Origin: Sulfitobacter sp. BSw21498
Lineage (GTDB): Bacteria; Pseudomonadota; Alphaproteobacteria; Rhodobacterales; Rhodobacteraceae
Direction: 5' to 3'
NCBI RefSeq assembly: GCF_006064855.1
Contig: NZ_CP040753.1
Location: 372,001 to 436,000, forward strand
Length of the DNA: 64,000 nucleotides
The translations under genes and the position numbers were made by a program. Below are positions 1 to 64,000 of the stretch, in pieces (positions within the stretch are counted from its first letter, which is position 1; each line of letters begins with the position of its first letter). The notes beneath the pieces are model-generated. The model worked only from the letters and a program-made list of their open reading frames with translations, was not told the origin of the DNA and searched no databases.

Positions 1-320
1 CTTCTTTAGGGCTGTCGGGTTCCCAGATGATCGCGGTCTGATCGCCGCGCGTTTCAAGGTGGCGGTCGATACAGTTGGCGCTGACGTTCAGCGCGCCATC
101 GGCGAACCAATTGATCTTGACCTGCCCAAAAGTGAAATCGACGTCTTTGACCTTGGTGAACGGTGTCATCCAGTCAACGCGTTGCGCCTGTTCTTTCCAG
201 AACCCCTCGGGGTCCGAGATAGAGGTATCATACATCGCATCATATTTGGCGGCGTTCACATGGGCCGCGTCGGCGATTTTGTCGGACGGCGGATAGGTTT
301 GTGTTGCGACGTTGGACATG
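1..320 (-). CDS. acs: Acetyl-CoA synthetase, N-terminal part (cut by window start)
   Basis: The minus strand from an ATG at 320 encodes about 106 residues beginning MSNVATQTYPPSDKIADA and continuing through FWKEQAQRVDWMTPFTKVKD, INWFADGALNVSANCIDRH and AIIWEPDSP. This is the characteristic N-terminal region of AMP-forming acetyl-CoA synthetase, which converts acetate, ATP and CoA to acetyl-CoA in the cytoplasm. A strong ribosome binding site (GAGGGAGGA on the minus strand) sits directly before the ATG. The rest of the gene lies outside the window, so the catalytic A-motifs cannot be checked. It is transcribed divergently from the TRAP transporter operon. Confidence 0.9.
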
Positions 321-700
321 GTTCCTCCCTCAGAACTCTGTTCGTTTGCTGCCGTACAGACGCTTGCGCGCGGCGGCTCTCCCTCGGCAGATCATAACGC
401 GAAGTGAAAAGAAGGAAATAAGCATATGTAAACACGCGGTTTGTCTGTAAATATTTTTCCGCATTCCGCACAAATCAGTAAATTTCACCGCTCGCGATGC
501 AAAATCCCTAGCAAACTTCGCCGATTGCCTGTCAACGGGTGCGCATTACGTACAGGGCGTGCTTCCAAATGGCCTGAAATCCTCGCCGAAGGCTCCTGCA
601 ACCGCGGCTGCGACCTGTCTTGGGGGGTTGGCAGCCCGCCCCCCTGAAGGTAGTATTTCGCCCAAGCGGGCCACCAACAGTCCGCATAAGGGAGATAACA
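321..700. other. Divergent intergenic region between acs and dctP
   Basis: This 380-bp gap has no convincing gene. It holds both promoters, an AT-rich stretch around 410-500 and one copy of the dispersed 21-bp motif at 562-582 (minus orientation), preceded on that strand by GCCTTCGGCGA. No operator could be assigned with confidence. Confidence 0.6.
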
Positions 701-1717
701 ATGAATAATCTACTAAACGGCGCAGCTGTCTGCGCCCTGACTTTTGCTTTTGCCTCGCAAGCAGCCGCAACGGAATGGAGTGCCTCCGTCTGGGGTAAGC
801 GTCGCGCCTTTACAGAGCACGTTGAAAAGATCGCCGAGCTTGTCTCGGAAAAGACAGACGGCGAATTCACCATTAATGTAAGCTATGGCGGTCTGTCCAA
901 GAACTCTGACAACCTTGATGGTATTTCGATCGGCGCCTTCGAGATGGCTCAATTCTGCGCGGGCTACCATGCGGATAAGAACCGCGCGATCACCGTGCTA
1001 GAGCTGCCATTCCTCGGTGTTCAGAACCTCGAAGAAGAAGTCGCTGTTTCCCGTGCCGTTTATGCGCACCCCGCCGTGGCCAAGGAAATGGCGCAGTGGA
1101 ATGCCAGAATGCTGATGACCTCGCCGATGCCACAGTACAACCTTGTGGGCACGGGCGAAGCGCGCGACACGCTGGAATCGTTCGAAGGCATGCGCGTACG
1201 TGCGACAGGCGGTTTGGGCAAAGCCTTTGAAGCCGTTGGCGGTGTTCCGACCTCCGTTACCTCTTCCGAAGCGTATAACGCGATGGAATCTGGTGTTGTC
1301 GATACAGTGGCTTTCGCACAGCACGCACACCTCAGCTTTGGCACGATCAACAAGGCTGACTGGTGGACGGCGAACCTGAACCCCGGCACTGTGAACTGCC
1401 CTGTTGTGGTCAACATCGACGCCTATGATGCCCTGTCGGACGCAGAAAAAGAAGCGCTGGACGGTTCCGTTGACGAGGCGCTGGATCACTATCTGGCGAA
1501 CTACGGCGAGCTGCTGGGCCGCTGGGATACCGTGCTGGAAGAAAAAGGCGTGGAAAAAGTTATGTTCTCGCCCGAAGTGCTGGCCGAGTTCAAAGCCAAA
1601 GCTGCCGACCCTGCACGTGAAGCCTGGATCAAAGACATGGAAGCCCAAGGCATCCCTGGCCAAGAGCTGTACGATCTGGTTATCAAAACACTCGAAGAAA
1701 AACGCGCGTCTAACTAA
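701..1717 (+). CDS. dctP: TRAP transporter solute-binding protein (DctP family)
   Basis: A 338-residue periplasmic binding protein. The ATG at 701 is preferred over in-frame upstream codons because GGGAGATAAC stands just before it and the protein then opens with a clean signal peptide (MNNLLNGAAVCALTFAFA, cleavage near SQAAA-TEW). The mature part has DctP/TAXI-class landmarks such as the EMAQF and SFEGMRVRATGG regions (the latter around the conserved substrate-carboxylate arginine) and VVNIDAYDAL near the C-terminus. It captures a small organic acid, identity unknown, and delivers it to the DctQM membrane complex encoded just downstream. A hairpin directly after the stop could let the binding protein be made in excess over the permeases. 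Substrate cannot be read from sequence. Confidence 0.93.
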   Translation: MNNLLNGAAVCALTFAFASQAAATEWSASVWGKRRAFTEHVEKIAELVSEKTDGEFTINVSYGGLSKNSDNLDGISIGAFEMAQFCAGYHADKNRAITVLELPFLGVQNLEEEVAVSRAVYAHPAVAKEMAQWNARMLMTSPMPQYNLVGTGEARDTLESFEGMRVRATGGLGKAFEAVGGVPTSVTSSEAYNAMESGVVDTVAFAQHAHLSFGTINKADWWTANLNPGTVNCPVVVNIDAYDALSDAEKEALDGSVDEALDHYLANYGELLGRWDTVLEEKGVEKVMFSPEVLAEFKAKAADPAREAWIKDMEAQGIPGQELYDLVIKTLEEKRASN

Positions 1718-1730
1718 GCCGCACGGTGAA

Positions 1731-1756
1731 GAGGGCCTGTTTTTCAGGCCCTCTTT
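1731..1756 (+). terminator. Hairpin with T-tract between dctP and dctQ
   Basis: GAGGGCCTG and CAGGCCCTC form a perfect 9-bp stem around a TTTTT loop, followed by TTTG. It lies 13 nt after the dctP stop and 42 nt before dctQ. In this position it probably works as a partial terminator or as a 3' stabiliser of the dctP message. Confidence 0.75.
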
Positions 1757-1798
1757 GTTTCCAATACCTCCCTCCCACTCATTTGAAAGGAAAGCATC

Positions 1799-2428
1799 AT
1801 GGCCGGTTCCTCCGCCGTGCTCGAAGACGGCAGTCTGCTCAGCCGTATCGACAAAGGGCTGTTACGCCTTGAAACCGTGTTTGCCCTTGTCTCCGGAATT
1901 GCCGTCTTCATGCTGATGGTGCTTGCAGTCTGGTCCGTCGGCGGGCGTAAGTTCTTTGCCTCGCCGCTTCCCGGCTATGTCGACTGGATTGAATTCGCCA
2001 TGCCACTGATCGCGATCATGGGCATTTCCTATACCCAGCGGAACGGGGGCCATGTGCGCATGGATATCCTGATCGGCCAGCTTAAAGGCCGCGCATTATG
2101 GGCCGCGGAGACGTTCTCGGTTCTGTTGATCTTTATCCTGATGATCGCGCTCATCTGGGGATCGTGGGCGCATTTCCAGCGCAGCTTTGATTTTTCCGCC
2201 CCCATGTGGAGCCGCGATAGCTCTATCGACATCGGGCTGCCGATCTGGCCTGCGAAACTGATCGTGCCGATGGCGTTCTCGGTTCTGGCTTTGCGGTTGT
2301 TGCTGCAAATCTGGGGATATGGACGCGCATTCGTACTGGGGTTGGAAAGCCCCGTTGCCGTACCTTTGGTACAATCCGCAGCCGAACAGGCCATGGCGGA
2401 AGCTGAACATCTAGACGGGCGGGACTGA
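1799..2428 (+). CDS. dctQ: TRAP transporter small permease (DctQ family)
   Basis: A 209-residue membrane protein with four hydrophobic segments (about residues 29-50, 62-78, 101-121 and 147-168), the usual plan for the small TRAP permease. The central MDILIGQLKGRALWAAE loop following QRNGGHVRM matches the family. It forms the membrane complex with DctM and uses an ion gradient to import substrate handed over by DctP. The start ATG is preceded by GAAAGGAAAGC. It is followed two bases later by dctM, so the two are translationally linked. Confidence 0.92.
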   Translation: MAGSSAVLEDGSLLSRIDKGLLRLETVFALVSGIAVFMLMVLAVWSVGGRKFFASPLPGYVDWIEFAMPLIAIMGISYTQRNGGHVRMDILIGQLKGRALWAAETFSVLLIFILMIALIWGSWAHFQRSFDFSAPMWSRDSSIDIGLPIWPAKLIVPMAFSVLALRLLLQIWGYGRAFVLGLESPVAVPLVQSAAEQAMAEAEHLDGRD

Positions 2429-2430
2429 TA

Positions 2431-3831
2431 ATGGACCCTATTGAAATTGGCCTTTGGGTCTCGGGCGGGCTGCTGCTTATGGTGGTGCTCGGTATGCGTG
2501 TGGCGTTTGCCGCAGCGATGGCAGGCTTGATTGGCCTGATCTGGATCTTTTGGGCTAAAAAAGGGATGCAGTGGTCTGAACTGGACTGGGCGCTGACCGT
2601 TGCGATCAAAACCGCGGGGCAGGTGCCTCACTCCAAAGTGTCTAGCCAGACGCTGAGCCTGATCCCGACCTTCATCTTGATCGGGTTTCTGGCCTATTAT
2701 GCCGGTTTGACCCGCGCCCTTTTCGAAGCGGCAAAGCGCTGGATCGCTTGGCTGCCAGGTGGGCTTGCTGTTTCTACCGTCTTTGCGACGGCGGGTTTTG
2801 CGGCCGTCTCTGGTGCGTCCGTCGCAACCGCGGCTGTGTTCGCGCGCATTGCGATCCCGGAAATGCTGGCGATCGGCTATAACAAGAAATTCGCCGCGGG
2901 CGTTGTCGCGGCAGGGGGCACATTGGCGTCGCTGATCCCGCCGTCTGCGATCCTCGTTATCTATGCGATCATCGTTGAACAAGACGTTGGCAAACTGCTT
3001 TTGGCAGGTTTTATCCCCGGTGCATTTTCGGCCATCGTCTATGCGATCCTGATCGTTGGCATCGCCTCCATCTGGAAAAACGTCGGTCCTCCTGTCACCG
3101 GTTTTACGTGGAAACAGCGTTTCGCCTCGCTTCCTGCAGCCATGCCGATCTTTGCGGTAGTGATCATCATCATCTTCTTCGTCTATAACCCGTTCGGCGA
3201 CGCGTGGGGTACCCCGACCGAAGGTGGGGCTGTGGGTGCGTTCATCGTGTTCCTGATGGCTCTGTATCGTGGCATGCGGTGGGCAGAGTTGAAAGACGCT
3301 TTGCTTGAGACTGCCAAGCTGACCGTGATGATCTTTACCATCATCTGGGGCGTGCTGATCTATGTACGTTTCTTGGGCTTTGCCGATCTGCCCGGCGCGT
3401 TTGCCGACTGGATTTCAGGGCTTGAGGCGTCGCCGGTCCTGATCCTCGTGTGCATCCTGTTGGCCTATGCAGTCTTGGGTATGTTCATGGATGCTATCGG
3501 CATGCTGTTGCTCACGCTTCCGGTTGTCTATCCCGCGGTGATGGCGCTCAATGGCGGAGAGTTCGTCTCTGCTGCGGATAGTGCCTTTGGCATGTCGGGT
3601 CCGATGTGTGCGATCTGGTTCGGGATTTTGGTGGTGAAGATGGCAGAGTTCTGTCTGATCACGCCGCCCATTGGCTTGAACTGTTTCGTCGTCGCCGGTG
3701 TGCGCCCTGATCTAAGCGTTCAGGACGTGTTCAAAGGTGTAACGCCGTTCTTCATCGCAGATGCTGTGACGATCGCGTTACTCGTGGCGTTCCCGTCTAT
3801 CGTGCTTTGGCTGCCATCACTCGCTGGCTGA
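2431..3831 (+). CDS. dctM: TRAP transporter large permease (DctM family)
   Basis: A 466-residue, highly hydrophobic protein with the 12-or-so helices of the TRAP large permease. Family landmarks include AVSGASVATAAVFARIAIPEM, GTLASLIPPSAILVIYA (the signature proline-rich motif) and TEGGAVGAF. It is the ion-coupled translocation subunit of the DctPQM system. The ATG follows the dctQ stop by two bases. The last 15 bases overlap the 3' end of the convergent AI-2E family gene. It closes the three-gene TRAP operon, which carries no regulator. Confidence 0.93.
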   Translation: MDPIEIGLWVSGGLLLMVVLGMRVAFAAAMAGLIGLIWIFWAKKGMQWSELDWALTVAIKTAGQVPHSKVSSQTLSLIPTFILIGFLAYYAGLTRALFEAAKRWIAWLPGGLAVSTVFATAGFAAVSGASVATAAVFARIAIPEMLAIGYNKKFAAGVVAAGGTLASLIPPSAILVIYAIIVEQDVGKLLLAGFIPGAFSAIVYAILIVGIASIWKNVGPPVTGFTWKQRFASLPAAMPIFAVVIIIIFFVYNPFGDAWGTPTEGGAVGAFIVFLMALYRGMRWAELKDALLETAKLTVMIFTIIWGVLIYVRFLGFADLPGAFADWISGLEASPVLILVCILLAYAVLGMFMDAIGMLLLTLPVVYPAVMALNGGEFVSAADSAFGMSGPMCAIWFGILVVKMAEFCLITPPIGLNCFVVAGVRPDLSVQDVFKGVTPFFIADAVTIALLVAFPSIVLWLPSLAG

Positions 3832-4920
3832 CATCACTGCTTGATCCCTCATATCATCGGGTTTGACCTGCTCTGCGGACAGGAAGCTCCCGATGGTATG
3901 AAGCGGTTCAAAGTTCTCGCAGACCACTTTGAACACCACAAGAAAGGGCACCGCGACCAACGCGCCGGGGATGCCCCATAACCACCCCCAGAAAACCACA
4001 GTAAGGAACACGGCCACCGTGTTCATCTCAAGCCGGCGGCCTACCAGCCATGGGGTGATGATCTGACCTTCAAGCAGGGTCAGGGTCAAATAGCCGATCG
4101 GGGCGAGCATCGCATAACCGACGGTATCAAACGTCACAAGCGAGAAGCCAGCAACCAGCAAGACACCCGCGAACCCGCCAATATAGGGCAGGAAGTTCAA
4201 CATGAACGCCGCAATGCCCCAGATATAAGCGGACGGCAGACCTAAGATCGTCAGGTAGGTGCCGACGAGGACCCCCAAGACCGCGTTGATTGTAGCAATG
4301 GTAAGCAAATAGCGAGACACCCGCTTTTCCACTGCATAAACTGTATGCAACGCGCGTTTCTTTTCCGTTAACGTCGGCATGGACTGTACAAGTTTTAGGT
4401 AAAAGAGCTCTCCGGACCCCAAAAGGAACAGCGCCAGAATAAGGATCACAGCCAGCGAAGCGCCGGTCTTGCTTACGGTATCCATCGCAGTATCAAGCAG
4501 ACCAGGTTGGCGCACGACCACCTCTTGCGGCGCGGTAGCGGTGTTGGAGTCTGTTCCCAGTTTCTGAACTTCTTCGGATGCAGAGCGCATCGTTTCAACA
4601 GCATTGCTGACTCCGCTGAGCTTTATCTGAATTTCGCGACCCATTTGCGGGATTTCATCGCTCCAGATTGCGACGGTACCAGCCGATAAGAGGACCACGG
4701 CCGCAATCACCAGCGTTGTCGCGGTCACCAGTAGAAATGCTGACACCGGATGTGGCACACCGACGCGATTTAGGGCACGCCCGACGGGCGATAGGGTCAG
4801 GGCAAGTAAAAATCCCAAAACAATAGGAAGTATCAGATCCTTAGCAAAATAGGCTGTAACGAAAAGAGAAATCAAAACTATCAGCTGAAGCGAGCGCCGA
4901 ATTGAAGGCAAATGTTCCAA
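3817..4920 (-). CDS. AI-2E family / PerM-type transporter
   Basis: A 367-residue inner-membrane protein with an N-terminal pair of helices (LIVLISLFVTAYFAKDLILP, then VLGFLLALTLSPV), a soluble stretch with many Gln/Glu (about residues 85-145) and a C-terminal bundle containing FLPYIGGFAGVLL and GQIITPWLVGRRLEMN. The last motif is diagnostic of the AI-2E exporter superfamily (TqsA, YdiK, PerM). Family members export autoinducer-2 or exchange ions, and the substrate here cannot be told. The gene is convergent with dctM (15-bp overlap) and appears monocistronic. Confidence 0.88.
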   Translation of the reverse strand: MEHLPSIRRSLQLIVLISLFVTAYFAKDLILPIVLGFLLALTLSPVGRALNRVGVPHPVSAFLLVTATTLVIAAVVLLSAGTVAIWSDEIPQMGREIQIKLSGVSNAVETMRSASEEVQKLGTDSNTATAPQEVVVRQPGLLDTAMDTVSKTGASLAVILILALFLLGSGELFYLKLVQSMPTLTEKKRALHTVYAVEKRVSRYLLTIATINAVLGVLVGTYLTILGLPSAYIWGIAAFMLNFLPYIGGFAGVLLVAGFSLVTFDTVGYAMLAPIGYLTLTLLEGQIITPWLVGRRLEMNTVAVFLTVVFWGWLWGIPGALVAVPFLVVFKVVCENFEPLHTIGSFLSAEQVKPDDMRDQAVMSASE

Positions 4921-5152
4921 GTAAAGCTCCAGACGCTAATGTATTTAAAGGCTAACGCACAAGGCGGCGGAAAAGTTCACGTGCTGCAAAGTTTAAGTTA
5001 TACCCCACCGCCGAACGCCCCTCGCGGCGCGCCTGAAAATGTGGTGAAATCGAACGGGGTTGAACAAGCAAGAGCATGAGACCAAGGAAAATTATGAGCA
5101 GGTCTATTCACCCGACGTTAATTCTTAATGGTTATGCACAGGGGTATATTGC

Positions 5153-6172
5153 GTGCTGGCCCCTTTTGGGGCGCGGCTGATGGGGCGATCAGCTATCTTG
5201 GCGCTTGGTCTAATCGGGCTGGTGCTCGGGCTGTTTGTCGTATCTCTGCTGATAGGCCCGTCGACGGCATCGGTGGGCGATAGCATGAACGCACTGATAT
5301 CGGGTCAGGGCGGCCCCTTGGCCATCGTCATGCGCGAAATCAGGCTTCCTCGTGCGCTTTTAGGGGTGTTGATCGGCGGTGCCTTGGGGCTTTCCGGTGC
5401 AGCGATGCAGGGCTACCTGCGTAATCCGTTGGCCGACCCGGGATTGATCGGCGTGTCGGGGTCGGCGGCTTTGGGCGCTGTGTTGGCGATTCAGACGGGG
5501 CTGGCGGCAATTGCCGCTTTGGCGCTGCCCGCGATGGCGCTTGGCGGTGCTTTATTGGGTGTACTGCTGGTATTACTACTGGCGGGCCCGCGGGGCACGT
5601 CACTGGCGCTGATCCTAGCTGGTATCGCGATATCCGCTTTTGCCGCAGCCTTGACGTCGTTGGTGTTGAACCTGTCGCCAAACCCTTATGCGGCGAATGA
5701 GATCGTGTTTTGGATGATGGGGTCGTTGGCGGACCGGTCGATGACCCACGTCTGGATTGCGCTGCCCTTCCTGCTGGGGGGCGGCCTTCTGCTGGGGTCT
5801 CTTGGGCGCGGGCTGGATGCGCTAACCTTAGGTGAAGATGCGGCAGAAGCGATGGGGATCAACCTTTTAAGGCTACGGCTGACTGTGATCCTTGGCACGG
5901 CGGCGGTCGTGGGCGCCTCTACCGCCGTTGCGGGAGCGATTGGATTTGTCGGGCTGGTCATGCCGCATCTACTGCGCGGATTTGTCGGTGCACGACCCGG
6001 GGCTTTGCTGTGGGCTGCGACGCTTGGGGGCGCGGCGATGATCCTCGCCTCCGATATTCTGGTCCGACTTGTGGTGCCGGACCGCGACCTCAAGCTCGGC
6101 GTTGTGACTGCATTGGTCGGCGCGCCGTTGTTCCTCCATCTTATATACCGCACGCGGAAGGAGGGGGTATGA
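5153..6172 (+). CDS. FecCD-family ABC transporter permease
   Basis: A 339-residue permease of the iron-siderophore/haem/cobalamin (FecCD, BtuC) family. It has about nine membrane segments and the signature GALGLSGAAMQGYLRNPLADPGLIGVSGSAALGA region (residues 78-111), and the EAMGINLLRLRL coupling segment near 230. The GTG at 5153 is taken as start, and an ATG ten codons later (5180) is equally possible. It overlaps the ATPase gene by ATGA. No periplasmic binding protein or outer-membrane receptor is adjacent, so the substrate is open. No cobalamin riboswitch was seen upstream. Confidence 0.88.
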   Translation: MLAPFGARLMGRSAILALGLIGLVLGLFVVSLLIGPSTASVGDSMNALISGQGGPLAIVMREIRLPRALLGVLIGGALGLSGAAMQGYLRNPLADPGLIGVSGSAALGAVLAIQTGLAAIAALALPAMALGGALLGVLLVLLLAGPRGTSLALILAGIAISAFAAALTSLVLNLSPNPYAANEIVFWMMGSLADRSMTHVWIALPFLLGGGLLLGSLGRGLDALTLGEDAAEAMGINLLRLRLTVILGTAAVVGASTAVAGAIGFVGLVMPHLLRGFVGARPGALLWAATLGGAAMILASDILVRLVVPDRDLKLGVVTALVGAPLFLHLIYRTRKEGV

Positions 6173-6927
6173 CATTGCTTTCATTGCAAAACCTATCGGT
6201 CAGGAGGGGGCATAAGACGGTTTTATCCGGAGTTGACCTGACGCTCGGCGAAGGCGAGGTGGTGGGGTTGGTTGGCCCTAACGGCGCAGGCAAGACGACA
6301 TTGATGCGCGCTGCATTGGGACTTATCCCCGCCGACGGGCAAAGCTCGCTCGCGGGGCTTTCCGCCCGGAAGCGGGGGCAGGCGGTCGCGTGGATGCCTC
6401 AATCGCGCGAAATTGCATGGCCGGTGACAGTCGAAACCGTCATCCGTTTGGGTCGCACACCCCATTTACGTGCGGGGCAAAAGCAGCGGCCAGAAGATCA
6501 GGCAGCGGTTGACCGCGCGATAGAGCAGATGGGCTTGGACCGGTTTCGTGATCGCCCCGCGACGCAGCTATCTGGCGGTGAACAAGCGCGGGTGCTGATC
6601 GCCCGTAGCCTTGCCCAAGAGGCCCCGCTGCTGATCGCGGATGAACCGACCGCGGGACTTGACCCGGCCCATCAAATTGCCGCAATGCGCAGCTTTACCC
6701 AAGCAGCAGCACAGGGGCGTGGTGTGTTGGTTTCGCTTCACGATCTAGGGCTGGCCGCACGGCATTGCACAAGGTTGGTCGTGCTGCACAACGGGAAAAT
6801 CGCCGCGGATGGGCTGCCCCAAGACACGCTGACCCCGAGCACCGTAAAAACCGTCTTCGGCATTACAGCCTATAGCGAGATCACCGACAAAGGTTTTGTT
6901 TTTCAGGCGCTTGATCTGGCTTCTTAG
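6169..6927 (+). CDS. ABC transporter ATP-binding protein (iron/haem/cobalamin type)
   Basis: A 252-residue ATPase. Walker A is GPNGAGKTT (residues 36-44), the Q-loop is in AWMPQSREIAWPV, the signature is LSGGEQARVLIARSL, Walker B is LLIADEPTAGLDP, and the switch histidine is in VLVSLHDLGLAARHC. The architecture matches FecE/BtuD/HmuV partners of FecCD permeases. The ATG at 6169 is chosen because it overlaps the permease stop (ATGA) and is preceded by GGAAGGAGGGGG. An in-frame upstream extension would lie wholly within the permease gene. Its stop overlaps the convergent lipoprotein gene by three bases. Confidence 0.93.
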   Translation: MTLLSLQNLSVRRGHKTVLSGVDLTLGEGEVVGLVGPNGAGKTTLMRAALGLIPADGQSSLAGLSARKRGQAVAWMPQSREIAWPVTVETVIRLGRTPHLRAGQKQRPEDQAAVDRAIEQMGLDRFRDRPATQLSGGEQARVLIARSLAQEAPLLIADEPTAGLDPAHQIAAMRSFTQAAAQGRGVLVSLHDLGLAARHCTRLVVLHNGKIAADGLPQDTLTPSTVKTVFGITAYSEITDKGFVFQALDLAS

Positions 6928-7493
6928 CCTTCGGTCTTCGTGTCGACGCCGGGGATATACACGGCAATCACGCCCAAGGACCGCGCTGTCGCCAGCGCCA
7001 GCACGGGGCTGTCGGGGCCTGCGGTGCTCACTTGATACGCCCGCATCGCGCTGCGGGTCGCGTCATCTAGTTGCGATGAAATGGCCCCGCCATAGAACCC
7101 CCGCGCCTCTAGCGCGCGTTGCAGCGTGGCGATCACGTCAGGCGTAAGTGCGCTGGTGCAGGGGGTTTCGAACCAGTTGTCCACCCGCGGGCTGACAATC
7201 TTTTGGCGCGTTTCCGTGCGGTAGATCGGCAGTGACTGGATTTCACCGGTGGAACTGATTTGCGCCGGCTGTACTTGTACCTGTTCCGTCACGGTCTCGA
7301 TCACGGCTGGTGAAACGGTCCGACCCCAACAGCTGCCCGGTGCCGCCCCTGCAGGGCCGTTCGTCGTCGCCTCGCGGACGCCGGGTTCGGGCAGGTCTGA
7401 TTCCTCGGGGGGGGCACCACAGGCGCTTAGCGTTGCAAGAACCATGAATATGCAGGCAAATTGAACTAAATGTGATCGTCGAAAATACTGCAC
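6924..7493 (-). CDS. Lipoprotein with C-terminal peptidoglycan-binding-like domain
   Basis: A 189-residue protein beginning at a GTG (7493). Reading from there gives VQYFRRSHLVQFACIFMVLATLSACG, a lipoprotein signal with lipobox LSAC and the lipidated Cys at about residue 25. An upstream ATG would put the signal far from the N-terminus and is rejected. Residues about 125-175 (TPDVIATLQRALEARGFYGG, then DDATRSAMRAYQ) match the PG_binding_1 fold. The middle resembles nothing I can name. It is probably an outer-membrane-anchored envelope protein. It is convergent with the ABC ATPase gene. Confidence 0.72.
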   Translation of the reverse strand: MQYFRRSHLVQFACIFMVLATLSACGAPPEESDLPEPGVREATTNGPAGAAPGSCWGRTVSPAVIETVTEQVQVQPAQISSTGEIQSLPIYRTETRQKIVSPRVDNWFETPCTSALTPDVIATLQRALEARGFYGGAISSQLDDATRSAMRAYQVSTAGPDSPVLALATARSLGVIAVYIPGVDTKTEG

Positions 7494-7659
7494 AGCCGGG
7501 CCTTGCGGGTCATAGGGTCCGCCGCAGGCTAGCGGGTTTTCGCAGCAATGCCTAGCTGATAGGCCGACCGCGATCTGAATAATGCGGCAATGCCGTAGTT
7601 GGGAAAAAAAGGGGGCTGGCGAAGCCGCGAGCTGCTGGGTACACATGTCGAAATTCTAA

Positions 7660-8753
<1,094 letters not shown>

Positions 8754-8764
8754 GCACAGATCAG

Positions 8765-8810
8765 TTTCCAAATGGTTAAAAATCCTGGGGGTCCGGGGGC
8801 TAGCCCCCGG
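8765..8810 (-). terminator. Terminator-like hairpin with dispersed 21-bp motif, end of purD
   Basis: Reading on the minus strand after purD, CCGGGGGC-TA-GCCCCCGG (8793-8810) is a perfect palindromic stem, followed by ACCCCCA and the 21-bp motif with its T-tract (8765-8785). The motif recurs at 562, 18883, 37716 and 53868. It probably ends purD transcription between two convergent genes. Confidence 0.7.
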
Positions 8811-8842
8811 TTAAGCCAGCGAGATGCGTAACAAGCCCGCTC

Positions 8843-10108
8843 TCAGGACAACGCGCGCCAGCCAATATCACGGCGATAGAACCCGCCCGGCCAGTCGATC
8901 GCCTCGACCATTTCATAGGCACGCGCTTGGGCCTCGGCCAAGGTGTCGCCCCGTGCCGTGACATTCAGAACCCGCCCGCCGACAGCCGTAATGACACCGT
9001 CTTGCGTGGCTGTGCCGGCGTGAAACACCATGTTGCGGCTGTCTTCGGGTAGAGCATCCAGCCCTTTGATAACGCTGCCTTTATCATAAATTCCGGGATA
9101 GCCTCGGGCGGCCATGACAATGGTGACGGCGTGATCGTCGGCCCAGTTCACGCGTGCCTCGTTCAGGCGGCCTTCGGCGGCGGCGTGCATTAGATCAAAG
9201 GCCTGCGCACCTAGGCGCATCATCAGTACCTGACATTCTGGGTCGCCGAAGCGGGCGTTATATTCTACCAATCTCGGTGCACCATCCTTGATCATCAACC
9301 CCGCGTACAACACCCCTTGGTAGGGTGTCCCACGCCTGGCCATTTCGGCCATTGTGGGGCGGATAATTTCCGCTAGAGCGCGTTCGGCGATCTCGTCGGT
9401 CAAAACGGGTGCTGGGGAGTAGGCACCCATACCGCCCGTGTTCGGCCCAGTATCGCCGTCGCCCACACGTTTGTGATCTTGCGCAGTGCCGATGGGCAGC
9501 ACGGTGTCGCCGTCGCACAGCACGAAAAACGACGCTTCTTCGCCGTCCATGAACTCCTCGATCACCACCTCGGCTCCCGCGTCGCCAAATGTGCCGTCAA
9601 ACATTGTATCGACTGCGGCAAGGGCTTCGTCATCGGTTTCGGCGATGATGACGCCTTTGCCCGCTGCAAGCCCATCGGCCTTTATCACAATCGGGGCAGG
9701 GTGGTCGGCCAAATAGGCCCGCGCCGAAGCCGCGTCGGTAAAGTGGCCATAGGCTGCGGTGGGGGCGTTTGCCGCGTCGCAGATCTCTTTTGTGAAGGCT
9801 TTGGAGGCTTCCAGCGTCGCGGCTGCTTTCGACGGTCCAAAGACCAGCACGCCTGCAGCACGCAGATCATCGCCCACACCTGCGGCAAGAGGGGCTTCTG
9901 GCCCGATAATGACGAAATCAATGTTGTTTTCATCGACAAAACCGACCACTGCCGCGCCGTCGTTGATGTCGAAAGTGGCGCAGTCTGCGATGGCGGCGAT
10001 CCCGGCATTTCCCGGTGCTACGATCAGCTTGTCGCATTTAGGGTTTTGCAATACGGCCCAGGCTAGACTGTGTTCGCGCCCGCCGCTGCCCAGAATGAGG
10101 ATGTTCAT
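8843..10108 (-). CDS. purD: Phosphoribosylamine-glycine ligase (GAR synthetase)
   Basis: A 421-residue ATP-grasp enzyme for the second step of purine synthesis: phosphoribosylamine + glycine + ATP to GAR. The N-terminus MNILILGSGGREHSLAWA, the IIGPEAPLAAGV segment, FGPSKAAATLEASKAFTK, the ATP-grasp core (PIVIKADGLAAGKGV) and FGDPECQVLMMRL are all typical. The ATG at 10108 is selected because the protein then begins exactly at the family start. The in-frame extension to 10348 runs into xseA. It is divergent from xseA with 84 bp between starts, which must hold both promoters. Confidence 0.96.
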   Translation of the reverse strand: MNILILGSGGREHSLAWAVLQNPKCDKLIVAPGNAGIAAIADCATFDINDGAAVVGFVDENNIDFVIIGPEAPLAAGVGDDLRAAGVLVFGPSKAAATLEASKAFTKEICDAANAPTAAYGHFTDAASARAYLADHPAPIVIKADGLAAGKGVIIAETDDEALAAVDTMFDGTFGDAGAEVVIEEFMDGEEASFFVLCDGDTVLPIGTAQDHKRVGDGDTGPNTGGMGAYSPAPVLTDEIAERALAEIIRPTMAEMARRGTPYQGVLYAGLMIKDGAPRLVEYNARFGDPECQVLMMRLGAQAFDLMHAAAEGRLNEARVNWADDHAVTIVMAARGYPGIYDKGSVIKGLDALPEDSRNMVFHAGTATQDGVITAVGGRVLNVTARGDTLAEAQARAYEMVEAIDWPGGFYRRDIGWRALS

Positions 10109-10192
10109 GGTTGCACTCCCTTGGCCTTGGTTGCTGCGCGTTCTAAGCTGGGACTGAGCCCGACACAAGATAAAGACGGAAAGACACCGCTG

Positions 10193-11728
10193 ATGGATCT
10201 GATCGACGACCCGCGCGAGGGGGAGAACAGCCCCGAATTCACCGTAACCGAGCTTTCGGGTGCGATTAAACGCGTGATCGAGGGCGAATTTGGCCATGTG
10301 CGGATTCGCGGTGAGGTGGGCCGCGTCAGCCGCCCGCGGTCGGGGCATATCTATCTGGACCTCAAAGATGACAGTTCGGTTATTTCCGGCGTGATCTGGA
10401 AAGGGGTTTCGGCCCGCCTTGAGACCCAGCCCGAAGAGGGCATGGAGGTGATCGCAACAGGCCGCATCACCACGTTCGGCGGGCAGTCGAAGTACCAGAT
10501 TGTGATCGAGGATATTAAACCGGCGGGCATGGGCGCGCTGATGGCATTGCTGGAAAAACGCAAGGCAGCGCTGGCGGCAGAGGGGCTGTTTGCCCCTGAA
10601 CGCAAACGCCCGCTACCCTATCTTCCAGAGGTGATCGGGGTGGTAACGTCGCCCTCGGGTGCGGTGATCCGCGACATTTTACACCGTCTGCGCGACCGGT
10701 TTCCGCGCAAGGTGTTGATCTGGCCCGTGGCCGTACAAGGGGCGAAATGCGCCCCCGAGGTCGCCCGCGCCATTGAGGGTTTCAACGCGCTAACCCCAGG
10801 CGGGGCGTTGCCGCGTCCCGACCTCTTGATCGTGGCGCGTGGGGGCGGCTCGGTCGAGGATCTATGGGGTTTCAACGAAGAGATCGTCGCGCGGGCGGCT
10901 GCTGCGTCGGATATCCCGCTGATCTCTGCGGTCGGGCATGAAACTGATACAACGCTGATCGACTTTGTCTCTGACATGCGGGCGCCGACGCCCACGGCTG
11001 CGGCCGAGCTGGCCGTGCCCGTGCGGCACGAGCTTGTCGCCTTGCTGGACGGGCAAGAGGCGCGGATGACCCAAGCGCTGAGCCAGGGTCTTTCTCGTCG
11101 CGATCAGCGTCTGCGCGACATGGCGCGCGCGTTGCCGCGCCCTGACAGTCTGCTTGATGGCCCGCGTCAGCGGCTGGATATGCGCGGCGCACGTTTGGGG
11201 CCCGCGCTGACCGCCGGCGTTCAAAAACGCAAAGTGCATTTATCTGATATCTCCGGCGCGCTGCGTCCAGCGACCCTGAGGCGTACCCTTCAGGCAGAGC
11301 AACGCAGGCTGGCCGCCCTGACCGAACGCTTCCGCCCCGAGGCCTTGGGGCGTGAGCAAAAGCGCCGTCTTGAGGGATTGGTCGCCCGCTTTCGCCCCGA
11401 TGCGCTGGTACAGGACCGAAAGAGAAAAGAGGAAGCCTTTCAATCACTTGCTCAGCGAATTTCAGATGCGGGGCAGCGCCAGACCCAAGGGTGGCACAAG
11501 CAGCTGGCCGGCCTTGACCGTGTGCACGAAACGTTAAGTTATAAGTCCACCCTTGCACGTGGTTATGCCGTGGTACGGGGCGACGGCGGTGTTGTGACCA
11601 CCAAACAAGCGGCACAGGATGCGTCAGCGCTTGAGATCGAATTTGTCGATGGCACCATGAAAATCGGCGGTGGTGCCGCACCCAAAAAGGCAACCAAGAA
11701 ACCGCCAGAGCAAGGCAGCCTGTTTTAA
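10193..11728 (+). CDS. xseA: Exodeoxyribonuclease VII large subunit
   Basis: A 511-residue protein with an N-terminal OB-fold (about 12-110, FTVTELSGAIKRVIEGEFGHVRIRGEV) and the catalytic XseA domain starting around 125, containing VTSPSGAVIRDILHRL, the ARGGGSVEDLWGFNEE motif and SAVGHETDTTLIDFVSD. The second half is a long charged coiled coil that binds many XseB subunits. The enzyme degrades single-stranded DNA in both directions during repair. The first ATG giving the usual short N-terminal extension is at 10193. xseB is not adjacent in the window. Confidence 0.95.
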   Translation: MDLIDDPREGENSPEFTVTELSGAIKRVIEGEFGHVRIRGEVGRVSRPRSGHIYLDLKDDSSVISGVIWKGVSARLETQPEEGMEVIATGRITTFGGQSKYQIVIEDIKPAGMGALMALLEKRKAALAAEGLFAPERKRPLPYLPEVIGVVTSPSGAVIRDILHRLRDRFPRKVLIWPVAVQGAKCAPEVARAIEGFNALTPGGALPRPDLLIVARGGGSVEDLWGFNEEIVARAAAASDIPLISAVGHETDTTLIDFVSDMRAPTPTAAAELAVPVRHELVALLDGQEARMTQALSQGLSRRDQRLRDMARALPRPDSLLDGPRQRLDMRGARLGPALTAGVQKRKVHLSDISGALRPATLRRTLQAEQRRLAALTERFRPEALGREQKRRLEGLVARFRPDALVQDRKRKEEAFQSLAQRISDAGQRQTQGWHKQLAGLDRVHETLSYKSTLARGYAVVRGDGGVVTTKQAAQDASALEIEFVDGTMKIGGGAAPKKATKKPPEQGSLF

Positions 11729-11732
11729 GGGA

Positions 11733-12128
11733 TCAAACCCCCACCTTTGGCCCGAAACAGGTAAAATCCTGCCCGCTATTTTGCGCCTCGTATAATTCGG
11801 TTGTGGCGGGATCTTCTTCAAACTGCGCGATCAGGCCAGCTGCCCCTTCGCGAAAACGCCAGCACTGTGGCGTGGGACGTTCGTCATAGGTAAAGCAAAT
11901 CTTGCCGTCATCTTCGTACCAGCTACCGGATTTGCATTCTCCATCCAGAAATGACCATTCGACGCGGCGGTTGCGTAGATACCGCTCCGCGCCATAGGTC
12001 TCTCCGTTCTGCGCATAAAACAGAGTTTTGCCGCGGGTATAGGTATCAAACTCATCCGCTGACATCGTCGACTGCGCGGCCAGAGGGGTGGCGGATGCTA
12101 GGGCAAGTATCAGTGCAAATTGCTTCAT
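11733..12128 (-). CDS. Small exported protein of unknown function
   Basis: A 131-residue protein with a clear signal peptide (MKQFALILALASATPLAAQ). The mature part holds repeated aromatic and acidic residues and four cysteines (GECKSG, KICFTY, PQCWRF, FTCFG), suggesting two disulfides in the periplasm. I do not recognise the family beyond a general resemblance to small Rhodobacterales exported proteins. It lies 32 bp downstream of the alkB-like gene on the same strand and could be co-transcribed. It is convergent with xseA, four bases away. Confidence 0.65.
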   Translation of the reverse strand: MKQFALILALASATPLAAQSTMSADEFDTYTRGKTLFYAQNGETYGAERYLRNRRVEWSFLDGECKSGSWYEDDGKICFTYDERPTPQCWRFREGAAGLIAQFEEDPATTELYEAQNSGQDFTCFGPKVGV

Positions 12129-12160
12129 TGCTGCAGCGTGCCAGAAACCCTGCGCGTTAT

Positions 12161-13174
12161 CTAGTCTTGATCGCTTAGGGGCAGCCAGCGGGCCACGCGG
12201 CGGTCCATCACCCGACGCCAAAGCGGTGGTACAAGGGCTAGAACGGCCATCACCGGCAGGGATCGCGGAAGCATAGGCATGGTGCCCGGTATCAGGTCGA
12301 GTGCCGGGAAAGCGCGCAAGGGCCGCATATGGTGGTCGGAATGGCGCGGCGCGTTCAACATCATCGCCGAGGAATACCATGCGGGCGCATTCCAGCTGTG
12401 CTGCGGTCCCACGGGTTCGGTTTTGCCATCCTCTTTGACGGTGCGACGCAGGCCATAGTGCTGCACATAGTCAGACAGCAGCAGTTGCAGCTGGGCGTAG
12501 GCCGCTACGGCCAGCATCGCGACGACCCCGCGCCAGCCGGCCAGCGCAAGGCTGGCGGCGAGCGTAAATATCGCCCCCAAGATATATACGACATAAGGGT
12601 GTGTCAGCACATGCCGCTTGCCGCGCCGTTGGCGGCTATCGGCATGTAAGCCGGCCATGAACTCCCCGCGCAGTGCACGCAGGGCATAGGCATAGAATCC
12701 TTCGCTCAATCTGGCCGAATTGGGATCGCTGTCCGTTGCTACATGGATGTGATGTACGCGCAGATGGGCAGAGACGTGATGCCCATGCAGCAAGCTGCAA
12801 TAGATCGCGGTGCCGATCCGTCTGGGCCATTTCGTCGAGGCGTGGATCAGTTCATGCGCGTTGGAGTTCGAGATCTGGCCGAAGAACAGACCAAGCCCGA
12901 TATAGATCAGTACCTTGTCCGTCGTACTCAAAATGGGGCTGTCCGCCAGCGCCCAAACGCCAAGCGGTAAAAGGATGAAATGCACCGCTGCAAGCATTAG
13001 GCTGAGCGCGCGACCTGTATGGGCCAGCGTTGGCAGTCTGCGCGACAGCCGGTCGAGGAAGAACACCACCACAGTGATCGAAAACACGGCGAATAGCGGC
13101 CAGGGACCACCCCGCAGACAGGCGACGATCAAAAGTATCGCTGGGGTCAGGCTGGCGATGCTATACCAGAACAT
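12161..13174 (-). CDS. alkB: AlkB-type alkane 1-monooxygenase (membrane di-iron hydroxylase)
   Basis: A 337-residue integral membrane protein with about six hydrophobic segments. The histidine boxes of AlkB-type hydroxylases are visible: NAHELIHAS (about residue 108), HLRVHHIHVATDSDPNSARLSEGFY (around 138) and NAPRHSDHHMRPLRAFPALDLIPGTMP (around 278). The P. putida type has EHNRGHHVRVATPEDPASSR at the second box. Oxidises terminal methyl groups using electrons from rubredoxin; no rubredoxin gene is nearby. It is some 60 residues shorter than the classic enzyme. A palindrome upstream (13198-13215) may be its operator. Substrate range (alkane, fatty acid or other) cannot be deduced. Confidence 0.85.
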   Translation of the reverse strand: MFWYSIASLTPAILLIVACLRGGPWPLFAVFSITVVVFFLDRLSRRLPTLAHTGRALSLMLAAVHFILLPLGVWALADSPILSTTDKVLIYIGLGLFFGQISNSNAHELIHASTKWPRRIGTAIYCSLLHGHHVSAHLRVHHIHVATDSDPNSARLSEGFYAYALRALRGEFMAGLHADSRQRRGKRHVLTHPYVVYILGAIFTLAASLALAGWRGVVAMLAVAAYAQLQLLLSDYVQHYGLRRTVKEDGKTEPVGPQHSWNAPAWYSSAMMLNAPRHSDHHMRPLRAFPALDLIPGTMPMLPRSLPVMAVLALVPPLWRRVMDRRVARWLPLSDQD

Positions 13175-13197
13175 AGGGCGGCTCCGCTAAGGTATGT

Positions 13198-13215
13198 GTT
13201 TCATATACGTGAAAC
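13198..13215. promoter_or_regulatory. Inverted repeat GTTTCA-N6-TGAAAC upstream of alkB
   Basis: Perfect 6-bp arms with a 6-bp spacer, 24 bp before the alkB start and about 130 bp before the formate dehydrogenase subunit gene. The size and position suit a dimeric repressor or activator site. The regulator is not in this neighbourhood. Confidence 0.45.
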
Positions 13216-13343
13216 CGCGCGTGAAAAAGAGCATCCGGCGCCGCACCCACCGCGTAAAGCGCAGCGGATTGGTCGCTTTTTACCTGCGCAAGCCGCTACG
13301 GCTTTGGTAGCGTGACGTCAAAGCGATACGAGAGGGCAGATCG

Positions 13344-15056
13344 ATGGCGTTGGATGATCACGATACGGCGGATGCAAACGCGCCGCGAAAAGGCGTCTGG
13401 AAATCCGGTAAGGGGAAGGGGCGCAGCCACCCCAAGGGGCGTCAGTTGCAGGATGGCCCATGGGAAGACGTCCGCGCCTTGCTGGAGGACAAGCCCCGTC
13501 GTGCAGACCTGCTGATTGAATATTTGCATCTTATTCAAGATAAATACGGGCATCTTTCTGCCGCGCATTTGCGGGCTTTGGCCGAAGAAATGCGCATGAG
13601 CATGGCGGAAGTTTACGAAGTCGCAACTTTTTATGCCCACTTTGACGTGGTGAAGGAGGGGGAAACACCACCGCCCGCGCTCACCATACGGGTCTGCGAT
13701 TCGCTATCATGCGAACTCGCCGGGGCGCAGGCGCTGAAGGCCGCGCTAGAGGATGGGTTGGATGCGTCAGCGGTACGTGTCGTACGCGCGCCTTGTATGG
13801 GGCGTTGCGATACCGCGCCGGCGCTCGAGATCGGGCATAACTTTGTCGATCACGCGACGTTGGACAAGGTGAAACAGGTTATCGTGGCAGGCGATACCCA
13901 TGTGCATGTGCCTGACTACGAAGGCTTTGACGCTTATACCGCCGGCGGGGGGTATGACACGCTCAAGAAACTGCATCGTGATGGCGATTGGGAGGCAGTC
14001 CAAGAAAGCCTGTTGGGGGCCGGTTTGCGCGGGCTTGGTGGTGCCGGTTTCCCATCCGGTAAGAAATGGGGTTTTGTCCGTGACAACGCTGGACCACGCT
14101 ACTTGGCCGTCAACGGCGACGAAGGCGAGCCGGGCACATTCAAAGACCGCTGGTATCTGGAACGGGTACCGCATCTGTTCCTCGAAGGGATGCTGATCGC
14201 CGCCTGGGCCGTCGAGGCAGAAAAAGTGTTCTTATACATGCGGGACGAATATCCGCAGGTGCTTGCGCTGCTTCGCAGGGAAATTACGGCGCTGGAGGAT
14301 GCTGGGATTGTCGCTGCGGGATATATCGACCTGCGGCGTGGCGCGGGGGCTTATATCTGCGGTGAAGAATCCGCCATGATCGAAAGCATCGAAGGCAAGC
14401 GCGGGCTGCCGCGTCATCGTCCGCCCTATGTGGCGCAAGTGGGCATTTTCGGTCGCCCGACATTGGTGCACAATGTCGAAACACTGCATTGGGTGGCACG
14501 TATTTGTCGCGAAGGGCCCCAGGTGCTGAACAGCACGGAAAAGAATGGGCGCAAGGGGCTGCGCAGCTATTCAGTGTCGGGCCGCGTGGCAAAACCTGGT
14601 ATGTATGAACTGCCCGCTGGCTCAACCATCACGGATGTGATCGAAGCTGCCGGTGGCATGGCCGACGGGCATCGGTTCAAGGCCTACCAGCCGGGCGGCC
14701 CGTCATCGGGGCTGCTTCCCGCCTCTATGAATGACATCCCACTCGACTTTGATACGTTGCAGCCGCATGGGTCGTTCATTGGGTCCGCCTCAGTCGTGGT
14801 GCTGTCGGACCGTGACAGTGCAAAAGGTGCTGCGTTGAACATGCTGCGCTTTTTCGAGGATGAAAGCTGCGGTCAATGCACGCCCTGTCGCGTTGGCTGC
14901 GAAAAAGCGGTGAAGCTAATGCAGGCAGATCGATGGGATAAGCCGCTGCTTGAGGAATTGTCGACCGCCATGGTCGACGCGTCCATCTGCGGTCTGGGGC
15001 AGGCCGCGCCGAACCCGATCCGCATGGTTATCAAACACTTTCCCGACGAGGTTTGA
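13344..15056 (+). CDS. Fused NuoE-NuoF protein, NAD-dependent formate dehydrogenase beta subunit type
   Basis: A 570-residue fusion. Residues about 40-190 are NuoE/FdsG-like with the 2Fe-2S ligands in VCDSLSCELAG (C-x4-C) and APCMGRCDTAP (C-x3-C). Residues about 215-570 are NuoF/FdsB-like with the FMN site GLRGLGGAGFPSGKKW, NADH-binding NGDEGEPGTFKDR and GAGAYICGEESAM, and 4Fe-4S ligands SCGQCTPCRVGCEK plus a later Cys in ICGLGQAAPNP. The one-gene fusion matches the beta subunit of the Methylobacterium FDH1 (Fdh1B) type. It would pass electrons from a molybdenum or tungsten catalytic subunit to NAD+. That catalytic subunit is not adjacent. The ATG follows GAGAGGGCAGATC. Confidence 0.85.
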   Translation: MALDDHDTADANAPRKGVWKSGKGKGRSHPKGRQLQDGPWEDVRALLEDKPRRADLLIEYLHLIQDKYGHLSAAHLRALAEEMRMSMAEVYEVATFYAHFDVVKEGETPPPALTIRVCDSLSCELAGAQALKAALEDGLDASAVRVVRAPCMGRCDTAPALEIGHNFVDHATLDKVKQVIVAGDTHVHVPDYEGFDAYTAGGGYDTLKKLHRDGDWEAVQESLLGAGLRGLGGAGFPSGKKWGFVRDNAGPRYLAVNGDEGEPGTFKDRWYLERVPHLFLEGMLIAAWAVEAEKVFLYMRDEYPQVLALLRREITALEDAGIVAAGYIDLRRGAGAYICGEESAMIESIEGKRGLPRHRPPYVAQVGIFGRPTLVHNVETLHWVARICREGPQVLNSTEKNGRKGLRSYSVSGRVAKPGMYELPAGSTITDVIEAAGGMADGHRFKAYQPGGPSSGLLPASMNDIPLDFDTLQPHGSFIGSASVVVLSDRDSAKGAALNMLRFFEDESCGQCTPCRVGCEKAVKLMQADRWDKPLLEELSTAMVDASICGLGQAAPNPIRMVIKHFPDEV

Positions 15057-15102
15057 CCACGCAACACGGCGGCCCGCTTGACCTCGCCAGCCAAGCAGGC
15101 CG

Positions 15103-15987
15103 CTAGTTCTGTACCACCAGACAGCTGCATCCCGTGGTCCGCATCCTGTCACACAGGCGCTGGGCACCGGTGCGTGTGTCGCTGCCATATTGCCCGAAAA
15201 AGAACCCCTTTCGGCGCGAGACGCGGTTTTTCTTGAATATAAAGTCCAGTCGCTTCCCATTGATCGCGCTGCGGCAACTTGCGGTTTGGGCGTTGGCCTT
15301 ATCGCGCGCACGCGCTTTGCTGGTCCCGAACGACACCTGAACCCCCCAGGGTTTGATCACCGGAGCAGGGGGCGTGACCCTAAGCGCGGTGACGCGGCGG
15401 TTACGTGCCATCTCGTAGCAGGCAGGCAAGAAGGGTTGGGTTTTGGACAATCGGAAATCAGGTGCCTTGGGAGGGCTGTCGCGCCATTGCTCTGCTGTGA
15501 GGCCGGTGATGATCGGGACGTAGGCGATGGTTTCGGGCGCAAGCCCCCTGCCTTCCAGAAACCCTTCGGCGCGTCGTTCGCCGCCGTTATAGCCGATCGC
15601 AGCCAGACCTTCGTTGCCGTATTTCTGTTTCATTTCAGCGAGATATTGTGCCGAATGCTCTAGCGCATCGGCGGGGTTATACGGGTCTTTCAGCCCCCGC
15701 AGCGCCGCGGTTGAAGGGATGAATTGCGCGATCCCACGCGCGTTGGCGTGGCTCAGCGCGTTTTGATCAAACCGACTTTCCTGCCAGATTAACCGCGCAA
15801 AAAAACCGCTGTCCAGCTCATGCCGATCCGAAAAAACCTTGATCGCGTTGCAGGTGTCATAAACAAAATGCGCAGGCCGGATGCAGTGGGCGTGGCCCCA
15901 TTTGGTGCTGGAACAGTACCGCCGATCCGGTTCGGCCTGCGCCGTTCCCGCCAACACTATCACACAGAGCATCCATAAAAATCGCAT
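15103..15987 (-). CDS. Periplasmic lytic transglycosylase (SLT fold)
   Basis: A 294-residue protein. The ATG at 15987 gives a signal peptide (MRFLWMLCVIVLAGTAQA). The catalytic glutamate is in FARLIWQESRFDQNALS (about residue 75), followed by ANARGIAQFIPSTAALRGL and YLAEMKQKYGNEGLAAIGYNGG, the classic lysozyme-like SLT motifs. It cleaves peptidoglycan with formation of 1,6-anhydro-MurNAc. The C-terminal 100 residues are basic with a few cysteines and not assigned; their ends (GCSCLVV) look like a disulfide-stabilised SPOR-like tail. The in-frame extension to 17103 is rejected because it would run antisense through ftsY. The start regions of this gene and ftsY are divergent. Confidence 0.9.
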   Translation of the reverse strand: MRFLWMLCVIVLAGTAQAEPDRRYCSSTKWGHAHCIRPAHFVYDTCNAIKVFSDRHELDSGFFARLIWQESRFDQNALSHANARGIAQFIPSTAALRGLKDPYNPADALEHSAQYLAEMKQKYGNEGLAAIGYNGGERRAEGFLEGRGLAPETIAYVPIITGLTAEQWRDSPPKAPDFRLSKTQPFLPACYEMARNRRVTALRVTPPAPVIKPWGVQVSFGTSKARARDKANAQTASCRSAINGKRLDFIFKKNRVSRRKGFFFGQYGSDTRTGAQRLCDRMRTTGCSCLVVQN

Positions 15988-16098
15988 AGGGACTTGGTGT
16001 GCGACATGCTCTGCGCTGTCAATTGCTGTTGTCGCCCTTCCATCCTGTCTATTGAGCCTATAGATCATGGAAAACGCCTGACAATTCGGAGAGCGCGC

Positions 16099-17295
16099 TT
16101 GGCCTTTTTTCAAAAGCTGAAATCCAAAATGTTCAAATCCTCGTCCAAGATTGACGAGGGGCTTGAGGCGATTGTCGAAGACGGCGGGGCCACGGATACG
16201 CCCGAAACAATCGACGAAGTTCCTGTGGATCAGGTGATGGACGCCCCCGAAGCCGCTGCCGAGGCCCTGCCCGAAGCGGTGGTTGATGAACCTGCACCAT
16301 TGCCAGCGGATGAGGGCGACCGCCCCGCACCGGTCCCTTTGCGCGAAACCATCGCCCCCGCTGGCCCCGATCTGGAGCCAGCGCCACAACAGCCGGCACC
16401 GGCAAAGCCGGGCCTGATGGGCCGGTTGATGGGTCGCAGTGCCGCAGCCCCCGTGGTGCGGCGCGTGTTGGACGACGAAATGCTGGAGCAGCTGGAAGAG
16501 CTGCTGATTTCGACCGACATGGGTGTGGATACCGCGTTGCGCGTCACCGCGAACATGGCCGAGGGTCGGTTCGGCAAGCGGCTTTCTGTCGATGAAATCA
16601 AACGCTTGCTGGCGACAGAGGTCGCACGGATCATGGACCCGATCGCGAAACCTTTGCCGATTTATGCCAATACGCCGCAGGTCGTGCTGGTGGTGGGCGT
16701 AAACGGTTCGGGCAAAACGACCACAATTGGCAAGCTCGCGAGTCAGTTCAAGGCTGCAGGCAAGAACGTGGTCATCGCAGCGGGCGATACGTTTCGGGCC
16801 GCCGCGGTCGAACAGTTGCAGGTCTGGGGTGAACGCGCCGATGTGCCTGTGCTGACGGCGGCGCAGGGCTCCGATCCGGCAAGTCTTGCGTTTGATGCGA
16901 TGACACAGGCCGAACGTGACGGGGCGGACCTGCTGCTGATCGATACGGCCGGGCGGCTGCAAAATCGTGGCGACCTGATGGAGGAACTGGCCAAGATCGT
17001 GCGCGTGATCCGCAAGAAAGACCCAAGCGCGCCGCATAACACCCTGTTGGTGTTGGACGCGACGACGGGACAGAATGCCTTGAACCAAGTCAAGGTTTTC
17101 CAAGAGATTTCAGATGTTTCCGGTCTGGTCATGACCAAGCTTGACGGCACCGCTAAGGGCGGCGTTCTGGTGGCACTTGCAGATAAGTTCGGGTTGCCGA
17201 TCCACGCGATTGGTGTTGGCGAGCAGATCGATGACCTGCAGCCTTTTGATCCACAAGAATTTGCAGATGCCTTGTTGGGGTTGGACCCGCAGTGA
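16099..17295 (+). CDS. ftsY: Signal recognition particle receptor
   Basis: A 398-residue GTPase that docks SRP-ribosome complexes to the inner membrane. The TTG at 16099 is chosen because GGAGAG precedes it and the protein then begins with the amphipathic LAFFQKLKSKMFKSSSKIDEGLEAI segment that FtsY uses for membrane targeting. An acidic, proline-rich A domain (about 30-110) is followed by the N domain and the G domain with GVNGSGKTTTIGKLA, DTFRAAAVEQL, DTAGRLQNRGDLMEEL and TKLDGTAKGG. All nucleotide-binding motifs are intact. It is followed 22 bp later by the EamA transporter gene. Confidence 0.95.
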   Translation: MAFFQKLKSKMFKSSSKIDEGLEAIVEDGGATDTPETIDEVPVDQVMDAPEAAAEALPEAVVDEPAPLPADEGDRPAPVPLRETIAPAGPDLEPAPQQPAPAKPGLMGRLMGRSAAAPVVRRVLDDEMLEQLEELLISTDMGVDTALRVTANMAEGRFGKRLSVDEIKRLLATEVARIMDPIAKPLPIYANTPQVVLVVGVNGSGKTTTIGKLASQFKAAGKNVVIAAGDTFRAAAVEQLQVWGERADVPVLTAAQGSDPASLAFDAMTQAERDGADLLLIDTAGRLQNRGDLMEELAKIVRVIRKKDPSAPHNTLLVLDATTGQNALNQVKVFQEISDVSGLVMTKLDGTAKGGVLVALADKFGLPIHAIGVGEQIDDLQPFDPQEFADALLGLDPQ

Positions 17296-17317
17296 CGCAC
17301 CATAAAGGGTCGGCAAA

Positions 17318-18220
17318 ATGACCGAATGGATTACCCAGATCGAAGGCACCGAAGCGGGGCACCAAGCGGCGCTTTGGTTGGCGTTGGCCGCGGCGCTTTT
17401 GCATGCGGTGTTTGGCGCATTGCAAAAAGGGCGGCATGACCCGTGGCTGACCCGCGGCGCGATCGACTTTTCCTATTGCCTGATGGCGGCGCCTTTCGCG
17501 CTTTTTGTCGTGCCATGGCCCGAGCCGCACATGTGGGCCATTTTTGCCGGCGCATGGGCAATTCACATTGTTTACAAGCTGTTGCAGGCTTGGGCCTATA
17601 CCAAAGGGGCTTATACTGTCGTCTATCCGGTGGTGCGCGGGACGGGGCCTTTGTTCACGGTCATTGGTGCCTATCTGATTTTCGAAGAGAGCTTTACCGG
17701 CGTACAGTGGTTGGGGGTTGGCGTGCTCGTCGCGGGGATCTTTGGGCTGGCGCTTTACAACTTTGTGTACCTCGTGTCCGAACGCGATACGCTGAATGCC
17801 GCCTTGGGGCTTGCTGTACTAACAGGGCTGTTTGTCGCGCTGTACACGACCTTTGACGCATACGGCATCCGCGCGACAGGGGATCCGTTTACCTTTCTGG
17901 CGTGGTTTTTCATGATCGACGGTCTGGTGATGCCCGTGATCGCCTCCCGACGCTGGCTGCGCATGGAAGACCGTCCCGACCTTGGCCCGCTGATGACCCG
18001 CGGCGTCGCGGGGGGCTTTGTCGCGTTCTTCAGCTTTGGGTCGATCATGCTGGCAACGCGTTTGGACAAAGTGGGCGAGGCCGCAGTCCTGCGCGAAACG
18101 TCGACCGTGTTTGCGGCGCTGATCGGCTGGTTGGTGCTGAAAGAAACCGTAGGCCCGCGCCGCATTGCCCTAATGGCGCTGATCGCGCTTGGGGCGGTGA
18201 TCGTGGAAATGGGCGGATAA
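17318..18220 (+). CDS. EamA/DMT-family transporter
   Basis: A 300-residue membrane protein with ten predicted helices in two EamA repeats. The motif VVYPVVRGTGPLFTVIGAYLIFEE (about residues 103-126) and its second-half counterpart VLRETSTVFAALIGWLVLKE mark the drug/metabolite transporter superfamily. Substrate unknown. It sits 22 bp after ftsY and 12 bp before yciB, so the three genes probably form an operon. Such a transporter between ftsY and yciB is a common arrangement in the group as far as I know. Confidence 0.88.
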   Translation: MTEWITQIEGTEAGHQAALWLALAAALLHAVFGALQKGRHDPWLTRGAIDFSYCLMAAPFALFVVPWPEPHMWAIFAGAWAIHIVYKLLQAWAYTKGAYTVVYPVVRGTGPLFTVIGAYLIFEESFTGVQWLGVGVLVAGIFGLALYNFVYLVSERDTLNAALGLAVLTGLFVALYTTFDAYGIRATGDPFTFLAWFFMIDGLVMPVIASRRWLRMEDRPDLGPLMTRGVAGGFVAFFSFGSIMLATRLDKVGEAAVLRETSTVFAALIGWLVLKETVGPRRIALMALIALGAVIVEMGG

Positions 18221-18232
18221 CTGGAGAGCAAG

Positions 18233-18838
18233 ATGAGCACGACACGCGAGATTAACCCCTTTGTCAAATCGGCGCTTGAATACGGGCCGGTGCTGATATT
18301 CTTTGTCGCCTATCTGCGGTTCAAGGACGAGACGTTCACCCTTTGGGGGACCGACTACAGCGGCTTTATTGTTGTCACGGCGGCCTTTGTACCGCTGTTG
18401 ATCCTGGCGACGGGGGCGCTTTGGGCGCTGACGGGCAAGATCAGCCGGATGCAGGTCACCACAGTCATTCTGGTGACGCTGTTTGGCGGGCTCTCGGTCT
18501 GGCTGAACGACGAACGGTTCTTCAAGATGAAACCTACTGCGATCTACCTTCTGTTCGCGGTGCTGCTGGCGATCGGCTTGGCGCGCGGGCAATCGTATTT
18601 GAAATACGTGATGGAAGAGATGATGCCCCTGAACGACGCGGGCTGGATGATCCTGACCAAACGGCTGATGCTCTGTTTCTTTGGTCTGGCGCTCGCGAAC
18701 GAGCTGATCTGGCGTTTCACCAGCACCGAGACATGGGTTTATTTCAAAACCTTCGGGCTGACGGCAGCGGTGTTTGTGTTTTTCATGACGCAAGGGCGGT
18801 TGTTTCAGACCTACGGTCTGGAGAAGGACGAAAGTTGA
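18233..18838 (+). CDS. yciB: Inner-membrane spanning protein YciB (septation protein A family)
   Basis: A 201-residue protein with five to six membrane segments. The opening NPFVKSALEYGPVLIFFVAYLRF, the INDE-like motif (LNDERFFKMKPTAIY) and KRLMLCFFGLALANELIWRF are hallmarks of YciB/IspZ. It supports cell envelope synthesis and division, without a defined enzymatic reaction. The start ATG follows GGAGAGCAAG. It ends the ftsY-EamA-yciB group and is followed by a terminator-like hairpin. Confidence 0.92.
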   Translation: MSTTREINPFVKSALEYGPVLIFFVAYLRFKDETFTLWGTDYSGFIVVTAAFVPLLILATGALWALTGKISRMQVTTVILVTLFGGLSVWLNDERFFKMKPTAIYLLFAVLLAIGLARGQSYLKYVMEEMMPLNDAGWMILTKRLMLCFFGLALANELIWRFTSTETWVYFKTFGLTAAVFVFFMTQGRLFQTYGLEKDES

Positions 18839-18855
18839 AAAAGGGGCCAGCCCCC

Positions 18856-18903
18856 GCTGCCCCAAATGGGGCAGCACCCCCGGGATTTTTTGCCATTTGG
18901 AAG
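18856..18903 (+). terminator. Terminator with dispersed 21-bp motif after yciB
   Basis: GCTGCCCC-AAAT-GGGGCAGC (18856-18875) is a perfect 8-bp stem, followed by ACCCCCG and the 21-bp motif with its six Ts (18883-18903). The layout matches the copy after purD. Confidence 0.75.
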
Positions 18904-18968
18904 GCGGCTGGCAAGGCATCCTGCTGTTGTAGTTGACGAGAGCGGGCGAGGGGCGTAGCAGATGATAT

Positions 18969-19031
18969 GTGGCGATTTGATACCGGATTGCGGGCCACGG
19001 GCAGCGAAATCTGCCAAATTCCGCTAAAAGG
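18969..19031 (+). ncRNA. SAM-II riboswitch
   Basis: The stem GTGGC (18969-18973) / GCCAC (18994-18998) encloses GATTTGA and ACCGG-ATTGC, which align with the GAUUUAA and ACCGUAUUGC loop of SAM-II. A small GGCAG-CGAAAT-CTGCC insert hairpin follows, then AAATTC and CGCTAAAAGG (19022-19031), the near-invariant GCUAAAA-AGG 3' strand. CGGA in the loop and TCCG before GCTAAAAGG can pair as the pseudoknot. The class binds S-adenosylmethionine and represses methionine genes in alphaproteobacteria. Its target here is metZ. Confidence 0.85.
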
Positions 19032-19077
19032 TCAGGATGAAAGCCCCCTTTCGCTTGACCGCGTCTGGGGTTTTTTT
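19030..19077 (+). terminator. Candidate SAM-controlled terminator before metZ
   Basis: GGTCA (19030-19034) pairs with TGACC (19056-19060), enclosing GAAAG/CTTTC. Alternatively CCCC (19044-19047) pairs with GGGG (19067-19070), directly followed by seven Ts (19071-19077). The first pairing uses the GG that ends the SAM-II 3' strand, so the two structures could be linked to ligand binding. The regulatory logic is inferred. Confidence 0.5.
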
Positions 19078-19113
19078 ACGCCTGCTGCGCAGCAGGTCAG
19101 GAAGGATAAAAGC

Positions 19114-20298
19114 ATGAGCGACAATTGGAAACCACGGACCAAGGCTGTGCACAGTGGCACGCGCCGCAGCCAGTATAACGAAGTCTCTGAGGCAGTGTTC
19201 CTGACCCAGGGGTTCGTCTATGAGAGCGCCGAACAGGCCGAGGCGCGGTTCCAGTCGCTGGGTGACGACGAATTCATCTATGCACGCTACGGCAACCCGA
19301 CCGTGCGCATGTTCGAAGACCGTATTTCCGACCTGTTGGGATATGAGGATTGTTTCGCTTGTACCTCTGGCATGGCCGCAGTCAGCGGCGCGCTAACGTC
19401 GCTTTTGAAGGCAGGCGATCATGTGGTGGCTGCGCGCGCGCTGTTTGGGTCGTGCCTGTATGTGCTTGAGGATATCTTGGCGCGTTTCGGGGTCGAGGTC
19501 ACCTTGATTGACGGAACGGATAATGCTGCATGGGATGCCGCTATCCGCCCTGACACGACCATGGTTTTCTTCGAGAGCATTTCGAACCCCACGTTGGAAG
19601 TCGTCGATATGCGCCATGTGGTGAAGGCGGCGCATGCCGTGGGCGCGCTGGTGCTGGTGGATGACGCGATGGCGACGCCGGTGTTTTCCTATGCCAAGGA
19701 ATGTGGCGCGGATATCGCGATCATCTCGACCACGAAACATGTGGACGGGCAGGGACGTATGCTGGGCGGCGCAATCTGCGGGCCCAAAGAGCTGATCCGC
19801 GGCCCCGTCGAAGCCTATATGAAGCATACCGGTGGCGCGATGAATCCGTTCACCGCCTGGACACATCTTAAGGCGCTTGAAACAATCGACCTGCGGGTGC
19901 GGGCCCAAGCCGACGCCGCCTGGAAGATCGCTGACGCGTTGAACGGGCACCCCAAGCTCAGCGCGGTGCGCTATCCAACCCACGCCAGCCATCCGCAGCA
20001 CGCGCTGGCTATGTCTCATGCGCCTTCGGCGGGTACCGTTTTTGCGGTAGAGGTCAAAGGTGGCAAGGAGGCGTGTTTTGCCTTTCTTAACGCGCTCGAG
20101 ATCATCACCATCTCGAATAATTTTGCCGATGCGAAATCCATTGCAACCCATCCGGCGACGACAACGCACCAACGTTTGCCAGACGACCAGAAAGCAACCC
20201 TCGGGATCACACCGGGTCTTGTGCGCTTGTCAGCCGGGCTCGAGGATGTGGATGATCTGATCGCCGACATCCATCAGGCATTGGACACATTGAAGTGA
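19114..20298 (+). CDS. metZ: O-succinylhomoserine sulfhydrylase
   Basis: A 394-residue PLP enzyme of the Cys/Met metabolism family. It makes homocysteine from O-succinylhomoserine and sulfide in methionine synthesis. YARYGNPTVRMFEDRI, the FACTSGMAAVSGAL cofactor loop, VDDAMATPV and the PLP lysine in IISTTKHVDGQGRMLGG (about residue 209) are intact. The VDDAMATP and HVDGQGR variants favour MetZ over cystathionine gamma-lyase/synthase (usually VDNTFATP and YLNGHSD). The ATG at 19114 is preceded by CAGGAAGGATAAA. Expression should be lowered by SAM through the upstream SAM-II element. Confidence 0.92.
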   Translation: MSDNWKPRTKAVHSGTRRSQYNEVSEAVFLTQGFVYESAEQAEARFQSLGDDEFIYARYGNPTVRMFEDRISDLLGYEDCFACTSGMAAVSGALTSLLKAGDHVVAARALFGSCLYVLEDILARFGVEVTLIDGTDNAAWDAAIRPDTTMVFFESISNPTLEVVDMRHVVKAAHAVGALVLVDDAMATPVFSYAKECGADIAIISTTKHVDGQGRMLGGAICGPKELIRGPVEAYMKHTGGAMNPFTAWTHLKALETIDLRVRAQADAAWKIADALNGHPKLSAVRYPTHASHPQHALAMSHAPSAGTVFAVEVKGGKEACFAFLNALEIITISNNFADAKSIATHPATTTHQRLPDDQKATLGITPGLVRLSAGLEDVDDLIADIHQALDTLK

Positions 20299-20305
20299 TG
20301 CAGCA

Positions 20306-20355
20306 GGGGCTTTACCCGTTCCGCTGGACGGAACATTGGTAAAGCCCCCGTTTTC
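20306..20355 (+). terminator. Intrinsic terminator of metZ
   Basis: GGGGCTTTACC pairs with GGTAAAGCCCC, with an inner GTTCCG/CGGAAC stem, followed by CGTTTT. It lies eight bases after the metZ stop. Confidence 0.85.
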
Positions 20356-20391
20356 GCTTATATAGGGGATATCTTGCGAAAGGGCCCTGCC

Positions 20392-21480
20392 ATGAATATC
20401 GCCGCGACAGTGATACCGGACCGTGATGACGCGGTTGCAGCACTTGATACGTTGCGGGCCTGGGCGCGCAAGGCCGATGCGATCGAGATAGAAGCGCTGG
20501 ATCCGTCGCTCGCTAAATTGTTGCAGAACGTCGAAAGCTATCCGCAGTTCAACCGTGACTATCCCAGTGATTTTGCGGTCGGCGATAATTATAAAGCGAC
20601 GTTGCCGGATTTGCAGAACGGCCCGTCCAGCCTGATCCGCGGTGCGAAACAGCAAATCCAGCATGTTGGGATTTCGAATTTTCGCCTGCCAATGCGATTC
20701 CATACACGTGACGGCGGCGATCTGACACTCGAGACCTCGGTCACCGGATCGGTCAGTCTGGAGGCGGATAAAAAGGGCATCAACATGTCCCGCATTATGC
20801 GCAGTTTCTACAAGCACGCGGATGAGGTGTTCAGCTTCGAGGTGATGGAAGCCGCGCTGGACGACTATAAATCCGACCTCGAGAGCTATGACGCGCGTAT
20901 CCAAATGCGGTTCTCCTTTCCGGTAAAGATCGGAAGCCTGCGGTCCGGTCTTTCGGGATATCAGTATTACGACATCGCGCTGGAACTGGTCGAGGCAGGC
21001 GGCGCGCGCAAGAAGATCATTCACCTGGATTACGTCTATTCCTCGACCTGCCCGTGTTCGCTGGAACTGTCCGAACATGCGCGTGCCACGCGGGGGCAGT
21101 TGGCCACGCCGCATTCGCAACGGTCGGTCGCGCGTATTTCCGTTGAAGTGAATTGCGATGAAACCTGCCTGTGGTTCGAAGACCTGATCGACCTCGCGCG
21201 CCGTGCTGTTCCGACAGAGACGCAAGTGATGGTGAAACGTGAGGATGAACAGGCCTTTGCCGAGCTGAATGCCGCCAATCCGATTTTTGTCGAAGACGCG
21301 GCGCGGCTGTTTTGTGAACAGCTACAGGCTGAACCTCGGGTGGGCGATTTTCGCGTCGTGGCCAGCCATCAAGAAAGCCTGCACAGTCATGACGCGATTT
21401 CGATGCTCACGCAGGGGGAAACCTTTGCCGCACAGAGCATCGACCCAAAACTGTTCAGCACGCTGTTCCACGTCGGCTGA
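20392..21480 (+). CDS. folE2: GTP cyclohydrolase FolE2
   Basis: A 362-residue member of the FolE2 (GCYH-IB, COG1469) family, which converts GTP to 7,8-dihydroneopterin triphosphate for folate and queuosine-type products. The catalytic cysteine region is DYVYSSTCPCSLELSEHAR (about residue 220). VGISNFRLPMRFHTRDGG and YDARIQMRFSFPVKIGSLRSGLSGYQYYDI match the family. It is unrelated in sequence to the zinc enzyme FolE. ATG at 20392 gives the expected start. Gene stands alone downstream of the metZ terminator. folB and folP lie 13 kb away. Confidence 0.93.
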   Translation: MNIAATVIPDRDDAVAALDTLRAWARKADAIEIEALDPSLAKLLQNVESYPQFNRDYPSDFAVGDNYKATLPDLQNGPSSLIRGAKQQIQHVGISNFRLPMRFHTRDGGDLTLETSVTGSVSLEADKKGINMSRIMRSFYKHADEVFSFEVMEAALDDYKSDLESYDARIQMRFSFPVKIGSLRSGLSGYQYYDIALELVEAGGARKKIIHLDYVYSSTCPCSLELSEHARATRGQLATPHSQRSVARISVEVNCDETCLWFEDLIDLARRAVPTETQVMVKREDEQAFAELNAANPIFVEDAARLFCEQLQAEPRVGDFRVVASHQESLHSHDAISMLTQGETFAAQSIDPKLFSTLFHVG

Positions 21481-21604
21481 GCACGTGCCCCCTTTGCGGG
21501 GGTGGCGTCCAGAATTTTCACATTGCGCGGTTTATACGCAGGCCCTCGGGGTGTTTGCTTGAAACATGGGCGCAGCTATGCTGCGATGCGGCATGTTCGG
21601 GATG

Positions 21605-21615
21605 CTGCTATGCAG
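21605..21615. promoter_or_regulatory. CTGC-TAT-GCAG palindrome upstream of DUF1127 gene
   Basis: The same 11-mer occurs at 57027-57037 and 57296-57306, upstream of the other DUF1127 gene and of the sRNA hairpin unit. Here it lies about 92 bp before the start at 21707, and a related GCAG-CTATG-CTGC arrangement lies at 21572-21584. It fits the CTGC-N3-GCAG site described for Rhodobacter PhaR, but the binding protein is inferred only. Confidence 0.5.
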
Positions 21616-21706
21616 AAACGTCGGTTCTCATCCCCCACTGCTTCGCTATATTGAGAGGTAGAACAAGGTAACCGGCAGAAATGCCAAGGTAAATCGAGAG
21701 TTTAGT

Positions 21707-21943
21707 ATGGCTTATAACAACACAATTTCGCACAGCAACGTCCCAACCATCAAAGCGCCTTTCGCCGTCATCGGCGGATTTTTCGCAGCGATCTGGACGG
21801 GCTTGGTTAATATGGGCGCAAACTCGGGCCGGATGCGTCAGGTGACGTTCCTGCAGTCCAGAACGGACGAAGAGCTGTCGGCAATGGGCATCAAGCGTGA
21901 CGAAATCGTGCACCATGTCTTCCGCGATACATTCTACGTCTGA
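21707..21943 (+). CDS. DUF1127-family small protein
   Basis: A 78-residue protein. The second half (RMRQVTFLQSRTDEELSAMGIKRDEIVHHVFRD) matches the DUF1127 motif, in which an arginine-rich helix is followed by L-x-x-x-D-x-x-L-x-x-x-G-I-x-R-x-x-I. Such proteins in alphaproteobacteria can bind RNA and act in stress responses (for example CcaF1 of Rhodobacter sphaeroides). The N-terminal part is hydrophobic (FAVIGGFFAAIWTGLV), a less usual feature. It is monocistronic, with a terminator just after the stop. It differs from the 70-residue DUF1127 protein at 56715. Confidence 0.82.
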   Translation: MAYNNTISHSNVPTIKAPFAVIGGFFAAIWTGLVNMGANSGRMRQVTFLQSRTDEELSAMGIKRDEIVHHVFRDTFYV

Positions 21944-21964
21944 ACGTCTTTCAGTTTGATTTTG

Positions 21965-21997
21965 AACGGCCCGAGTGTGTCTTGCTCGGGTCGTTTT
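21965..21997 (+). terminator. Intrinsic terminator after DUF1127 gene
   Basis: AACGGCCCGAG pairs with CTCGGGTCGTT (one G-U pair) across a nine-base loop, followed by a T-rich tract (TTTTGCGTTTT). Unlike the second DUF1127 locus, its loop has no CCTCC motif. Confidence 0.8.
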
Positions 21998-22014
21998 GCG
22001 TTTTACGATAGGGC

Positions 22015-23505
22015 GTGTCCTTGACACCGACGCGCCACCGCGCCAACGCTGCGCGGATGTTGGATTTGCGCCCTGTTGGATACGTCATCGGCCTGTTGGT
22101 GTCGGTGCTTGGCATTGCGATGATCGTGCCGATGTTGGTCGATATTGCCGAAGGGCGCGGCCACTGGCCCGTGTTCGTAGAGGCGGGTCTGATCACGATG
22201 CTGGGCGGCAGTATGATCGCGCTGGCCTGCGCCAATGGCGTCAAGGAAGGGCTGACCATCCAGCAGACCTTTTTGCTGACCACAGCCGTCTGGTTGATGC
22301 TGCCGCTGTTCGGCGCACTGCCGTTTATGCTGGGCGCGACCGAAGCACGTTTCGTCGATGCTGTGTTCGAGGCCATGTCGGGCATGACCACCACCGGATC
22401 GACGGTATTTACCGGATTGGATGATCTGCCCAAAGGGTTGCTGCTGTGGCGTGCAATTCTGCAGTGGCTTGGTGGTATTGGTATCATTGTTGTTGCGATG
22501 GTTTTCCTGCCCGAGCTGCGGGTTGGCGGTATGCAGATCTTCAAATCCGAAGCCTTTGACACCTTTGGAAAAATTCTGCCACGCGCCGGTCAGATCGCCA
22601 GCCAGATTTCGGTCATCTATGTATGGCTTACTTTTGCCTGTGCCCTGACGTATTTAACCTTGGGGATGAACGTCTTTGACGCCACGGTTCATGCGCTTAC
22701 AACCGTGTCCACGGGCGGGTTTTCGAACTATGACGCGTCTTTTGGGACATTCGCTGGCAATGCGGAATACGCGGCGTCGATCTTCATGGTGCTCGCGGCG
22801 TTACCGTTCGTGCGCTATGTGCAATTGTTGAACGGCAACCCGCTGGCGCTCCACCGTGATCCGCAGGTGCGGGGGTTCTTGATGACGATTGCTGTCTTGG
22901 TCGGGCTGATCTTCATCTCGATCCAGTCTGTGTTTCCGCAGCACTGGGAGCAATCCCTGCGCGAAGCATTGTTCAACATCACTTCCATCATTTCGGGTAC
23001 AGGGTTTGCGTCGGTCGATTATATGACCTGGGGCCCGTTTCCCGTTGCGCTGTTCTTTTTCACCGGCCTGATCGGCGGCTGCGCGGGGTCGACGGCCTGT
23101 TCGATCAAGATCTTCCGATATCAGTTGTTGTTCGCGTCAATCCGCGCCCAGTTGCAGCGCATCCGCTCGCCCCACGGCATCTTTACCCCGCGCTATGATG
23201 GCCGTCCTATCAGTGGCGATGTCATGATTTCGGTCATGTCTTTCTTTATGTTCTTCACGCTGACGCTGGGGCTGGTTGCCGTGGCGCTGAGCATGACCGG
23301 ACTGGATTTTGTGACCTCGGTATCGGGGGCGGGGGCCGCGTTGGGCAACATCGGGCCGGGTCTGGGCAAGATCATCGGCCCTGCTGGCAATTTTAGCACG
23401 CTAAACGATACGGCCAAGTGGATCCTGACGGCTGCGATGCTGGTCGGACGGCTGGAACTTATGGCGGTCTACGTTATTCTGACATTCAAATTTTGGAGAG
23501 CATAA
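22015..23505 (+). CDS. trkH: Trk-type potassium uptake protein TrkH
   Basis: A 496-residue K+ channel-like permease. The four selectivity-loop regions are visible: MSGMTTTGSTVFTGLDDLPKGLLLWRAILQWLGGIGIIV, LTTVSTGGFSNYDAS, ITSIISGTGFASVDYMTWG and SGAGAALGNIGPGLGKI. Works with the NAD-binding TrkA, which is not encoded here. The GTG at 22015 is used, with an ATG 14 codons later (22057) as alternative. The stop overlaps the next start by one base, so the following ThDP enzyme gene is translationally coupled although functionally unrelated. Confidence 0.93.
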   Translation: MSLTPTRHRANAARMLDLRPVGYVIGLLVSVLGIAMIVPMLVDIAEGRGHWPVFVEAGLITMLGGSMIALACANGVKEGLTIQQTFLLTTAVWLMLPLFGALPFMLGATEARFVDAVFEAMSGMTTTGSTVFTGLDDLPKGLLLWRAILQWLGGIGIIVVAMVFLPELRVGGMQIFKSEAFDTFGKILPRAGQIASQISVIYVWLTFACALTYLTLGMNVFDATVHALTTVSTGGFSNYDASFGTFAGNAEYAASIFMVLAALPFVRYVQLLNGNPLALHRDPQVRGFLMTIAVLVGLIFISIQSVFPQHWEQSLREALFNITSIISGTGFASVDYMTWGPFPVALFFFTGLIGGCAGSTACSIKIFRYQLLFASIRAQLQRIRSPHGIFTPRYDGRPISGDVMISVMSFFMFFTLTLGLVAVALSMTGLDFVTSVSGAGAALGNIGPGLGKIIGPAGNFSTLNDTAKWILTAAMLVGRLELMAVYVILTFKFWRA

Positions 23506-25097
23506 TGAGCGATACACAAACCCGTCCCTTGGGGGCCCAGATGTCTCATATGCTAAAGGCCCGCGGGGTAGAGGTGATCTTTGGGATCCCCGGCGTGCAC
23601 AACCAGGAAATGTATCGCGGCATCGAAGAGGCGGGGCTGACCCATGTGCTTGCGCGGCACGAGCAGGGGGCCGGCTTCATGGCCGACGGCTATGCCCGTG
23701 CGACGGGCAAGCCCGGGGTGGCATACGTTATTACCGGTCCGGGTCTGTGCAACGTGATGACGCCCATGGGGCAGGCCTATAGCGATTCCGTGCCAGTGTT
23801 GGTGCTGTCCTCGTGTCTGGACGAAACGGCGGCGCGCAAGGGGCAGTTGCACCAGATGAAAGACCAGCGCGCCGCGGCAGAAACCGTCTGCGACTGGTCC
23901 GAAGTGGCGTTGACCGCGCCCGCGGCGTATCAGTTGATCGACCGGGCCTTGACCGAATTCGCCTCCGGTCGGGCGCGATCCAAACACATCTCTGTGCCGA
24001 TCCATCTGCTGGAAGCCGAAGCTGCGCCCGCGCAGCCTAGGTCGGTCAGCGCAACACGACCCGCCGGCGATCCCGCCCAGATCAAAGCGCTGGCGCAAAA
24101 GCTGCAGGCGGCGCAAAAGCCGTTGTTCATCTTTGGCGGCGGCGCTGTTGGTGTGCAAAACACCGACGCGTTGCTGGCCCGCTGGCAGGCCGCGAGCATG
24201 ACCACTTATGCAGGTCGCGGCATCGTATCGCCCGACGCGCCATTGCACTTTGGGGCCTGCCTTGCGCGGGAAAGCAGCGTGGATGTGATCGCGCAGGCAG
24301 ATCTGGTGATCGCAGTCGGCACGGAACTGGCAGAGGTGGATATGTGGCGCCCTGAATTGGGACATTCGGGCGAACTGGTACGGATTGATATTGATCCTTC
24401 CGTTCTGGCCGACCCGCAGGCGGCGGGCTTTGCAATCCTTGGGGATGCGGCGCAGGTGATGGCAGCGCTGGATGCCGCCTTGCCCGAGGACGGGACCGCC
24501 AAGGGGTGGACCGCCGCCGAGGTCGCGAAGTGGTGCAAGCGTTGGCGTTCCGAGGTGGATATGGAGCGTCCGGGCATCCTCGCCGTGGTTGACGCCGTTA
24601 AGGCCGCCACGCCCGAGGGCACGATGGTCTATTCCGACATGACGCAATTCGCCTATGCCGCAACCGAAGTATGGGAGATGGACCGCCCCGGCCATTGGCA
24701 CCACCCCTACGGCTTTGGCACCTTGGGCTATGCCACGCCTGCGGCGATTGGCGGGGCCATCGGACGACCCGGGCTGCCCACACTGGCGATCATCGGCGAC
24801 TACGGCTTTCAATACACGGTGCAAGAACTTGGCGCAGCGGTAGAACTGGGCCTGGCATTGCCCATCATCCTTTGGGACAACGGCAAATTGGGCGAGATCG
24901 AAGACAGCATGACCCGTGCGCAGATCGCACCGAATGCGGTCATCGCCCACAATCCCGATTTCTGTAAACTAGCAGAGGCCTACGGCGCAAATGCAGTCGC
25001 CCCAAAATCATTGGCAGACCTACCCGAGGTTCTGGCCAAAGCGTTCAGGGCAGATCGTCCGACGTTGATCTATCTGACGCCGCAAACCGCGGGCTGA
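23505..25097 (+). CDS. ThDP-dependent decarboxylase, 5-guanidino-2-oxopentanoate decarboxylase type
   Basis: A 530-residue ThDP enzyme of the acetolactate synthase/benzoylformate decarboxylase fold. The catalytic glutamate is in LARHEQGAGFMADGYARATGKPGV (about residue 48). The ThDP-magnesium motif is IIGDYGFQYTVQELGAAVELGLALPIILWDN, with GDY in place of the usual GDG. No FAD-type acetolactate synthase features or small subunit gene are present. Proteins of this type in the Rhodobacterales are usually labelled AruI-like (arginine transaminase pathway), and that specificity is transferred knowledge. The ATG at 23505 follows TTGGAGAGCATA and overlaps the trkH stop. Confidence 0.82.
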   Translation: MSDTQTRPLGAQMSHMLKARGVEVIFGIPGVHNQEMYRGIEEAGLTHVLARHEQGAGFMADGYARATGKPGVAYVITGPGLCNVMTPMGQAYSDSVPVLVLSSCLDETAARKGQLHQMKDQRAAAETVCDWSEVALTAPAAYQLIDRALTEFASGRARSKHISVPIHLLEAEAAPAQPRSVSATRPAGDPAQIKALAQKLQAAQKPLFIFGGGAVGVQNTDALLARWQAASMTTYAGRGIVSPDAPLHFGACLARESSVDVIAQADLVIAVGTELAEVDMWRPELGHSGELVRIDIDPSVLADPQAAGFAILGDAAQVMAALDAALPEDGTAKGWTAAEVAKWCKRWRSEVDMERPGILAVVDAVKAATPEGTMVYSDMTQFAYAATEVWEMDRPGHWHHPYGFGTLGYATPAAIGGAIGRPGLPTLAIIGDYGFQYTVQELGAAVELGLALPIILWDNGKLGEIEDSMTRAQIAPNAVIAHNPDFCKLAEAYGANAVAPKSLADLPEVLAKAFRADRPTLIYLTPQTAG

Positions 25098-25133
25098 TCT
25101 GTCTTAACTTTTATGGCAGCGATTGCAGCTTTG

Positions 25134-25175
25134 CCCCGGTCCCCAGCATAACGCCGAGGGCCGGGGTTTTCTTTA
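25134..25175. terminator. Terminator between convergent genes
   Basis: CCCCGG (25134-25139) pairs with CCGGGG (25162-25167) around a GC-rich loop, followed by TTTTCTTTATT on the plus strand. It serves the ThDP decarboxylase gene and its T-tract runs into the end of the convergent gene. Confidence 0.7.
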
Positions 25176-27002
25176 TTCCCAGCAGCTGACCAGAACGGTC
25201 ATACCCTTGGCTTTTTCGCGCAGGTCGTGCGGCTTGATCGCGGTGCTGGCAACCGTTGTATCCACGCTGACACCGGCCCTTTGCGCGAGGTCCGCAATGA
25301 CCTTGGCTTCCACGGCAAAGGCGACATCTTCGGGCAGTTCGCGCGCGCCATTTGCACGGGGCAGCAGCATCCCCAGCACGCGCCCGTCGCTATCAAGGAT
25401 CGGGCCGCCTGCGTCGCCACTGCGGGCAGAAAGCGCGAGGCGGGCGATGTTTTCCTCGCCCTGTAGCCCACGCACATCGGCCAGAGTGCCATAGGTCACG
25501 GTGGCAGAGCCAAGCACGCCCTCATAGGGGAAGCCGGCAACCGCGATTTCAGACTGCAACCGCGGGGGCACTGTGTTGAACGCGGCCACATCCAGCGGTG
25601 ACAGAGCAACGCGGGGTTTCAGCAAGCTGATGCCGCTGGCCGTATCATCGACCAACACGTCGAGCTCTGTCTCGTCGTCCAGCGTCAGGCGGCCACAGCT
25701 TTGCACAGCCTCAGAGGTCGTCGCAACCGTACCACGCCCGTCGATGAAAAAGCCCGAGCGCGAGATCTTTGGCGACCGGATTTGCAGACCGGAAACCAGA
25801 TCGACAGCCTGACGATCACCGGACCCTGCAGCGGCATCCAGCGTGCCAGGTAGGCGGCTAAAGGATTTCGTCATCTCGGCGATCACGCGGCGACGGCGGT
25901 CTTCGTCACCGGCGGGCCAAATCAGGGTAAAGCCTTTGATCTCGCCATTCTCGAGGGACACCTGCGTCTGGCTGACGATCCGCCCGTCTTCGCCGATCAG
26001 TTCAAAGCTGTTGGATTTACGGTCACGTGGGCCTTCTTCGGGCACGATTTCAAGGGTCTGCATGATGTCATACAAACCAAAGAGCGTGTCCTGATCGCCA
26101 GCCTGACTGATCAGCAGAACCCGCGCATCAATGTCGCCGGTACCATTGTAATGGGCAAAGGGGGGCTCGAACCGGTCAAAGGTGACCACTTTGGTGGGCA
26201 TCACCATTTCGATGCCAGCATCGGCGTTGCGCACGGTCTGCAGGCCCAGCCCTTCTAGCACGGCATTATATTGGCCTATCAAATCTGCCCGCTGCAACGT
26301 GGTCAGCACGCCGGTCGCTTCATAGCCGTTGGCCTCTTGCCAATCGGCCATAGACCCGCGCGTGCCTCGCCCGAATGCACCGTCAATCGATGCATTGTAA
26401 AAGCCGGCCCACTTCAGCGCGATCTGTAGCTGTTCACGTGCGGTGAGGTCCAGATCACGCTCGCTGGCGCGGGCCTCTGACAGGGTCTCGTCTTTGGGCG
26501 GCTCTGGCAGGACGGGCACCTGTGTCGTCTCGGCCTCTGCAGTGGGGGCTTCTTCTTGGTCCAGCGTTTCGCCGGCGGGGGGCAGGGTGGTCTGTGTAAT
26601 CTCTTCGTCCGTCTGCGCCTCGCTCGGGGTGGCGGGTTCAATCGGAGCGATCAGCGGAATGTTCAAGACATTCGCACCCACGGGCCAGAATTGCTGTTGG
26701 AATTTATCGGAGAGCTGGATGAAACTGTCGCGTGGAATCACCCCGTCCTGTCGGTAGCGCCGCAGCAGCAGTTCGGCGTCGTCGCGCAAATAGGGACCAA
26801 CCGCGATTCCATACCAGCTGCCCCCAAGGGCAAACCCGTTTACATCCTCAAGGCTGGCGCTGTAGGCACGCGCGCGATCGGTCGCCGCCGCCAGATTAGG
26901 CTGGGCTTCTACCTGTATCCAAACCACATCATCGGCAGACTGTGCAAAGGCGAACGGGGCGATAAACAAGGCGGCGATCAGGGCCGCAAACAGTCGCGTC
27001 AT
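25173..27002 (-). CDS. Secreted trypsin-fold pseudoprotease with SPOR-like and peptidoglycan-binding domains
   Basis: A 609-residue protein. Signal peptide MTRLFAALIAALFIAPFAFA; then a SPOR-like segment (about 25-110), an acidic Pro/Glu/Thr linker (about 120-180), a PG_binding_1 domain (about 185-245, LQIALKWAGFYNASIDGAFGRGTRGSM), an unassigned middle and a C-terminal trypsin/DegP-like domain (about 405-590). In that domain, the serine motif reads SGDAGGPIL (GCA codon, Ala for Ser). The histidine position reads ATTSEAV (canonical TNAHVV) and the aspartate region SGISLLKP lacks Asp. All three triad residues are therefore absent. It is expected to bind peptidoglycan and perhaps peptides in the periplasm rather than cut them. 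The ATG at 27002 is chosen for the signal peptide. Confidence 0.8.
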   Translation of the reverse strand: MTRLFAALIAALFIAPFAFAQSADDVVWIQVEAQPNLAAATDRARAYSASLEDVNGFALGGSWYGIAVGPYLRDDAELLLRRYRQDGVIPRDSFIQLSDKFQQQFWPVGANVLNIPLIAPIEPATPSEAQTDEEITQTTLPPAGETLDQEEAPTAEAETTQVPVLPEPPKDETLSEARASERDLDLTAREQLQIALKWAGFYNASIDGAFGRGTRGSMADWQEANGYEATGVLTTLQRADLIGQYNAVLEGLGLQTVRNADAGIEMVMPTKVVTFDRFEPPFAHYNGTGDIDARVLLISQAGDQDTLFGLYDIMQTLEIVPEEGPRDRKSNSFELIGEDGRIVSQTQVSLENGEIKGFTLIWPAGDEDRRRRVIAEMTKSFSRLPGTLDAAAGSGDRQAVDLVSGLQIRSPKISRSGFFIDGRGTVATTSEAVQSCGRLTLDDETELDVLVDDTASGISLLKPRVALSPLDVAAFNTVPPRLQSEIAVAGFPYEGVLGSATVTYGTLADVRGLQGEENIARLALSARSGDAGGPILDSDGRVLGMLLPRANGARELPEDVAFAVEAKVIADLAQRAGVSVDTTVASTAIKPHDLREKAKGMTVLVSCWE

Positions 27003-27159
27003 AGGTAAGGGTGCTCTCAAGGATTTAAACTTGCAGTAGATAAGCAGGAACGCGCGCAAAATACCATGCTTGAGACAGGGCAAATCATCACAAAGCTGCC
27101 AATTGACCCGACCGCGACAGCGCCTTAGGAAAGGCGCGCAGCAGCAAAGGCAAAATCTT

Positions 27160-28098
27160 ATGTCCGACCCGGTCCAGCGCCCCCGTTCATTTCAGGAAAT
27201 CATCCTCGCTCTACAGTCCTATTGGGCGCGTCAGGGCTGTGCGATTCTACAACCCTACGACATGGAAGTCGGCGCGGGTACGTTCCACCCGGCGACGACC
27301 CTGCGCGCGCTTGGCACCAACCCATGGGCCGCGGCCTATGTGCAGCCGTCGCGTCGTCCGACCGATGGGCGATATGGTGAAAACCCGAACCGCTTGCAGC
27401 ACTACTACCAGTTTCAGGCGCTGATCAAACCCAGCCCGCCCAATCTGCAAGAGCTGTACCTTGGGTCGCTCGAGGCAATCGGGATCGACATGGCGCTGCA
27501 TGACATCCGCTTTGTCGAAGATGACTGGGAAAGCCCGACATTGGGCGCATGGGGTCTGGGCTGGGAAGTCTGGTGCGATGGTATGGAAGTGTCGCAGTTC
27601 ACCTATTTCCAGCAGGTCGGCGGTCACGACTGCCATCCTGTATCGGGAGAGTTGACCTACGGGCTTGAGCGTCTGGCGATGTATGTTCTGGGGGTCGATC
27701 ACGTGATGGACATGCCGTTCAACAGCCCCGACGCGCCGATCCCGCTGACCTATGGCGATGTGTTCAAGCAGACCGAAGAAGAATACGCCCGCTGGAACTT
27801 TGATGTCGCCAATACCGACGTGCTGCTGAATCACTTTGTCGAGGCTGAAAACGAGTGCAAGGCGATCCTTGCGCATGATGCCCTTGACCCCAAGACCGGC
27901 AAGCGCATCGTCATGGCGCACCCCGCCTATGACCAATGCATCAAGGCCAGCCACATCTTTAACCTGCTGGACGCGCGCGGCGTTATCTCGGTCACCGAGC
28001 GTCAGGCCTATATCGGACGCGTGCGCACCCTTGCCAAAGCCTGCGCTGACGCGTTTGTTCAGACACGGGCCGGCGGCTGGTCGGAAGATGCGGCATGA
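27160..28098 (+). CDS. glyQ: Glycyl-tRNA synthetase alpha subunit
   Basis: A 312-residue class II synthetase subunit carrying the aminoacylation site. [70 protein letters not shown] (motif 2 region) and [19 protein letters not shown] (motif 3 region) are intact. The ATG at 27160 starts exactly at the family N-terminus. It is co-transcribed with the DUF6446 gene (ATGA overlap) and glyS. Confidence 0.97.
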
Positions 28099-28616
28099 AC
28101 GGTAAAATCGTAGGAGGCGTCATCTTGGTTGCAGCAGCCATTGCAGGTCTCGCGCTTTATTATTTGCAGGTCTACGGATATTATCACGAGGTCGACGCGC
28201 CGGACGAAGGCGTGTTGCTGGTGTCGATCAATTCGAACACATCTGAACCGATCCTGACCGATAACTTTCGCGCCATCGACGCCGACAGCTCGCCCATCCG
28301 CTATCGCGCGTGTTTTGAAACCTCGCTGAGCCTCGCGATGCTGACCGAGACCTATGTCGTCAGCGACGAAATGACGCCGCGCAACGCGCCGGGGTGGTTT
28401 CATTGCTTCGACGCTAAAGCCATCGCCGCAGAAATAGAGGAAGGCACCGCGCTGACCTTTCTAGGCCAGAAGAACATTAATTACGGCGTGGACCGCATCG
28501 TCGCGATCACCTCGGACGGGCGCGGCTATGTCTGGCACGAGCTGAACGACTGTGGCGACAAATCCTATGACGGCACCGTGGTGGGCGAAGCCTGCCCGGA
28601 ACGCCCTGCCGATTGA
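28095..28616 (+). CDS. DUF6446-type membrane-anchored protein between glyQ and glyS
   Basis: A 173-residue protein with one N-terminal membrane anchor ([26 protein letters not shown]) and a periplasmic domain containing [18 protein letters not shown] and LNDCGD...GEACPE, giving four cysteines that could form two disulfides. I recognise it as the conserved protein that Rhodobacterales carry between the two glycyl-tRNA synthetase subunit genes (DUF6446). No function is known. It overlaps glyQ by ATGA and is followed 97 bp later by glyS. Confidence 0.75.
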
Positions 28617-28713
28617 CCCCCACGCGGATCACCGGCCCTTTGAACTTTGCGCTGTTTGCGCGACACATATTTAACCGCACCGAACGACACGCGGCCCCGA
28701 AAGGTACGAACCC

Positions 28714-30828
28714 ATGCCCGACCTCCTGATTGAGCTTTTCTCGGAAGAAATTCCCGCCCGTATGCAGGCGCGCGCGGCGGATGATCTTAAGAAACTGGTG
28801 ACGAACGGATTGGTGGATGCGGGTCTGACCTATGCCTCTGCCGCGGCCTTTTCGACACCGCGCCGCCTGACCCTCACGATCGAGGGAATGCTGGACGCCA
28901 GCCCGTCCCTGACCGAAGAGCGCAAAGGCCCCAAGGCCGACGCGCCCGAAAAAGCCATCGAAGGGTTCTTGCGCGGCGCGGGCCTGACCCGTGACCAGTT
29001 GGAAGAGCGCGACACCCCCAAGGGCAAGATCCTGTTCGCCATGATCAACAAGCCGGGCCGCCCCGCAGCCGAGATCGTGGCAGAGGTGCTGGAAACCACC
29101 ATTCGCACCTTCCCATGGCCCAAATCCATGCGGTGGGGCACCGGCACGTTGCGGTGGGTGCGTCCGCTGCATTCGATCCTGTGCATCCTTTCTGCCGAAG
29201 ACGGCGCGCAGGTTGTGCCCCTGACCGTCGATGGGATCACCGCTGGCGACACCACGCGCGGGCACCGCTTTATGGCACCTGATACGATCACGGTCAGCAG
29301 CTTTGAGGACTATAGCGCCAAGCTGAAACGCGCCTTTGTCGTGCTGGACCCCGCAGAGCGGCGCGATACGATCTGGAACGACGCGACCAATATGGCCTTT
29401 GCCAACGGGCTTGAGGTCGTCGAGGATGCGGGGCTTTTGGCCGAGGTCGCAGGGCTGGTGGAATATCCGGTCGTGCTGATGGGGCAGATTGGCGAAGATT
29501 TCCTTGGTCTGCCACCGGAGGTGCTGCAAACCTCCATGAAAGAGCACCAGAAGTTCTTTTCCGTGCGCAACCCCAAGACGGGCCGCATCGAACGCTTTGT
29601 CACCGTCGCCAATCGCACCACCGCCGATGATGGCGCGACCATTCTGGCGGGGAACGAAAAAGTGCTGTCCGCACGTCTCTCGGACGCCAAATTCTTCTGG
29701 GAAAACGACCTGCGCATCGCGCAATCGGATGCCGGGATGCAGACTTGGGTGGACCGTCTGTCCAATGTGACCTTCCATAATAAGCTGGGCACACAGGCCG
29801 AGCTGATCTCGCGCATGGAGGCACTGGCCGGAGAGCTCGCCCCGATGGTTAAGGCCGATGCTGATGAGGCCCGCGCCGCCGCCCGTTTCGCCAAGGCCGA
29901 TCTATCGTCCGAAATGGTCTATCAATTCCCTGAACTTCAGGGGCTTATGGGCAGCTATTACGCGAAAGCCGCCGGCAAATCCGATGCCATCGCCGCCGCC
30001 GTCCAAGACCACTATGCGCCGCTTGGCCCATCCGACGATGTGCCAACCGCGCCCGTGTCCATCGCCGTAGCGCTGGCCGAAAAGATCGACAAGCTGACAG
30101 GCTTCTGGGCGATTGACGAAAAGCCGACGGGGAGCAAAGACCCGTTTGCGCTACGTCGCGCGGCATTGGGCGTCATTCGGATTTTAGTTGAGAATGATGT
30201 GTCGTTAAATTTGTCCGTTGCACTTTATTCGGGGCTGAAGCTAAACGGCGTTGAGTTTGGAGATGCCAACGACGAACAGGACTTCACAAACCTTGATATC
30301 AAGGTGAATCTCCTCTCCTTCCTCCACGACCGCCTAAAGGTGTACCTCAAGGACCAAGGCGTCCGTCATGACATCATCGACGCCTGCATTGCGATGGAGG
30401 GCAACGACGACCTGACCTTGCTTGTCAAACGCGCCAAGGCGTTAAGCGAGACACTCAAAACTGACGACGGGGAAAACCTGATCCAAGGGTTCAAACGCGC
30501 CAACAACATCCTGAGCCAAGCCGAGGATGCGGATGGGGTGGAATACTCCTTTGGCGCGGACATCAAGTTTGCCGAGACGGAAGAAGAGCGCGCGCTGTTT
30601 GCCGCCCTTGATACCGCAGAGGCGCAGATCAAACCGGCGATGGGGGCTCAGGATTTTGGCACGGCCATGTCCGCGATGGCATCCTTGCGCGGGCCGATTG
30701 ATGCGTTCTTTGATGCGGTGCAGGTGAACTCTGACAACGCGACGATCCGGCGCAATCGTTTGAACCTGCTCAGCCGTATCCGCACGATCTGTAGCTCGGT
30801 TGCGGATCTAACGAAGATCGACGGGTAA
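28714..30828 (+). CDS. glyS: Glycyl-tRNA synthetase beta subunit
   Basis: A 704-residue tRNA-binding subunit of the heterotetrameric bacterial GlyRS. The N-terminus PDLLIELFSEEIPARMQARA, then STPRRLTLTIEGM, FPWPKSMRWGTGTLRWVRPLHSI, QTSMKEHQKFFSV, ANRTTADDGATILAGNEKVLSARLSDAKFFWENDL and DPFALRRAALGVIRIL are all hallmarks. The region at 30180-30330 uses somewhat more AT-rich codons than its surroundings, but the frame and family match remain unbroken. Confidence 0.96.
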   Translation: MPDLLIELFSEEIPARMQARAADDLKKLVTNGLVDAGLTYASAAAFSTPRRLTLTIEGMLDASPSLTEERKGPKADAPEKAIEGFLRGAGLTRDQLEERDTPKGKILFAMINKPGRPAAEIVAEVLETTIRTFPWPKSMRWGTGTLRWVRPLHSILCILSAEDGAQVVPLTVDGITAGDTTRGHRFMAPDTITVSSFEDYSAKLKRAFVVLDPAERRDTIWNDATNMAFANGLEVVEDAGLLAEVAGLVEYPVVLMGQIGEDFLGLPPEVLQTSMKEHQKFFSVRNPKTGRIERFVTVANRTTADDGATILAGNEKVLSARLSDAKFFWENDLRIAQSDAGMQTWVDRLSNVTFHNKLGTQAELISRMEALAGELAPMVKADADEARAAARFAKADLSSEMVYQFPELQGLMGSYYAKAAGKSDAIAAAVQDHYAPLGPSDDVPTAPVSIAVALAEKIDKLTGFWAIDEKPTGSKDPFALRRAALGVIRILVENDVSLNLSVALYSGLKLNGVEFGDANDEQDFTNLDIKVNLLSFLHDRLKVYLKDQGVRHDIIDACIAMEGNDDLTLLVKRAKALSETLKTDDGENLIQGFKRANNILSQAEDADGVEYSFGADIKFAETEEERALFAALDTAEAQIKPAMGAQDFGTAMSAMASLRGPIDAFFDAVQVNSDNATIRRNRLNLLSRIRTICSSVADLTKIDG

Positions 30829-30878
30829 CGCAGCAGACCCGACGCGTCGGCAAGGCGATCACGCCTTGCCAGACCACG

Positions 30879-33455
30879 GTGAAAGCCTATGCTGCGCAGG
30901 AACCAAAAGGTGCCGCAGTGCAGAAAATCGCCATGACAACCCTTGTGACCCAAACGGCCCCCATCGCGAATGATACCCACGGTGGGCGGGCGAAATGTTT
31001 GCAGCGTCTGGTCCGTCTTGATTTGCCGGTGCCGCGTACCGTGGCGCTTCCCTTTGGTGTCGTGCTTGATATCGCGCAGGGGCAGATCCCCGATCTGCAA
31101 GCGGTCGCCGATGAATTCCCACAAGACGCGTTGCTCTGTGTGCGCCCCTCTAGCCAGGACCCCGACTGGGGCGGGCCGGGGGCGGTGATGAACATCGGCA
31201 TGAACGACGCACGCTATGCCTATTATTGCGAACGCATGGGCGAGGGGCCTGCATCGGCCCTGTATACCCGTTTCGTCCAATCCTATGCCGTCAATGTAGC
31301 ACGGCTGGACCCCGATATGTTTGACGACGTCGAAGGGGACGGGCGCGAGGCGCTGCTGCAATCCCTGCGTGCCTACGAGCTTGAGACCGAAGAGAGCTTC
31401 CCCCAAGACCGCGTGACCCAGTTGACCGCCGTTCTCAGTTCGATGGCGCGGGCATGGGAAGGCACGTCGGCGCGGCTGCTGCGTCAGGCCAAAGGCGCGC
31501 CAGCGGATGCGGGGCTTGGGCTGATCGTGCAAGAGATGGTGTTCGGTGTGGGCACCGGCATCTGCGGGTCGGGCGTGTTGCAGCTGGTCGACAGCACCAC
31601 CGGCCTGCCGCAGATCACCGGACGATACCTGAGCCAGTCGCAGGGTCGCGATGCGTTGCAGGATACGGCCGATGCGCTGTATCTGACGCGTGATCCACGC
31701 GGGCCATCGCTTGAGGAACACGCACCCGAAGCGTTCGAGATGCTCAAACAGCATGCCGCGCTGATGCGGGTGCGGCTGCGCGCTGAAATGCAGGTGGAAT
31801 TTGTCATCTCGGACGGAGAGCTGTTCATCCTCGACGGGGTGCGCGTATCGCGGTCGTCACGTGCGGCGGTGCGGATTGCCGTTGCGCTGGCGGACGAAGG
31901 GATTATCCCGCGCGAAGAGGCACTGATGCGCGTCCAGCCCCGCACGCTGACAGAGCTGTTGCACCGACAGGTTGACCCCCGCGTGAAACGCGATGTGATC
32001 GGGCGCGGCATTGCTGCCAGTCCCGGCGCTGCCACGGGCAAGATCGTGTTCAACGCCAATGACGCCCAAGCCAGCGCCGCACGCGGCGAGAAATGTATTC
32101 TGGTGCGCCGCGAAACCTCGCCCGAGGATATTCGCGGTATGCATGCGGCCCAGGCCGTGTTGACCGAACGCGGCGGCATCACCAGCCACGCGGCGGTGAT
32201 CGGGCGCGGCATGGGCCTGCCGTGCGTTGTTGGCGCGTCCTCTATGCGATTTGATCTGGTCAAGGGGTTGATCACGGCCTCGGACGGGCGGATGTTTAAG
32301 GCGGGCGACGAAATTACGCTCGATGGCACCTCGGGCGAGGTGCTTTGTGGGGCCGCGGACATGCTAGAGCCGTTGCTGGACGCGACCTTTCAAAAGCTCA
32401 TGTCCTGGGCCAAGGACGCAGCGGACATCGGTATTCGTGCCAATGCCGACACACCCGCCGACGCGCAGACCGCACGGAACTTCGATGCGCAGGGGATCGG
32501 GCTTTGCCGGACAGAGCATATGTTCTTTGACCCCAGCCGCCTTACCGTGATGCGCGAGATGATCTTTGCCGACACCAGCGAAGGCCGTCGTGCGGTGTTG
32601 GAGCGCCTTTTGCCAATGCAACGCGAGGATTTCATCCAGCTGTTCCGCATCATGCAAGGGCAACCGGTCTGTATCCGGCTGTTCGATCCGCCCTTGCACG
32701 AATTCCTGCCCTCAAGCCGCACCGGCCAACGCGATCTGGCCGAAGCGTTGGATTTGCCGCTGTCGGATGTGACCCGCCGGATCGAGGCGATGACAGAATA
32801 CAACCCGATGCTTGGCCTGCGTGGCGTGCGTCTTGGCGTGACTGTGCCCGAAATCTACGAGATGCAGGCTCGCGCGATCTTTGAGGCCACGATCGAAGCC
32901 AGTCGCGATGGTGAACCTGTCGTGCCCGAGATCATGATCCCGCTGGTGTCGGCCAAGCGCGAGGTCGAGCTGATCAAGGCCAGCGTCGACAAGATCGCAA
33001 TGGCGGTGAAATCCGAACGTGGCGCTACCTTCACCTACCGGTTGGGGGTGATGGTCGAAACGCCACGTGCAGCGCTGCGCGCCGGAGAGATTTCGCCCTA
33101 TTGTTCGTTCCTCAGTTTCGGGACGAACGATTTGACGCAAATGACCTATGGGCTTAGCAGGGATGACGCGGGACGGTTCATGTCGACCTACGTTCAGCAG
33201 GGCGTCTTCCCCGAAGATCCGTTCCACATGCTTGACCGTGACGGCGTCGGAGAGCTGCTTCAGCTGGGGGCCGCGCGGGGGCGGGCAGCACAACCTGGGA
33301 TTACGCTATCGATCTGCGGAGAGCACGGCGGCAACCCCGAATCGATAGATTTTTGTCGCGCAGCGGGGTTCGATTATGTTTCTTGCTCACCTTTTCGTGT
33401 TCCGGTTGCCAGACTCGCCGCGGCGCAATTGGCAATCGCAGACAAGATAAAGTAG
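30879..33455 (+). CDS. PPDK-like PEP-utilising protein with degenerate ATP domain
   Basis: An 858-residue relative of pyruvate, phosphate dikinase. The swivelling phosphohistidine domain (LTERGGITSHAAVIGRGMGLPCVVG, about 430) and the PEP/pyruvate barrel (IRLFDPPLHEFLP, MLGLRGVRLGVTVPEI, GVMVETPRAAL, LSFGTNDLTQMTYGLSRDD, and catalytic Cys in FDYVSCSPFRVP) are intact. The N-terminal ATP-grasp part is worn: GGKGANL-type becomes GGRAKCL, the SGVAFTRNPATG loop reads SGVLQLVDSTTG, and QGED reads QGRD. The ATP half-reaction may be altered or lost. GTG at 30879 is the start used; GTG 30918 or ATG 30933 are possible. It is 50 bp downstream of glyS. Confidence 0.8.
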   Translation: MKAYAAQEPKGAAVQKIAMTTLVTQTAPIANDTHGGRAKCLQRLVRLDLPVPRTVALPFGVVLDIAQGQIPDLQAVADEFPQDALLCVRPSSQDPDWGGPGAVMNIGMNDARYAYYCERMGEGPASALYTRFVQSYAVNVARLDPDMFDDVEGDGREALLQSLRAYELETEESFPQDRVTQLTAVLSSMARAWEGTSARLLRQAKGAPADAGLGLIVQEMVFGVGTGICGSGVLQLVDSTTGLPQITGRYLSQSQGRDALQDTADALYLTRDPRGPSLEEHAPEAFEMLKQHAALMRVRLRAEMQVEFVISDGELFILDGVRVSRSSRAAVRIAVALADEGIIPREEALMRVQPRTLTELLHRQVDPRVKRDVIGRGIAASPGAATGKIVFNANDAQASAARGEKCILVRRETSPEDIRGMHAAQAVLTERGGITSHAAVIGRGMGLPCVVGASSMRFDLVKGLITASDGRMFKAGDEITLDGTSGEVLCGAADMLEPLLDATFQKLMSWAKDAADIGIRANADTPADAQTARNFDAQGIGLCRTEHMFFDPSRLTVMREMIFADTSEGRRAVLERLLPMQREDFIQLFRIMQGQPVCIRLFDPPLHEFLPSSRTGQRDLAEALDLPLSDVTRRIEAMTEYNPMLGLRGVRLGVTVPEIYEMQARAIFEATIEASRDGEPVVPEIMIPLVSAKREVELIKASVDKIAMAVKSERGATFTYRLGVMVETPRAALRAGEISPYCSFLSFGTNDLTQMTYGLSRDDAGRFMSTYVQQGVFPEDPFHMLDRDGVGELLQLGAARGRAAQPGITLSICGEHGGNPESIDFCRAAGFDYVSCSPFRVPVARLAAAQLAIADKIK

Positions 33456-33583
33456 GTTCTGGCGTCTAATCGCCTATATATAGAGTCTGTCCGCGGGTTC
33501 CCGCGCAACCGGTTTCAGCAGGGTTTACGCCCGTGTTCTTCTTGGGTACGCGGCGCTGTCCGAAACTACTTGCGAGGCGCTCA

Positions 33584-34222
33584 ATGCGTTCTTTTCAGAA
33601 AATCTCTTCCTGCGCTCTGTTGGCGCTGTCTTTGCTTACTCCTGCCGTGGCCTCCGCTAGCCCGCAACAGGCCAAAGCACTGGCTGACATCGAGGCCAAA
33701 GGGCTGAGGTCTGTCGGGTCGGAACGTCTGGAAAGCATGATCGCATCCGCCAACGCTGCCAGCGATGTTGAATTCACCCGCGCGTGGTTGTCCGAGCAGC
33801 CCAAAGCGTCCGGCGGGGAGCAGTGGCGGTGTCTGGCAGAAGCGCTGTATTTCGAGGCGCGTGGCGAGACAGTCAAAGGTCAGTTCGCTGTGGCCGAAGT
33901 CATCATGAACCGCGTGAAGTCTTCGCAGTTTCCCGGATCGCTTTGCAGTGTGATCAACCAAGGGACCGGCCGCAAATACCAGTGCCAGTTTACCTACACC
34001 TGTGATGGCAACGCCGAAGTGATCGCCGAACCGCGCGCCTACACGCAGGTCGGAAAAGTTGCGCGCGCCGTTCTGGATGGCAAGGCACCTTCGCTGACGG
34101 GCGGTGCTACCTACTATCACACCACAGCCGTAAGCCCCCGCTGGTCCCGCGTGTTTACGCGCACCACCAAGATCGGCGTGCATATGTTCTACCGCGATGG
34201 TGTCCAGACCGCGTCTAACTAA
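33584..34222 (+). CDS. Cell wall hydrolase, SleB family
   Basis: A 212-residue exported protein with signal peptide (CALLALSLLTPAVASA). The C-terminal half is a SleB/Hydrolase_2 domain: WRCLAEALYFEARGETVKGQFAVAEVIMNRV, FPGSLCSVINQG, CQFTYTCDG and ATYYHTTAVSPRWSRVF. The conserved glutamate in YFEARGE is the expected catalytic residue. It should cut peptidoglycan during growth or division; spore cortex lysis is irrelevant in this organism. The upstream Met at 33533 would displace the signal and is rejected. Confidence 0.88.
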   Translation: MRSFQKISSCALLALSLLTPAVASASPQQAKALADIEAKGLRSVGSERLESMIASANAASDVEFTRAWLSEQPKASGGEQWRCLAEALYFEARGETVKGQFAVAEVIMNRVKSSQFPGSLCSVINQGTGRKYQCQFTYTCDGNAEVIAEPRAYTQVGKVARAVLDGKAPSLTGGATYYHTTAVSPRWSRVFTRTTKIGVHMFYRDGVQTASN

Positions 34223-34330
34223 CCGGCGTTTCTGTCGCCTTTGATGGCTGGTCAGCCGTGTCTGGCTTTGGTACATCCGGGCGAACGGTCTAGGATCGTG
34301 TGCAGGTGAGACAAGCAGAGGCCAGATCCT

Positions 34331-35254
34331 ATGACGAGTGACACGCGGCTTGCCTTTGCGCACCCATCCGAACGTGCGGCAGCGACGGCGGGGCCTGAAC
34401 CTCTAGACCGGATTTCGCTGCGCGATCATATTGTTGAGGTCGAGATTGGTGCCTTTCAGGCCGAACGCGGCGTCACGCAACGTATCTGTTTTAATATCGT
34501 CGTAGAAGTCCAGCCGTTGACCGGCCCTGTAGATGACGACGTTGATCGCATTCTGTCCTATGACCGCGTGACCGAGGCCATCGCCTATGAGCTGTCAGAC
34601 GAACGGCTGAACCTGCTTGAAACCTTGGCCGAACGGGTCGCGGATCGTATCTTGCTGGAGCGGCAAGCGATGCGGGTTTTTGTCCGTATCGAAAAGCTGG
34701 ACCGTGGCCCCGGAGCTTTGGGTGTTGAAATTGTGCGCGCGCGGGATGATGCACCCGGCAATCAGCCCGACGCGCAAGAGGTCCCGCATCCCGAACTGGT
34801 TTATCTGAGCAACGAAGCCATCGCATCGCCTTTTTTGGCGGGCTGGCTGGATCAGTTGCATCAGATGGGGCGTCCCTTGATCCTATGTGTCGGGGCGTCA
34901 GATGCCACTGCGCCACAGCTCGCGCATAAGATGGCGCAGCGCCGCATTGATTTGCTGGCGATTGAACAGAACGCATGGGTGCTGGCGTCAAAGGATGACC
35001 GCTGCGTTGTTGTGGCCACCCGGACAGAGCTCGACTGGGCGATGAAGAATGGGCAAACCAGTGTGTGGGCTCCGTCAAAGATCGTGTTGGACAGCGTCGA
35101 TACCCCGTCGGTACAGCCACGCGATGCCGTGGCACTGGCTGCATGGTTCGCCGCCAGTTTTGACGCGACAGAGATGCTGGTGATCGGGGCCAGTTTGCCC
35201 GCCAAAGCGTCGGTGCCGTTGCGCGCCGTTGCGGTGGATCAAGACAGGCTGTGA
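34331..35254 (+). CDS. folB: Dihydroneopterin aldolase with long C-terminal extension
   Basis: A 307-residue protein. Residues about 25-140 form the FolB domain (DRISLRDHIVEVEIGAFQAERGVTQRICFNIVVEV, ILSYDRVTEAI, NLLETLAERVADRIL, VRIEKLDRGPGALGVEI), which cleaves dihydroneopterin to hydroxymethyldihydropterin. The remaining about 155 residues have no family I can name. They contain LILCVGASDA, a Rossmann-like strand and loop, and end ASLPAKASVPLRAVAVDQDRL. Typical FolB is near 120 residues. folP follows 3 bp after the stop, then glmM, making a folB-folP-glmM operon. Confidence 0.88.
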   Translation: MTSDTRLAFAHPSERAAATAGPEPLDRISLRDHIVEVEIGAFQAERGVTQRICFNIVVEVQPLTGPVDDDVDRILSYDRVTEAIAYELSDERLNLLETLAERVADRILLERQAMRVFVRIEKLDRGPGALGVEIVRARDDAPGNQPDAQEVPHPELVYLSNEAIASPFLAGWLDQLHQMGRPLILCVGASDATAPQLAHKMAQRRIDLLAIEQNAWVLASKDDRCVVVATRTELDWAMKNGQTSVWAPSKIVLDSVDTPSVQPRDAVALAAWFAASFDATEMLVIGASLPAKASVPLRAVAVDQDRL

Positions 35255-35257
35255 GCA

Positions 35258-36274
35258 ATGACCGACTATTTCAGACCTCTCGTCCAGATTGGCCCTGCGC
35301 GACCTGATGCTGCGGTGCCGCTTGCGGGGGGGTGGGGCTGGTTCACCCATGCAGAGGTTCTGTCCCGCAGCGCGTCGCCCCGCGTCGTGCCCGCGGCCGA
35401 CATTCCCGCAAGCGTCTTGGCTCGGCTGACTGCACCCCGTGCCGCAATTGCCGGTCTTCCGCTGGACCGCCCGCGTATCATGGGTATTCTGAACACCACA
35501 CCCGATAGCTTTTCTGACGGTGGCCAGCATGCTGCCGTGCCTGACGCGGTCCGAGCAGGGCAGGCGATGGTGGCCGCAGGTGCCGATATTTTGGACATTG
35601 GGGGCGAATCCACGCGCCCCGGTGCCGATTTCGTGCCCGTATCCGAAGAGATCACGCGCACAGCGCCCGTTATCGCCGCGTTGCGGGGGGCAGGGCTGCA
35701 CACGCCGATCTCTATCGACACGCGCAAGTCCGCTGTGGCCAAAGCTGCGGTTAGCGCCGGTGCCAATCTGGTGAATGATGTGTCGGGGTTTACCTTTGAT
35801 CCCGCGCTTGCGCCTTTGTGCCAGATGCTCGGGCTGCCGGTCTGTGTCATGCACGCCCAAGGCGACCCAGCGACGATGCATCTGGACCCGCGCTATGACA
35901 ATGTGCTGTTGGATGTCTACGACGCGCTGGAACGGCAGATCGCCCTGCTGGAGGCTTCGGGCATCCCCCGCAGTGCCATTCTGGCAGACCCTGGCATCGG
36001 GTTTGGCAAAACCCAAGAGCACAATCTGGAACTGTTAGCGCGGCTGAGCCTGTTTCACGCCCTGGGGACGCCAATTCTGTTGGGGGTATCGCGCAAACGG
36101 TTCATCGGGACGATCGGCAATGCACCGCAGGCGCAGGACCGGGCGCCGGGATCAATCGCCGTGGCGCTTGCAGGATTAGGGCATGGTGTGCAAATGATCC
36201 GTGTGCATGACGTCGAAGACACCCGCCAAGCGGTTGCTTTGTGGCATGCCGCCTATTTTGGGAGCATTTTATGA
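35258..36274 (+). CDS. folP: Dihydropteroate synthase
   Basis: A 338-residue TIM-barrel enzyme joining p-aminobenzoate to hydroxymethyldihydropterin pyrophosphate; target of sulfonamides. [15 protein letters not shown] (about residue 75), [56 protein letters not shown] and [11 protein letters not shown] cover all conserved loops. About 65 extra residues precede the barrel. It overlaps glmM by ATGA. Confidence 0.96.
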
Positions 36275-37617
36275 CAAAGTTATTTGGAACTGACGGTATT
36301 CGCGGACGGGCAAACGTTTACCCGATGACAGCCGAGGTCGCATTAAAAATCGGGGCCGCTGTCGGGCGCTATTTCAGCGCAGGCCGCGATGGAGTGCGCC
36401 GTGTCGTTATCGGCAAGGACACGCGCCTTTCGGGCTATATGTTTGAAAACGCGCTGACGGCTGGCCTGACATCCTCGGGGATGAACGTTCTTCTGTTGGG
36501 GCCGGTGCCGACGCCGGCTGTGGGGCTGCTGACGCGGTCCATGCGGGCCGATCTGGGTGTCATGATTTCGGCCAGTCACAATCCGGCGACGGATAATGGC
36601 ATCAAGTTTTTCGGCCCCGACGGGTTCAAGCTGAGCGATGCGGTGGAGGCAGAGATCGAAGCCCTGATCGCGGGTGGCGTAGAGATGAACCCCGCCGACA
36701 AGATCGGTCGTGCCAAACGGATCGACGACGGGCGTTTTCGGTATGTAGAGCGGGTCAAATCCTCGTTTCCACGCCAGATGCGTCTGGACGGGTTGAAGGT
36801 TGTAATCGACTGCGCGAACGGGGCCGCGCACCGCGTCGCACCTGAAACACTGTGGGAGCTTGGCGCCGAGGTGATCGAGATCGGTGTGTCGCCTAACGGT
36901 TATAATATCAACGAAAATTGCGGCTCTACCCACCCTGAACGGGCGGCGGCTGCGGTTGTCGAACACGGTGCACATGTCGGCATCTGTCTGGACGGTGACG
37001 CGGATCGGGTGATCTTGATCGACGAAACCGGCAAAGTCGGCGACGGGGATCAATTTATGGCGCTCATGGCGTCCCGTTGGGCGGCCGAAGACCGGCTGGC
37101 CAATAACGCCTTGGTCGCCACGGTGATGAGCAACCTTGGCCTTGAACACTTTCTGCAAGGCAAGGGGCTGCGGCTCGAGCGGACCTCGGTCGGGGATCGC
37201 TATGTCGTCGAACGTATGCGTGAAGGCGGGTTCAATCTGGGCGGCGAACAGTCAGGACATATTGTCATGACTGACCACGCTACCACCGGCGACGGGCTGA
37301 TGGCGGGGCTGCAATTTCTGGCAGAGATGATCCGGTCGGAAAAGACGTCTTCGGAGCTGTTGAACAGCTTTGAGCCCGTGCCGCAGCTGCTTAAGAACGT
37401 GCGGTTTTCAGCGGGTCAAGTGCCGCTCGAAGACGCGCAGGTCCAAGGCGCCATCGCGCAGGCCGAGGCTGATCTGGCGGGACAGGGGCGTTTGCTCATC
37501 CGCAAATCCGGAACCGAGCCGCTGGTTCGTGTCATGGCCGAGCATGAGGATGCAGGGCTGATGGAGCGGGCAGTCGATTCCGTGGTGGATGCTGTAACGG
37601 CAGCTGTCGCACCTTGA
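36271..37617 (+). CDS. glmM: Phosphoglucosamine mutase
   Basis: A 448-residue alpha-D-phosphohexomutase that makes glucosamine-1-phosphate for peptidoglycan and [17 protein letters not shown] starts the protein, the phosphoserine is in [23 protein letters not shown] (about residue 100), metal-binding [11 protein letters not shown] is at about 241, and [19 protein letters not shown] and the C-terminal [14 protein letters not shown] phosphate loop are intact. The ATG is set by overlap with the folP stop. Confidence 0.97.
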
Positions 37618-37715
37618 GTTGAGAGCTAGGCCGCTGGCGGGGAAACCTGCTTGGCGGCCTGGGCTCTGCTTTTGCCGGTGTTACATCGTGGGCGTCTGAG
37701 GGATGCCTTCGGCGA

Positions 37716-37736
37716 GGATTTTAGGCCATTTGGAAA
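37716..37736 (+). repeat. Dispersed 21-bp motif, copy after glmM
   Basis: GGATTTTAGGCC followed by ATTTGGAAA, preceded by GCCTTCGGCGA. The combined 32-bp unit is nearly identical to the copy at 562-593 read on the minus strand. It ends where the interrupted transporter gene ends. Confidence 0.7.
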
Positions 37737-38362
37737 TCAGGGACGCGCGCGTGTCAGCAGACGGCGGAAGGCTCCGTATTGGCTGAGTGCGACGCCCGCA
37801 AGGATCAGCACCATCGCATAAAGCAGCGAGGGTGGCAGCGGTTCGTTCAGCACAAGCGCGCCGAGGCAGACGGACCAGACAGGTACTTGGTAGTTCACCA
37901 GTGACATGAAGACCGGTCCCGCGCTGCGTATGACCACGACGCGTAGGAAGTTCGCAGCGGCGGTGGGGAGGAGCCCCAGAAACGCCAGTGCAGCGAGGAT
38001 CGGGGGCGACGGGCGGGGCGGCAGCCCCTCGACAGTCAGGGCCATGGGGATGGTGATGAAAGTGGCGATGATCAGCAGGATCGTAGCGAGCCCGATGGCG
38101 TCGATCGCGGGCAGGCGGCGCATCACGATAGAACTGGTGGCATAGCATCCCGCCGCGGCCAAGCAGGCCAGTCGCCCTTGGGTTTCAAGCGCGGTGCCCG
38201 TGCTTTCAAAAGCCTGCGCACCGATCAGGATGACGACGCCGAGAAAACCTAATGAAAACCCGATTGCCTTGCGCGGGCTCATCGCTTCGCCTGGAACGAA
38301 GAAATGGGCCAGCGGAAGGATGATCAGCGCGGTTGCGGCCATCGTGACCCCCGCAAACCCCG
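37737..38362 (-). pseudogene. EamA/DMT transporter, C-terminal part, split by IS element
   Basis: The frame carries about 205 residues with helices LIILPLAHFFVP, IGFSLGFLGVVILIGA, IGLATILLIIATFITIPMAL, LAALAFLGLLPTAAANFLRVVVI and SLLYAMVLILAGVALSQYG, including SLVNYQVPVWSVCLGALVLNEPLP, the second EamA repeat. Together with the fragment at 39616-39920 it forms a 308-residue transporter once the IS and one CCCG duplication are removed. As it stands it lacks the first third. An internal ATG at 38342 is not a natural start. Confidence 0.88.
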
Positions 38363-38388
38363 TGACCTGCCCCCCGAGGCTCCCTCAT

Positions 38389-39273
38389 TCATAACGAGAG
38401 TTTGCGGGTCTGGGTTTCATATTCTTCGTCGTCAGTTTGGGCAAGCGCGTCTTGCGCGGAGCCCTCAAATTGCTCAAGCGCTCGACGAGCTTCTGCCGGT
38501 GTTTGGTTCCCAAGCGATGAGTGCGGCCTGACGTTGTTGTAGTCGTATCGCCAGAGTGCCAGCTTGCGACGGGCGTCATCCAACGTATCGAAGATTTCCT
38601 CATTCAACAGCTCGTCGCGCAGGCTGCCATTGAAGCTTTCTATGAAGCCATTCTGCTGGGGTTTGCCGGGGTCGATGTAATGCCAATCAACGTCGTTATC
38701 ACCGGCCCATTTTAGGATCGCACGACTGGTAAACTCCGTGCCGTTATCACTGACAATGCAGGCAGGCTTTCCATAAATACGGACAAGCGCGTCAAGTTCC
38801 CGCGCGACACGAGCGCCCGAGATGCTGGTGTCAGCCACCAAGCAGAGGTTCTCGCGGCAACAATCGTCGTTTACAGCCAGCATGCGGAACTTGCGTGACG
38901 CGCCGAACGTATCCGACACAAAATCTAAGGACCAACGCTCGCCAGGACGCAAAGCAACCGGCATTGGTGTCCGCGAGCCACGCGCACGCTTGCGGCCCCT
39001 GCGCCGTCTAACGCCCAGCTTTTCTTCAGTATAAAGGCGATACAGTTTCTTGTGGTTCATGATCCTTCCCTTGCGTTCCAGCAGCACACCGATCCGGCGG
39101 TAGCCAAAGCGCCGTCGCTTGCTGGCAATCGCTTTCATCTCTTCGCGAACTTCTGGATTATCCGGTGACTGATCGCGCCGGACGGTCTTGGGATCGACAC
39201 CGACAAGCCTGCACGCCCGGCGCTGCGAGATATCATGGTCTCGCATTGCCTTGCGTGCTGCGGCCCGTCGCAC
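38389..39273 (-). CDS. IS3-family transposase OrfB (DDE integrase core)
   Basis: A 294-residue frame with an HTH_21-like start ([18 protein letters not shown]), then the rve core: first Asp in [12 protein letters not shown], second in [12 protein letters not shown], Glu in [32 protein letters not shown] is typical of IS3 transposases. A GTG at 39273 opens the frame, but it lies in the -1 frame of orfA and is most likely reached by programmed frameshifting to give OrfAB. Confidence 0.93.
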
Positions 39274-39284
39274 ATTCGGTGTCG

Positions 39285-39548
39285 TCAGTTCTTTCCCAGC
39301 AAATCCTTCAACACAACATTGTCCAACATCGTGTCCGCCAGAAGGCGCTTCAGCTTGGCGTTCTCATCCTCCAGCGATCTAAGGCGATGAGTATCAGAAA
39401 CGTTCATGCCACCATATTTGGCTTTGAACTTGTAGAACGACGCGGGACTCAAGCCATGCCTGCGGCACACCTCTGCCGTCGGCATGCCAGCTTCCTGTTC
39501 TTTGATCATTCCGATAATTTGGGCTTCAGTAAAACGGCTCTGTCGCAT
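39285..39548 (-). CDS. IS3-family transposase OrfA (HTH)
   Basis: An 87-residue protein: helix-turn-helix ([42 protein letters not shown]) followed by a leucine-zipper segment ([31 protein letters not shown]). ATG at 39548 is preceded by GAAGGAG, so the longer frame from 39575 is rejected. A-AAG occurs just before the stop, a slippery heptamer-type site for the -1 shift into OrfB. Confidence 0.93.
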
Positions 39549-39615
39549 CTGTTTGCTCCTTCGAAGGTTGAGCAAACTCTACATTAAACTGAGGGAAGTT
39601 TCGGGGGGCAGGTCA

Positions 39616-39920
39616 CCCGACGTCACGTATTGTTGCCCCCAGGCGAGCAAGCTGAACGGCACCGCAGAGCTGGCGGCCCCGATGAAGATCACCGCGGCGA
39701 TGTCTGCGCGGGTCGGCGGCGTTGTAAACAGGCGGAACCCGCGTAGGCCCCAGAACGGGATCATCACAGTGGCGGCGAGCCCCACACGGGTGGCGGCGAT
39801 CCAAAACGGGGGCATTTCGGTCAGCGCGATTTCCGTCACCAGAAATGTGCCGCCCCAGATGAAAGCCAGCAACAGGATCAGCAGCCAGCTGGATTTGGTG
39901 ATGGCGGGCACGTCTGACAT
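39616..39920 (-). pseudogene. EamA/DMT transporter, N-terminal part, split by IS element
   Basis: About 102 residues from ATG 39920: MSDVPAITKSSWLLILLLAFIWGGTFLV and following helices up to SLLAWGQQYVTSG, where the IS begins. FIWGGTFLVTEIAL is the typical first EamA helix. Joined across the duplication, the codons read TSG-FAGVTMAAT into the C-terminal fragment with no frame change. The fragment alone adds about ten IS-encoded residues before a stop and is unlikely to work. Confidence 0.88.
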
Positions 39921-39976
39921 GCAGTTTCCTTGGTCAACGATCAGCGCGCAATCTGTGACAGTCGGTTCGTCAAAAG

Positions 39977-40006
39977 AAAAGGCCCGGTGCGAAACCGGGC
40001 CTTTTC
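39977..40006. terminator. Bidirectional terminator after ilvC
   Basis: AAAAGGCCCGGT pairs with ACCGGGCCTTTT around a GCGAA loop, with A- and T-tracts on either side. On the minus strand it lies 20 bases after the ilvC stop. Confidence 0.88.
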
Positions 40007-40025
40007 ATGTCGCTTAAAGCAGCGA

Positions 40026-41069
<1,044 letters not shown>

Positions 41070-41183
41070 TTAAAATCTGAGGTGACCATATCGAAGCTGA
41101 CGCGAGATGCCATTGCCAGATTATGAGTTTATTTGGCAAAATGAAGATGGTAATGCGCATTAAGTTTAAAAAATGGAAAAATC

Positions 41184-41639
41184 ATGCTTGATGACATGGA
41201 TCGTCGCATTCTACGCCACTGGCAGGCGGATGCGGGGCTGACACCGGCGGAATTGGCGGACCTGACAGGGTTGACGGCGGGCAAGGTGTCGCGCCGCATC
41301 GTACGCATGCAGGAGGCAGGTGTCGTGCAAGGGGTGGCGGCTGTCGTGGACTGGGCAGCCTTGGGGTACACTGTCGAGGTGTCTTTGCGGATCACGCTGG
41401 ACAAGACACAAGGCAACGCCTTCGACCGATTTCTTGAGGAGGCGCGAAAATTGCCGGAGGTGATCGAGATCCAGACATTTCTGGGGCGGGTCGATGTCCG
41501 CCTGTCGATTATTGCGCGGGACATGGCACATTATCAAAAGATCTACCGCGCGGGTATTCTGACCTTGCCGCATATCGCGGATATCGAGGCCTTGATGCAT
41601 GTCGCGCGGATCAAGTCTGACGAGGCGTTGCCGCTATGA
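41184..41639 (+). CDS. Lrp/AsnC-family regulator (first of a pair)
   Basis: A 151-residue protein with an N-terminal winged HTH (MDRRILRHWQADAGLTPAELADLTGLTAGKVSRRIVRMQEAGVV) and a RAM/AsnC ligand domain (about 60-140, LGYTVEVSLRITLD...PEVIEIQTFLGRVDVRLSIIARDM). Such proteins sense amino acids and oligomerise. It is divergent from ilvC and overlaps the second Lrp gene by ATGA. Control of ilvC or of the downstream aminotransferase is a reasonable guess only. Confidence 0.9.
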   Translation: MLDDMDRRILRHWQADAGLTPAELADLTGLTAGKVSRRIVRMQEAGVVQGVAAVVDWAALGYTVEVSLRITLDKTQGNAFDRFLEEARKLPEVIEIQTFLGRVDVRLSIIARDMAHYQKIYRAGILTLPHIADIEALMHVARIKSDEALPL

Positions 41640-42097
41640 TTGCGCTGGATGATATAGACCACCGGCTGATCCGGTCACTTGCACGGGATGCGACCCAAAG
41701 TGCGGGGGCCTTGGGCCGCCATCTGGGCCTGTCGCAGCCTGCCACATGGCGGCGGATCAAACGGCTGGAGGACGCAGGTATCCTGAGGGGCAAGCGGCTG
41801 AGATTGAACCGCGAAGCCTTGGGGTTTGGCGTGACCGTCTTTCTTGGCGTTAAGCTTGCCACCAAGGGCCGTGTGAGCCTTGAGGATTTCGAACGCGCGG
41901 TCAGCGCCATCCCCGAGGTGCAAACCGTGGAGCACGTCTTGGGGCTTTATGACTATCGCTTGCGGGTCGTCGCGCGGGATCTGGCAGACTTTGAGCGGGT
42001 TCTGCGGCGGAGGGTCATGACGTTGCCGGGGGCGGGTGCGGTAGAGGCAAACGTGCTGCTCAGCGAGGAACGACTGACCGGGCCAATGGGTCTGTGA
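41636..42097 (+). CDS. Lrp/AsnC-family regulator (second of a pair)
   Basis: A 153-residue protein with HTH (DDIDHRLIRSLARDATQSAGALGRHLGLSQPATWRRIKRLEDAGILRG) and AsnC ligand domain (VFLGVKLATKGRVSLEDFERAVSAIPEVQTVEHVLGLYDYRLRVVARDL). It is clearly different from its partner and not a recent copy. Translationally coupled Lrp pairs may form hetero-oligomers, as inferred from the coupling. The class V aminotransferase starts 50 bp downstream. Confidence 0.9.
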   Translation: MIALDDIDHRLIRSLARDATQSAGALGRHLGLSQPATWRRIKRLEDAGILRGKRLRLNREALGFGVTVFLGVKLATKGRVSLEDFERAVSAIPEVQTVEHVLGLYDYRLRVVARDLADFERVLRRRVMTLPGAGAVEANVLLSEERLTGPMGL

Positions 42098-42146
42098 CTT
42101 TGCCCCACGAGGAGCTATGTTCGCAAGAAACCAACAGGAGGAACCC

Positions 42147-43274
42147 ATGCCCGCTTTGCTAAATTCAGTTGATCCAGAAGGGCTTGAAGAGTTTTCGGTC
42201 GTGTTCACCGATCGGTCTTTGAACCACATGAGTGCGGTATTCCAAAAGGTCATGCGCGATATAAGCTCCCTGCTGAAGGAGGTCTATAACGCTGATGCGG
42301 TCGCCGTCGTGCCCGGTGGCGGCACCTACGGGATGGAGGCCGTCGCGCGTCAGTTTGCGCGGGGTGCCGATGTTCTGGTCGTGCGCAATGGCTGGTTCTC
42401 GTACCGCTGGAGCCAGATTATCGAAAACGGCGACCTGACCGGCAATGCGACAGTGATGAAAGCGCAGATGCAGGGCAACAGCACGCCGTCGCCGTTCGCG
42501 CCATGCCCCATCGACGACGTGGTAAAAGCCATTGAGACGCACAAACCGCAGGTGGTGTTTGCGCCGCACGTGGAGACCAGCGCCGGTGTTATCCTGCCGG
42601 ACGACTACATCAAGCAGATGGCAGAGGCGGCCCATGCCGTTGGCGCGCTCGTGGTGCTGGATTGCATCGCGTCGGGCTGCGCTTGGGTGGATATGAAAGC
42701 GCTTGGCGTCGATGTGTTACTTTCTGCACCGCAAAAGGGCTGGAGCGCATCCCCCTCTGCCGGATTGGTCATGATGTCGGACCGTGCGGTTGCGCGAATG
42801 GCAGAGACCAAGTCCGACAGCTTTGCGATTGATCTGGCTAAGTGGCACAGCATCATGAGGGCCTATGAAGATGGCGGTCACGCCTATCATGCCACCATGC
42901 CGACCGATGCATTGCGCCTGTTTCGCGATACGATGCTGGAAACCAAATCCTATGGTTTCGACCGGCTGAAGGAAGCGCAGTGGCGTCTGGGGGATTCTGC
43001 TCGCAAGATGCTGGCCGACAAGGGCGTCGTCTCTGTCGCGGCGGAGGGGTTTGCCGCGCCGGGTGTGGTGGTCAGCTATACCTCTGATCCATCGGTGCAT
43101 AATGGCAAAGCCTTTGCCGCCGAAGGGATGCAGATTGCTGCTGGCGTGCCGCTGATGTGTGACGAGCCGGAGAACTTTCAGACGTTCCGGCTGGGGTTGT
43201 TCGGACTGGACAAGCTTTATGATGTGGATGCAACGCTCGCGCGTTTGGCTGCCGTGGTTGATAAGGTGCTGTAA
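42147..43274 (+). CDS. Class V (serine-pyruvate / alanine-glyoxylate type) aminotransferase
   Basis: A 375-residue PLP enzyme. VPGGGTYGMEAVARQFARGADVLVVRNGWFSYRW at about 60 is the cofactor-phosphate region. HVETSAGVILP, VLDCIASGCAWVDMKALGVDVLLSAPQKGWSASPSAGLVMMS includes the presumed Schiff-base lysine in APQKGW. The start ATG at 42147 is set by CAGGAGGAACCC. Specific substrate unknown; alanine-glyoxylate or a related amino acid is likely. It follows the Lrp pair, which may regulate it. Confidence 0.85.
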   Translation: MPALLNSVDPEGLEEFSVVFTDRSLNHMSAVFQKVMRDISSLLKEVYNADAVAVVPGGGTYGMEAVARQFARGADVLVVRNGWFSYRWSQIIENGDLTGNATVMKAQMQGNSTPSPFAPCPIDDVVKAIETHKPQVVFAPHVETSAGVILPDDYIKQMAEAAHAVGALVVLDCIASGCAWVDMKALGVDVLLSAPQKGWSASPSAGLVMMSDRAVARMAETKSDSFAIDLAKWHSIMRAYEDGGHAYHATMPTDALRLFRDTMLETKSYGFDRLKEAQWRLGDSARKMLADKGVVSVAAEGFAAPGVVVSYTSDPSVHNGKAFAAEGMQIAAGVPLMCDEPENFQTFRLGLFGLDKLYDVDATLARLAAVVDKVL

Positions 43275-43293
43275 ATAAAAGCTATGCGGCAGG

Positions 43294-44496
43294 TTATTCC
43301 TGCCGCATACCGAGCCCCATTTCCATCAACATACGCCGGACAGGTGGCAGCGCATAAAGCGCGCTCAGCCCTTTGGCGCGGGCGTCGCGGGCCAAGGGCG
43401 TTTTCGCCTGACTAGCGCGGTTCAGCAGATCAATGCCGCGCAGGCGCAGCTGGATATCGCCAAAACGGGCCTTGTGGTAGGCGTCCAGCATCGGCTGGCT
43501 TCCCAGATCGTCGCGGTGTTTTTGGGACAGTTCCAGCAGCGTCGCGATGTCTTGCAGCGACATGTTCAACCCCTGTGCGCCGATGGGGGGCATGACGTGT
43601 GCGGCTTCGGCGATCAGGGCAATGCGTTCCCCCGACAGCCGCGCCGCGTGCTGGCTGATGATCGGCCAGATGGCGCGCTGTGATGCCAATGTGAGCGGAC
43701 CAAGCACCTGCGCGCTGCGCTCGGTTGCGGCGAGGGAGAAGGCGTCGGCGTCTAGCTCCATCCGGGCGAGCGATGCCGCGCCGTCGTCCATCCACACCAC
43801 CGCAGAGCAGGGCAGGCCGTCGCGGTCGGGCAGGGGCACAAGGGTGAAGGGCCCGCCGCTGCGGTGGACTTCGGTCGAAACATTTTCATGTGGGGTCGGG
43901 TGCGTGACCGCAAAGGCAAGCGCTTTTTGACCATAGCTTTGGCGGGTCACCTCTATGCCTGCTGCATCCCGCATCGGGCTGTCGCGCCCGTCAGCGGCAA
44001 TCACCAGTTTGGCCGATATTTTGGTGCCATCGTCGAGCCCCACGCGTGCGCCGATGGTGCGCGTGAATAATGAAGTTGTCGCTGTTCCAGGGCGGAACTC
44101 GACGTTCGGTAGGGCGCATAAACGCTCTAGCAAAGCACGCCGCAGCAGCCAGTTCGGAAAATTCCAGCCAAAGGGTTGATCCGAAATATCAGCGGCATCA
44201 AATGCGCGACTGGTCAGCGGTGCGTCGCCATCCCCGCCGGCGTCAATAATGCGCATGACCTGCAAGGGTGCTGCATGATCCGACAGATGCGCCCATATCC
44301 CTGCCGCCTCGAGCACGCGGCGGGCCGGCTGCAACATCGCAGTAGAGCGCATATCGGCCCCCTGCGCCATCCCATCGGTAACTGGGGGCGTCGGGTCGAC
44401 GCAGACCACATTGAACCCTGCGCTGCCGAAGGCTGCCGCCGCTGTCAAACCGGCAATGCCGCCGCCCGAAATCAAAATGTCACATGTCATGGTCAT
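43294..44496 (-). CDS. ubiH: UbiH/UbiF/COQ6-family FAD monooxygenase
   Basis: A 400-residue flavin hydroxylase. GxGxxG dinucleotide fold ISGGGIAGLTAAAAF at the N-terminus, the DG motif in LVIAADGRDSPMRDAAGIE (about 160) and the C-terminal HVMPPIGAQGLNMSLQDIATLLEL match the ubiquinone biosynthesis hydroxylases. It adds a hydroxyl group to the quinone ring precursor; exact position is not deducible. Starts three bases after the HAD nucleotidase stop, so they form an operon. A second ATG lies two codons in. Confidence 0.85.
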   Translation of the reverse strand: MTMTCDILISGGGIAGLTAAAAFGSAGFNVVCVDPTPPVTDGMAQGADMRSTAMLQPARRVLEAAGIWAHLSDHAAPLQVMRIIDAGGDGDAPLTSRAFDAADISDQPFGWNFPNWLLRRALLERLCALPNVEFRPGTATTSLFTRTIGARVGLDDGTKISAKLVIAADGRDSPMRDAAGIEVTRQSYGQKALAFAVTHPTPHENVSTEVHRSGGPFTLVPLPDRDGLPCSAVVWMDDGAASLARMELDADAFSLAATERSAQVLGPLTLASQRAIWPIISQHAARLSGERIALIAEAAHVMPPIGAQGLNMSLQDIATLLELSQKHRDDLGSQPMLDAYHKARFGDIQLRLRGIDLLNRASQAKTPLARDARAKGLSALYALPPVRRMLMEMGLGMRQE

Positions 44497-44499
44497 CAG

Positions 44500-45147
44500 T
44501 TAGTCCGTAATTTTCGCAAGAAAAGCAGAAAGATCATCGGTGTGAAAATGAATATGCGGCGCGGGCTCTGCTCTTTCTGCGACGTGCACCGTGCCCATCC
44601 CCATTTCGTGCGGGGCGATCAGGTTGCGCGGGTCGTCTTCGAACATGACGGCGGTCGTTGGGGTCAACGCATCGGTGGCGAAAATCAGATCATAGGCGGC
44701 GCGTTCGGGTTTGGGTAGATATTGAGCGTGCTCAACGCCATAGACTGCATCAAACAACCCCGATAATCCCCGTGCGGCAATGACCTTCTCGGCGTAGGGG
44801 GCTGTCCCGTTGGTATAGATAATCCGACGCCCCGGCAGTGCGGCGATCCGCGCCGCAAGCAGCGGATCAGGTACCAGCGCGTCAAAGGTAATCTCGTGCA
44901 CCTCATGCAGATACGGGCCAGGATCAAGGTCGTGTTCGCGCATCAGCCCCGCCAAAGTCGTGCCGTAGGTGTGCCAGTAGTGCTTGCGCAGATGATCCGC
45001 GCGCTGTCGGTCTACGTTCAGCGCGGTCATTACCCAGTCGGTCATGCGCTGTTCGATTTGGTCAAACAGGCGTGCCGACGGCGGGTAGAGCGTGTTATCA
45101 AGGTCGAAGACCCAAGTGTTCACGTGAGAGAAATCGGTATTTTTCAT
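44500..45147 (-). CDS. HAD-superfamily pyrimidine 5'-nucleotidase-like phosphatase
   Basis: A 215-residue phosphatase. Motif I is WVFDLDNTLYP (nucleophile Asp at about residue 15), motif II IIYTNGT, motif III lysine in YLPKPERAAYDL, motif IV VMFEDDPRN. The DLDNTLY form is characteristic of the SDT1/YjjG-like pyrimidine nucleotidase group. The next gene, ubiH-like, starts three bases downstream. The promoter faces the divergent GntR regulator gene. Confidence 0.88.
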   Translation of the reverse strand: MKNTDFSHVNTWVFDLDNTLYPPSARLFDQIEQRMTDWVMTALNVDRQRADHLRKHYWHTYGTTLAGLMREHDLDPGPYLHEVHEITFDALVPDPLLAARIAALPGRRIIYTNGTAPYAEKVIAARGLSGLFDAVYGVEHAQYLPKPERAAYDLIFATDALTPTTAVMFEDDPRNLIAPHEMGMGTVHVAERAEPAPHIHFHTDDLSAFLAKITD

Positions 45148-45245
45148 AAGGACTTGCTACGCCGCCTGAGGGTACTGTGCAAGATCACGGGGTTGCGCAA
45201 TTGGACGCGGGGGCTAAGGTGCCGGAGCCTTTTGAAAGAGAACCC

Positions 45246-45899
45246 ATGACGACGCCACGCTCCGGACCCACTGACGCCTATTCGATGATCTTGGACGCGA
45301 TTGATGTGGGCACCTATCGACCCGGCGATCGCTTGGTAGAAAGCGAACTGGCCGAACGGTTTGGCGTGTCCCGAACGCCGGTTCGCGAAGCATTACAACG
45401 GCTTGAGACGCAATCTTTGCTGGCGCGGGACGGTCGGAGTTTGATCGTTGCATCGCTGGATCACAACCAGATGGCCGAGCTTTACGTTGTGCGCGGAGAG
45501 CTGGAGGGGCTCGCTGCGCGGCTTGCAGCGCGTCATGCAACGACTGAAGAAGTCCGCGTGCTGCGGGAGATGGTCGAGGAAGACGACGCGTTGCGCGATA
45601 ACCCGGCCGCGCTGGCACGGGCAAACAGGCGATTTCACAAACAAATTCATCTGGCATCCCATAATCGATATCTCGTGCAGCAACTTGATCTGGTACATCG
45701 GTCCATGGCCCTGATGGCGACGTCGTCATTGGCGGTGGACGGACGCGGCGCAATTGCACAGGATGAACATGATCGCATTGTGCAGATGATTGAACAGCGA
45801 GACGAAGACGGCGCGGACGAAGCGCTGCGCACGCATATCTCGGTCGCGTTCATGACGCGGCTGAAGCAAGAGGCGGCGCAACGCAAGGAGGAGGGTTAA
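45246..45899 (+). CDS. GntR-family regulator, FCD (FadR) type
   Basis: A 217-residue regulator with wHTH (YSMILDAIDVGTYRPGDRLVESELAERFGVSRTPVREALQRLETQSLL) and a helical FCD ligand-binding domain (about 85-210) containing the metal-binding pattern with Asp/His at RANRRFHKQIH (about 130) and H in DEALRTHISV near the end. FCD proteins bind small carboxylates. ATG at 45246 matches the usual start. It overlaps the 3' end of the convergent glycosyltransferase gene by four bases. Target genes are not evident. Confidence 0.9.
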   Translation: MTTPRSGPTDAYSMILDAIDVGTYRPGDRLVESELAERFGVSRTPVREALQRLETQSLLARDGRSLIVASLDHNQMAELYVVRGELEGLAARLAARHATTEEVRVLREMVEEDDALRDNPAALARANRRFHKQIHLASHNRYLVQQLDLVHRSMALMATSSLAVDGRGAIAQDEHDRIVQMIEQRDEDGADEALRTHISVAFMTRLKQEAAQRKEEG

Positions 45900-47809
45900 G
45901 TGGGGCGAGCCGATCTGGTTTGCATCCCATTGTCGGATTTGTGGCTGACGCCGTGTTCGGTTTTGTCCCAATAGAACGGCATGACCACGAATTCATAAAG
46001 TGCCTTATAGGCCGCGAATGACCCTAGAATAAAATAGAACGGCAACGTTATTGCCCACGGAATAAGGTGCCGGTGCTGAGACCCGGATACGGCCGTCATT
46101 GCGATGGCAATACTAAGGATTTCGGCAAATACGAAAAACCCAAAGAGGCTATAGAATGCTTCAGGCCCAAGGGTGGTTTCAACAGGATGTGATGCACCGA
46201 AAAGCGGAAGGCAGAAGGTCCAGAGAAATGGGGCGAAGATAAACTGGCAAAATGTCGCGAGGAACAGCGTTTGCACACCAAGGAAGCGGATGAGCCCCAC
46301 GTCCCGGATCAGCTGGAGCGGCGCGCGGCTGTGTACGACCCATGTGATCAAGAAGCCTTTCAGCCAACGCGACCGTTGCTTGATCCAGGGCCATGCGCGA
46401 AAGTTGGCTTCTTCGTAGGTTACCGTTGGCAACAGGTCGGTTCGGTACCCCTGCCGCGCAAGCCGCACCCCGAGGTCTGCGTCTTCGGTGACATTATGGG
46501 CATCCCAGCCACATAGCTTTTCCAGGATAGGACGTCGGAAGAAAAGCGTCGTGCCGCCTAACGGAATGATCAGCCCCAGATGTGCGACGCCCGGGAGAAT
46601 AACGCGCCACCAAGAAGCATATTCCAGCGCGAAACAGCGCGAGATCCAATTGGTCCGGGCGTTGTAATAGTCCAGTACCCCTTGGACGCAGGCGACTTTT
46701 TGGGGTGCGCGTTCAAAATGTTGTACGATACGGTCAAGCTGGTCGACCTCGGGCGCATCTTCGGCGTCCCACACGCCGATGATGCTACCGTTGCAAAAAT
46801 CCAGTGCATAGTTCAGCGCGCGCGGTTTGGTGCGCAGCTTTCCTGCTTGAGGGACTTCGATCACATCGAACCAAAAAGGCAGTTCGGTGCGCGCAATCGT
46901 GTCGCGGGTCATCTGATCGCCTTCTTCCAACACCAACACGACCTGTAGCAAAGCCTTGGGGTAGGTCAGTTGACCGAGTCGCGCAATCAAAGCACCCGCG
47001 ATTTCCTCTTCGTGCAGAAGGGGCACAAGAACGGATACTTTAGGGCGTTTTGTGGGCATTGACGGCGGGGCGGCATCAGCCACATGTGGGGTGTTCCCCC
47101 ATAAGCACCGTGCAACGAAGGACGACAGCCGCAGGGTCATGATCATGGCGCTACAACACAACGCCAAGATGACAAATACGGTGAACGTCCATGCCGGAAG
47201 CGCTATAAAAAGAAGAGCTGCGGCTCCGCTTGCGGTGCCGGCCCAAAGACGTCGCCCTGGACCGGCGATGCGCCACGTACGGCAGCTTTGACCTGCAGGA
47301 ACACGGGTCGCAGCCCGCTTGGCTAAAACAGTTCCATAAAGTGCTGTGATCCGTCGATCAATCTGGGCGGGCTCTGCGAGCACGGGGACAATATCAAGGT
47401 CGATATCACGGAAGGCTTCCCCTTCGATTTCGCTCAGGCGATCTGGCCTGCTTGTTGCTAAAAAAAGAGTTTTACCCAAGCGTCGCCACGGCACAACCTT
47501 GTGCTGTAGACATTCTTCTGCTGATAGATGGCGCGCGAGGGTCGCTTTGGGCGGGTCAGTGTCAAGATCGACCTGCTGGATCTGATGTTGAAGTGCCAGC
47601 GCCTTGGTCACCTCGCAGCGCGAGACGAGGCCTTGGGCAACGAGTATATCCCCAAGGGGCGCATCAAGAACATGCTGAGCTTCGAGCGCGTGAACCAAAG
47701 CGGCCTGATCGATCAGACCGGCGTCCACCAATATCCGGCCCAGTGGTCGATGCCGCCCGCGCACGCGCGCGGGTTCTGGTAATTTCAGCTCTAGCCCAAG
47801 GTTGCTCAT
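45896..47809 (-). CDS. GT2 glycosyltransferase fused to N-terminal type II secretion E-like domain
   Basis: A 637-residue inner-membrane protein. Residues about 20-160 (GRILVDAGLIDQAALVHALEAQHVLDAPLGDILVAQGLVS, and HLSAEECLQHKVVPWRRLGKTLFLATSRP) match the GSPII_E N-terminal domain. Two helices follow (about 190-230). The GT2 domain (about 255-500) has KVSVLVPLLHEEE, VWDAEDAPE (D-x-D-like), EDADLGVRLARQGY and KQRSRWLKGF (QxxRW). Three to four helices close the protein. The plan resembles processive beta-glycan synthases such as cellulose or curdlan synthase. Product unknown; no partner genes of exopolysaccharide synthesis are nearby. Confidence 0.87.
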   Translation of the reverse strand: MSNLGLELKLPEPARVRGRHRPLGRILVDAGLIDQAALVHALEAQHVLDAPLGDILVAQGLVSRCEVTKALALQHQIQQVDLDTDPPKATLARHLSAEECLQHKVVPWRRLGKTLFLATSRPDRLSEIEGEAFRDIDLDIVPVLAEPAQIDRRITALYGTVLAKRAATRVPAGQSCRTWRIAGPGRRLWAGTASGAAALLFIALPAWTFTVFVILALCCSAMIMTLRLSSFVARCLWGNTPHVADAAPPSMPTKRPKVSVLVPLLHEEEIAGALIARLGQLTYPKALLQVVLVLEEGDQMTRDTIARTELPFWFDVIEVPQAGKLRTKPRALNYALDFCNGSIIGVWDAEDAPEVDQLDRIVQHFERAPQKVACVQGVLDYYNARTNWISRCFALEYASWWRVILPGVAHLGLIIPLGGTTLFFRRPILEKLCGWDAHNVTEDADLGVRLARQGYRTDLLPTVTYEEANFRAWPWIKQRSRWLKGFLITWVVHSRAPLQLIRDVGLIRFLGVQTLFLATFCQFIFAPFLWTFCLPLFGASHPVETTLGPEAFYSLFGFFVFAEILSIAIAMTAVSGSQHRHLIPWAITLPFYFILGSFAAYKALYEFVVMPFYWDKTEHGVSHKSDNGMQTRSARPT

Positions 47810-47906
47810 CGGTCGAATCCCTTCCTTTCGGAATAATTCGACCGTGGCAGAGTTACCTTAATGGGGCGTTAATTGCGGGTGAATGAAGCGCCCGCGCCCT
47901 ACCAGC

Positions 47907-49067
47907 CTAGCTGGTTCGTTCCGCCATGGCTGCGGCGAAACGTTCGAATAGATAAAAACTGTCTTGCGGGCCGGGGCTGGCTTCGGGGTGGTGCTGGACG
48001 GACCAAACCGGACGCCCCTCCATCCGAATGCCGCAGTTGGATCCGTCAAACAGCGATTGATGCGTTTCTACGACACCGCTTGGCAAGCTTTGCGCATCGA
48101 CGGCGAACCCGTGGTTCATCGAGGTAATTTCGACTTTCCCCGTATCGATATCTTTGACGGGGTGGTTCGCACCGTGGTGGCCGTGGCTCATCTTGACCGT
48201 CTGACCGCCCAACGCGAGCGCTAGCATCTGGTGACCAAGGCAGATGCCGAAAACCGGAAGCTCCGTTTTTTCAAGAACTTCCTTGATCATCGGCACGGCA
48301 TAAACACCGGTTGCAGCGGGGTCGCCAGGTCCGTTCGACAGGAAAACGCCATCGGGATTATGAGCCATTACATCTTCATATGTTGCAGATGCGGGTAGGA
48401 CCGTGACATCGCAGCCAACCGAGGCGAGGCAGCGCAGGATGTTGCGTTTGGCACCATAGTCGATCGCGACAACTTTGTGTGGCGCATTCTCCTGCTCGGT
48501 ATAGCCCTCTGGCCAGGCCCAACGCATTTCATTCCAGCGGTAAGATTGCTTACAGCTGACGTCTTTTGCCAGATCCATACCCTCTAGACCGGCGAACGCG
48601 CGGGCGGCGGCGACCAGAGCTTCGACATCAAAAATGCCGTCCGGGTTGTGTGCCAGTGCCGCATGGGGCGCGCCTTGCTGACGGATTGCCCGGGTCAGGC
48701 GACGTGTATCAATGCCACCGATGGCGATACGCCCGCGGGACGCCAACCAATCGGACAGCGGCTGCACGGAGCGCCAGCTGCTTGGGTCCGTAGGCATCCA
48801 CTTTACGACCATACCCGCCGCTACCGGATCGCCGGTTTCGTCGTCTTCGGGGGTGGTGCCGGTGTTGCCGATGTGAGGGAAGGTGAACGTCACGATTTGC
48901 CCCGCATAAGACGGATCGGTCATGATTTCCTGATAGCCGGTCATTGCTGTATTAAAGCAAAGCTCGGCCACGGTTTCGCCCGTTGCGCCAAAGCCCATGC
49001 CGTAGAAAAGCGATCCGTCCGCTAGCGCCAAGCAGGCAGTCGGACGAGGTGATGTGGTCGCGGTCAT
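47907..49067 (-). CDS. carA: Carbamoyl-phosphate synthase small subunit
   Basis: A 386-residue glutaminase subunit. N-terminal CLALADGSLFYGMGFGATGETVAELCFNTAMTGYQEIMTDPSYAGQIVTFTFPHIGNTG and the class I amidotransferase triad, Cys in FGICLGHQMLALALGG (about residue 262), His and Glu in SVQHHPEASPGPQDSFYLF. SNGPGDP is intact. ATG 49067 is preceded by GGAGGCCCCCCAC on the minus strand; longer frame to 49139 lacks a start signal. carB is not in the window. Divergent from yqeY. Confidence 0.96.
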   Translation of the reverse strand: MTATTSPRPTACLALADGSLFYGMGFGATGETVAELCFNTAMTGYQEIMTDPSYAGQIVTFTFPHIGNTGTTPEDDETGDPVAAGMVVKWMPTDPSSWRSVQPLSDWLASRGRIAIGGIDTRRLTRAIRQQGAPHAALAHNPDGIFDVEALVAAARAFAGLEGMDLAKDVSCKQSYRWNEMRWAWPEGYTEQENAPHKVVAIDYGAKRNILRCLASVGCDVTVLPASATYEDVMAHNPDGVFLSNGPGDPAATGVYAVPMIKEVLEKTELPVFGICLGHQMLALALGGQTVKMSHGHHGANHPVKDIDTGKVEITSMNHGFAVDAQSLPSGVVETHQSLFDGSNCGIRMEGRPVWSVQHHPEASPGPQDSFYLFERFAAAMAERTS

Positions 49068-49266
49068 GTGGGGGGCCTCCAGCGGCAGGTATATGGAGTT
49101 AAACGGTGGCAACCTAAGGCGGCGTGCTGCCGGGGTCAATAGGGTGTCTAAAATGAAATATACATATTTAACAATGGCTTAGCAGGCCTGCGTGGCATTG
49201 CCTGCGCGGCGCAATATGTCTATGTTGCACGGCTTAATTCCCCTTAGGGTCAAAAGGACGATGGTA

Positions 49267-49725
49267 ATGGTACTGCGGACTCGCATTTCGGAAGCACTGA
49301 AACAGGCAATGAAGGACAAGGCGGCCAAGCGCCTTTCGACCTTGCGGCTGATCAACGCGGCGATCAAGGACAAAGACATCGCGGCGCGCGCTGATGAAGG
49401 CGATGCCGGTGTTGGCGATGCAGAAGTGCTCGCGATTTTAGGCAAAATGGCGAAACAACGTATGGAATCGGTACGCGCCTATGAAGAAGGTGGCCGGCTT
49501 GACCTAGCCGACCGTGAGCGTGAAGAGATCGGCGTAATCGAAGAGTTCTTGCCGCGCCAACTGACCGAAGAAGAAAGCACCAAAGCGGTGGATGACGCGA
49601 TCGCCGAAGTGGGCGCGACCTCGATCCGTGACATGGGCAAGGTGATCGGCTTGCTCAAGGCTAAGTACACGGGACAAATGGATTTTGGCGCGGTTGGGCC
49701 CAAGGTTAAAGAGCGTCTGAGCTAA
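49267..49725 (+). CDS. yqeY: YqeY/GatB-tail domain protein
   Basis: A 152-residue helical protein: LRTRISEALKQAMKDKAAKRLSTLRLINAAIKDKDIAAR then VLAILGKMAKQRMESVRAYEEGGRLDLADREREEIGVIEEFLPRQLTEEE, which defines the YqeY family related to the tRNA-binding tail of GatB. The role is not settled in bacteria. ATG 49267 gives the usual MxLRxRIS start after AAGGAC; ATG 49261 would add two residues. It is convergent with DUF2244. Confidence 0.9.
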   Translation: MVLRTRISEALKQAMKDKAAKRLSTLRLINAAIKDKDIAARADEGDAGVGDAEVLAILGKMAKQRMESVRAYEEGGRLDLADREREEIGVIEEFLPRQLTEEESTKAVDDAIAEVGATSIRDMGKVIGLLKAKYTGQMDFGAVGPKVKERLS

Positions 49726-49728
49726 CGC

Positions 49729-50211
49729 TCAACGGAGCAATGAACGGTTCAGCTCATCGTAAAGGGTGATCCGTTCTTCCTCGCTCAGGAATGCGCCTAT
49801 TTCGACCTCGCGTCCCATACCGCGCAGGGTCACATAATGGGGTACGGGGCCGTCTTTTTCATATTTAGTGACGACGGCCCAATGGCGATTGCATTGCCAC
49901 TCCTTGACGTCGCCTCCGGCTGTGCGGTGCAATAAATGGGCGGTGTGGTGGTCGAGTGTAAACACTTCTTCAATCTCTCTGGCCTTATGGTTGCGCTGAA
50001 GCGCCCAGTAAATGCCTGCTACGGCGGCAAGAATGAAAGGAAGCAATCCCCATAGCAACACGGTCCCCAAGAGGGACAGTACAGGGATCAGAATCAGGAT
50101 AAAGGTTGTCAGGATAAAACTGGCAAAGCCCTTAGCCGACAGGGATTGATGCGGCCGCAGGGTTAGGATCTGCGTTGGGGGGGTAGAGTGCGTTGTCCAT
50201 TCATAGGGCAT
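49729..50211 (-). CDS. DUF2244 family membrane protein
   Basis: A 160-residue protein (from ATG 50211; a second ATG at 50223 adds four residues). Two hydrophobic helices (about 33-72: ILTTFILILIPVLSLLGTVLLWGLLPFILAAVAGIYWAL), followed by a soluble part with REIEEVFTLDHH and NRHWAVVTKYEKDGPVPHYVTLRGMGREVEIGAFLSEEER. These match DUF2244, common next to cytochrome oxidase assembly genes in alphaproteobacteria, though none is here. Function unknown. It is convergent with yqeY, three bases apart. Confidence 0.85.
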   Translation of the reverse strand: MPYEWTTHSTPPTQILTLRPHQSLSAKGFASFILTTFILILIPVLSLLGTVLLWGLLPFILAAVAGIYWALQRNHKAREIEEVFTLDHHTAHLLHRTAGGDVKEWQCNRHWAVVTKYEKDGPVPHYVTLRGMGREVEIGAFLSEEERITLYDELNRSLLR

Positions 50212-50299
50212 TGGGACGTCCATCCGCAGCGCTGGCTTCGAATATAGGGGGGATCAGGGCCAAGCGACACGGCATAGACACGCTTGGCCCCTTAATCGG

Positions 50300-53200
50300 T
50301 TACTCTAGTTCGATCAGCAGATCCTTGGCGTCGATCTGGCCACCTGGGGTGACATGCACCGCCTTGACCACTGCATCACGGTCCGCATGAATTCCGGTTT
50401 CCATCTTCATGGCTTCGATGGTGAGCAGCAGGTCGCCTGATTTGACCTTTTGCCCCACAGTCGCCCCGACAGAGGCCACAACCCCCGGCATCGGTGCGCC
50501 GATGTGATTGACGTTGCCGATCTCGGCCTTCGGACGCTGCGCGGTCGTTGCTTTGACCAGGCGGTTGGGCACACGCACCACGCGCGGCTGACCGTTCAGC
50601 TCGAAAAAGACTTTGACGTCGCCGTCTTCGTTGGTCTCGCTCAGCGCTTGCAGGCGGATCTCGAGTGTCTTGCCCGGGTCGATCTCTGCGGTGATTTCTT
50701 CGCCGGGCTCCATCCCGTAGAAAAAAGTGCGCGTCGGGAGAACACGGACGGGACCGTAGGTGCGGTGCCGGCCCATGTAGTCCAAAAAGACCTTGGGATA
50801 CATCAAATAGCCTGACAGATCGTCGTCTTCGACCTGAGCCCCTTCTAGCAAGTCGCGCAGCTCATTGCGGGTTGCCTCTAGGTCGGTGGGGGGCAGATGG
50901 GCACCGGGACGTGCTGTATTAGGTTTTTCGCCCTTTAGAATCTTGTCGACAATCGAGGCAGGGAACCCGCCGGGGGGTTGGCCCAAATTGCCGCGCATCA
51001 TATCGATCACACTGTCTGGAAAGGACATTTCCGCTTTGGGGTCTTCGACCTGCGTGCGGGTTAACCCTTGGGATACCATCATTAACGCCATATCGCCCAC
51101 AACTTTGGAAGACGGGGTGACTTTGACGATGTCGCCAAACATCTGGTTCACTTCGGCATAGGTTTTGGCAACCTCGGGCCACCTGTCGTCCAGCCCCATT
51201 GACGCGGCTTGCGCCTTGAGGTTGGTGAACTGACCACCGGGCATCTCGTGCAAATATACCTCGGAGGAGGGGGCCTGCATGCCTGTCTCAAAGGCTGCAT
51301 ATTCCTTGCGTACCTCTTCCCAATAGTTCGAGATTTCGCGCACCGCGTCCATCGACAAACCTGTGTCGCGATCCGTGTGTTTCAGCGCCTCTACAACAGA
51401 CCCGAGCGTCGCCTGAGAGGTGTTCCCCGATAGCGCGTCCATCGCGCAATCCACTGCGTCGACACCCGCTTCTGACGCCGCCATGATGGTCGCGATGGCT
51501 GCGCCTGCGGTGTCATGGGTGTGGAAGTGTATCGGCAGTCCGACCTCGGATTTCAGCGCTTTAATTAACGCTCTGGCGGCATTTGGTTTAAGCACACCGG
51601 CCATGTCTTTCAGGCCCAAAACATGTGCGCCGGCCGCTTTCAGCTCTTTGCCCATGGCGACATAGTATTTTAGGTCGTATTTGGCGCGGTCCGGGTCAAA
51701 AATATCACCGGTATAGCAAACGGTACCTTCACAAATTTTGTCATTCTCTATCACCGCGTCCATCGCGACGCGCATGTTCTCAACCCAGTTCAGGCTATCG
51801 AAAACGCGAAATACATCTACGCCTTCGGTCGCGGCAACGCGGACAAATTCCTGTACCACATTGTCGGGGTAGTTGGTGTAACCAACGCCATTCGATCCCC
51901 GCAGCAGCATCTGGGTCATCACGTTGGGCAAGGCCGCGCGCAGGTCGCGCAGGCGTTGCCACGGACATTCCTGCAAGAACCGGTAGGACACGTCGAACGT
52001 GGCACCACCCCAACATTCCATAGAGAAAAGTCGTGGAAGATTAGCAGCATAGGCCGGGGCAACCTTGATCATATCATGGCTGCGCATCCGCGTGGCAAGC
52101 AAGGACTGGTGGCCGTCGCGCATGGTGGTATCGGTGATCAGCAGCTGCCGCTGTTGTCCCATCCAGTCGGCGACAGCCTGTGGGCCCTTCTGCTCGAGCA
52201 AGTTACGTGTGCCCATCATGGGTTCGGCGCGGGCAGCAGGGGGTTGTGGCGCGCGCACGGCTGCAGCGGGGCGCTCGAACCCTTTTGTTTCAGGGTGCCC
52301 GTTCACCGTGATGTCGGCGATATAAGTCAACACTTTCGTCGCCCGGTCGCGTCTCTTTTCAAACGTGAACAGCTCGGGCGTCTGGTCAATAAATTTGGTG
52401 TGGTAGCTGTTATTGAGGAAAGTCGGGTGTTTCAGCAGGTTTTCGACAAATGCAATATTCGTGGAAACGCCCCTAATGCGGAATTCGCGTAGGGCGCGGT
52501 CCATGCGGGCGATCGCCTGCTCTGGCGTTTGCGCTTTGGCGGTGACTTTGACCAACAGGCTATCGTAATACCGCGTGATAACGCCGCCGGAATAGGCAGT
52601 GCCGCCATCAAGGCGGATGCCCATACCTGTCGCCTCGCGAAAGGCGGTGATGCGACCGTAATCAGGGATGAAATTATTTTGCGGGTCTTCGGTGGTGATC
52701 CGTGTCTGTAGGGCATGGCCGTTCAGCTGGACATCAGCCTGTGTCGCCTTGCCTGTCGCCTCGGCGATGGTCTTGCCCTCAGCGATCAGGATCTGGGCTT
52801 GTACGATGTCGATGCCGGTGACTTCCTCGGTCACGGTGTGTTCAACCTGAACCCTTGGATTTACTTCGATAAAATAGAACTTACCGTCGTCCATATCCAT
52901 GAGGAATTCGACGGTACCAGCACATTCATAGTTCACATGAGCGCAGATTTTTCGGCCCAATTCGCAAATCTCGGCGCGCTGTTCTTCGGTGAGGTAGGGG
53001 GCGGGTGCGCGTTCTACAACCTTTTGGTTGCGGCGCTGAACCGAACAATCCCGTTCAAATAGATGGTAGATTTCGCCGTGGCTGTCGCCGAGAATCTGCA
53101 CTTCGACATGGCGCGCCTTGAGGATCATCTTTTCCAGATATCCTTCGCCGTTTCCAAAGGCAGCTTCGGCCTCGCGCCGCCCTTCTAAAACTTTTTCTTT

Positions 53201-53740
53201 AAGCTCGTCTTCGTTGTCGATGGGACGCATCCCGCGTCCACCACCCCCCCAAGATGCCTTGAGCATAAGCGGATAGCCAACTTCTGCAGCCTGTTTCCGC
53301 ACGAGCTCCATGTCGTCGCCCAATACATCCGTCGCAGGCACGACCGGTACACCGGCTTCCATCGCGACACGGCGCGCGCTGGCCTTGTCACCCAAAGCGC
53401 GCATCGTTTCAGCCCGAGGGCCGATGAAGGTAATGCCATTTTGCGCGCAAGCATCTACAAAATCGGGATTTTCCGACAAGAGGCCATAACCGGGATGGAT
53501 CGCATCCGCCCCAGAGGCTTTTGCGACACGAATAATTTCATCAATGCTAAGATAAGCGGCAACGGGCCCTAATCCGGCTCCGATTCGGTAGGCTTCGTCC
53601 GCTTTAAATCGGTGCAGCCCCAGCTTATCTTCTTCGGCGAACACGGCGACCGTCTTTTTTCCCATCTCGTTGGCCGCACGCATAATTCGAATGGCGATTT
53701 CGCCGCGGTTCGCGATTAGAATTTTCTTAAAGTCGGTCAT
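50300..53740 (-). CDS. pyc: Pyruvate carboxylase
   Basis: A 1146-residue biotin enzyme forming oxaloacetate from pyruvate and bicarbonate. Biotin carboxylase domain at the N-terminus (KKILIANRGEIAIRIMRAANEMGKKTVAVFAEED, GWGGGGRGMR-type loop as SWGGGGRGMRP, FIEVNPRVQVEHTVTEEVTGID), carboxyltransferase barrel in the middle (TDTTMRDGHQSLLATRMRSHDM, ECWGGATFDVSYRFL, HTHDTAGAAIATIMAA), tetramerisation region and C-terminal biotinyl domain with EAMKMETG. ATG 53740 is preceded by GAAGGCCTATAT, and the 25-residue upstream extension is rejected. Single-chain form is full length. It is divergent from uvrD. Confidence 0.97.
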   Translation of the reverse strand: MTDFKKILIANRGEIAIRIMRAANEMGKKTVAVFAEEDKLGLHRFKADEAYRIGAGLGPVAAYLSIDEIIRVAKASGADAIHPGYGLLSENPDFVDACAQNGITFIGPRAETMRALGDKASARRVAMEAGVPVVPATDVLGDDMELVRKQAAEVGYPLMLKASWGGGGRGMRPIDNEDELKEKVLEGRREAEAAFGNGEGYLEKMILKARHVEVQILGDSHGEIYHLFERDCSVQRRNQKVVERAPAPYLTEEQRAEICELGRKICAHVNYECAGTVEFLMDMDDGKFYFIEVNPRVQVEHTVTEEVTGIDIVQAQILIAEGKTIAEATGKATQADVQLNGHALQTRITTEDPQNNFIPDYGRITAFREATGMGIRLDGGTAYSGGVITRYYDSLLVKVTAKAQTPEQAIARMDRALREFRIRGVSTNIAFVENLLKHPTFLNNSYHTKFIDQTPELFTFEKRRDRATKVLTYIADITVNGHPETKGFERPAAAVRAPQPPAARAEPMMGTRNLLEQKGPQAVADWMGQQRQLLITDTTMRDGHQSLLATRMRSHDMIKVAPAYAANLPRLFSMECWGGATFDVSYRFLQECPWQRLRDLRAALPNVMTQMLLRGSNGVGYTNYPDNVVQEFVRVAATEGVDVFRVFDSLNWVENMRVAMDAVIENDKICEGTVCYTGDIFDPDRAKYDLKYYVAMGKELKAAGAHVLGLKDMAGVLKPNAARALIKALKSEVGLPIHFHTHDTAGAAIATIMAASEAGVDAVDCAMDALSGNTSQATLGSVVEALKHTDRDTGLSMDAVREISNYWEEVRKEYAAFETGMQAPSSEVYLHEMPGGQFTNLKAQAASMGLDDRWPEVAKTYAEVNQMFGDIVKVTPSSKVVGDMALMMVSQGLTRTQVEDPKAEMSFPDSVIDMMRGNLGQPPGGFPASIVDKILKGEKPNTARPGAHLPPTDLEATRNELRDLLEGAQVEDDDLSGYLMYPKVFLDYMGRHRTYGPVRVLPTRTFFYGMEPGEEITAEIDPGKTLEIRLQALSETNEDGDVKVFFELNGQPRVVRVPNRLVKATTAQRPKAEIGNVNHIGAPMPGVVASVGATVGQKVKSGDLLLTIEAMKMETGIHADRDAVVKAVHVTPGGQIDAKDLLIELE

Positions 53741-54072
53741 ATATAGGCCTTCCTGCTGGCAAGAAATCTTCGTTTTCAAGCATGTAGCGTGATCTGTAAC
53801 GCTGCGCTGCGGCATTGTTGCGTCTGAATGACGTTACGTGCAAGCAGAAGTTTTTTTTGAATTGCTTAGATTTTTTACCCTTTGGAAAGATGTTGGCTGG
53901 TACGAAGGGGGAGGTCCAAAAGCGGCAGCCGATAGAAGGAGGAGCGGACAGCTAAGATACAAATCACATCTTCGCCCTAGAACGCATTCAGCGAAGAAAT
54001 TGTTAGAATTGCACCAAGAACATTTTGCGAACGCGTCTTTTATTTGGTGCTTTTGCACGATAGATTGGTGGC
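53741..54072. other. Divergent intergenic region between pyc and uvrD
   Basis: About 330 bp with no convincing coding sequence. It holds both promoters, a T8 tract at 53851-53858 and a degenerate copy of the dispersed 21-bp motif at 53868-53888 on the plus strand. A purine-rich GAAGGAGGAGCGG at 53935-53947 is not followed by a gene. Confidence 0.6.
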
Positions 54073-56493
54073 ATGAATGATTTCGACGAAATGGCCGCCT
54101 TCGAAGGCGCTTCCTTATCATCGCGCGCTATGGCTGCGCGTCCGCAACCCTATCTAGACGGGTTAAACCCTGCGCAGCGCGCCGCGGTAGAACAGATGGA
54201 CGGCCCCGTCTTGATGCTGGCCGGTGCGGGGACGGGCAAGACCAAGGCGTTAACCGCGCGGATCGTGCATCTGATGAATACCGGACGCGCCCGGCCGAAT
54301 GAAATTCTTGCCGTGACCTTTACCAACAAGGCCGCGCGAGAGATGAAAAACCGCGTCGGACATATGCTGGGGCAAAGTATCGAAGGGATGCTTTGGCTCG
54401 GCACTTTTCACGCGATCTGCGTTAAGCTGTTGCGTCGTCATGCTGAATTGGTGGGGCTTAAATCGAACTTTACCATTCTGGATACGGACGACCAGCTGCG
54501 CCTGCTCAAGCAGTTGATTAAAGTGGAAGGCGTTGATGACAAGCGTTGGCCCGCGCGGCTACTTGCGGGGGTGATTGATGGTTGGAAAAACCGTGCGCTG
54601 ACACCTGACAAGATTCCTGCGGCCGATGCTGGGGCTTACAACCACCGCGGGGCAGAGCTTTATGCGCAGTATCAGGCGCGGCTGAAGGACCTGAACGCCT
54701 GTGATTTTGGTGACTTGCTATTGCATATGGTCACCATCTTTCAACAGCACGAAGATGTGTTGGGGCAATACCAGCGCTGGTTCAAATTTATCTTGGTGGA
54801 CGAGTATCAGGATACCAACGTCGCCCAGTATATGTGGCTTCGCCTGCTTGCATCCGGCCACAAGAATATTTGCTGCGTCGGGGATGACGACCAGTCGATC
54901 TATGGGTGGCGTGGTGCCGAAGTGGGTAACATTCTACGGTTCGAAAAGGATTTTCCCGGGGCGCATGTCGTCCGGCTTGAGCAGAATTATCGTTCAACCC
55001 CGCATATTCTAGCCGCAGCGTCGGGCGTGATTGCTGGAAACGAGGGGCGTTTGGGCAAGACGTTGTGGACGGAATCCCGTGAAGGGGAAAAAGTTCGTTT
55101 GATCGGGCATTGGGATGGTGAGGAAGAGGCGCGCTGGATCGGTGACGAAATCGAAGCGTTGCAGCGCGGAACCAGAGCGCTGGACCCTTATACGTTGGAT
55201 GAAATGGCAATCCTCGTGCGGGCCTCGCACCAGATGCGCGCTTTTGAAGACCGTTTTTTAACCATTGGACTGCCATACCGCGTGATTGGCGGCCCACGGT
55301 TCTATGAGCGGTTAGAGATTCGCGACGCAATGGCTTATTTCCGAGTGGTGACATCACCGGATGACGATCTCGCGTTCGAGAGAATCGTTAATACGCCGAA
55401 ACGTGGTTTGGGCGACAAGGCGCAGCAGAATATTCAGAAAACAGCGCGGGAGAATGGTGTTAACCTCGTTGAAGGGGCGCGCATTCTGTTGGCGAATGGG
55501 GGCATCGGTGGTCGCGGCGCGGCGCAGCTGCGCTTGCTTATTGATGGTATTCAAAGGTGGTCTGAACTGGCAAGGGGCCCTCGGCTGCAAGTTATGGTCG
55601 ATGATGATAGCGTGATCGACGAGGGCGCGCCGCTGTTTCACAATGAATATGGCCCGCCCGAAGTAAGCCATATCGAACTGGCACAGATCATACTGGATGA
55701 AAGCGGCTATACCGGTTTTTGGCAGAACGACAAAACGCCAGAGGCACCCGGGCGGCTTGAGAACTTGAAGGAGCTGGTTAAGGCGCTGGAGCAGTTCGAG
55801 AATCTACAGGGCTTTCTGGAACACGTCAGCCTGATCATGGACAATGAAAGTGACGATGGTGGCGCAAAGGTGTCGATCATGACGTTGCACGCGGCCAAGG
55901 GGCTGGAATTCCCGGCCGTATTTCTGCCCGGTTGGGAAGATGGGCTGTTCCCGTCGCAACGGTCTATGGATGAATCCGGCCTTAAGGGCTTGGAGGAAGA
56001 GCGCCGGCTTGCTTATGTTGGGATCACGCGGGCGGAGCAGCTGTGCACGATCTCATTTGCGGCCAATCGGCGCGTGTTCGGGCAGTGGCAAAGCGCCATG
56101 CCGTCGCGGTTTATTGATGAACTTCCCGAAGCGCACGTCGACGTGCTGACACCGCCTGGTCTGTATGGCGGCGGGTATGGTGCCGCGATGCCCAAATCGA
56201 ATCTGCACGAAAAGGCGGCCGAGGCGAATGTTTATAACTCGCCGGGGTGGCGCAGGTTGCAGACGCGCAGCCAGGGGCGCGGGACCAGTCAACCCACCGA
56301 GGCCCGCAATATGACAATCGATATGTCTGCCGTTAGCAGCTTTGCCATGGGGGAACGCGTTTTCCACCAAAAGTTCGGCTACGGTGAAGTTATTGGAATC
56401 GAAGGGGATAAGCTCGCGATCGCCTTTGACAAGGCGGGCGTCAAAAAGGTTGTTTCGCTCTACCTGAGCACATCGGACGACGTCCCGTTTTGA
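54073..56493 (+). CDS. uvrD: UvrD/PcrA-type ATP-dependent DNA helicase
   Basis: An 806-residue superfamily 1A helicase. Motifs in order: Q-motif LNPAQRAAVE (about 27), Walker A AGAGTGKTKALTARI, Ia FTNKAAREMKNRV, II ILVDEYQDTNVAQY, III CVGDDDQSIYGWRGAEVGNILRF, IV LEQNYRSTPHI, V VSIMTLHAAKGLEFPAVFLPGWEDGLFPSQR, VI EERRLAYVGITRAE. The C-terminal tail has the UvrD tudor-like end VFHQKFGYGEVIGIEGDKLAIAFDKAGVKKVV, used to bind RNA polymerase. It unwinds DNA in nucleotide excision and mismatch repair. Ends at a bidirectional terminator shared with the sRNA array. Confidence 0.95.
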   Translation: MNDFDEMAAFEGASLSSRAMAARPQPYLDGLNPAQRAAVEQMDGPVLMLAGAGTGKTKALTARIVHLMNTGRARPNEILAVTFTNKAAREMKNRVGHMLGQSIEGMLWLGTFHAICVKLLRRHAELVGLKSNFTILDTDDQLRLLKQLIKVEGVDDKRWPARLLAGVIDGWKNRALTPDKIPAADAGAYNHRGAELYAQYQARLKDLNACDFGDLLLHMVTIFQQHEDVLGQYQRWFKFILVDEYQDTNVAQYMWLRLLASGHKNICCVGDDDQSIYGWRGAEVGNILRFEKDFPGAHVVRLEQNYRSTPHILAAASGVIAGNEGRLGKTLWTESREGEKVRLIGHWDGEEEARWIGDEIEALQRGTRALDPYTLDEMAILVRASHQMRAFEDRFLTIGLPYRVIGGPRFYERLEIRDAMAYFRVVTSPDDDLAFERIVNTPKRGLGDKAQQNIQKTARENGVNLVEGARILLANGGIGGRGAAQLRLLIDGIQRWSELARGPRLQVMVDDDSVIDEGAPLFHNEYGPPEVSHIELAQIILDESGYTGFWQNDKTPEAPGRLENLKELVKALEQFENLQGFLEHVSLIMDNESDDGGAKVSIMTLHAAKGLEFPAVFLPGWEDGLFPSQRSMDESGLKGLEEERRLAYVGITRAEQLCTISFAANRRVFGQWQSAMPSRFIDELPEAHVDVLTPPGLYGGGYGAAMPKSNLHEKAAEANVYNSPGWRRLQTRSQGRGTSQPTEARNMTIDMSAVSSFAMGERVFHQKFGYGEVIGIEGDKLAIAFDKAGVKKVVSLYLSTSDDVPF

Positions 56494-56539
56494 ACGGAGC
56501 GATGTCAGCTTAACCGAATATCAAACTTTGAATGCAAGA

Positions 56540-56571
56540 ACGGCGGTGCTTTGGGAGGAAAGCACCGCCGT
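56540..56571 (-). ncRNA. CCTCC-loop sRNA hairpin 4 / bidirectional terminator
   Basis: Perfect 13-bp stem ACGGCGGTGCTTT / AAAGCACCGCCGT with minus-strand loop CCTCCC. On both strands T-rich sequence follows (CTTTATC on plus, TCTT on minus), so it can end both uvrD and the DUF1127 transcript. Confidence 0.8.
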
Positions 56572-56579
56572 CTTTATCT

Positions 56580-56620
56580 ACGTCCCCAATCCAATCGGGA
56601 GGAAAGGGGGAAGGGGACGT
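56580..56620 (-). ncRNA. CCTCC-loop sRNA hairpin 3
   Basis: ACGTCCCC/GGGGACGT stem of 8 bp enclosing, on the minus strand, CCCCCTTTCCTCCCG. It belongs to the tandem array behind the DUF1127 gene. The loop is larger and less regular than in the others. Confidence 0.7.
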
Positions 56621-56624
56621 TAGT

Positions 56625-56668
56625 GAAAGCCGCCGGTCTCAGGGAGGAGGAGGAGACCCGAAGCTTTC
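56625..56668 (-). ncRNA. CCTCC-loop sRNA hairpin 2
   Basis: Two-part stem GAAAGC/GCTTTC and GGTCTC/GAGACC. On the minus strand the apical loop reads CTCCTCCTCCCT, the anti-Shine-Dalgarno-like CCUCCUCCC motif of the 'cuckoo' RNA family. Confidence 0.82.
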
Positions 56669-56672
56669 TACA

Positions 56673-56700
56673 GGCACACAACAGGGAGGGTGCGTGTGCC
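56673..56700 (-). ncRNA. CCTCC-loop sRNA hairpin 1
   Basis: GGCACAC/GTGTGCC stem with minus-strand loop including CCCTCCC. It is the first hairpin after the DUF1127 stop codon. Confidence 0.75.
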
Positions 56701-56714
56701 CGATCCGGTATCAG

Positions 56715-56927
56715 TTAAGCAGCGTTGCGCGCTGTTTCCAGTGCGATGCCGCGAATTTGCGAGCGGCCCATGCCCAAGTCATTCAGCTCGCGGTTGGACA
56801 GAGAGCTGAGTTCGTTGAAGGTCGAGCGGTATACCCGGCGTTGCTTGCGGCGAGTCTCAAATGTGGACATCAGCGCGGCAAAACGGTCTGCCAGGGTCGG
56901 TGCGGTTGTGGTGTTCAAGTAGGCCAT
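56715..56927 (-). CDS. DUF1127-family small protein, CcaF1-like
   Basis: A 70-residue basic protein. The second half (RRKQRRVYRSTFNELSSLSNRELNDLGMGRSQIRGIALETA) is a full DUF1127 motif. The ATG at 56927 is chosen over a longer frame from 56966 because GAGGTACTCCG precedes it and the family starts MAY. It is followed on the same strand by four CCTCC-loop hairpins, as the CcaF1 (RSP_6037)-CcsR1-4 operon of Rhodobacter sphaeroides is arranged, where the protein binds RNA and the sRNAs respond to oxidative and heat stress. The function here is inferred from that arrangement. Confidence 0.87.
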   Translation of the reverse strand: MAYLNTTTAPTLADRFAALMSTFETRRKQRRVYRSTFNELSSLSNRELNDLGMGRSQIRGIALETARNAA

Positions 56928-56993
56928 CGGAGTACCTCGTCTTGTTTCGTCTGAGTTCGTTATCATTCGTCTTGTGTTGGTTATGTATGAAAA

Positions 56994-57037
56994 TGCTGCA
57001 CCTGCACAACAGCCAGATCGGCAATGCTGCTATGCAG
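56994..57037. repeat. Direct repeat R1 upstream of the DUF1127-sRNA unit
   Basis: A 44-bp element sharing TGCTGC-CCTGCACAA, an ATCG block and CAATGCTGCTATGCAG with R2 at 57262-57306. It contains the CTGC-TAT-GCAG palindrome (57027-57037) and lies 67-110 bp before the DUF1127 start. It likely contains promoter or operator elements of the unit. Confidence 0.75.
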
Positions 57038-57136
57038 AAAGTGCATAGGGGAAGGTGACGTAACGTCCTGAACGGGAACAAAAATAACCACAGCGCAAAC
57101 GCTTGGATCCGGAATTGCGATGATGTGAAAAAAAAT

Positions 57137-57172
57137 GGCGACGATACCAGGGAGGAGGAGGGTATCGCCGCC
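57137..57172 (-). ncRNA. CCTCC-loop sRNA hairpin with terminator (second unit)
   Basis: Minus strand: GGCGGCGATACC / GGTATCGTCGCC (one mismatch) around CTCCTCCTCCCT, followed by ATTTTTTTT (57128-57136). It is both a CCUCCUCCC-loop RNA and a strong intrinsic terminator closing a separate transcript upstream of the DUF1127 unit. Confidence 0.85.
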
Positions 57173-57182
57173 GAAAACAAAC

Positions 57183-57205
57183 ACATCCGGGAGGAGGATG
57201 GATGG
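57183..57205 (-). ncRNA. CCTCC-loop sRNA hairpin (second unit, first hairpin)
   Basis: Minus strand CATCC / GGATG short stem around TCCTCCC (57184-57200), 60 bp after repeat R2. It is weaker than the others but carries the same loop motif. No coding frame lies between R2 and this hairpin. Confidence 0.65.
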
Positions 57206-57261
57206 TTTGGTCTTAAACTTGGAGCGCAGTATCTGCGTTCCTGAAGTCTTTTTGACCTATT

Positions 57262-57306
57262 TGCTGCGCCTGCACAATTATCTAATCGTGCAATGCTGCT
57301 ATGCAG
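57262..57306. repeat. Direct repeat R2 upstream of the sRNA-only unit
   Basis: A 45-bp near-copy of R1 with the same CTGC-TAT-GCAG core (57296-57306). On the minus strand it precedes the two-hairpin sRNA unit. On the plus strand it lies 136 bp before mrp, so it might influence both. Confidence 0.75.
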
Positions 57307-57441
57307 CGAAAACATGGGGTGAATGCGTAATTATTGGGCGGAAAATGTTCGTTTTGCCTTGGTCCTGTGCGGGATTTGAACGCAGGGTTGCGATTTAGCC
57401 AGAAACTGCCATGTCAAAGGCGGTCTCTAAAGGAATACGCC

Positions 57442-58512
57442 ATGCCACTCTCTAAATCCGACGTTGAAACAGCTCTGGCTCGCGTGAAGTTGCCAGACGG
57501 TAAGTCGATTCTCGATCACGACCTTATCCGCGCTTTAACTATTGAGGGCGATGTGGTGCGGTTTGTTATAGAGGCGCCGAATGCGCAGGTCGCGGCGCAG
57601 ATGGCCCCCTTGCGCGACGCGGCGGAGGCGGTGGTGCGCGAAATTGATGGTGTCGGTTCCGTCACGGTTGCTTTGACCGCCCACGGCCCTGCGCCCAAGC
57701 AGGCGGCACCCAGCCTCAAGATCGGCGGACATCCGAAGGCGCAGGAGGGTCCGATGAAGCCGGCAGGGGTTCAGCGTATTCTAGCCATCGGATCTGGTAA
57801 GGGCGGGGTAGGTAAATCTACCGTCAGCTCCAACCTTGCGGTCGCGCTGGCGCGGGCAGGGCGCAAAGTTGGTCTGCTCGATGCCGATATCTATGGCCCC
57901 AGCCAGCCGCGCATGATGGGCGTGAACAAGCGGCCTGCGTCGCCCGATGGCAAGACGATCATCCCGCTGCATGCCCATGGGGTAACCTTGATGTCTATCG
58001 GCTTTATGATGGAAGAGGGTAAAGCGGTCGTTTGGCGTGGCCCTATGTTGATGGGCGCGCTGCAGCAGATGCTTGGGCAGGTGGAGTGGGGCGAGCTTGA
58101 CGTGCTGCTCGTCGATCTGCCGCCGGGGACGGGCGACGTGCAACTGACCCTTTGCACCAAATCCGAGCTGTCCGGCGCGATCGTGGTGTCGACGCCGCAG
58201 GATGTGGCGTTGATTGATGCGCGCAAGGCGATTGATATGTTCAATACACTAAAGACGCCCGTACTGGGGTTGATTGAGAATATGTCGCTGTTTGTCTGTC
58301 CCGATTGCGGATCGCAGCATGAGATTTTTGGTCACGGTGGTGTTGCCGCAGAGGCCGCCAGGATGGATATACCGTTATTAGGTAGCCTACCCATTGATCT
58401 GGACACGCGCCTCTCGGGCGATAGTGGGACGCCGGTGGCAGCGGGTGGTGGTCCAATGGCGCAGGCCTATGCGCGTATCGCCGAAGGGTTGATCAAGGGC
58501 GGGATGGCTTAG
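57442..58512 (+). CDS. mrp: Mrp/ApbC-type Fe-S cluster carrier ATPase
   Basis: A 356-residue P-loop protein. Residues about 1-85 are a DUF59/MIP18-like domain (VETALARVKLPDGKSILDHDLIRALTIEGDVVRFVIE). The ATPase has deviant Walker A GSGKGGVGKSTVSSNLA (about 115), LLDADIYGPSQPRMM, LLVDLPPGTGDVQLTL and ENMSLFVCPDCGSQHEIFG, whose CxxC holds the bridging cluster between two subunits. It ferries Fe-S clusters to apo-proteins. ATG at 57442 follows AAAGGAATACGCC. A terminator follows at 58545. Confidence 0.94.
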   Translation: MPLSKSDVETALARVKLPDGKSILDHDLIRALTIEGDVVRFVIEAPNAQVAAQMAPLRDAAEAVVREIDGVGSVTVALTAHGPAPKQAAPSLKIGGHPKAQEGPMKPAGVQRILAIGSGKGGVGKSTVSSNLAVALARAGRKVGLLDADIYGPSQPRMMGVNKRPASPDGKTIIPLHAHGVTLMSIGFMMEEGKAVVWRGPMLMGALQQMLGQVEWGELDVLLVDLPPGTGDVQLTLCTKSELSGAIVVSTPQDVALIDARKAIDMFNTLKTPVLGLIENMSLFVCPDCGSQHEIFGHGGVAAEAARMDIPLLGSLPIDLDTRLSGDSGTPVAAGGGPMAQAYARIAEGLIKGGMA

Positions 58513-58544
58513 AGCGGCCCGCAGCTACCTCTGTTTTAAAGTTT

Positions 58545-58573
58545 AACGCCGCGCATGTATTTTGTGCGGCGTT
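58545..58573 (+). terminator. Intrinsic terminator of mrp
   Basis: AACGCCGC/GCGGCGTT, 8-bp perfect stem, followed by TCTGT. It lies 32 bases after the mrp stop. Confidence 0.75.
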
Positions 58574-58609
58574 TCTGTATCTGACGCGAGCGCCAATAAA
58601 TCCGAGCTA

Positions 58610-58646
58610 TGGGAGCGTATGGGAGTTGCCATGGGAAATCATGGGA
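58610..58646 (+). promoter_or_regulatory. TGGGA repeat cluster 1 (MraZ-operator type)
   Basis: TGGGA occurs at 58610, 58620, 58632 and 58642, two 10-bp-phased pairs 22 bp apart. MraZ of E. coli binds TGGGN repeats separated by 5-nt spacers, which this matches. It lies 640-670 bp before mraZ. Confidence 0.55.
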
Positions 58647-58781
58647 GCCCGCTCAGCCTCTTGTGCTGGATTGGCAAGATGATTCGGCGGAAATTGGCCG
58701 TCTGCGGCGCGGAATCCCCAGTTTGCGGAACAAAGCTAAATATCTGATGTATAAATTGCGGAACAAGTGGCGAACCTGGCT

Positions 58782-58790
58782 TGTGGATAA
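58782..58790 (-). promoter_or_regulatory. Consensus DnaA box
   Basis: TTATCCACA on the minus strand, a perfect DnaA box, just upstream of the TGGGA cluster and promoter of the dcw operon. Single copy, so a regulatory role is possible but weakly supported. Confidence 0.4.
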
Positions 58791-58809
58791 CTCTGTGGTC
58801 AAAAAATGT

Positions 58810-58834
58810 TGGGAAATTGTGGGAAAATTTGGCA
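58810..58834 (+). promoter_or_regulatory. TGGGA repeat cluster 2 (MraZ operator overlapping -35)
   Basis: TGGGA at 58810 and 58820 and TGGCA at 58830, exactly 10 bp apart (5-bp spacers). The third repeat forms the -35 hexamer TTGGCA of the promoter at 58829-58857. The arrangement fits autorepression of the mraZ operon by MraZ. Confidence 0.68.
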
Positions 58835-58857
58835 CGTTCATTTTTTGTCAATATATT
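58829..58857 (+). promoter_or_regulatory. Predicted promoter of the mraZ (dcw) operon
   Basis: TTGGCA (58829-58834), 17-bp spacer, TATATT (58852-58857), a good sigma-70-type promoter for an alphaproteobacterium. Transcription from about 58864 would give a leader of some 420 nt before mraZ. Confidence 0.6.
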
Positions 58858-58979
58858 GTGTTTATACGCCATAACTTACCGATATGAGCCAGAAATGCCC
58901 CCTATGTTCTCCCCACATGTTGTTTTACAACCCTGTGTAAAACCAAATTTAGTGTGCATTTCCCAAAAAACTTATAGAC

Positions 58980-59004
58980 GCCCATCAATTCCCATGGCAT
59001 CCCT
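58980..59004 (-). promoter_or_regulatory. TGGG-type repeat cluster 3 in the mraZ leader
   Basis: Minus-strand AGGGA, TGGGA, TGGGC at 10-bp spacing (plus strand TCCCT 59000, TCCCA 58990, GCCCA 58980). It has the phasing of an MraZ site in opposite orientation, downstream of the predicted promoter. Confidence 0.45.
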
Positions 59005-59181
59005 AGTGCATCGGATGAGAACGGGACACGGGGCACCAAACGACCCCAACGACCAAATAAAACTCTAGCAGGTTCATACAGGCACCTCGCTTTCATCAGA
59101 CCAAGAGATCCGGCGCGCGAGCGAGCAGACATCCCCCCAGGTGGCGCGCGCAGTCGGACTTCCCCGCCAAGGCGGGACGGG

Positions 59182-59220
59182 CGGCGGGTTGATCAGTGGC
59201 AGCAGATCAACCCGCCGTTT
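59182..59220 (+). terminator. Strong hairpin in the mraZ leader
   Basis: CGGCGGGTTGATC / GATCAACCCGCCG, a perfect 13-bp stem with a 10-nt loop, followed by TTTC, 63 bp before the mraZ start. It could be an attenuator, an RNA-stability element or the terminator of an upstream transcript; the short T-run makes efficient termination doubtful. Confidence 0.6.
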
Positions 59221-59282
59221 CTACATCTACCGCCGGGGGCAAAAGTTTAAGGCGCATCAGCGTCACAGGCAGGGACAAACAC

Positions 59283-59786
59283 GTGAGCCGCAGGTTCAGA
59301 GGCGAAAGCCAACACAAGGTCGATACGAAGGGGCGGGTGTCTATCCCAGCCTCTTTTCGTCGTGTGTTGGAAGCCGGTGATCCGAATTGGCAGAACGGTG
59401 GCACGCCCGAGCTGGTAATCGTCTATGGCGACAGCCGCCGCAGCTATCTTGAATGCTACACCATGCAGGCCATCGACGAGGTCGACGACAAGATCGACGC
59501 CCTCCCACGTGGATCGATGCAGCGTAAGATGTTGCAACGTCTGTTCCACGGTCAGTCCTTTCCGACCTCGGTCGATGAAACGGGCCGTTTGGTGCTGCCA
59601 GCCAAGCTGCGCAACAAAATTGATCTCGAAAACGAAGCATTCTTTATCGCCGCCGGTGATACCTTCCAGATCTGGAAGCCCGAAACCTACGAGACCGAAG
59701 AAAAGGCCCGCGAAGAGGAATGGCTGGACGAGTTGCCAGAAGACTTTGATCCGATGGCCTTCTTGGACGGCACGCCGGAGGCTTGA
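59283..59786 (+). CDS. mraZ: Transcriptional regulator MraZ
   Basis: A 167-residue AbrB-like DNA-binding protein and first gene of the division and cell wall cluster. The GTG at 59283 is chosen because AGGGACAAACAC precedes it and the protein then reads [29 protein letters not shown], the family N-terminus. A longer frame from 59196 is rejected. The second SpoVT/AbrB half is [44 protein letters not shown]. The C-terminal tail is acidic. MraZ represses its own operon through TGGG repeats, seen upstream at 58610-59004. rsmH starts six bases after the stop. Confidence 0.93.
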
Positions 59787-59791
59787 TCGAT

Positions 59792-60784
59792 ATGAGCGGA
59801 CGCAACGACACCCCTTCCGCCCCCCATACTCCGGTTCTGCTGCGCCCCTTGCTGGCGGCGGTGGCACCTGTGTCGGGGCGTTGGCTGGATGGCACCTTTG
59901 GCGCGGGGGGCTATACCCGCGGGCTGCTGGATGCCGGTGCTGCGCAGGTGGTGGCGGTTGACCGCGACCCTTTGGCGTTCGAGATGGCGCAGGCCTGGGC
60001 CGGTGACTATGGCGATAAAATCGTCATGCAGCGTGGCGTGTTTTCCAAGATGGACGACTATGCGCAGGATCTGGACGGCATCGTGCTGGACCTCGGCGTG
60101 TCCTCTATGCAGCTGGATCTGGCAGAGCGCGGGTTTTCGTTCATGCGCGACGGGCCGCTCGACATGCGCATGAGCCAGGACGGCCCCTCAGCGGCGGATA
60201 TCGTCAATGAGGCCGAAGAAGAGATGATCGCTAATATCCTCTTTCAGTACGGCGAAGAACGCGCCAGTCGCCGGATCGCCAAAGCCATTGTGCGCGCCCG
60301 CGAAGACGCTCTGATCACCACGACGCTGACGCTTGCGGGTCTGGTAGAGGGCTGTTTGCCGCGGTCAAAGCCCGGTCAGTCCCACCCCGCGACCCGCAGC
60401 TTTCAGGCGCTGCGCATAGCTGTGAATAACGAATATGGCGAGCTTTTCAATGGGTTGATGGCGGCGGAACGCGCGTTAAAGCCCGGCGGCCAGCTGGCTG
60501 TTGTGACCTTCCATTCGGTCGAAGATCGCATGGTCAAACGCTTTTTGACCGCCCGCGCCGGGGCAGGGGGAAATGCGAACCGTTTTGCGCCCGAAATCGA
60601 CGCGCCCGCGCCACAGTTTAAAATCCTCAAGCGCAAGGCCATCGGGCCCGACGCGCAAGAGCTTGATGAAAACCCGCGCAGCCGGTCGGCCAAGCTGCGC
60701 GTTGCAGTACGCACAGATGCGCCTGCCGGCAGCATCGACGGCAGGGCGCTTGGCATGCCTATGGTTAGGGGATTAACCGTATGA
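59792..60784 (+). CDS. rsmH: 16S rRNA (cytosine-1402-N4)-methyltransferase
   Basis: A 330-residue SAM enzyme. [39 protein letters not shown] is the SAM site; [51 protein letters not shown] and [15 protein letters not shown] are diagnostic. ATG 59792 is chosen over a TTG at 59783 that overlaps the mraZ stop. It overlaps ftsL by ATGA-type four bases. Confidence 0.96.
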
Positions 60785-61134
60785 GAACCGTACTTTACAT
60801 CCTGACCACCTTTTCGGTGATCGGCCTTGCCTTTTGGGCCTACCGCGAGAATTATGCGACCCAGCAAGCCCTGAGCGACGCCGATGACCTGCGCTATGAA
60901 ATTCGCGAAGCCTATAGCCGACTTGCCGTGCTCAAGGCGGAGTGGGCCTACCAGAACCGCCCCGATCGTCTGCGCGATCTGGCAGAGCTGAACTTTGACC
61001 GTCTCAACCTGTTGCCGCTGCATCCCGACCAGTTCGGCTCCATCGATCAGGTCAGCTATCCGCCCTTGCCCGAACTGCCCCTATTCGAGATCACCGACGG
61101 CGTTGATGTATCCTCCATGGAGGCACCCGAATGA
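60781..61134 (+). CDS. ftsL: Cell division protein FtsL
   Basis: A 117-residue bitopic protein: membrane segment [19 protein letters not shown] at the N-terminus, followed by a coiled-coil region ([62 protein letters not shown]). It forms the FtsQLB complex that activates septal synthesis. Overlaps rsmH and ftsI by four bases each, in typical dcw order. Confidence 0.9.
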
Positions 61135-62918
61135 TCCGCACCCCGCTACGCCCGCTGGCCCGTATTCTTGAAGCCCGCCAAAAGGGCGAAAACCCCGATG
61201 CGATCGAACGCGAGAACAAGCGCATTCGTCACGAGCAGATGCGCGACGCGTCACGGCAGCGGGCAGAAGGGCGTTTGTTGGTTCTGGGTGTATTCTTCTT
61301 TTGTGCCTTCGCCGTCGTTGGCGCGCGCATGGGCGTCATGGCCACCACAGACCCGACAGAGCCGCGCGCGGCGGCCCCCGGTTCGGTGATCTCTGCCACC
61401 CGCGCCGATATTGTGGATCGTAACGGCAACCTGCTGGCGACCAACTTTGAGACACACGCGCTTTATGCGCAACCGCACCATATGATTGACCCGCGCGGTG
61501 CCGTGAAAAAGCTGATGGGCGTGTTCCCGGACCTGAACGAAGAACGCCTGATGCGTGACTTTACAGGCAAGCGTAAGTTCTTGTGGATCAAGAAGAAAAT
61601 CAGTCCCGAGCAAATGCAGGCGGTACATGAGATTGGCGAACCGGGCCTGTTGTTTGCCCCGCGTGACATGCGCCTTTATCCCAACGGGGCACTGGCTGCG
61701 CACATCATGGGCGGGGCCAGCTATGGCCGTGAGGGCGTGCACGCCGCCGAGGTGATCGGCGTTGCCGGTGCTGAGAAATACTTTGACGATTATCTGCGTG
61801 ACCCTGCCAATGGTAACAAGCCGCTCGAGCTGTCGCTGGACATGACCGTGCAGGCTGCATCCGAACGTATCCTCTATGGCGGCATGAAGCTGATGAACGC
61901 CAAAGGGGCGACCTCGATTCTGATGGACGTCCATACGGGCGAGGTCATCAGCGCCGTTTCTTTGCCGTCCTTTGACCCCAACGATCGTCCCCATGCGGCG
62001 GTAAAGGGCGATGCGTCAGACAGCCCATTATTCAACCGGTCCGTTCAGGGTGTGTACGAGCTGGGTTCGGTCTTCAAGATTTTCACTGCAGCGCAGGCAA
62101 TCGATCTTGGCATCGTCACGGCGGACACGGTGATCGACACCTCCGGCCCGATGAAGGTCGGTGGCTTCCGCATTGGCGAATTCCACGGGAAAAACTACGG
62201 CAAGCAGTCCGTGACCGGTATCATCGTTCACAGCTCCAACCGCGGGACCGGGCGGCTCGCGCTCGAGATCGGGGCCGAGCGCCAGCAAGAGTTCCTCAAG
62301 AGCCTTGGTTTCTTTGAACCGACCGGGTTCGAAATCGTCGAAGCCTCTGGTGGTAAGCCTTTGCTGCCGCAGCGCTGGCAGGAACTGAGCACTGTGACTG
62401 TGTCCTATGGCCACGGCCTGTCCTCTAGCCCGATGCATTTGGCGGCAGGCTACGCCGCAATCGCGAATGGCGGTCACAAGGTCACGCCAACGTTGCGCAA
62501 ACAATCGGCCCCTGTGGTGGGCCCCCGCGTGATGTCAGAGGGTGCAGCGGCGGATGCCCGTGCCATGCTGCGCGCCGTGGTAACCGAAGGGACAGCGAGC
62601 TTCGCGGAAGTGCCCGGCTACCAGATCGGCGGCAAGACAGGGACGGCGGACAAGCCCGGCCCCCGCGGCGGATACCTTGAGGATACGGTCATCGCGACCT
62701 TTGCTAGCATCTTTCCCGCCCATGATCCGAAATATGTGCTGATCGTCACGCTGGACGAACCGGTTGAAACCTCGGGCGATAAACCGCGCCGCACCGCCGG
62801 TTGGACAGCCGTGCCCGTCGCCGCAGAGATGGTCCGTCGCGTCGCACCCTTGTTGGGGCTACGACCGACTGTTGAACCGGACAGCCTCGCTGGTATAACG
62901 CTGTCCAGCAGCAACTAA
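61131..62918 (+). CDS. ftsI: Peptidoglycan transpeptidase FtsI (PBP3)
   Basis: A 595-residue class B penicillin-binding protein. One N-terminal membrane helix (about 47-65), PBP dimer domain with RADIVDRNGNLLATNFETHALYAQP, and transpeptidase domain. The S-x-x-K is in YELGSVFKIFTAAQAIDLG (serine at about residue 310), SxN in IVHSSNRGTGRLALEIG, and KTG in GGKTGTADKP. These are intact. It makes septal cross-links with FtsW. murE starts 16 bp later. Confidence 0.96.
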   Translation: MIRTPLRPLARILEARQKGENPDAIERENKRIRHEQMRDASRQRAEGRLLVLGVFFFCAFAVVGARMGVMATTDPTEPRAAAPGSVISATRADIVDRNGNLLATNFETHALYAQPHHMIDPRGAVKKLMGVFPDLNEERLMRDFTGKRKFLWIKKKISPEQMQAVHEIGEPGLLFAPRDMRLYPNGALAAHIMGGASYGREGVHAAEVIGVAGAEKYFDDYLRDPANGNKPLELSLDMTVQAASERILYGGMKLMNAKGATSILMDVHTGEVISAVSLPSFDPNDRPHAAVKGDASDSPLFNRSVQGVYELGSVFKIFTAAQAIDLGIVTADTVIDTSGPMKVGGFRIGEFHGKNYGKQSVTGIIVHSSNRGTGRLALEIGAERQQEFLKSLGFFEPTGFEIVEASGGKPLLPQRWQELSTVTVSYGHGLSSSPMHLAAGYAAIANGGHKVTPTLRKQSAPVVGPRVMSEGAAADARAMLRAVVTEGTASFAEVPGYQIGGKTGTADKPGPRGGYLEDTVIATFASIFPAHDPKYVLIVTLDEPVETSGDKPRRTAGWTAVPVAAEMVRRVAPLLGLRPTVEPDSLAGITLSSSN

Positions 62919-62934
62919 TATAAAGAGCGTCCCC

Positions 62935-64000
62935 ATGGGCATACAGGCCGTCCCGTTATCCTCCCTTGGTCTGACCGCGAAAGGGGGGGGCAACCCGCCC
63001 GTCACAGGCGTCGCCGTTGACAGCCGTCAGGTCCAGCCCGGCACCTTGTTTGCCGCCATGCCCGGCAGCAAGGTACATGGGGCCGAATTCATCCAATATG
63101 CGCTGCGCATGGGCGCGGTGGCCGTGCTGACCGACGCCGCAGGGGCGGCGCTGGCCGCTGACGCGTTGGCGCAGGCAAAGGCAAAGGTGGCCGTTGTCGT
63201 CACTGATGCCCCCCGCGAGGCACTGTCCCGCGCGGCAGCCCTATGGTTCGGTGCACAGCCCGAGGTTATGATCGCCGTCACGGGAACCAATGGGAAAACC
63301 TCTGTCAGCACCTTTGTCCGGCAAATCTGGATCGAAATGGGACTGGCCGCCGTCAACCTTGGCACCACCGGCGTAGAGGGCGCATGGGCAGCGCCGTTGG
63401 CCCATACCACACCCGAACCGATCACCCTGCACCGCACTTTGGCAGAGGCCGCCGCCAACGGCATCACTCACGCCGCGATGGAGGCCTCGAGTCACGGGCT
63501 CGACCAGCGCAGGCTGGACGGTGTGACGCTCAAGGCGGCGGGGTTCACGAATTTCACCCAAGACCACCTCGACTATCACGAGACTTTCGACGCCTATTTC
63601 GACGCCAAGGCCGGTCTGTTCTCGCGCGTGCTGCCGGAAGACGGTACCGCGGTGATCAATATCGACGATGCCAAAGGCGTGGATATGGTCGCCATCGCGC
63701 GGGCGCGGGGATGCGAGACGATCACGGTTGGGCGCGACGGTGGCGATTTGAACCTGTCGGGTCAGCGTTTTGATGCCACGGGGCAAGACCTGCGTTTTAG
63801 CTATCGTGGCAAGACCTATCAGAAACGGCTGAACCTCATTGGCGGCTTTCAGGCCGACAACGTCCTGCTTGCAGCGGGGCTGGTAATCGCTTGCGGCGGC
63901 ACTCCTGCGCATGTGTTTGATACGTTGCCACATCTGACCACCGTGCGCGGTCGCATGCAGCTTGCCGCGACCCGCGACAATGGCGGGGCGGTATTTGTGG
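62935..64000 (+). CDS. murE: UDP-MurNAc-tripeptide synthetase (cut by window end)
   Basis: The open frame from ATG 62935 runs to the window end without a stop, about 355 residues of an expected near 490. GVAVDSRQVQPGTLFAAMPGSKVHGAEF is the Mur N-domain, IAVTGTNGKTSVSTFVRQIW is the P-loop (about residue 113), and TTPEPITLHRTL, MEASSHGLDQRRLDGV, FTNFTQDHLDYHETFDAYFDAKAGLF (carbamylated lysine) and TVRGRMQ follow. It adds the third residue, in this group meso-diaminopimelate, to UDP-MurNAc-dipeptide. The DAP-selecting motif lies beyond the window. Confidence 0.95.
   Translation, partial: MGIQAVPLSSLGLTAKGGGNPPVTGVAVDSRQVQPGTLFAAMPGSKVHGAEFIQYALRMGAVAVLTDAAGAALAADALAQAKAKVAVVVTDAPREALSRAAALWFGAQPEVMIAVTGTNGKTSVSTFVRQIWIEMGLAAVNLGTTGVEGAWAAPLAHTTPEPITLHRTLAEAAANGITHAAMEASSHGLDQRRLDGVTLKAAGFTNFTQDHLDYHETFDAYFDAKAGLFSRVLPEDGTAVINIDDAKGVDMVAIARARGCETITVGRDGGDLNLSGQRFDATGQDLRFSYRGKTYQKRLNLIGGFQADNVLLAAGLVIACGGTPAHVFDTLPHLTTVRGRMQLAATRDNGGAVFV

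Follow-up and report, generated by a model that had tools for sequence, protein, structure and literature searches.

The cuckoo family of small RNAs (sRNAs) is said to be defined by two to four adjacent hairpins, each of which carries CCUCCUCCC in its loop. The published account agrees with this definition (PMC3927594; like all papers below, cited from excerpts of its text). In Rhodobacter sphaeroides, the DUF1127 gene ccaF1 is followed by the CcsR1-4 hairpins with CCUCC loops, which end in a terminator (the CIN1 arrangement), and the ccaF1-CcsR unit has an RpoHI/RpoHII promoter (PMC10253847). In Sinorhizobium meliloti, several CCUCCUCCC hairpins form units consisting of sRNA only, as in NfeR1, SmelA075 and SmelA099 (PMC10746234, PMC3927594). 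NfeR1, an sRNA with three anti-Shine-Dalgarno (anti-SD) motifs, is activated by LsrB via the box TGCA-N6-GCAT (PMC10746234) and is, as a feature of S. meliloti, under NtrC co-control. The VtlR regulon of Brucella and Agrobacterium comprises three DUF1127 genes, AbcR2 or AbcR1, and VrsA (PMC7486931, PMC12595884), of which Brucella VtlR activates the DUF1127 genes and AbcR2 (PMC12595884). Control of DUF1127 genes and sRNAs by VtlR/LsrB is already known in Rhizobiales. The search yielded no paper that connects CcsR or the cuckoo RNAs of Rhodobacterales with VtlR/LsrB, a weak negative as the main CcsR, CcaF1 and cuckoo papers lay outside the search, and the excerpted literature on R. sphaeroides CcsR describes no VtlR/LsrB-type element.

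The locus described here lies in a window of 64,000 nucleotides (64 kb) of the genome of Sulfitobacter sp. BSw21498, the whole stretch of DNA that was analyzed. Two hairpin units, both of the cuckoo/CcsR type of anti-SD sRNA units, are situated on the minus strand within 56536-57214. Because loops and layout match, the predicted RNAs are assigned to the cuckoo/CcsR RNAs and the arrangement to the CIN1 type, a supported classification to which this locus adds an extra upstream unit, consisting of sRNA only, that R. sphaeroides CcsR1-4/ccaF1 does not have.

Two hairpin units of the cuckoo/CcsR type

The downstream unit begins with a DUF1127 gene of 70 aa (CDS 56715..56927, minus strand; PF06568, 44.2 bits, cut-off 23.3), which is CcaF1-like by position. 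Four hairpins follow on the same strand: hairpin 1 (56671..56702, folding z -3.13), hairpin 2 with the exact CCUCCUCCC in its loop (56623..56671, z -2.68), hairpin 3, the weakest, whose CCUCCC lies outside a clean loop (56578..56623, z -2.58), and hairpin 4 at the end of the unit with a CCUCCC loop (56536..56574, z -6.80). The loops of three of these four are shorter than those of R. sphaeroides CcsR1-4. The short DUF1127 gene with hairpins directly 3' of it on the same strand, as in CIN1, recurs alike among the relatives described below. CIN1 is further characterized by RpoHI/RpoHII-dependent transcription, by RNase E processing and by a DUF1127 protein that binds RNA; of these, the first may be reflected in the CCYA..TT core of the promoter logo described below.

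The upstream, sRNA-only unit (57137-57214, minus strand) consists of hairpin 1 with a CCUCCUCCC loop (57174..57214) and hairpin 2, a terminator with a CCUCCUCCUCCC loop (57137..57172, z -6.10) followed by a T8 tract (57128-57135). Both loops hold the exact CCUCCUCCC, and with its two hairpins the unit falls within the cuckoo definition; NfeR1, SmelA075 and SmelA099 possess three or four. Together the two hairpins fold at -32 kcal/mol with a z of -6.86, and hairpin 1 alone, taken as a short stretch, reaches just -1.97. A motif search located the exact CCTCCTCCC at three positions of the window, always on the minus strand (57189-57197, 57150-57158 and 56642-56650). When one mismatch was permitted, no enrichment was seen in the 64-kb window (12 found, 14 expected), and the significance of the motif therefore rests on the hairpins and not on the motif count.

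A first-pass annotation of this DNA had described two tandem minus-strand units of CCTCC-type hairpins, one of them led by a DUF1127 gene, and motif search and folding confirmed this layout. Of its six hairpins, both of the sRNA-only unit have the exact CCUCCUCCC loop. A small correction concerns the four behind the DUF1127 gene, only one of which has this exact loop, the others having shorter CCUCC or CCUCCC stretches. The terminator with its own loop and eight Ts was found as described, and the upstream unit is indeed devoid of an ORF of its own, as the frames that cross it run on through its terminator.

At the gathering thresholds of Rfam, no match was found in the window. A permissive search placed CcsR1 (RF02791) on the sRNA-only unit (E 6e-8; 39.2 bits, gathering 65.3) and ar14 (RF02344) behind the DUF1127 gene (E 8e-6; 40.0 bits, gathering 58.8). 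These sub-gathering scores are counted against the explanation favored below. Covariance models are said to suit the cuckoo-type family badly (PMC3927594), and the gathering score is treated here as a threshold set by curators and not as a defining feature of the cuckoo/CcsR/ar14 family. These matches, together with a layout and loops that are kept in relatives, bear out the earlier identification of the locus as the same system as R. sphaeroides CcsR1-4/ccaF1.

Conservation was followed in 80 related loci (L089-L168), the best 80 of 535 candidates, which were taken from named records by similarity of the DUF1127 protein alone and do not include R. sphaeroides itself. Hairpins with CCTCC in the loop and a stem of at least 6 were found within 900 nt 3' of the DUF1127 gene on the same strand in 78 of the 80 loci. 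This downstream region held 454 such hairpins on the same strand vs. 4 on the opposite strand, compared with 27 and 18 in the rest of the loci. The conservation of CCUCC loops in related genomes, which had been proposed as a test, is thereby upheld.

In 11 of the 80 loci (L089-L096, L098, L099 and L101), nine from named Sulfitobacter and two from Roseobacter sp., alignment confirmed the presence of the sRNA-only unit. The hairpin finder flagged upstream hairpins in 20 loci, including, outside the 11 aligned ones, L119, L120, L121, L130, L140, L145, L155, L156 and L166. The ORF-less unit is restricted to the closest relatives within this sample of 80 loci. In an alignment of the window with ten of the 11 relatives, 96.3% of cells pair, and changes on both sides are present in 12 of 22 base pairs (8 of 11 in hairpin 1 and 4 of 11 in hairpin 2); the covariation score was reached by none of 500 shuffles. 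This covariation of the stems indicates that the sRNA-only unit is kept as an RNA structure. In L099 (Sulfitobacter dubius), the upstream unit exhibits four CCTCC hairpins instead of two, which suggests that the number of hairpins changes through gain or loss of repeats.

A bipartite promoter element before both units

Both units are preceded by a common promoter element, TGCATAGCAGCATTG-N11/12-TTGTGCA-NN-YGCAG, which the first-pass annotation had overlooked and which is located at 57264..57305 (minus strand) before the sRNA-only unit, where it is conserved in the 11 two-unit relatives, and at 56996..57036 (minus strand) before the DUF1127 unit. The strict pattern occurs in 74 of 149 genomes of the family and in none with a reversed control, and the only two sites in the window's own genome are those at these two units. 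In a more relaxed form, GCTGCATAGCAGCATTGC with up to two mismatches was found in 108 of the 149 genomes vs. 7 for the reversed control (the latter counted by hand from the rows). When strict sites were fetched from 30 genomes, each of the 30 had two or more CCTCC hairpins in the following 1.1 kb. Loci that were fetched through the box (L041-L070 and L200-L229) are uninformative on its frequency in DUF1127 promoters, for which L089-L168 were used instead: a bipartite score of at least 22 was obtained upstream of 76 of the 80 DUF1127 genes and in none of 240 control stretches.

In the 230 nt before the DUF1127 gene, alignment was possible for 76 promoters. Their logo shows, in this order, TATGCA, some five loosely defined bases, CTGCATRGCNGCATTG, a spacer of 11-12 bases, ATTGTGCANNYGCAGCA, and a CCYA..TT stretch 20 nt after TTG; this logo is partly selected by its own scoring, and the upstream half of the dyad lies outside that scoring. 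In the DUF1127 unit, sequence and logo point to TTGTGC-N16-TACATA (56982..57009, minus strand) as the likely core promoter, with TTGTGC at 57009-57004 and TACATA at 56987-56982 separated by 16 nt. A core promoter of the TTGTGC-N16-TACATA / CCYA..TT kind is presumably of RpoH type. In the closest relatives of the window, the sRNA-only unit and the DUF1127 unit differ in their -10 regions, which counts against the favored explanation and implies that the two units may use different sigma factors.

Variation among relatives and across the class also includes unfavorable cases. The box before the DUF1127 gene is degenerate in four Sulfitobacter loci (L094-L096 and L101) in which the sRNA-only box is intact or nearly so. 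In a sample of the class, the single-site pattern TGCATRGCNGCATTG, which is uninformative outside the family, occurred in 30 of 192 genomes; when these 30 loci were fetched, forward-strand CCTCC hairpins were found only in two, both of the window's genus, and L275 showed a single CCTCC hairpin on the reverse strand. In this class-wide sample, the exact box was thus accompanied by hairpins only in the window's genus and in no case beyond the family. Both observations are counted against the favored explanation.

The upstream half of the element resembles published sites of VtlR/LsrB-type regulators. The Brucella VtlR motif is CAATGCAGCCATGCA (PMC12595884), the reverse complement of which is TGCATGGCTGCATTG. 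The TGCATAGCAGCATTG boxes of the sRNA-only unit (57291..57305, minus strand) and the DUF1127 unit (57022..57036, minus strand) each agree with TGCATGGCTGCATTG at all but two of 15 positions, and no other stretch of the 64 kb matches it as well. With up to three mismatches, the VtlR motif was found in 68 of the 80 DUF1127 promoters vs. 8 of 588 length-matched control stretches. The box of A. tumefaciens, GCAT-N3-TG-N3-T (PMC7486931), is present except for one base. The LsrB box of Sinorhizobium is contained in the dyad TGC-N7-GCA, and 71 of the 76 related promoters have this dyad in register. In the DUF1127 unit, TGCA-N6-GCAT is matched exactly (57032..57045, minus strand). The corresponding dyad of the sRNA-only unit (about 57301-57314, minus strand) reads TGT-N7-GCA and is one base off, with TGT for TGC, so that the exact S. 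meliloti box is found at the DUF1127 unit only, a further point against the favored explanation. The exact TGCA-N6-GCAT alone is not rare either, as the window contains it four times, twice at the promoter of the DUF1127 unit.

In S. meliloti, two of three cuckoo-type loci are located on pSymA and have upstream sites with two mismatches to the Brucella motif, one of them on the other strand. The third locus, on pSymB, has a weaker upstream box with four mismatches. The exact TGCA-N6-GCAT was found at none of the three, and another CCTCC pair on pSymB (L270) showed no box by the three patterns tried. Taken by motif, each of the two promoters of the Sulfitobacter locus contains a putative site of the published VtlR/LsrB type.

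The window's genome carries four DUF1127 genes detectable by Pfam, and the full bipartite element is present only at the one in the window. A flipped GCTGCTATGCAGC palindrome (L025, G000:C1:2016400-2017600), situated some 190 nt ahead of another of these genes, is too weak to use. The same holds for a box-like pair of VtlR-like sites within the window (21576-21614, minus strand; four mismatches each, 24 bp apart). A 78-aa ORF located 3' of this pair (21707-21943, plus strand) ends in a DUF1127-like stretch (ELSAMGIKR), and a Pfam search with a 64-aa part of it returned no match.

The VtlR/LsrB orthologue and the sRNA beside it

The genome encodes 18 LysR-type proteins and one clear VtlR/LsrB orthologue among them (P0001, locus L077), the gene of which is located outside the window at G000:C1:580497-581435. 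In a PDB search, P0001 matched Agrobacterium LsrB (9hh1; PMC11975290) with 250 bits and the next best entry with 111; over the DNA-binding part, which comprises the first 66 residues, the two proteins agree at 48. P0001 is also the best match in this genome of all 20 LysR proteins linked to trxB in other genomes, as determined by blast, with 43-51% identity in 18 cases and 37% and 26% in the others. Two other candidates, L086 and L088, were rejected: the blast with the trxB-linked LysR proteins led to L077, and a PDB search with L086 was in vain. A regulator beside trxB was rejected as well, as the neighbor of trxB in this genome is of the Lrp type and the regulator gene lies beside purL. An orthologue was identified in 146 of the 149 family genomes, and in 131 of the 132 good ones.

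Of the 30 trxB loci fetched (L169-L198), which were drawn from 73 genomes of the class with trxB, 20 have a LysR gene next to trxB. LsrB-type regulators look widespread beyond Rhizobiales, in many families of the class. The statement that LsrB is unique to Rhizobiales, made from a small set of species in the excerpted text (PMC11975290), does not fit these orthologue data.

The regulator is not called a redox-sensing LsrB. In contrast to Brucella and Agrobacterium, its gene is accompanied by purL and an sRNA of the SorX/SorY type and not by trxB, and none of the four redox cysteines of LsrB is present in any of 30 orthologues (L230-L259, the best-scoring matches, which lean to near relatives); they are nearly always missing in the 18 trxB-linked relatives, too. 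The lack of these cysteines and of trxB as a neighbor is counted against the favored explanation, and, given the missing cysteines, the redox mechanism of LsrB should not be carried over. A cysteine at position 190 of the protein (numbered from MDWDKL), where LsrB has a serine, is kept in 28 of the 30 orthologues and is possibly a different sensor residue.

SorX and SorY (RF02784 and RF02651) provide a further parallel, as the orthologue is followed by a similar dyad and then by an RNA of this type. A core common to both sRNAs was found 110-195 nt beyond the regulator gene in 29 of the 30 orthologue loci. In the window's genome, a SorX-family sRNA lies directly after the regulator gene, between it and purL (L199:2834-2917, minus strand; Rfam RF02784), and passes the SorX cut-off (57.6 vs. 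46.6 bits); a second genome scanned (L042) stays below it. Between the regulator gene and the sRNA, TGC-N7-GCA occurs in 28 of the 30 loci vs. 36 of the 821 remaining stretches of these loci, and GCAT[AG]NCNGNNNTG was found beyond the regulator gene in 23 of 30 vs. 0.12 expected. The full VtlR motif fits poorly there, with up to three mismatches in only five of the 30, which is likewise counted against the favored explanation. In Brucella, AbcR2 is also located close to vtlR (PMC12595884). The SorX/SorY-type RNA lies outside the window and is not a cuckoo RNA, and it is therefore evidence on the regulator only. In L094, L095, L096 and L101, the box before the DUF1127 gene has drifted to a TGCATATCGG/CGCATAACGG form, which resembles the one beside the regulator gene.

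Proposed control of the two units

The most probable explanation, with an estimated probability of about 0.7, is that the VtlR/LsrB-family activator encoded at 580497-581435 switches on both cuckoo/CcsR-type units, each via a VtlR/LsrB-type LysR site. In this model, which is built on sequence comparison, the two adjacent transcription units would yield a DUF1127 protein together with sRNAs in one case and sRNA only in the other. At each promoter, the activator would recognize the upstream dyad and a second site overlapping the -35 region, perhaps in combination with an RpoH-type sigma factor. As estimated by eye, the two transcripts would start near 56975 and 57235. The transcripts would then be processed to sRNAs whose CCUCC loops may pair with Shine-Dalgarno sequences, masking the ribosome landing site and repressing the target mRNAs. 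As proposed in the first-pass annotation, these RNAs are probably induced by stress and act as anti-SD sRNAs. The model resembles the VtlR regulon of Brucella and Agrobacterium in the regulator orthologue, the site motif, and a DUF1127 gene and sRNAs as putative targets. It differs in that the DUF1127 gene and sRNAs form one operon here and in that the sRNAs are of the cuckoo type and not AbcR.

Under the strongest of the competing explanations, plain CcsR-type units are driven by RpoHI/RpoHII alone, and the element is bound by another protein, its likeness to VtlR/LsrB sites being due to chance or to a general similarity of LysR-type sites. Such a promoter is the published one of R. sphaeroides ccaF1-CcsR (PMC10253847); other LysR proteins are available among the 18 of this genome, and beside the orthologue it is the dyad that is kept and not the full VtlR motif. 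However, the element matches experimentally defined motifs of two other genera at frequencies far above those of the controls, and a DUF1127 gene and an sRNA are what VtlR targets in Brucella (PMC12595884). Control by RpoHI/RpoHII alone is accordingly rated as unlikely.

The element before the sRNA-only unit might alternatively serve mainly the divergent mrp gene (57442-58512, plus strand), which points away from both units and has the element between itself and the sRNA-only unit. This neighborhood is conserved: a P-loop gene of the mrp type lies divergently within 2.5 kb upstream of the DUF1127 gene in 68 of the 80 loci and in all 11 two-unit loci. However, the 12 loci without mrp in this place still have the element before the DUF1127 gene, with scores of 26-31, which suggests that the element belongs to DUF1127 and not to mrp, and the second half of the element and the core promoter point to the minus strand. 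A main role for mrp is highly improbable on these grounds, and the element may have a side effect on mrp. It is equally improbable that the two-hairpin stretch, instead of being an independent sRNA gene, serves as an attenuator or as a leader from which transcription continues into the DUF1127 unit. The stretch is situated immediately 5' of that unit on the same strand, and its last hairpin is terminator-like. However, a complete element belonging to the DUF1127 unit separates the two, and the upstream unit, confirmed in 11, is missing from the majority of the 80 related loci.

Starting from activation of both units by the VtlR/LsrB orthologue, a wider proposal can be made, which is put forward tentatively and at slightly less than even odds. 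The VtlR/LsrB-family regulator would be an ancient alphaproteobacterial activator of DUF1127 proteins and anti-SD sRNAs. In Rhodobacteraceae, it would control the CcsR/cuckoo units as well as the SorX/SorY-type sRNA beside its own gene, forming an AND-gate with RpoH-type sigma factors, and, without the redox cysteines of LsrB, it would answer to another signal.

The layer of control appears to be new: in the literature searched, no account was found of a VtlR/LsrB-type element that is conserved before the CcsR-type units of Rhodobacteraceae. If the proposed control is true, it would join two literatures, one in which VtlR/LsrB is linked to DUF1127 genes and sRNAs of Rhizobiales and one on the RpoH-dependent CcsR, SorX and SorY in Rhodobacter. 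Under the wider proposal, two stress-sRNA systems known from work on singlet oxygen would come under one unrecognized switch. The two-unit layout of this locus constitutes a natural pair of promoters, with and without a DUF1127 gene, by which the roles of the sRNAs and of the protein may be separated.
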